This document shows positions 1 to 21,282 of a DNA stretch of 21,282 nucleotides, piece by piece. The notes under the pieces are model-generated. The model saw nothing but the letters and a program-made list of their open reading frames with translations. It did not search any database and was not told the origin of the DNA. The translations under genes and the position numbers were made by a program. Source of the DNA: a virus; IMG/VR virus record IMGVR_UViG_3300001589_000001, positions 15,811-37,092 of that record. One strand, 5' to 3'. Numbering within the stretch: position 1 is the first letter of the stretch; every line of letters starts with the position of its first letter.

Positions 1-101
1 GGACATTCGGCTGGTTGCTTGATTGCTTCGAGGTTAATCATCTCGATTGGGAACTCCCACTTGTTTAGTATCGTGTCGTTAGATGTAATGATTCCATCCA
101 T
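1..101 (-). CDS. Partial leftward gene of unknown function (5' end only)
   Basis: The first 33 codons of a leftward gene are visible (begins MDGIITSNDTILNKW) and the frame is open to the window edge. The start at 101 is set by AAGGAG followed by AACTAATC before ATG. The same 18 bases cover the start and ribosome binding site of the next gene upstream (410-427), which supports both starts. A second ATG four bases further in is out of frame. Nothing in the visible part identifies a function. It lies downstream of the membrane-protein gene at 224-412 in the same direction and is probably co-transcribed with it. Confidence 0.6.
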   Translation of the reverse strand, partial: MDGIITSNDTILNKWEFPIEMINLEAIKQPAEC

Positions 102-163
102 GATTAGTTCTCCTTAGTTAAAGTTATTGTTACGATGGTGGCATACGAACCCGAGCCATTTGA

Positions 164-183
164 TAGTGAAGCCACGATCACTA
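164..183. other. Small stem-loop between the two left-edge leftward genes
   Basis: TAGTGA (164-169) and TCACTA (178-183) form a perfect 6-bp stem around an 8-nt loop. It lies in the 120-nt gap between the end of the 62-aa gene and the start of the partial gene. No U-tract follows on either strand, so it is not an obvious terminator. It could be a processing or stability element, or chance. Confidence 0.25.
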
Positions 184-223
184 CGATAGTAACGAGGCAC
201 GAGGTAGAAATTTCTGTATGTTC

Positions 224-412
224 TTAACTGCATTTGAATAAGCTCCTCATCTTGAGATAACAATACACTGTGGATACAGACAGTATGTACATTGATACTG
301 TAAATGCTATGACGTTTGCATGACCACCTTCATAAGATGATGCGTCATATGTGATGAATGAAATGATGGCACTTGAAACTACTAGTGCTAGAGCGAGTAA
401 GTTCTTAGTCAT
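224..412 (-). CDS. Small two-helix membrane protein, unknown function
   Basis: This is a 62-aa protein with two hydrophobic stretches, about residues 4-21 (LLALALVVSSAIISFI) and 34-53 (VIAFTVSMYILSVSTVYCYL). They are separated by a short polar loop (YDASSYEGGHAN). A short basic tail follows (KMRSLFK). The topology is two transmembrane segments with a Lys/Arg-rich cytoplasmic end. AAGGAG stands at normal spacing before the ATG. Small two-helix membrane proteins in phage accessory regions can be holins, lysis regulators or superinfection-exclusion proteins. Nothing here chooses between these, and no lysis gene is adjacent in the window. Confidence 0.6.
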   Translation of the reverse strand: MTKNLLALALVVSSAIISFITYDASSYEGGHANVIAFTVSMYILSVSTVYCYLKMRSLFKCS

Positions 413-450
413 GATTAGTTCTCCTTATATATTGTGATGGTAACACATTG

Positions 451-465
451 GTTGCACGATGCAAC
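451..465. promoter_or_regulatory. Operator-like inverted repeat upstream of the 62-aa membrane gene
   Basis: GTTGCA-CGA-TGCAAC is a perfect 6-bp dyad with a 3-nt centre. It lies 39 nt upstream of the start codon of the leftward gene at 224-412. A second dyad, AACACA...TGTGTT (463-480), overlaps it. Position and symmetry fit a repressor or activator site for the leftward promoter. A CATAAT element on the minus strand (473-468) could be the -10 box, but no good -35 is seen. Confidence 0.3.
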
Positions 466-517
466 ACATTATGTTGTGTTTAATTGTAATACTAGAATTA
501 ATTTCGTGAAAGAAAAG

Positions 518-566
518 CATGGGGGTAGCAAGGTCACTGCGTAAAATGACCGAGCGTACCCCCATG
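518..566. other. Compound stem-loop (10 bp + 5 bp)
   Basis: CATGGGGGTA (518-527) pairs perfectly with TACCCCCATG (557-566). Nested inside, GGTCA (532-536) pairs with TGACC (547-551). No U-tract follows on either strand, so this is more likely a structured RNA element or protein-binding cruciform than an intrinsic terminator. Confidence 0.45.
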
Positions 567-577
567 TGAGGCGAACC

Positions 578-617
578 CCCCAGATTACCACCTATAGGGA
601 GGAATAGATGGTTGGGG
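578..617. other. Hairpin presenting an AGGGAGGA loop
   Basis: CCCCA (578-582) pairs with TGGGG (613-617). ACCACCTAT (587-595) pairs with ATAGATGGT (604-612) with a single C-A mismatch. The 8-nt loop AGGGAGGA is Shine-Dalgarno-like. The segment CTATAGGGAGG also resembles the core of a T7 RNA polymerase promoter, but the upstream recognition part does not match. Confidence 0.3.
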
Positions 618-717
618 TGATGATAGATTGTAGTCCAGTCTTTCAGCTTGGACTACTGCTAAACACTAGCCTCGTTGCTCACGGCAGTAATTTGTCAACG
701 CACTCTCAGTGCTAGAC

Positions 718-746
718 AAAAAAAAGGGCAGGATAAACCTGCCCTT
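718..746 (-). terminator. Rho-independent terminator of the leftward 157-aa gene
   Basis: On the minus strand AAGGGCAGG and CCTGCCCTT form a perfect 9-bp GC-rich stem with a 5-nt loop, followed by an uninterrupted U-run (positions 725-718). It starts 13 nt after the stop codon at 760-762. The inverted copy retains the hairpin at 1963-1994 but not the U-run. Confidence 0.9.
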
Positions 747-759
747 CTCTGCCTTTCGT

Positions 760-1233
760 TTACTCGTTAGTGTTTTTAGGTAACTGGATTCTGTTATCGT
801 CACCGAGGATCGCATCGGCATCAGCAAGGACGGCAGAATCAACTTTCTTTGTCTTGCTAGGAGACATTGTCCATCTCTTGCCAGTTACATACTCACATAC
901 AACTTGGTCGTCCTCATGGATTGAATCTAGCTCTGCTAGTTCTGCTTCCATTGAGCGATAAATAAGTATCGCTTGTGCGAGTGCAGTACCCTCGTTCTTA
1001 GAACCTTCTGTCGGACGAGCCTGATCAATCACGCCCTTCTGTTTTGACATAAGGCCGAGCTTGTACTTAATGGCATTGTCAGAGGAGTAGCAAGCGTTCC
1101 TTGCGTTGTTCTCTCTTAGATATTTGAACTCTTCTCCTATTGAGTAGTTTATAACTTGGAGTTTTGCCAACTGACGCTCAGTTGATGGGTCTTGCACTTG
1201 TACTTCTTGGATTTTCTTTTGTGTGTTTGTCAT
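760..1233 (-). CDS. Conserved-looking hypothetical protein, 157 aa, with structured mRNA
   Basis: Protein of unknown function beginning MTNTQKKIQEVQVQ. It is charged and largely helical in character, without signal peptide, membrane segment or recognisable catalytic motif. Two helix-prone, Glu/Ala/Leu-rich parts are near residues 15-45 and 84-106, and a basic stretch (SPSKTKK) is near residue 125. The ATG at 1233 is preferred because GGAG lies 6 nt upstream. An ATG at 1245 would add four residues but has no ribosome site. Amino-acid composition, ribosome site and a terminator right after the stop all argue it is truly coding. A diverged, frame-broken inverted copy lies at 1459-2058, and several RNA helices are shared by the two copies. 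Function is not inferred. Confidence 0.75.
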   Translation of the reverse strand: MTNTQKKIQEVQVQDPSTERQLAKLQVINYSIGEEFKYLRENNARNACYSSDNAIKYKLGLMSKQKGVIDQARPTEGSKNEGTALAQAILIYRSMEAELAELDSIHEDDQVVCEYVTGKRWTMSPSKTKKVDSAVLADADAILGDDNRIQLPKNTNE

Positions 1234-1256
1234 CTTATTCTCCATCTTGGATTAAA

Positions 1257-1276
1257 TACTCAGACAATTCTGAGTA
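1257..1276. promoter_or_regulatory. Perfect 7-bp dyad in the 5' UTR of the 157-aa gene
   Basis: TACTCAG (1257-1263) and CTGAGTA (1270-1276) flank a 6-nt centre, 24 nt upstream of the chosen start codon. It could be an operator or a 5' mRNA hairpin. The homologous stretch in the right arm (about 1484-1504) keeps the CTCAGA-TTGTC sequence but not the symmetry, so the dyad is specific to the coding copy. Confidence 0.4.
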
Positions 1277-1378
1277 TGCCGACGAATAACATAAGCAAAA
1301 TGTATGTCACAAAGAATCGTCTTCAGATGGAGTGCAACGAATCTATGATTCGTATGCAATACACGAACTCCTATTCTT

Positions 1379-1408
1379 TTGACAGTCGGAGACCGAAGCC
1401 AATCAATA
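1379..1408 (+). promoter_or_regulatory. Possible rightward promoter for the structured RNA
   Basis: TTGACA at 1379-1384 is a perfect sigma-70 -35 box. At 17-18 nt spacing the -10 is only ATCAAT or TCAATA, which is poor. It lies in the spacer between the two inverted arms, immediately before the first hairpin of the right arm, where a promoter for that RNA would be expected. The evidence is weak. Confidence 0.25.
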
Positions 1409-1414
1409 ACAAGA

Positions 1415-1436
1415 GCCACCCCTTCTTAGGGGTGTC
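1415..1436 (+). repeat. TTCTTA-loop hairpin module, copy 1
   Basis: GCCACCCC-TTCTTA-GGGGTGTC is an 8-bp stem with one conserved C-U mismatch. It is enclosed by the outer stem AGCCAAT (1397-1403) / ATTGGCT (1443-1449). The flanks (AATAA before, ACTTTTAT after) also resemble those of copy 2 at 2015-2036. With only a short U-stretch after it, it could act as a weak terminator, but nesting inside a second stem suggests an RNA architectural module. Confidence 0.6.
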
Positions 1437-1766
1437 ACTTTTATTGGCTGATGTGCAAATTTTGAATATGTTTTCTTCTGCATACTGACTCAGATTGTCC
1501 TAGGATTTAACCAAGATGGAGAATGACAAACCGCAAAAGGAAATTCGAGAAGTGCGAGTCTCCATCAACTCGAGCGACAGTTGGCAACACTCCCTTTTAG
1601 ACAGGCTCTTCTTTTAGTCAGGAGGAGAAGAGTTCAAATGTCTAAGGGAGTGACGCTAGGGTTGGTTGCCTCTGACAATGCCGTTAAGTCAAGCTACCTT
1701 ATGTCCTAACATAAGGCGTGCTTGACCACGGCTTGTGCCACGGCAGAATGTTACGAGGGTACTGCA

Positions 1767-1839
1767 CTCACACATTCGATTCTTCTCTCAATGGAATACT
1801 AGCAAGGCTAGTTCATTCCATGAGACAATCGAGTGTGAG
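1767..1839 (+). other. Longest stem-loop of the candidate RNA (29 paired positions)
   Basis: Nested helices in order: CTCACAC 1767-1773 / GTGTGAG 1833-1839; TCGAT 1776-1780 / ATCGA 1828-1832; TCTC 1786-1789 / GAGA 1822-1825; ATGGAAT 1791-1797 / ATTCCAT 1815-1821; ACTAGC 1798-1803 / GCTAGT 1807-1812, with loop AAG. The interruptions are small. It is long enough to be an RNase III substrate. The coding copy retains the outer helix (981-976 / 897-892, with a G-U pair), the middle helix (955-947 / 920-913) and the apical CTAGC/GCTAG (939-935 / 931-927). Confidence 0.7.
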
Positions 1840-1851
1840 TTTGTGACTGGC

Positions 1852-1910
1852 ACGATATGGCCTCCTAGCAAGCCAAAGCCATTTGCTTTGTCCTTGCTGA
1901 TGCCTATCGT
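1852..1910 (+). other. Stem-loop of the candidate RNA (21 paired positions)
   Basis: ACGATA 1852-1857 / TATCGT 1905-1910; GGC 1859-1861 / GCC 1902-1904; AGCAAG 1867-1872 / CTTGCT 1893-1898; CAAAGC 1874-1879 / GCTTTG 1885-1890, with loop CATTT. The AGCAAG/CTTGCT helix is also present at the matching place in the coding copy's mRNA. Confidence 0.65.
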
Positions 1911-2014
1911 TCCTTGGTTACTATATCCATTACCTATAAACCTAACTAGTCAACGGAAGACACAGAGATGGGCAGTTATCCTGCCCTTTCTCTGGTCTAG
2001 CACAATAATATAAA

Positions 2015-2036
2015 GCCATCCCTTCTTAGGGATGTC
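2015..2036 (+). repeat. TTCTTA-loop hairpin module, copy 2
   Basis: GCCATCCC-TTCTTA-GGGATGTC. Compared with copy 1 (1415-1436), a C-G pair has become T-A on both sides of the stem (compensatory change), while the loop and the C-U mismatch are kept. The outer stem GCACAA (2000-2005) / TTGTGC (2045-2050) encloses it. It may also serve as a weak terminator before the late operon. Confidence 0.6.
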
Positions 2037-2044
2037 CTTATCAT

Positions 2045-2054
2045 TTGTGCGTTG
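2045..2054 (+). promoter_or_regulatory. TTGTGCGTTG motif, copy 1 (upstream of terS)
   Basis: The decamer TTGTGCGTTG occurs three times on the plus strand (here, 5321-5330 and 8695-8704), each time ahead of a key gene start: terS, the gp6.7-like/portal pair and the major capsid gene. Here it overlaps a perfect TTGACA box. The core GTGCGTTG also occurs on the minus strand at 701-694. Confidence 0.35.
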
Positions 2055-2079
2055 ACAAGTTTTCTAATGGCTCTAAGAA
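2052..2079 (+). promoter_or_regulatory. Possible sigma-70-type promoter for the late operon
   Basis: TTGACA (2052-2057) is followed after 16 nt by TAAGAA (2074-2079), 53 nt before the terS start. The -35 box is perfect and the -10 is moderate. It overlaps the left half of the stem at 2061-2122. Confidence 0.35.
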
Positions 2080-2122
2080 TGGGGGGGAACAAGGGGGGGT
2101 GATTGTTGATTGCCATTAGAAA
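2061..2122 (+). promoter_or_regulatory. Leader stem-loop with two G7 tracts ahead of terS
   Basis: TTTCTAATGGC (2061-2071) and GCCATTAGAAA (2112-2122) are a perfect 11-bp inverted repeat. The 40-nt loop contains two runs of seven G (2081-2087 and 2093-2099) separated by AACAA. The right half of the stem includes the weak ribosome-site region AGAAAGG of terS, so folding could limit TerS translation. Paired G-runs could form two-tier G-quadruplexes or be slippage-prone. Confidence 0.5.
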
Positions 2123-2131
2123 GGTTTAGGT

Positions 2132-2503
2132 ATGGATTTAGCAGGTAAATTGACTTCCCGAGAGATCGCTTTGGTTGATACCCTCGTAGCATCTGGCGGG
2201 AGCATCAAGGATGCTTCGCAGATGGCGGGGTATGCCAAAGGCGAATCGGGAAGAGTGAGTGCCAGTCGTGCTTTGAAGCGACCTCATGTACAACAGTACA
2301 TGATGCAAGCAGTAGCAGACTCCCTTGGAGTCCATGCTACGTCAGCTTGCAGTAGGCTGGTTAGCCTTAGTAGGTCTGCCCGAAGTGAGTATGTCCAACT
2401 CGAGGCGAGTAAGGACATACTGGATCGGGCAGGCTTTAAGGCACCAGACAAGGTCGCTCATCTGCACGCAGGGGAAATTACGGTATCCATAGACCTGAGT
2501 TAG
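2132..2503 (+). CDS. Terminase small subunit (TerS)
   Basis: This 123-aa protein would recognise phage DNA for packaging and load the TerL motor. Residues about 7-60 have the layout of the small-terminase helix-turn-helix domain: LTSREIALVDTLVASGG, then a DASQMAGYAK turn-helix, then SASRALKRPHVQQYM. This is the 'new DNA-binding helix, then K/R-P-x-V' pattern typical of this family. The helical middle (SLSRSARSEYVQLEASKDILDRAGF) would give oligomerisation. It is the first gene of the rightward operon. The ribosome site is weak (AGAAAGG) and partly inside a stem. The family call rests on motif layout and on TerL lying 1.3 kb downstream. Confidence 0.75.
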   Translation: MDLAGKLTSREIALVDTLVASGGSIKDASQMAGYAKGESGRVSASRALKRPHVQQYMMQAVADSLGVHATSACSRLVSLSRSARSEYVQLEASKDILDRAGFKAPDKVAHLHAGEITVSIDLS

Positions 2504-2623
2504 GAGCTAGGGGTGGGGTTGGAAAATAAGTGTAGGGCAACGTAACGGGACTAACATGATGGCTATAGTTAAAAAAGGTACGTTAAAGAGGATATATATT
2601 ATTTTAATGGAGAGGTACGTCTA

Positions 2624-2938
2624 ATGTGCATGGGAGGAGGCGGTGGCTCTTATGTAGCACCACAACCAAAACAAAGATGGTTACAAGACACCTCAAAAGA
2701 GATTATTGTTTCTAAGTACGAACTTTCTGACGAGAACAAAAGACGTAATTCTTTAAGGACTAAGGCTCGTTTACTAGCTAGGAGGCAATTAATGACTCAA
2801 ACTGATGATGGTGGTGGAGATGGCCCTGATTCCTCTGCTGGTGGTGGCAACTCTATTGGTGGTGGTGTAGGCGTTGACTCTGCTGGTGCTGGTGTTAGCG
2901 GTGGACACACTTCCGATACTGGGCATGGCTTCGCATGA
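2624..2938 (+). CDS. Small Gly-rich protein with MC-GGGGG N-terminus
   Basis: This 104-aa protein starts MCMGGGGGSYVAPQPKQ, has a basic middle (about residues 35-57, ENKRRNSLRTKARLLARRQ) and a low-complexity Gly/Asp/Ser tail. GGAGAGG lies 8 nt before the ATG. The MC-start plus Pro/Gly-rich head and basic middle recalls the small virion proteins near the portal in T7-like phages (gp6.7 type, which also starts MC). The gene at 5385 shares this style. Its stop overlaps the next start (ATGA). Function is not established; a minor virion protein is the best guess. Confidence 0.55.
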   Translation: MCMGGGGGSYVAPQPKQRWLQDTSKEIIVSKYELSDENKRRNSLRTKARLLARRQLMTQTDDGGGDGPDSSAGGGNSIGGGVGVDSAGAGVSGGHTSDTGHGFA

Positions 2939-3231
2939 GTACTCCAGCATGGACAAGAAAAGAGGGCAAGAACCCCAAAGGTGGTCTCAACGCCAAAGGA
3001 CGAAAATCCTACAAAAAAGGTACATTAAAAGCTCCAGTAAAGTCGGGCGACAACCCGAGGAGAGCATCGTTCCTAGCTCGAATGGCAGGAAACAAAGGCC
3101 CTGATAGAGATTCTAAGGGCAAACCTACAAGAAAATTATTATCATTAAGAGCGTGGGGTGCATCTAGTAGTGCAGACGCTAGAGCAAAGGCTCGTGCTAT
3201 TTCTAAGCGTAATAAAAATAAGAAAGGATAA
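2935..3231 (+). CDS. Small basic phage protein (MSTPAWTRKEGKNPKGGL family, probably DUF6321)
   Basis: This 98-aa protein is very rich in Lys and Arg. The N-terminal block MSTPAWTRKEGKNPKGGLNA, the middle SGDNPRRASFLARMAGNKGP and the C-terminal LSLRAWGASSSADARAKARAI are, from memory, a pattern recurring in many marine phages. I believe this family is catalogued as DUF6321. No enzymatic function is known. Charge suggests nucleic-acid binding. It overlaps the previous gene by 4 nt (ATGA), implying coupled translation. Confidence 0.7.
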   Translation: MSTPAWTRKEGKNPKGGLNAKGRKSYKKGTLKAPVKSGDNPRRASFLARMAGNKGPDRDSKGKPTRKLLSLRAWGASSSADARAKARAISKRNKNKKG

Positions 3232-3233
3232 GT

Positions 3234-3362
3234 ATGTCTCTTTATAGGAATATTAACAAACGCAAAAAGGCTGGGACATCTCGTTCTAAAGCTAAATCTA
3301 CTGTAACTGCGAGAGCTTATGCTAATATGAAACGAGGCTTTCCTAAGAAGAAGGGTAAGTAA
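3234..3362 (+). CDS. Tiny basic protein, 42 aa
   Basis: A 42-aa protein beginning MSLYRNINKRKKAGTSRSKA and ending FPKKKGK. AAAGGA is well placed before the ATG, and it sits between two coding genes with only 2-nt and 1-nt gaps. It resembles the 'xLYxNIxxRRK' type of very short Lys/Arg-rich protein often found in marine podoviruses and myoviruses. More than a third of residues appear to be Lys or Arg. Function is unknown; nucleic-acid contact is plausible. Confidence 0.6.
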   Translation: MSLYRNINKRKKAGTSRSKAKSTVTARAYANMKRGFPKKKGK

Positions 3363-3363
3363 C

Positions 3364-3591
3364 ATGACCTTAAAGATGGAAATCTCTTATAAGAACAAAA
3401 ATATTGCTAGAGACTTGGCTAAATTAACACGAGACTTACAGATTCAAGCTATGAAGCTTGCTAAGAAGCGTGAGCGTGAGGCTAAAAAGGCGGCAAATGC
3501 TGGTAAAAAGTATACACAATTAGTTAGTAGCGTTGCTGGAAACAAAAAAAGACCTAAGAGTTTAATTACATACGATAGTGCAAGGGGTTAA
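3364..3591 (+). CDS. Small basic helical protein, 75 aa
   Basis: Residues about 10-47 form a long, Lys/Ala/Glu-rich amphipathic helix (RDLAKLTRDLQIQAMKLAKKR...), likely coiled coil, followed by a basic tail. AAGGGT precedes the ATG at 3364. An in-frame ATG at codon 5 is a weaker alternative. It is part of the small basic cluster between TerS and TerL. No family recognised. Confidence 0.55.
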   Translation: MTLKMEISYKNKNIARDLAKLTRDLQIQAMKLAKKREREAKKAANAGKKYTQLVSSVAGNKKRPKSLITYDSARG

Positions 3592-3593
3592 TA

Positions 3594-3800
3594 ATGGAAT
3601 ATGTAGACAACGAAGGAAAGAAATATGTGGGCGATGTTATTAGTATGCCTGACGGACGTATACTTAGTGGAAAAACGTACACATCCGAGTCGAAAAGACT
3701 GCATGAAGTCGAGATTAAGGAAATTGTTTCTACAGTTCCACCTCAGATACCAGTCAGTTCCGCACCAGCTACCAAGAAAAAGTCTAAGAAAGCAAGATAA
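3594..3800 (+). CDS. Small protein, 68 aa, with basic C-terminal tail
   Basis: Begins MEYVDNEGKKYVGDVISMPD, and a beta-hairpin-like core (MPDGRILSGKTYTSESKRL) resembles short phage proteins that carry a 'DGxxxxGxxHxxxSxxL' pattern. It ends in a KKKSKKAR tail. AGGGG lies before the ATG. Its stop codon TAA (3798-3800) overlaps the apparent AUA start region of TerL, suggesting translational coupling. Function is unknown. Confidence 0.55.
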   Translation: MEYVDNEGKKYVGDVISMPDGRILSGKTYTSESKRLHEVEIKEIVSTVPPQIPVSSAPATKKKSKKAR

Positions 3801-3847
3801 TCACAAAATTTAAGTACAAACCTGACGGAGAAGTAGTCAAAAACTTT

Positions 3848-5320
3848 ATGAAGAACGACAACTTCTTCCGTGGACTACGAGGGCCAGTAGGAAGTGGCAA
3901 GTCTGTTGCTTGTTGCGTTGAAATATTCCGCAGAGCATTACAACAAAAGCCTAATGATAAGGGTGTAAGACGTTCTCGCTGGGCTATTATTAGAAATACT
4001 AATCCACAATTACGAACAACCACTATTAAGACTTGGCTTGATTGGTTTCCCGAAGAAGACTGGGGAAAATTTATGTGGAGCGTTCCCTACACTCATTGGA
4101 TTAGGCAAGCTGACCTCGAACTTGAGGTTCTTTTTTTGGCTTTGGACAGACCCGAGGATGTCAAAAAGCTACTATCACTCGAACTTACTGGCATATGGAT
4201 TAACGAAGCTAGAGAAATACCTAAGAGTATTATTGACGCTTGTACGATGCGTGTTGGTAGATTCCCTTCAATGCGAGAGGGAGGCCCAAGTTGGTCAGGG
4301 GTTATAGCAGATACTAATGCTCCCGAAGAAGATCACTGGTGGCCTATTATGTCAGGCGAAGTCCCAGTTCCCGACCACATAGGATTAGAACAAGCACGAA
4401 TGTTAGTTAAACCTGACAACTGGTCTTTCTATACGCAACCAGCAGGGATGATAGAAAAGAAACTTACTGATGGTAACATTGATGATTATGATATAAATGT
4501 AAAAGCAGAGAACATATCTAATATGTTACCTACTTATTACACGAACCTTATAAGGGGTAAGACAAAAAGCTGGATTGATGTCTATGTAATGAACCGATTA
4601 GGCTCAATTCAAGAAGGTAAACCAGTATATCCAATGTTTGTAAGCGACACACACATATCAAAAGAGCCAATACCCATAGCAGATGGGGTAACTTTATACA
4701 TTGGAATCGACTTTGGACTTACACCAGCCGCAGTTTTTGGTCAAAAGGTTAGAGGTAGATGGCTAATACAGTCTGAAATTGTAGCAATTGACATGGGTAT
4801 TGTTAGATTTGCTGAGTTATTACGCCAAGAAATAGCAACAAAGTTTGCTCACTTAGATGTAAAAATATATGGCGACCCTGCTGGTGACTTCCGAGCGCAA
4901 ACAGATGAGTCAACACCATTCCAAATTATGCGTGGTGCTGGATTAAGGGCGACTCCTGCTCCCAGTAACTCTGTTGACTTACGTTTAGAGTCTGTTTCAA
5001 GCACACTTAACAAGATGTCAGAGGGCAAACCAGCTTTTCTTGTAGACAGAAGATGCGAGACTCTAATCAAAGGGTTTGAAAGTGGCTATTCTTATAGGCG
5101 TATGAATGTATCAGGCGAAAGATTCGATGATAAACCTGACAAAAATATGTACTCACACATACATGACGCACTTCAGTACTTAATGTTAGGTGCTGGTGAG
5201 GGCAGACAACTTATGCGTGGACAGAAACCTATAAGTGCCTTTAATGGCAGGAAAGATTTTGATGTATTTGCTAGGCAACCAGCACAAAGAAAGAAGAAAT
5301 CTCTATGGGCGAGGTTATAA
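3848..5320 (+). CDS. terL: Terminase large subunit (TerL), ATPase and nuclease
   Basis: DNA-packaging motor: ATP-driven translocation plus genome cleavage at the portal. Numbered from the ATG at 3848: Walker A GPVGSGKS (12-19), Walker B-like LTGIWINEAR with catalytic E120, coupling motif ADTNAPEED (154-162), and an RNase H-like nuclease with acidic residues D288 (YIGIDFG), D343 (YGDPAGD) and D440 (SHIHDAL). The basic C-terminal end (RKKKSLWARL) fits portal docking. The ATG lacks a ribosome site and would start only 11 residues before Walker A. The frame is open upstream to 3788, and the codons from 3797 encode family-like sequence (ITKFKYKPDGEVVKNF), so the true start is probably a non-AUG codon near 3797 overlapping the previous stop. 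Confidence 0.93.
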   Translation: MKNDNFFRGLRGPVGSGKSVACCVEIFRRALQQKPNDKGVRRSRWAIIRNTNPQLRTTTIKTWLDWFPEEDWGKFMWSVPYTHWIRQADLELEVLFLALDRPEDVKKLLSLELTGIWINEAREIPKSIIDACTMRVGRFPSMREGGPSWSGVIADTNAPEEDHWWPIMSGEVPVPDHIGLEQARMLVKPDNWSFYTQPAGMIEKKLTDGNIDDYDINVKAENISNMLPTYYTNLIRGKTKSWIDVYVMNRLGSIQEGKPVYPMFVSDTHISKEPIPIADGVTLYIGIDFGLTPAAVFGQKVRGRWLIQSEIVAIDMGIVRFAELLRQEIATKFAHLDVKIYGDPAGDFRAQTDESTPFQIMRGAGLRATPAPSNSVDLRLESVSSTLNKMSEGKPAFLVDRRCETLIKGFESGYSYRRMNVSGERFDDKPDKNMYSHIHDALQYLMLGAGEGRQLMRGQKPISAFNGRKDFDVFARQPAQRKKKSLWARL

Positions 5321-5330
5321 TTGTGCGTTG
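5321..5330 (+). promoter_or_regulatory. TTGTGCGTTG motif, copy 2 (upstream of the gp6.7-like/portal genes)
   Basis: Identical decamer to 2045-2054 and 8695-8704, directly after the TerL stop and 64 nt before the next start. The 64-nt gap also has a small dyad TCTGT-GTA-ACAGA (5344-5356). No convincing -10 box is seen, so its role is open. Confidence 0.3.
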
Positions 5331-5384
5331 TGTTTTAATAGATTCTGTGTAACAGATTTAGATTAATAATTTATGGAGGTTAAT

Positions 5385-5603
5385 ATGTGTGTACCATCCC
5401 CTAAAGTCCAAGCACCACCGCCACCTGATCCAAGCATTGCGGCGGCTCAAGGTGAAGCTCGTGATGATGCTCAAGCAGTACGTTCAGATCGTAAAGCTGA
5501 AGTTTTGGAAAAAGGTGTACGTCGTGCAAGAGGCGGTGGAGGCCGAAGGTCTTTACTAACTGGCTCTAAAGGTGGCATGGGTTACTACAACGAGTATTTG
5601 TAG
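5385..5603 (+). CDS. Small virion protein, gp6.7/gp7.3-like
   Basis: This 72-aa protein starts MCVPSPKVQAPPPPDPS and ends with a Gly/Arg-rich motif GGGGRRSLLTGSKGGMGYY. The MC-x-P start recalls T7 gp6.7 (MCFSPKIKTP...), and the 'RR/KK-SL' Gly-rich tail recalls gp7.3-type proteins. Both are minor virion proteins encoded just before the portal, as here. The start is fixed by GGAGG at 5375-5379, 5 nt before ATG 5385. An upstream ATG at 5373 overlaps that ribosome site and is rejected. The portal gene follows immediately after the stop. Likely a head-tail junction or ejected virion component. Confidence 0.65.
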   Translation: MCVPSPKVQAPPPPDPSIAAAQGEARDDAQAVRSDRKAEVLEKGVRRARGGGGRRSLLTGSKGGMGYYNEYL

Positions 5604-7247
5604 ATGCTGGATTACAATGATGCAGTTAACCCATCAGATCAAATCGATCAGCAAAAGATTGCTGAAAAGTATTTACGTCTGTACCAAAAAGCTAAACAAC
5701 ATCGGGAAAATTTTGTACCCCTCTTTGAAGAGTGTTACGAATACGCTCTCCCGATGCGTGAGAGTTTTTACTCTGAGAGTATTGGTCAACGTAGAGATGA
5801 TAAAATCTTTGACGAGACAGCAGTTGTTGGTGTTCAAGAGTTTGCGTCTCGTTTACAATCGGGTCTTGTTCCAAATTTTGCACGCTGGGCAGACTTTACG
5901 GCAGGAAGTGAAACGCCTAAAGAAGAGCGTGACCAAGTTAATAACGAACTGGATGAAGTAACAGAGTATGTATTTGAGATTATACAGAACTCTAATTTTG
6001 CTCAAGAAGTACATGAATCATTTATGGACTTGGCAGTTGGTACTGGTGTCCTCGTTGTTTCAGAGGGTGACGCAATTCATCCTATCAATTTTACGGCAGT
6101 TCCTTTACCTCACATTGTTCTTGATACTGGCCCTGATGACTATATTGACCATGTTTATAGGGAACGTCATTGCCGTAATTCAGATATTCCTAATATGTAT
6201 CCGAAGGCAACCATCTCAGACAAGCTACAAAGAAAGATATCAAACCAACCCGAAGAGCGTACAAAGATACTTGAGGTAGTTTGTAGGGATTACTCAGTTA
6301 AAAACGAAGATCAGTTTATGTTCTATGCTATAGAACCTAATCTAAAAGAAATGATTAAGATGGAAACCTACAAAGGTGTGGGATCAAATCCGTTTGTATG
6401 TTTTAGATGGTCTAAATGTTCGGGCGAAGTTTATGGGCGTGGCCCTTTGATGAACGCATTAAGTGCGATTAAGACCACCAACCTTACAATAGAATTAATT
6501 TTAGAAAATGCACAGATGGCTATCTCAGGCATCTATCAAATGGATGATGATGGTGTCATTAATCCTGATACAATCAATCTCGTTCCTGGAACTGTAATTC
6601 CAAAAGCACCAAATAGTCAAGGATTACAACCAGTTGCGGCCGCTGGTAGTTTTGATGTTGCAAGTCTTGTCTTAAATGACATGAGGCTTAACATTAAAAG
6701 AGCGTTATATAATGATATGTTAGGTAATCCTGACAGAACTCCTGCGTCTGCTACTGAAGTTGCAGAGCGTATGGCTGATTTATCAAGACGAATAGGTAGT
6801 GCTTTTGGCAGATTGCAAGCAGAACTTGTCCAACCAGTCCTCCAAAGAGTTGTATATATTCTGAAGAAGCAAGGTCGAATAGAGCTACCTACGATAAACG
6901 GACGAGAAGTCAAAGTGCGTAGTGTTTCTCCTCTCGCTCAAGCACAATCCAACCAAGACATCTCGTCCGTTGCTCGGTTTCTTGAGATGGTTCAGCAAAG
7001 ATTCGGCCCTGACATTATGAACATTCTTATTAACTCAGAGGAAACTGCGGCTTACTTGGCTAAGAAGTTTGGCGTTCCTGATAATTTGATAAGAGATTTA
7101 GCAGAGCGTAAGCAACTTGTGCAGATGGCACAAGAATACGCAGAGCAACAACAACAACAACAAATGGGTTTGCAAGGGCAACAACAGATGCAACAACAAA
7201 CTCAAAACATGGAAGGCATGATGCCACCTGATGCAGAACAACAATAA
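5604..7247 (+). CDS. Portal protein (head-tail connector, T7 gp8-like)
   Basis: This 547-aa protein would form the dodecameric ring at the capsid vertex through which DNA is packaged and ejected and to which TerL and tail tube A dock. The length matches T7 gp8-type connectors (about 535). The N-terminal helical part (KYLRLYQKAKQHRENFVPLFEECYEYA), then RLQSGLVPNFARW, the GTGVL segment and GEVYGRGPLMNAL are characteristic. The C-terminus is a Gln/Met-rich low-complexity tail (about residues 513-547) with a run of six Gln. It starts directly after the stop of the preceding gene without a clear ribosome site, so translation is probably coupled. Confidence 0.93.
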   Translation: MLDYNDAVNPSDQIDQQKIAEKYLRLYQKAKQHRENFVPLFEECYEYALPMRESFYSESIGQRRDDKIFDETAVVGVQEFASRLQSGLVPNFARWADFTAGSETPKEERDQVNNELDEVTEYVFEIIQNSNFAQEVHESFMDLAVGTGVLVVSEGDAIHPINFTAVPLPHIVLDTGPDDYIDHVYRERHCRNSDIPNMYPKATISDKLQRKISNQPEERTKILEVVCRDYSVKNEDQFMFYAIEPNLKEMIKMETYKGVGSNPFVCFRWSKCSGEVYGRGPLMNALSAIKTTNLTIELILENAQMAISGIYQMDDDGVINPDTINLVPGTVIPKAPNSQGLQPVAAAGSFDVASLVLNDMRLNIKRALYNDMLGNPDRTPASATEVAERMADLSRRIGSAFGRLQAELVQPVLQRVVYILKKQGRIELPTINGREVKVRSVSPLAQAQSNQDISSVARFLEMVQQRFGPDIMNILINSEETAAYLAKKFGVPDNLIRDLAERKQLVQMAQEYAEQQQQQQMGLQGQQQMQQQTQNMEGMMPPDAEQQ

Positions 7248-7500
7248 ACAATATCTTGGATTAGATGGGATTCAGCGGAAGAGAGAAGAAGACCACGAAA
7301 TCAGCCTAAACATTGCTCATACATTTAACACAGACACTGGTAAAGCAGTCTTAAAGTATCTACGTTCTATTACTATAGAACTAGTACATGGCTCTAACGT
7401 ATCAAACGAGGAGTTACGCCATGTTGAAGGCCAACGATACTTAGTTGGTTTAATTGAATCTCGTATTAACCATGCACATAAGGTGAAAAACAATGAGTGA
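7231..7500 (+). CDS. Bbp19-like small phage protein
   Basis: This 89-aa protein overlaps the end of the portal gene by 17 nt in another frame. Residues about 32-82 (FNTDTGKAVLKYLRS ... VEGQRYLVGLIESRI) fit the Bbp19-type phage domain pattern 'F..xxG..vL.yL......N......eGxRxvv..I', found right after portal genes in many podoviruses. The molecular role is unknown; a structural or assembly function is assumed. No clear ribosome site, consistent with coupling to portal translation. The next gene starts inside its last codons. Confidence 0.65.
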   Translation: MQNNNKQYLGLDGIQRKREEDHEISLNIAHTFNTDTGKAVLKYLRSITIELVHGSNVSNEELRHVEGQRYLVGLIESRINHAHKVKNNE

Positions 7501-8242
7501 AGAAGCACAAGTTGGTCAAACCGAAGGTGCTGAACCAACAGAAGGAACTCAGGATAGTCTAATACAGACTCAAGAAGTTTCGGTTGAGCGTCCTGAGTGG
7601 TTGCCAGAAAAGTTTAAGAACCCCGAAGATTTGGCTACGGCATATAATAGCCTTGAGACAAAGCTAGGTTCTTCTAAGGACGAAGCGATAAAGGCTTACC
7701 AAGAAGAGATTGAAAAAGAAGCGTATGCTAATCGACCAGCTACGTCAGGTGACTACCAAGTTCCTGATGGATTAGACGTTGAGAAGATTGGCGACAACAA
7801 ACTCTTAAACTGGTGGGCAGAACATTCTTACTCTAACGGCTTTAGCCAAGACGAGTTTGAAGAAGGCATTGCATTATACATGGATCAAAATCCTACTGAT
7901 AGTGGCCCTGATATGGATGCCGAATTAGCGAGGTTAGGTGACAATGCTTCTGCTCGTACTGAATCAGTTTCCTTATTTGCACAGAGATTCTTTCCTCAAT
8001 CATCGATGGGTGCAATCGAAAGGATGTGTGAGACTGCTGATGGCATTATTGCTCTTGAGCATATTATGGATAACCTTAAGGAAGCACGGCCTATGAGTGG
8101 TTCTACTCCTACTGCAAAACTGGATGAAGCTACTCTTCAGACTATGATGCAAGATGAGAGGTATCATAATCCTGCAAAGCGTGAAAAATCATTTGTACAA
8201 TCTGTAGAAAACGGATTCAAACAGTTGTATGGCAGATCGTGA
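7493..8242 (+). CDS. Capsid assembly scaffolding protein (T7 gp9-like)
   Basis: This 249-aa acidic protein would direct procapsid assembly and then leave the head. It has an acidic, disordered N-terminus, then the hallmark RPEWLPEKFKNPEDLATAYNSLETKLG (about residues 33-59) common to podovirus scaffolds. A helical acidic middle and a C-terminal basic/helical end (NPAKREKSFVQSVENGFKQLYG) would contact the coat protein. AAGGTG lies before the ATG. The position between the portal and capsid genes is canonical. Confidence 0.9.
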   Translation: MSEEAQVGQTEGAEPTEGTQDSLIQTQEVSVERPEWLPEKFKNPEDLATAYNSLETKLGSSKDEAIKAYQEEIEKEAYANRPATSGDYQVPDGLDVEKIGDNKLLNWWAEHSYSNGFSQDEFEEGIALYMDQNPTDSGPDMDAELARLGDNASARTESVSLFAQRFFPQSSMGAIERMCETADGIIALEHIMDNLKEARPMSGSTPTAKLDEATLQTMMQDERYHNPAKREKSFVQSVENGFKQLYGRS

Positions 8243-8759
8243 ACTAAAACGTATTGGTCGGCTTTCTCTTGTTAATGCTACTGTAGATCACGCAGAACAA
8301 ATAGCTGACCACTTACGCTTACCTGACAGAATCGAGTGTATGATTCATGGAGTTCATCCTCTTGAAGCATTGACCGAGCCGTTAGTAGTAGAAGGTGCTA
8401 GAAACTACTCACTTAAAGTTGATGACGATTGCATAGCAATGTGTGGTGTTGTTCCAATAGATGAGATGGGATACTCAGGAAGAGCTTGGTTTCTTGGTAC
8501 TGGCGGTGTCAACGTACACTTTCGTACATTTATTCGTGGTTGCAAAGATGTTGTTGATTTACTGCAAGGAGAGTATGAACAAATTGAAAATGTAGTACCA
8601 GCTACAAGCCACGATACAATAATGTGGCTTTCGTGGTGTGGCTTTATGTTTGAAGAGGAAACATACTTTGTTAATAATCAAGCAATGATACGTTTTGTGC
8701 GTTGCAAAAATCCAAAAAACAATGTCTATTATTTGGACAAACGACCTGTTGTACACTAG
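8229..8759 (+). CDS. T7 gp13-like protein with acetyltransferase (GNAT-like) fold
   Basis: This 176-aa protein overlaps the scaffold gene by 14 nt. The layout resembles the phage Gp13 (DUF2833) family: a helix near the start (ATVDHAEQIADHLR), a central strand pair (ALTEPLV...SLKVDDDCIAMCGVVP), a G-rich turn (YSGRAWFLGTGG), then the closing WLSWCGFMFEEETYFVNNQAMIRF, which is the C-terminal GNAT-like strand-helix-strand. T7 gp13 is needed for virion morphogenesis. No acetyl-CoA P-loop (Q/RxxGxG/A) is evident, so catalysis is doubtful. In T7 the gene lies after the tail tube genes, while here it lies between scaffold and capsid. Confidence 0.65.
   Translation: MADRELKRIGRLSLVNATVDHAEQIADHLRLPDRIECMIHGVHPLEALTEPLVVEGARNYSLKVDDDCIAMCGVVPIDEMGYSGRAWFLGTGGVNVHFRTFIRGCKDVVDLLQGEYEQIENVVPATSHDTIMWLSWCGFMFEEETYFVNNQAMIRFVRCKNPKNNVYYLDKRPVVH
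8695..8704 (+). promoter_or_regulatory. TTGTGCGTTG motif, copy 3 (upstream of the capsid gene)
   Basis: The third copy of the decamer lies inside the end of the gp13-like gene, 140 nt before the major capsid start. TATTAT (8727-8732) lies 19 nt after the TTGCAA that follows the motif, which is wide for a sigma-70 promoter. The shared upstream placement at three key gene starts is the main argument. Confidence 0.3.
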
Positions 8760-8843
8760 GCGACCGAAAGGGCAATCAAGCAGTTTACGCATAGCAGACA
8801 ATCGTAATAACTGAAACTTAACTTTTGAAAAGGACTATTTGAT

Positions 8844-9656
8844 ATGGCAAATTCTATTGATACCGCCTTTATTAAACAGTTTGAATCTGAAGTACATATG
8901 GCTTATCAGCGTATGGGCAGTAAATTACGGAATACTGTGCGTACTGTGGGCAATGTACAAGGGAGCGTTGTACGCTTTCAAAAGATTGGAACTGGAACTG
9001 CGTCTACTAAATCACGAAATGGTATGGTAACTCCTATGGAGCTTACACACACCACAGTAGAAGCAACCATGAGCGACTTTTACGCCGCAGAATATATCGA
9101 TAAGTTAGACGAATTGAAGACTAACATCGATGAGCGTCAAGCAGTTGCTAAGTCAGCCGCCGCCGCTTTAGGTCGTAAAACTGACGAAATTCTCATCACT
9201 GCTATGGATGCAGGAGCTAACTCAACACAAATTGGTGCGACTGGTTCTGCCGTTTCTAAGGCTGACCTACTCTCATTGTTTGAAGTAATGGGTTCTGCTG
9301 ACATTCCTGAAGATGGTGGGCGTTTCTTAGCTATGCACCCTAAAGGCTATGCGGATTTGTTTAACATTACAGAGTTTGCAAGTTCAGACTTTGTAGGTGA
9401 ACAGAATCTTCCGTTTGCTGGTGGCATGACTATGAAGAACTTTCTTGGCTTTAACATCTTTTCAACAAGTGCAATTACGGCTGGTAAGAATATTGCTTTC
9501 CATACGTCATCTGTTGGACTTGGAATTGGTGCTGATGTCTCAACCGAGTTGAACTACATTCCTGAGAAAGTAGCTCATCTTGCAACATCTATGATGTCAA
9601 TGGGTGCAGTTGTTATTGATAACAACGGTATCTATGAAGTCTTAGACAACAACTAG
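8844..9656 (+). CDS. Major capsid protein
   Basis: This 270-aa coat protein is placed after the scaffold as expected. The N-terminal stretch (FIKQFESEVHMAYQRMGSKLRNTVRTVGNVQG...VRFQKIGTGTA) and the SADIPEDGGRFLAMHPKGYADLF segment are typical of short podoviral HK97-fold capsid proteins. It is clearly shorter than T7 gp10A (about 345 aa) and closer to the compact capsid type seen in pelagiphage- or roseophage-like viruses. AAGGA lies 10 nt before the ATG. The 84-nt upstream gap and its own strong ribosome site fit high expression. Confidence 0.92.
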   Translation: MANSIDTAFIKQFESEVHMAYQRMGSKLRNTVRTVGNVQGSVVRFQKIGTGTASTKSRNGMVTPMELTHTTVEATMSDFYAAEYIDKLDELKTNIDERQAVAKSAAAALGRKTDEILITAMDAGANSTQIGATGSAVSKADLLSLFEVMGSADIPEDGGRFLAMHPKGYADLFNITEFASSDFVGEQNLPFAGGMTMKNFLGFNIFSTSAITAGKNIAFHTSSVGLGIGADVSTELNYIPEKVAHLATSMMSMGAVVIDNNGIYEVLDNN

Positions 9657-9668
9657 GAGGATTAAGAA

Positions 9669-9941
9669 ATGGCTTATACACCATCAAGTTTAACTCGCCT
9701 AGCTGGTGGGTCAGGATTAACACTTTGGCATTACAGTACAGAAGATACTATTGCAGATGTGAATACTGCTGGTTACTTCACTGGTGAAGCACTCAACATG
9801 ATGCGTCTTAATGACGTTATTGTTGCCGTGACCTCCACTGCTGGAACTCCAGTTGTTACTATGACATATGCAAACGCATCGTCTGGAACGGCTATTGACG
9901 TAGTTGATGGCTTGACTGTAACTGCAACAGACTCAGACTAG
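9669..9941 (+). CDS. Head decoration-like structural protein
   Basis: A 90-aa protein beginning MAYTPSSLTRLAGGSGLTLWHYS. The 'LTRLxGxxGxxLWxYxTxDxxxxVxxxGYF' block (residues about 8-38), followed by LNDVIVAV, recurs in small phage proteins encoded just after the capsid gene and in stalk or tail-fibre repeats. It is Ser/Thr/Val-rich, with a beta-sheet prediction by eye. GGAGG lies 8 nt before the ATG and overlaps the capsid stop codon. Likely role: cementing or decorating the head. Not proven. Confidence 0.65.
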   Translation: MAYTPSSLTRLAGGSGLTLWHYSTEDTIADVNTAGYFTGEALNMMRLNDVIVAVTSTAGTPVVTMTYANASSGTAIDVVDGLTVTATDSD

Positions 9942-9944
9942 GGA

Positions 9945-9968
9945 TTTAGGGGGGTAATTCCCCCTAAA
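9945..9968 (+). terminator. Terminator-like or regulatory hairpin after the capsid block
   Basis: TTTAGGGGG (9945-9953) pairs perfectly with CCCCCTAAA (9960-9968) around loop GTAATT. No U-run follows, so termination would be partial at best. The place between capsid and tail-tube genes corresponds to the T-phi terminator of T7. The only G-rich, ribosome-site-like sequence before the next ATG (9977) lies in this stem, so it may also restrict translation of tail tubular protein A. Confidence 0.5.
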
Positions 9969-9976
9969 ACGATTAT

Positions 9977-10570
9977 ATGGCAACGACCAGTACTTCAGCA
10001 AATAGTGGCATAGATATATGTAGCAGGGCGTTGATACTGGTCGGTGCTAATCCTATTACGTCTTTTGACGATGGCAGTACCGAATCTATTGTTGCCGTTA
10101 ATATGTATGAGGATATTACAAGGGCGGCACTTACAAACTCTAGGTGGCGTTTTGCTACAGAACAAGCAGTGTTAAACACTTTGTCTGCCAAACCTACTGG
10201 TAGGTGGGATTTAGCTTCTCAGTTACCTAACGATCTTATTATGCTTCACGGCATTACTGTAAATGACCAGCTTATTGATTACCAAATCTATGGAGATATG
10301 GCTTACAGTAATCAATCAGTAACGGATCAGCTTGTTGCTGATTACTCTTTTAGAGCAAGCGAAATCAATTGGCCTTCGTATTTTACGTTAGCAGTCGAGT
10401 ATTCAATAGCGATTGTTTTTGCAACGGCTATTGCTCGTGACGCTTCACTCGCTACCTTGATGACTACACAAGCAGATAAGGCTATGTCTAAAGCTAGAAA
10501 CCTAGACTCACAACAAAGCACAACTGCAAAATTAACAACATCGAGGTTTATTGTAGCAAGGACAAGCTAA
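9977..10570 (+). CDS. Tail tubular protein A (T7 gp11-like adaptor)
   Basis: This 197-aa protein would form the dodecameric gatekeeper ring between portal and nozzle. The diagnostic segment is the N-terminal IDICSRALILVGANPITSFDD followed by SIVAVNMYEDITRAALTNSRWRFAT (residues about 12-63). WPSYFTLAVEYSIAIVFATAIA near residue 135 is the conserved C-terminal helix. Length matches gp11 (about 196). No normal Shine-Dalgarno precedes the ATG; the hairpin described at 9945-9968 does. The stop overlaps the next start (TAATG). Confidence 0.9.
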   Translation: MATTSTSANSGIDICSRALILVGANPITSFDDGSTESIVAVNMYEDITRAALTNSRWRFATEQAVLNTLSAKPTGRWDLASQLPNDLIMLHGITVNDQLIDYQIYGDMAYSNQSVTDQLVADYSFRASEINWPSYFTLAVEYSIAIVFATAIARDASLATLMTTQADKAMSKARNLDSQQSTTAKLTTSRFIVARTS

Positions 10571-12849
10571 TGCCAAGAATCAGAGTGCCTATTAGTAACT
10601 TTCAATTTGGCGAAGTCAGTCCTAACTTAATTTCAAGAACTGATACTAATGTTTATCAAAACGCTGGATTACAAGTAGAGAACTTCTTTCTTAAAAACGA
10701 AGGTGGTTTAGCTAAACGATTTGGCACAAGCAAAGTTTATGAATTTGATACTGTCCCTGATACAGATAATTATATTCAACAACATAGATTAATTCCTTTT
10801 ATATTTTCTGACGATGAAAAGTATCTCATCTCAATGGAAGATGAAAAGATACGTTGCTTTTTTATTAATCCTACAAGTGGTGCTATTACTTTAGTAGATA
10901 CTATTGTTCAAGATTCAGAACAGTCACCAGCTACTTTGCCTTTTACTAAAAGTAATTTGCATGAGTTAACATACGCACAAACTGGCGACACGATGATTAT
11001 TGCTCATCAGAGCTTTATGCCTCGTATATTGTCTCGAACATCTCTTACTGATTTCCAAGTTACTACATTTGTTTATGACCAAAGTAGTGATGGTAGAAAA
11101 TTATTTCAGCCATACAATCAATTCCAAGTTGGTAATATGACGCTTGATCCTGCCGCTACTACTGGAAATACAGTTGTATGCGTAACAAGTGGTTCGTACT
11201 TTGACACGACTGGCTCTCAAAATGGTGGTGGGAATTATTTAGATAGTAAGCATGTTGGTGCTAGTCTTAAATATCAAGGCTCTGAAATACAGATTGTAAG
11301 TGTTCAATCTGCTACGCAGATAACTGGTAAGATTATTCGTGAACTGTATGTTGATTTGGATATTGATGCGTTTCGTTCAGTAGATGGTACTGCTGATCTT
11401 GAGGTAACGCATATCAATCACGGATTAAATACTGGAGATTCAATTACAATTTCAAGAGCAGGAACTATTGCAGGGATTACACCAGCAAATATTAATGGTG
11501 TAAGGACTGTGCAAGAGGTAGTGGATGCAAACCATTATTTTATTACCGCAGGAGCAAACGCAAACGCATCAATAGATGGTGGAGGTGCGCCTAGGATAAC
11601 TTCACACGCACCTACAACAGAGTGGTCTGAAGGCTCTTGGAGCGTCATTAGAGGCTATCCAGCCGCAGTTACCTTCCATGAGAACCGATTATGGTTTGGT
11701 GGCACTCTAGGGCAACCTGACGGAATATGGGCGAGTGTTACTAATGCATACTTTAACTTCGATGTTGGCGATGCTGAAGCTACAGACTCGTTAAATCTTA
11801 CCGCTAGTATTGGTGAGATTAATACAATACGTCACATTGTTTCTAACAGAGACTTGCAGATATTTACATCGTCATCTGAGTTCTACATTCCGTCTTTTAC
11901 TGCTGAACCTATTACGCCTACAAATGCACAGATTAAAAGGCAAACTCCTTTTGGCTCTAGTTATGTAAGACCGCAATCTTATGATGGTGCTACTGTTTAC
12001 ATTCAAGCTAACAACCAAGTGGTTCGTGAGTATCTTTATTCAGATTCAGAGGCGGCTTATGTTTCATCGGGTGTAAGTACACTGTCGCCACACTTAATAG
12101 TGCAACCAATACAGATGGCAGTTCTAAATGGTATGAACACAAGACCTGAGAGTTACTTGTTTTGCGTTTGTTTAGATGGAACTATTGCACTGTTTACATC
12201 TAATAGATCAGAGAAGCGTGCTGGTTGGACTAGGATTACAACCAATAATGGTGCTTTTCATTCTGTACAAGTAATTGATAACAGAATCTTTACTGTAACT
12301 AAATACAATAAAGGCAACGGCACTAATAAGTTTGTGCTTACAGAGTTTGATCCTATAAGAAACATGGATTTTTCTGTGTTGTATAGCGGATCAGCAGGAG
12401 TATTCGATGTCTCATCGCACTTTGATAACGGTGCTATTGTGTCTGTTGTTAATGGTACTGATTACTTGGGTAAATTTACAGTAGCTAATGGCAAGGTAGA
12501 TGTCTCTGCCGTACAACTAATAACGTCAGCAGAAATAGGTTATGAGTTTAATGTAGTTGCTGAAACAATGCCTATTGATGGCTCTATACAAGGTGGCCCT
12601 CTTACTGGGCAAGCAAGAAGTATTCACAAAGTTGTAGTTGATATGTCAAATACATTGGCAGTAAATGTTAACAGTCAGAACTTAGTCTTACGAAATGTTA
12701 CGGATGACTTGAGTTTAGGTAGAACTCCTTTTACTGGCAAAAAAGAGTTTAGATTTTTAGGTTACGATAAAGACCCGACAGTTACAATTTCACAAGCGTA
12801 TCCGTTGTCTTTAGATATTAATGGTTTGGTTGCGGAGGTATCTTTCTAA
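10570..12849 (+). CDS. Tail tubular protein B (T7 gp12-like nozzle)
   Basis: This 759-aa protein would form the hexameric nozzle of the short tail. The N-terminus NFQFGEVSPNLISRTDTNVYQNAGLQVENFF and the motif GYPAAVTFHENRLWFGGT (about 362-379) are hallmarks of the family. SNRDLQIFTSSSEFYIP and the TAEPITPTNAQIKRQTPFG segment also match. Residues about 275-335 (VTHINHGLNTGDSITIS ... INGVRTVQEVVDANHYFIT) look like an inserted small beta domain of the FCCH-like type common in phage structural proteins. AAGGA lies 8 nt before the start. Start and stop both overlap neighbouring genes (TAATG), so the tail and ejection genes are translationally chained. Confidence 0.92.
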   Translation: MPRIRVPISNFQFGEVSPNLISRTDTNVYQNAGLQVENFFLKNEGGLAKRFGTSKVYEFDTVPDTDNYIQQHRLIPFIFSDDEKYLISMEDEKIRCFFINPTSGAITLVDTIVQDSEQSPATLPFTKSNLHELTYAQTGDTMIIAHQSFMPRILSRTSLTDFQVTTFVYDQSSDGRKLFQPYNQFQVGNMTLDPAATTGNTVVCVTSGSYFDTTGSQNGGGNYLDSKHVGASLKYQGSEIQIVSVQSATQITGKIIRELYVDLDIDAFRSVDGTADLEVTHINHGLNTGDSITISRAGTIAGITPANINGVRTVQEVVDANHYFITAGANANASIDGGGAPRITSHAPTTEWSEGSWSVIRGYPAAVTFHENRLWFGGTLGQPDGIWASVTNAYFNFDVGDAEATDSLNLTASIGEINTIRHIVSNRDLQIFTSSSEFYIPSFTAEPITPTNAQIKRQTPFGSSYVRPQSYDGATVYIQANNQVVREYLYSDSEAAYVSSGVSTLSPHLIVQPIQMAVLNGMNTRPESYLFCVCLDGTIALFTSNRSEKRAGWTRITTNNGAFHSVQVIDNRIFTVTKYNKGNGTNKFVLTEFDPIRNMDFSVLYSGSAGVFDVSSHFDNGAIVSVVNGTDYLGKFTVANGKVDVSAVQLITSAEIGYEFNVVAETMPIDGSIQGGPLTGQARSIHKVVVDMSNTLAVNVNSQNLVLRNVTDDLSLGRTPFTGKKEFRFLGYDKDPTVTISQAYPLSLDINGLVAEVSF

Positions 12850-13298
12850 TGAGTTATATGATGGCGTTAACGGCAGTTTCAACTGGTCTTTCTGTAATGT
12901 CTTCTTTGAAAAAAGGAGGGATGGAACAGACTGCGTATCAGATGGACGCACAACAAGAAGAGTTGAGACTGGCACAAGAAAAGATTATTGCTCAACAACG
13001 AGCCAATGATCGAATTGCTGAACTAGATGTAAACCAAGCGGTAAACGAAGCGTATTTTGCTTTTCTTGGCAGGGATGTAAGTGATCAAAGTTACAAAGCT
13101 TTTATGAAAAAAAATCAAGAGACTGCTTTTTCAGATGTTAAGCGTAGCAATTATCAGTCACTACTTGAGCAAGGGCAAATAAGATACGCACGAGCGCAAG
13201 ACTTGCATCGTGGCAAAATGGCTAAAGAGAAATCAAAAGTAGATGCAATGAATAGTTTGGTTACTGGATTGTACAATTATAATACAATTAGTGTTTAA
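12849..13298 (+). CDS. Internal virion protein, T7 gp14-like
   Basis: This 149-aa protein sits between the nozzle and the two giant ejection proteins, the place of gp14. The N-terminal 20 residues (MSYMMALTAVSTGLSVMSSL) form a hydrophobic, Ala/Gly/Ser-rich segment as in gp14, which enters the outer membrane at ejection. The rest is a long Gln/Glu/Ala-rich helix (about 25-70) followed by a further helical part. GGAGG lies 10 nt before the ATG. Identification rests on position, size and architecture rather than on a sharp motif. Confidence 0.75.
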   Translation: MSYMMALTAVSTGLSVMSSLKKGGMEQTAYQMDAQQEELRLAQEKIIAQQRANDRIAELDVNQAVNEAYFAFLGRDVSDQSYKAFMKKNQETAFSDVKRSNYQSLLEQGQIRYARAQDLHRGKMAKEKSKVDAMNSLVTGLYNYNTISV

Positions 13299-13307
13299 GG
13301 GTTAATA

Positions 13308-16300
13308 ATGGCTGGTGTAATAAGAGAAGCTACAAAGTTTAGGAATCAACAAATTGGCGTTGTTAAAGCGTCAAGAGGTGCAGTTGATGTTCAAGACTCG
13401 GTAACTAAACTTGCTGACAATATTACTGCTATGGCAGTCAAAGAAGCTGGTATCACCGCAGAGCGTGAAGGAAAGACATTTGCTAAAAGTCTTAGTGAAA
13501 ATCAATTACGATCTATAAATCCAAAGACTGGAAAACCTGAAGCGTTTGACGCTATGCCAACAACTTACGGCAGAATAGCAAGAGATGCTTTTCAAGATAC
13601 AGTAAACACTCAATACGAGCAAAGCATAGCTTCAGAAATACAAGCTATGGCTAAAAGAACTGAGGCTCTATATCCTAACGATCCTGATAAATACGCCACT
13701 ACATTTGGCACAAACATAAACGTAATGAAGCAACACGCTACTGGTATCTACGCCAATCTTATTGATAGATATGGTTCTACATATTTAGCGTCAACAAAAT
13801 TAAGTATCCAGTCTGCTCAAATTAAAAAAGCTCAAACGCATCTTAAAGAAAATGTTTTAATTAGCTCAGAGCAAACCAGTCAAGCCATTACAAATATGTA
13901 TGGAGCAAATGCATCAGATCAAGACATAATAAATACCTATAATCTTCAAAAACAAATTATTGATAAGGGTAAAACTGGAAACGTATTAGGCCCTAACGAT
14001 TCGGCTAAAGCGTTTTCTTACCTAAACAATTCAATGGTTAAAGGTTCTATTACTAGATATGTGCTTACTGGTGCTGGTGTTGAAGATGACACAAAAAGGA
14101 AACTAATAACAAGCATTTCCAATAAACAAAAGTTACTTGATTATATTTTAGCTCCACAAGATACAAAGCTTTTGCAGTTTGATGATACTATTATAGTTGC
14201 TCCTAAGAGAACTGTAATGGGTACAGACGGCAAAACAGTAGTGTTGCCTGAAATGACAATGCGTGAATATGCTGAGTACACAAACGAAAGAATGGAAAAG
14301 CTTACTGATAGAGATGATGTAGTTTCATACTTAAAGAATACTATAACTACTGCTGACGTTATTAGAAATGAAGAAAACAATGAAGCTGAAATAAAAAATA
14401 AGATAAAAGAAAATAGTATTATTGATTCAGCTAATTCGGATATTAAAAAAAGCACTGATACTTTAGTTACTAATAATGAAACTTATGTTCCTACATTAAA
14501 GAAAATTGTACAAGGTCTTAACAAACTTGGGAATCAAACTACGCCATCTGCTGATGGTGTAAAAGCAAAAGTAAGCAAAGACAATTATGCTAAATCAGTA
14601 GATAAAGCTTACAAAGCTACTACTTACAGTTTGCTACGTTCAATTCTTCAACCAATAAAAGACAACAAAGAGCTTAAAGAAAAAACTATTAGTGCATTAA
14701 AACGCATAAGTGCTACTGGAGATGTAGATCAGTTACTTTACCTAACAGACGTTAGCGAAGAAGATCGTAAAGTTATTACTGAAGACCAGTTTAATTCTAT
14801 AAAAACGGCTTATAGAGAATTTAGATCGGTTTCTAATGCTAAAGATTTCCATCAAATTTTTGAGCCTACATTAAGTAACACTAGTTCGGCTATTATAACT
14901 GCTAATAACACAGACTCAAAGATTGAAGGCAATGAACTTAAAGTACTAAAGGCAGAAAAAACTAATCTATTGTTTAAGATCATAGATGATTCAAAAAAGG
15001 TAATGAGCGAAGCTAGTAACATTGATGTTATTAACAATTCTGAAGAAGTAAATAGGTTGTTAGATAAACGAATAGCTAAGTTTACTACAATGTTAAAAGA
15101 GCATGAGACGTTAAAAGACAAATCTCCGTACGACAGAAGTCAAATTATTAAAGCAAGAGATGCAGAAGTTGCCGCTATTATAAGAGGTTCATTTGGTCAT
15201 CTCTTAAGTCAAGTGGATACAGAATACACTTTTGAAGATTCGCAAGGAAAAGAAATTAAACGTAAGCTAACTAAACAAGATGTTGATAATTTAGCTAATG
15301 CGTTTGTAGTTGGTAAATCTGATTTAACAATATTGCCTAAAGAGTTTAAGCCATTAATAAATGGCATTACCAAAAACCAAGTAATGCTTACTAGCGATGC
15401 GGCATCAACAATGATGACTGAGCTTAAAGATTCTTTTGAAAGTGCTACTAAATCAGCTAGTAAAGATGCGGCTATACAACGAGGTTATGAAGATATAAAC
15501 GTAAAGAACGATGTAAAGAGCGAACAGATTGATGATATTATTAATGATTTAATCTGGAAAGACATAGAGCCTGACAAAACTAAGCGTGACCCTATGTGGT
15601 TTACCAAGACTCCATTTATAGATAACGAAACTGGTAAAGTTCATCCGTTATGGTCGAATGTAATTAATACTGCTATGGCACACAATAGATTGCCTGAGCC
15701 AATTGTAAGTCATTTGAATGGTCTTGGCGATGGTACTTTAGGTATTATTACAAGTGGCATGTCTGACGCTAATAAAGCAATAATTACAAATAGATATGAA
15801 AACGCTTTCAATGTTTACAAAGCATTAACTGCTTTTGAAGTAAACAATGGAGGGCAGATAGAAACCATTAACTTACTAGATGGCAATAAATTACTAGGCC
15901 ATAAGGTCGATAAGAAATCAATGGCTAGAGTTGAGTATGCTTTATCTGTAGCAAGGGTTAGTGGAGGTGATGGTCAAGCTACTGAGTTAATCAAACAATT
16001 GACTATGTTTAATGATGAAAAAGAACGTAGTGGTTTTAGAACAGTATTTTTAGATAACATTAACAATGCGTATCAAGAAGATAAAACCTTACCTAAACCT
16101 AGTAGCATACAAGCGGCAGTAGCTTTAACCACTAATAACCAAAGGTTAATAATGGAGCTTACTCCTTGGGCAACGGAACAAGTGTCTATAGGCAAAATAT
16201 CTAATCTTGATCAAATGGATGAGGCTATTAAAGAAAAGTTAAAAGAATATCAAATTCCAAGCCGTATTGTGTTTACAACAGTTAGTGATGGTGGAAGTTG

Positions 16301-17516
16301 GGATGGTAAAAATGGAACAATGGTATCTCCATTTGCTCTTTCTAAACGTCTATCTTCTGCAAAAATAGAGAAATTTATTACTCAATGGCAAACACAACTG
16401 CCCGAAGGGTTTACTTTTGCTAGAGCAGTAACGGAAGATTATATACGCAAACAAACTATTAAAGATCAACAACCTAATTTTATGTCCGTAGGAGGCATGG
16501 GTGGTAGTAACAAAGATGTCTTTGGTGCTTTCCAATCTAAAGATGTTTATGGAGATCAGCCAACGTATTTAATGCCTATGCCTAATTCGTCAATGGATGG
16601 CAAAATTACATATAGAGCAATTACAGTTGCTGATAATAATGGTGTTTTAGAAATGAAATACGTTATGGATCAATCAAGTGACAATGGATATATAGAATTT
16701 ACAGTCGATCAGGATATGATTAATGCTGGTGATCCGTTAAGTTCCGATCAACAACTCGAAGAAATAAATGCAGATATAAAATTAAAGAATGGACAGATTC
16801 AGAAGCTATCGCAAGACCCTGAGTTTCTTAATGTTAATTCTGACGCAGGAAAAGCAATAAGAAATAAAATTGTCTCATTAAAAACTAAAGTTCTTGAACA
16901 AGAAAAAAACAAAAAGATTCTAGAAACCCCATCTGAAACTGCACCTTCAAAAGATAACTCTGCTGAGATTGGCACTAATACAGATTTAATTTTAAACTCT
17001 ATGTCTTTGCTTGAAGTTCAAGAAGGATTTAATCCTAAACAATATAAAGATGGTAAAAATTTTAGCGTTGCTTTTGGCATGTACATTCCAGCACTCACTG
17101 TTGATGAAAGAAAACTAATCAAAAACATTAATAATGTAACTAAAGAAGAAGGCAGAGCAGTCCTTAAGGTTAAGGTAACTAAAATTATTAAAGGTTGGAA
17201 TAATATAACTGGCAATAAGTTTAGCAATCTTCCAATTAAAGCAAGAACCGCAATGGTTAGTATGGCTTATCAGCTTGATTTAACAAATATACAAAGCTCA
17301 AAAGCAAGAAAATCATGGCCTAAATTTTTAGCGGCAGTAAAAAAAGCAAGTACATTTGACTACAATAGTCCTGAACAAAAGGAAGCTCTTAAAGAAGCTT
17401 CAGGTCATATGCTTTATAATTACGAAGATGATGGTGTAACTGTTAAGAATCGTACATTGTGGTATCAACAAACGCCTAACAGGGCTGAAGAAATGTCTAA
17501 GGCATTATTAGGGTAA
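13308..17516 (+). CDS. Internal virion (ejection) protein, gp15-like, with C-terminal GH24 lysozyme domain
   Basis: This 1402-aa protein is mostly charged, helical and without cysteine-rich or membrane segments through residue ~1220, as in gp15-type periplasm-crossing proteins. Residues ~1228-1402 match T4-type lysozyme. E1239-GFNPKQYK-D1248 preserves the E-x8-D spacing of E11/D20. S1253 stands near the place of T26, with one residue fewer in the loop. PIKARTAMVSMAYQL matches the helix before the T4 'NMVFQMG' segment. W1385-YQQTPNRA is nearly identical to the T4 'WYNQTPNRA' motif. The role would be local peptidoglycan digestion during DNA entry. In T7 the murein hydrolase is instead an N-terminal transglycosylase of gp16. 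AAGGGT precedes the ATG. Confidence 0.88.
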   Translation: MAGVIREATKFRNQQIGVVKASRGAVDVQDSVTKLADNITAMAVKEAGITAEREGKTFAKSLSENQLRSINPKTGKPEAFDAMPTTYGRIARDAFQDTVNTQYEQSIASEIQAMAKRTEALYPNDPDKYATTFGTNINVMKQHATGIYANLIDRYGSTYLASTKLSIQSAQIKKAQTHLKENVLISSEQTSQAITNMYGANASDQDIINTYNLQKQIIDKGKTGNVLGPNDSAKAFSYLNNSMVKGSITRYVLTGAGVEDDTKRKLITSISNKQKLLDYILAPQDTKLLQFDDTIIVAPKRTVMGTDGKTVVLPEMTMREYAEYTNERMEKLTDRDDVVSYLKNTITTADVIRNEENNEAEIKNKIKENSIIDSANSDIKKSTDTLVTNNETYVPTLKKIVQGLNKLGNQTTPSADGVKAKVSKDNYAKSVDKAYKATTYSLLRSILQPIKDNKELKEKTISALKRISATGDVDQLLYLTDVSEEDRKVITEDQFNSIKTAYREFRSVSNAKDFHQIFEPTLSNTSSAIITANNTDSKIEGNELKVLKAEKTNLLFKIIDDSKKVMSEASNIDVINNSEEVNRLLDKRIAKFTTMLKEHETLKDKSPYDRSQIIKARDAEVAAIIRGSFGHLLSQVDTEYTFEDSQGKEIKRKLTKQDVDNLANAFVVGKSDLTILPKEFKPLINGITKNQVMLTSDAASTMMTELKDSFESATKSASKDAAIQRGYEDINVKNDVKSEQIDDIINDLIWKDIEPDKTKRDPMWFTKTPFIDNETGKVHPLWSNVINTAMAHNRLPEPIVSHLNGLGDGTLGIITSGMSDANKAIITNRYENAFNVYKALTAFEVNNGGQIETINLLDGNKLLGHKVDKKSMARVEYALSVARVSGGDGQATELIKQLTMFNDEKERSGFRTVFLDNINNAYQEDKTLPKPSSIQAAVALTTNNQRLIMELTPWATEQVSIGKISNLDQMDEAIKEKLKEYQIPSRIVFTTVSDGGSWDGKNGTMVSPFALSKRLSSAKIEKFITQWQTQLPEGFTFARAVTEDYIRKQTIKDQQPNFMSVGGMGGSNKDVFGAFQSKDVYGDQPTYLMPMPNSSMDGKITYRAITVADNNGVLEMKYVMDQSSDNGYIEFTVDQDMINAGDPLSSDQQLEEINADIKLKNGQIQKLSQDPEFLNVNSDAGKAIRNKIVSLKTKVLEQEKNKKILETPSETAPSKDNSAEIGTNTDLILNSMSLLEVQEGFNPKQYKDGKNFSVAFGMYIPALTVDERKLIKNINNVTKEEGRAVLKVKVTKIIKGWNNITGNKFSNLPIKARTAMVSMAYQLDLTNIQSSKARKSWPKFLAAVKKASTFDYNSPEQKEALKEASGHMLYNYEDDGVTVKNRTLWYQQTPNRAEEMSKALLG

Positions 17517-20500
17517 TGGCAGATTTTAATTTAGTATGGAATCCTTACGAGGATGACGAAGACGAAAAGCGTAGAATAAAATCTATGTTAAATCGCAATG
17601 CAGATACGTTTACTTCTGATTCTGCTGGTCAAGACTATCGTAAAGATGTTGTTGATTTAGACTCTGAAAGTACATTTGGTGATTTGTGGGCGGCACAAAT
17701 TGGTTATCAATACGACCCTATAGTTGAAGCGGCACATCGTTGGTATAAGTATAGTGATGATGATATAGACGTTGATTATGTGCCTTTGCAAAACATGGAG
17801 GGTTATGAAGAATTTAGGTCTAATTTAGTTGTTGCTAGAAACGAAGAAGAAGAAGCAGACATTAAGAGAGCGATTGACGAAAACAGAAATCGTAGAGCAG
17901 TAATGAGTGAGTTTGGGTTTGGTGCAAACTTGCTTGCTGGTGTATTAGACCCAATTAATTTACTTGCAGTACCTTTTGCTGGTGCTGGTTTTGTAACTGC
18001 TGGAGCAAGAACTGTTGGTGGGTTTGTTGGCAGAAGAGCTTTGGCTACTGGTGCTGGTGTAGGACTTACACAAGCAGGCTTAGAAGCGGCTCGTGCGCCA
18101 TTCGATCCTTTGAATACATGGCAAGAAACAGCACAGAATATTGGATTTGCTACTTTAGCTGGTGGAGTTATTGGTGGTTTAGTATCAATTCCTGCGGCTC
18201 GTAGGGTAGATGCTACTGCTAAAACAATTAAATCAACACGCAAAATAGCAAAAGCACATGAAGATTTAGTTGTTAATGATTTAGAAAAATTAGATATTGG
18301 CGATGGAACTCAAAGATCGCAACGTAGATATGGGGACGAAAGCGAAGAAACTATTAAAGCTGGTAAAAAGTTAATACCAAAAACATTGGAAAGACTTAAG
18401 GCTCAACTAGACGAAATGACTAAAGACCTCGACCCTACAGTTAGAGATAGATTACTTGATGAAATTGATGAGACTGGTGAAATTAGTAAAGCTACATTCA
18501 AAGAATTAGATAAATTTACTCAGACAAAAATAAGGGGTTCATTTGATCCTGACTTTTATTTTCACGGCACAAATGAAAAAACTACGTTTCGTGATGGTAA
18601 CCAAGGAGAGTTTGATACTCCTGCTTATGGTCAGGCTACATTAGATAGATTTATTGATGCTGATGGTAATTTAGTTATAAGAGCAACGCCTGATGATGTT
18701 AGAGGCGATAAACAAATTGGCGTTTCTTTAACTCAAGACCTTGATACTGCTATTAGCTACACCGCAGAAAAACATAAAGACCCAGCAATTCGTGCTAATA
18801 AAGGTGGTCGTTTGCCTGAGACAGTTGGTGGTGATGATGCAATTGTTTTTAAGATTAAAAAAGAAGCTATTGATGCAAGTAGATTAAAGCCTGAGGCAAT
18901 GGGTGAAATCTTAGTTGATGGCGATATAAAGATTGCTCCAAAAGATTTTGAAATAATTAGATATGGAAAGCACGCAGACAAAGGTCTTAAGCAAGACGGT
19001 AATGTAGGCAAGAGTGGTTTAGTTAATGTTCGTAAACAACTTAATAAAGAAACTAAAGACTTAGAAGATTTAACTACGGAAGGTAATTTAAGAACTATTG
19101 AAGATGCTAGAAACTCAGGCAAAGACCCTAAGAAACTAACATCTGATAATATGAAGCTAGTAGAAAGTTGGTTTACTAATAACGCTTTCTACACAAAGTT
19201 TCTTGCTACACCTTACAAGACAATAGTCCAAGGCAAATACCCAGTACAAGTTAAGAAGTACATGATTGAGCTTGCTATGGATAGTGGCGTTGCTCACATG
19301 GTTAACAAGTTAGGCGTATCATTTGGTAACTCAGTTTATCAAATGGCGGCTATGCGTAATGGTGAATGGGTCAAGGCTATGGATGATCTTATGATTATTT
19401 TTGGCAGATCAACAAACCAAGGCACAAGAAAAATACTGGACATTGCTGGTGGCCCTCGTGGTTTTGACGCGTGGGTTAAGGGCGTCAATAAGGAATATGT
19501 AAATGGCAATAAGCTTGGATTGTCTGACGTAGATAAAGAAGCATACGAAATAATGCATCAGTTTTGGAGTACTTGGGGTGCAAGACTTGAAGACACTGGC
19601 TTAATCGGCAACAAAACATTCTTTACTAATAAAACATTAAACAACGAAAGAGTAATTAAAGACATTGACGCTGATCTTGTTGTTTATCAAAAAGAATTAA
19701 AAGAAGGTATGGATGATTTTGCTACTAAAATTGATGGTATATCACGCAGTATTGCAGACTTAGAAATGAAATTCAAAACAATAGGTTTGAATAAAAAACA
19801 ACAGTCTACATTAGATAAACTATATGAAGTTTTAGAAAGATACGAAGTTCCTAGATATAATCCCTTCAAAAGTAAGAACAGAATCTATGGCTACAAAGCT
19901 CTCCTTAGAAAGAAGATAAGGATGGAGCGTGAAAACGCTGAAATGAAAACTCAATTAGACGAGCTAAGTGATACTAATCAGTCGTCAATAATGGCTAAAA
20001 ACGAAGAGAATATGTTTGCTCGTTTTTGGGATAGGGAAGCTATTGACGCTAACAGACCACAATTAGAAGCTATCTTTGTTAAATGGTATGAAGAAAACCC
20101 AAGCGTTACTGTGTTTGAAAACGGCAAATGGATTAAAAAAGATTTAAGTCGTGACCCTAGAGACATTGCTGAAAGAGCATCGTCTACTGTAGATACAATA
20201 ATGGGTATAGCTTCTAAAGACGCTACTGATGTAGATGTAGTTTACTATGGAATGGGTAAGTCAAAACATTTTAAGCACAGAGCAATCGATATACCTAACA
20301 AGCTGGTATTAGATTTTATTGTTAACGATCCTATGGCAGTTATGAAAGCGTACACAATGAGGGTTGCACCTCGCTATGAGTACGCAAAGAAACATAACAT
20401 GGCATCTTTGGATGATGTTTTAGATGATATTGATATTGAAATGTCTACCGCTGGTAAGAGTTTGGACGAAGCTAATAGAGTGCGAATGAACTATCAGCAT

Positions 20501-21282
20501 ATGTACGATAGGATTGTTGGCTCTGTTATGCGTAAAGACCCATCATCTTGGGATGTAATGGCTGTAAAAGTTATGCGAGATGCGGCTCAATTGAATTATC
20601 TAGGTAGTGCAGGGTTTTCTACATTGCCTGATTTATCTAAGATTTTAATGGAGCATGACTTACCTACACTTAAAGGGATACTTCAAGACATAGGTAGTGG
20701 CGATAAAAGAATCCTAATGAATAAAGAAGAAGGCAGATTAGCTGGTGAAATATTAGATATTATTACTGGCTCTAGTCATTTGCGTATGACAGAAGAATTA
20801 GCTAACAATCCTTTTTCACAAGGGTTCTACGATAAATATGCGGCTAAAGGTAAAAATGCTTTTTACATAGCTAACTTACTTGCTCCTGCAACTAGAGTGT
20901 TTAAGCAAATTGATAGCATGGCAAGAGTCCATACTTTGATCGATGTCGCAGTTCGTAAAAATCACAATGCATATAAAGCCGCTAAAGATGGCTCTGATAA
21001 AATGAAAGAGCTAAGTCAGTTTGAAGTTACATATGCGGCTCGTTACAACATTGACGATAAGGTAGCTAAAGAAATAGCTGAGTTAGTTGAAAATGGAACA
21101 ATAGAAAAAACTAACTCAGGTTTGTATGTAGGAAATACTGAAAAATGGCCTAGCTCTATGAACGCTACAAAAGAAAGCTTTAGAGCAAGCTTAAACTCAG
21201 GAATCTTAAATACAGTTCTTATGGGTACACCAGCAGACAAGCCTATTATTGTTGATGGCGTTGTATTTATACCTATGAGAGT
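17516..21282 (+). CDS. Giant internal virion (ejection) protein, gp16-like, with embedded ADP-ribosyltransferase-like domain; 3' end outside window
   Basis: 1255 complete codons are visible, open to the edge. The start overlaps the previous stop (TAATG). Hydrophobic Gly/Ala-rich segments at about 131-175 (FGANLLAGVLDPINLLAVPFAG) and 205-225 (FATLAGGVIGGLVSIPAA) could insert in the inner membrane, as expected for gp16-type ejection proteins. Residues ~345-485 have an ART-like layout: FYFHGT (H350), GVSLTQDLDTAISYT (S404, T406, Y415), DAIVFKI, then GEILVDGDI (E464) and APKDFEII. This matches an H-Y-E type NAD-binding fold. The remainder (about 490-1255) is charged and helical (for example RASSTVDTIMG near 890), without recognised enzymes. 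The ART call is by motif only; activity is inferred. Confidence 0.85.
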   Translation, partial: MADFNLVWNPYEDDEDEKRRIKSMLNRNADTFTSDSAGQDYRKDVVDLDSESTFGDLWAAQIGYQYDPIVEAAHRWYKYSDDDIDVDYVPLQNMEGYEEFRSNLVVARNEEEEADIKRAIDENRNRRAVMSEFGFGANLLAGVLDPINLLAVPFAGAGFVTAGARTVGGFVGRRALATGAGVGLTQAGLEAARAPFDPLNTWQETAQNIGFATLAGGVIGGLVSIPAARRVDATAKTIKSTRKIAKAHEDLVVNDLEKLDIGDGTQRSQRRYGDESEETIKAGKKLIPKTLERLKAQLDEMTKDLDPTVRDRLLDEIDETGEISKATFKELDKFTQTKIRGSFDPDFYFHGTNEKTTFRDGNQGEFDTPAYGQATLDRFIDADGNLVIRATPDDVRGDKQIGVSLTQDLDTAISYTAEKHKDPAIRANKGGRLPETVGGDDAIVFKIKKEAIDASRLKPEAMGEILVDGDIKIAPKDFEIIRYGKHADKGLKQDGNVGKSGLVNVRKQLNKETKDLEDLTTEGNLRTIEDARNSGKDPKKLTSDNMKLVESWFTNNAFYTKFLATPYKTIVQGKYPVQVKKYMIELAMDSGVAHMVNKLGVSFGNSVYQMAAMRNGEWVKAMDDLMIIFGRSTNQGTRKILDIAGGPRGFDAWVKGVNKEYVNGNKLGLSDVDKEAYEIMHQFWSTWGARLEDTGLIGNKTFFTNKTLNNERVIKDIDADLVVYQKELKEGMDDFATKIDGISRSIADLEMKFKTIGLNKKQQSTLDKLYEVLERYEVPRYNPFKSKNRIYGYKALLRKKIRMERENAEMKTQLDELSDTNQSSIMAKNEENMFARFWDREAIDANRPQLEAIFVKWYEENPSVTVFENGKWIKKDLSRDPRDIAERASSTVDTIMGIASKDATDVDVVYYGMGKSKHFKHRAIDIPNKLVLDFIVNDPMAVMKAYTMRVAPRYEYAKKHNMASLDDVLDDIDIEMSTAGKSLDEANRVRMNYQHMYDRIVGSVMRKDPSSWDVMAVKVMRDAAQLNYLGSAGFSTLPDLSKILMEHDLPTLKGILQDIGSGDKRILMNKEEGRLAGEILDIITGSSHLRMTEELANNPFSQGFYDKYAAKGKNAFYIANLLAPATRVFKQIDSMARVHTLIDVAVRKNHNAYKAAKDGSDKMKELSQFEVTYAARYNIDDKVAKEIAELVENGTIEKTNSGLYVGNTEKWPSSMNATKESFRASLNSGILNTVLMGTPADKPIIVDGVVFIPMR

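Follow-up and report, generated by a model that had tools for sequence, protein, structure and literature searches.

At the point where the two gene modules of a virus genome diverge, we found a small protein gene and, inverted beside it, a frame-broken copy of that gene. Judging from the sequence, the gene and its broken copy may well each be one arm of a single giant, imperfect hairpin, formed by a plus-strand RNA that would fold back on itself into a rod. In related phages the two arms change together, and in most of them the mismatches favour pairing on the plus strand. RNA is likelier than DNA as the level at which this element works, as had also been judged in an earlier reading of this DNA from its letters and open reading frames (the sequence-only reading).

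Genomic setting and the two copies

The window, by which we mean the whole stretch of DNA that was analysed (21,282 nucleotides), covers positions 15,811-37,092 of a virus record of 37,092 bases. The map looks circular, since the gene that leaves the window at its end is met again where the record begins. A leftward module on the minus strand encodes a YqaJ-like recombinase, a helix-turn-helix protein with a weak DnaD match and a DUF932 protein, and a rightward module comprises terS, terL, a head-tail adaptor and capsid, as found by a PHROG search. The single point from which both modules diverge is the site of the inverted pair, whose mirror copy sits between the minus-strand gene and terS (Table 1). 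The sequence-only reading had placed the pair at this divergence, next to terS, and its placement is borne out.

Table 1. Features of the hairpin locus, in window coordinates
Feature	Position	Strand	Basis
Left arm, plus-strand reading: antisense to the small gene including its leader and terminator	709..1380	+	Symmetric arm alignment, one-sided recount
Terminator-like hairpin for the small gene, outermost in the left arm	719..745	-	Sequence
Small protein gene, first of the leftward module; all-helical model	760..1245	-	ORF list, AlphaFold2
Apex region; carries short hairpin branches, among them 1400-1450	1302..1459	+	Whole plus-strand RNA fold
Right arm: mirror copy of the small gene, frame-broken and non-coding	1381..2003	+	Arm alignment, stop-free stretches
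Stems formed within the right arm itself, perhaps an alternative fold; not a general trait of the family	1672..1915	+	RNA folds
Terminator-like hairpin just beyond the right arm	2014..2045	+	Direct repeat D2, 81%; scan
Promoter-like site of the late module (TTGACA, 17, AAGAAT)	2052..2080	+	Consensus scan
Two G tracts, lying between promoter-like site and terS	2083..2102	+	Sequence; present in many relatives too
terS, terminase small subunit	2132..2503	+	PHROG 2538, E 7.4e-10

When positions 1400-2100 of the plus strand were compared with the record itself by BLAST, one second place was found, on the minus strand and 72% identical (E 8.6e-76). A symmetric alignment of the arms gave 587 aligned pairs, 84% of them Watson-Crick, with a score of 1055; in 50 base shuffles of five loci the score was at most 103. 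The inverted pair is the strongest feature of its type in the record, in which windows overlapping it score up to 878 and 39 other windows at most 194. Blocks common to both copies, found with a repeat finder and by alignment, run from the leader past the terminator hairpin, which agrees with the collinear inverted copies described earlier.

The right copy had also been called non-coding, and its longest stop-free stretch is indeed 92 codons, against 163 in the left copy. The same holds for 21 of 21 long-arm representatives (right 47-116 codons, left 139-188). An intact frame in related right copies, which the sequence-only reading had itself named as counting against it, was seen in none of these 21.

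Several signals surround the arms. The apex segment 1398-1452 folds with a z of -4.2 in a shuffle control and contains, at 1411-1445, a second copy of the hairpin that lies just beyond the right arm; by eye, hairpins resembling the latter are present in L170, L178, L194 and L180 (an L with a number labels a relative's locus from IMG/VR, and WIN the window's phage). A plus-strand terminator near the apex, considered as an attenuator, was set aside, being found in 4 of 30 phages. At the outer right end, a plus-strand terminator-like site was found only in WIN, L170 and L194 among the 30 scanned, so in most phages a transcript could run on towards terS. A minus-strand terminator-like site lies at or near the position of that of the small gene in 17 of the 21 long-arm phages. 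The promoter-like site of the late module is weak by itself, because the scan gave seven sites where 5.1 were expected; TTGACA is found at the corresponding place in many relatives. We also looked for a convincing plus-strand promoter to the left of the arms, and found none there.

The small protein

The left open reading frame has 161 codons for amino acids, or 157 if translation starts at the second ATG (position 1233), which has GGAG six bases ahead of it; the 157-aa protein proposed before is thus encoded here. Its AlphaFold2 model has a mean pLDDT of 79.6. PHROG, Pfam and PADLOC gave no family match for this protein, a fold search of the PDB (E up to 0.001) no match, and a peptide search with the protein alone no relative. 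Relatives were retrieved by searching with an alignment of ten small proteins, and their proteins gave marginal or sub-threshold family matches only. The homologues in related phages are 22-42% identical, where TerL is 78-87% identical. The proteins of L096, for which the BLASTP match is weak, and of the isolated phage Hodr are at best distant relatives of that of the window (profile probabilities 45 and 59%).

Recurrence of the hairpin among relatives

Searches with TerL, TerS and the small protein each yielded at least 80 IMG/VR loci, in overlapping sets. Self-BLAST found an inverted repeat within 3 kb in 54 of 84 distinct regions upstream of terS, among the matches listed; some of these 54 repeats are unrelated hairpins far upstream. 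With Hodr included, 85 distinct terS-upstream regions were scored; the arm score exceeds 200 in 47, and 38 have no strong repeat, again among the matches listed; the 74 control windows downstream of terS score at most 170. Among the matches listed for the small protein, arms of gene length (score above 600) are present in 43 of the 63 distinct regions that were reached. An isolated phage, Pelagibacter phage EXVC031P Hodr, shares this gene order and has a hairpin with 266 pairs (92% Watson-Crick), as judged from its fold and from symmetric alignment; no repeat was found in it by self-BLAST with an E limit of 0.01.

For the counts below, 21 long-arm representatives were hand-picked from 50 loci with an arm score above 600 (16 clusters or singletons; L202 and L208 share a cluster, as do L170, L178 and L194, L206 and L235, and L168 and L182), and 15 loci of other clades were hand-picked from those with detectable arms. 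In these 36 loci the arms are 160-637 pairs long and 73-92% Watson-Crick, and no pair of arms is near-identical. Several phages with short arms have them over the leader and start of the small gene. When seven long-arm loci are aligned, the helices near the start codon are 93-98% paired and two in the middle of the gene 64-68%. A pool of 22 phages does not reproduce this gradient; its least paired part is the eighth of the hairpin next to the apex (.783).

The sequences of the hairpins differ between phages. A nucleotide search with the putative RNA gave no match in the phage collection, and among the fetched loci there were short nucleotide matches only, mostly adjoining terS, the best of 86 bases in L083. 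This is the closest relative among the matches listed, and its own arms are 71% identical. Each right copy resembles its own left copy, and every genome must either maintain or regenerate the likeness between its two copies.

In most phages the mismatches favour plus-strand pairing

Read on the plus strand, the arms of the long-arm representatives contain 794 G.U pairs and 184 A.C mismatches, with G.U in excess of A.C in 21 of 21, from 16 lineages. The corresponding numbers in the other clades are 262 and 85, with G.U in excess at 13 of 15 loci. The bias thus holds in 34 of 36 loci, the exceptions being Hodr (4:6) and L073 (5:7). Background alignments from the same genomes give G.U to A.C ratios of 1.1 to 1.3 (1015 to 801 and 631 to 563). 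Given the left base, U-A goes to U.G at.123 and A-U to A.C at.038. The arm counts given here are one-sided; counts that could include positions twice, where the halves of the self-alignment differ, agree with them in direction and size.

We considered whether a mutational skew between the strands could produce the excess of G.U. In the long-arm group, unpaired bases of the right arm are C at.239 and G at.188, and mismatched ones C at.116 and G at.398; fourfold sites in terL, with G at.112 and C at.134, have no G excess either. As neither bulged bases nor fourfold sites are enriched in G, a mutational skew is an unlikely cause in this group. This control fails in the other clades because their right-arm bulges are G-rich (G.315, C.143).

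The remaining mismatches of the long-arm set are uneven too (G.G 144 vs C.C 33, U.U 238 vs A.A 98, A.G 413 vs C.U 214); in the window's phage, A.G to C.U is 4:29, a count that may include positions twice and runs opposite to the family. When the hairpins were folded as RNA, the plus strand folded better than the minus strand in 8 of 8 long-arm phages (-710.6 vs -661.1 for the window), with the reverse in Hodr (minus -349.9, plus -323.1). In most phages, then, the stability that is kept is that of a plus-strand fold-back across both arms. RNA fits as the folding molecule; plus-strand single-stranded DNA is compatible too, because the skew of G.G over C.C matches that of G.U over A.C.

The lengths of the uninterrupted runs point the same way. 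In 22 phages, exact runs between the arms extend to no more than 10-18 bp and fall short of the average in alignment-matched simulations in 22 of 22; the longest exact run is significantly short (P <= 0.05) in 11 of 22 (P 0.225 in the window's phage). Over 26 phages, the longest runs extend to 12-32 bp if plus-strand G.U pairs are allowed and to 9-22 bp with minus-strand G.U pairs. Recombination or palindrome instability perhaps limits exact DNA identity between the arms; the run lengths favour RNA, though they depend on the G.U count.

The arms change together

Covariation was measured on relatives; the window's phage has no close relative among the matches listed. We used 13 pairs of close relatives from 9 clusters, which are 13 of 15 such pairs (L210-L243 and L188-L189 were omitted). 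Over 7,039 aligned pairs, 492 left and 599 right bases have changed. Both partners changed at 215 of these pairs, where 53.5 are expected, and 161 of those changes lead from one Watson-Crick pair to another. In a whole-hairpin alignment of seven loci, both partners changed in 200 cells; 500 shuffles give 68.6 +/- 6.0 and never reach 200, and sliding the partner leaves at most 56 such cells.

Changes on both sides often fall in tight patches, and the share of transitions is the same for both-sided (79/162) as for single changes (352/699), in a count that may include positions twice. The patches and the equal transition share make it likely that copying of one arm onto the other is part of the process and contributes to the matching.

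Folding of the right copy by itself

The sequence-only reading had seen a different structure, in which the right copy was rich in stems of its own. These stems exist: with 200 shuffles each, 1672-1742, 1760-1845 and 1848-1915 have z of -6.3, -5.9 and -5.9. The whole right copy folds at a z of -8.9 (20 shuffles) or -9.9 (25 shuffles), and the left mRNA, as had been said, folds less strongly (z -3.9 and -4.3). Right arms also fold strongly by themselves in L178 (-8.1), L182 (-5.7), L170, L194 and L168, with z from -9.9 to -4.8 when WIN is included; that of L170 folds at -179.5. In 8 of 19 phages tested (L202, L196, L218, L175, L191, L181, L177 and L206), however, the right arm is near chance, with an absolute z of about 1 or less. 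Seven related right arms yield a weak consensus fold (-40.4 kcal/mol, covariation term -1.55); changes on both sides occur in 25 of its 104 pairs, and support for local stems is weak but not zero.

An independent RNA gene with conserved local stems was therefore rejected as a property of the family, given the eight right arms near chance and the weak consensus fold. The local structure is perhaps a trait of some lineages, an alternative fold. In relatives, covariation is present between the arms and weak within the right arm's own stems. The signal seen before is true, but the arm had been paired with itself instead of with its twin. No Rfam family, GOLLD and ROOL included, matches at gathering score in the window or in L045, L144, L096, L083 or L163, and no ribozyme family of Rfam matches in the window or in these five relatives; at E up to 1 over 600-2131, Rfam gave only two matches, far below cut-off.

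Proposed mechanism and alternatives

The best reading is a plus-strand rod retained by selection and by copying between the arms. A plus-strand transcript would enter from the left, run antisense through the small gene, turn at the divergence point and continue through the right copy towards the late genes. It would then fold into a rod (some 590 aligned pairs long in the window's phage) in which G.U pairs could keep the RNA helix while breaking the DNA identity that might invite recombination or loss of the palindrome. Late-direction transcription would otherwise release antisense RNA against the start region of the gene, and the right arm may lock this RNA in cis. The rod would thus mainly control the small gene at the early-late boundary, a role about which we are clearly less confident than about the rod, and arm-to-arm copying may help to keep the arms matched.

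The main rival would operate on DNA. The locus could be a long imperfect palindrome that, single-stranded or as a cruciform, serves replication, concatemer processing or packaging, its arms being kept alike by gene conversion or template switching at the hairpin. The hairpin adjoins terS, as packaging sites often do; the patchy both-sided changes and the transition share suggest inter-arm copying; G.G ranks about equal to G.U; and the phage encodes a YqaJ-type recombinase, while a match to an Hjc-like resolvase is weak and under the cut-off. However, short exact runs together with long helices that tolerate G.U on the plus strand would be odd for a DNA hairpin, and no known signal was found at the hairpin. 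We hold this rival to be unlikely. A plain inverted duplication decaying as a pseudogene, or a functionless assembly chimera, is very improbable: the right copy is frame-broken in 21 of 21 phages, but no arms are near-identical, as those of a fresh duplicate or a chimera would be (they are 73-92% Watson-Crick in the 36 loci), the arms co-evolve, and an isolated phage carries the hairpin. The earlier view that the right copy is not a decaying pseudogene thus stands, with structure kept and arms that co-vary.

Two further explanations give the right copy a function without the rod. It could be a structured RNA gene that arose from the coding gene and acts through its own stems, for which the strong folding of the right arms of WIN, L178 and L182, the three stems with z near -6 and the terminator-like hairpin after the right arm would speak. 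The G.U bias and the strong covariation belong to the pairing between the arms, though, and with 8 of 19 right arms near chance we regard such a gene as improbable. Alternatively, the mirror copy could be a silent cassette that diversifies a fast-changing protein by conversion into the expressed gene. The small protein does diverge far more than TerL between related phages, and of the 123 both-sided changes in the reading frame, 70 hit codon position 1 or 2, as do 85 of 181 single changes of the left arm (positions possibly counted twice). Yet the copying behind the both-sided patches could have run either way, in many phages the arms extend no further than the leader and start, and the mismatch bias towards the plus strand is left unaccounted for; a cassette is quite improbable. 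Overall, the sequence-only interpretation was half right: the kept structure, the place and RNA as the likelier level stood, and the independent RNA gene did not, as the clear co-varying partner of the right arm is the left arm.

Relation to known elements

According to the excerpt of a paper on plant MIRNA genes (PMC3237417), these are born by inverted duplication of their target and have an arm antisense to a protein gene, as here. They form a separate locus that acts via small RNAs, whereas in the phage, with its bacterial host, the living gene itself is one arm, the left arm being complementary to the protein gene as its antisense strand. In insects, hpRNA loci, in which a protein gene and its inverted copy give a long imperfect hairpin RNA, are likewise separate loci that act through small RNAs. 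Viroids, hepatitis delta and obelisks are rod-like RNAs with frequent defects and short perfect helices; the phage rod would resemble them in these traits and in its kilobase scale, but it is DNA-encoded and has no match to a ribozyme of Rfam. We know of no eukaryotic hairpin gene or rod-like RNA in which a living protein gene serves as an arm in cis.

GOLLD and ROOL are similar in being long structured RNAs in phage genomes, but the present element would be a single long rod and not a compact multi-stem fold with conserved sequence. The hairpin ends of T7 concatemers and the single-stranded DNA promoters of plasmids are long imperfect palindromes that work as folded DNA, and they share with the phage hairpin its form and a location near ends or entry regions; to our knowledge, none has a coding arm that co-evolves with a mirror copy. 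The open-licence papers, as far as their excerpts go, contained nothing on this phage or on such an element. Within this literature and our recall, the gene-RNA pair is, as far as found, of a kind undescribed in bacteria and their viruses.

We think it an even proposition that a large family of marine phages carries a kilobase rod RNA, one arm of which is antisense to a living gene, with the non-coding mirror of that gene as the other arm, and that gene and rod evolve together, with G.U keeping the pairing while the DNA copies differ. Its role would then be that of a self-quenched antisense, of a late leader or of a scaffold. As the isolated phage Hodr carries the hairpin, direct testing is possible, with the caution that Hodr lacks the common strand bias. 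If the reading is true, protein coding and a giant RNA fold would share bases in many ocean phages, and this sharing would be old enough to have left a clear record of paired changes. These phages would then offer a natural system for one sequence that serves both a protein and a kilobase duplex, a model for how phages keep long inverted repeats stable, and a model for fold-back RNA action or escape from RNase III in bacteria.

The hairpin and its mismatches

The long hairpin, whose arms are the small-protein gene and its frame-broken mirror copy, is present in three related phage loci, L096, L125 and L163 (the isolate Pelagibacter phage EXVC031P, Hodr), in which the small protein is only distantly related, at best, to the one in the window. 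The rod thus seems to be bound to the locus more strongly than to any single protein sequence. The loading of its mismatches with purines or pyrimidines is lineage-specific: in the window's phage, the ratio of A.G to C.U mismatches between the arms, read on the plus strand, is 4:29; it is 7:27 in the related locus L180 but is reversed in L177 (67:4).

Neighbouring features

A smaller hairpin occurs twice in the window; the copies are 81% alike, and their stem differences are matched on both sides. Two G tracts, in the window GGGGGGGAACAAGGGGGGG, lie between the promoter-like site and terS in many relatives as well; they may mark where transcription begins or act as a signal for packaging. Among the minus-strand genes, a 35-nt direct repeat (80% identity between copies) spans the ribosome binding site and start codon, and similar leaders are seen again in relatives. 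Left of the window, a gene encodes a zinc-ribbon protein with an NrdR-like N-terminal domain match above the cut-off and an Ogr/Delta match below it; this protein is a candidate late-transcription regulator.

Coordinates of the features (window positions unless another locus is named)
Feature	Position	Location
Direct repeat	99-133, 410-444	minus-strand genes
Hairpin copy	1411-1445	at apex
Hairpin copy	2014-2045	directly beyond right arm
G tracts	2083-2102	3′ of promoter-like site, 5′ of terS
G tracts, counterpart in related locus L045	about 1346-1366	upstream of terS
Zinc-ribbon gene	L167:13495-13791 (record G000)	left of window
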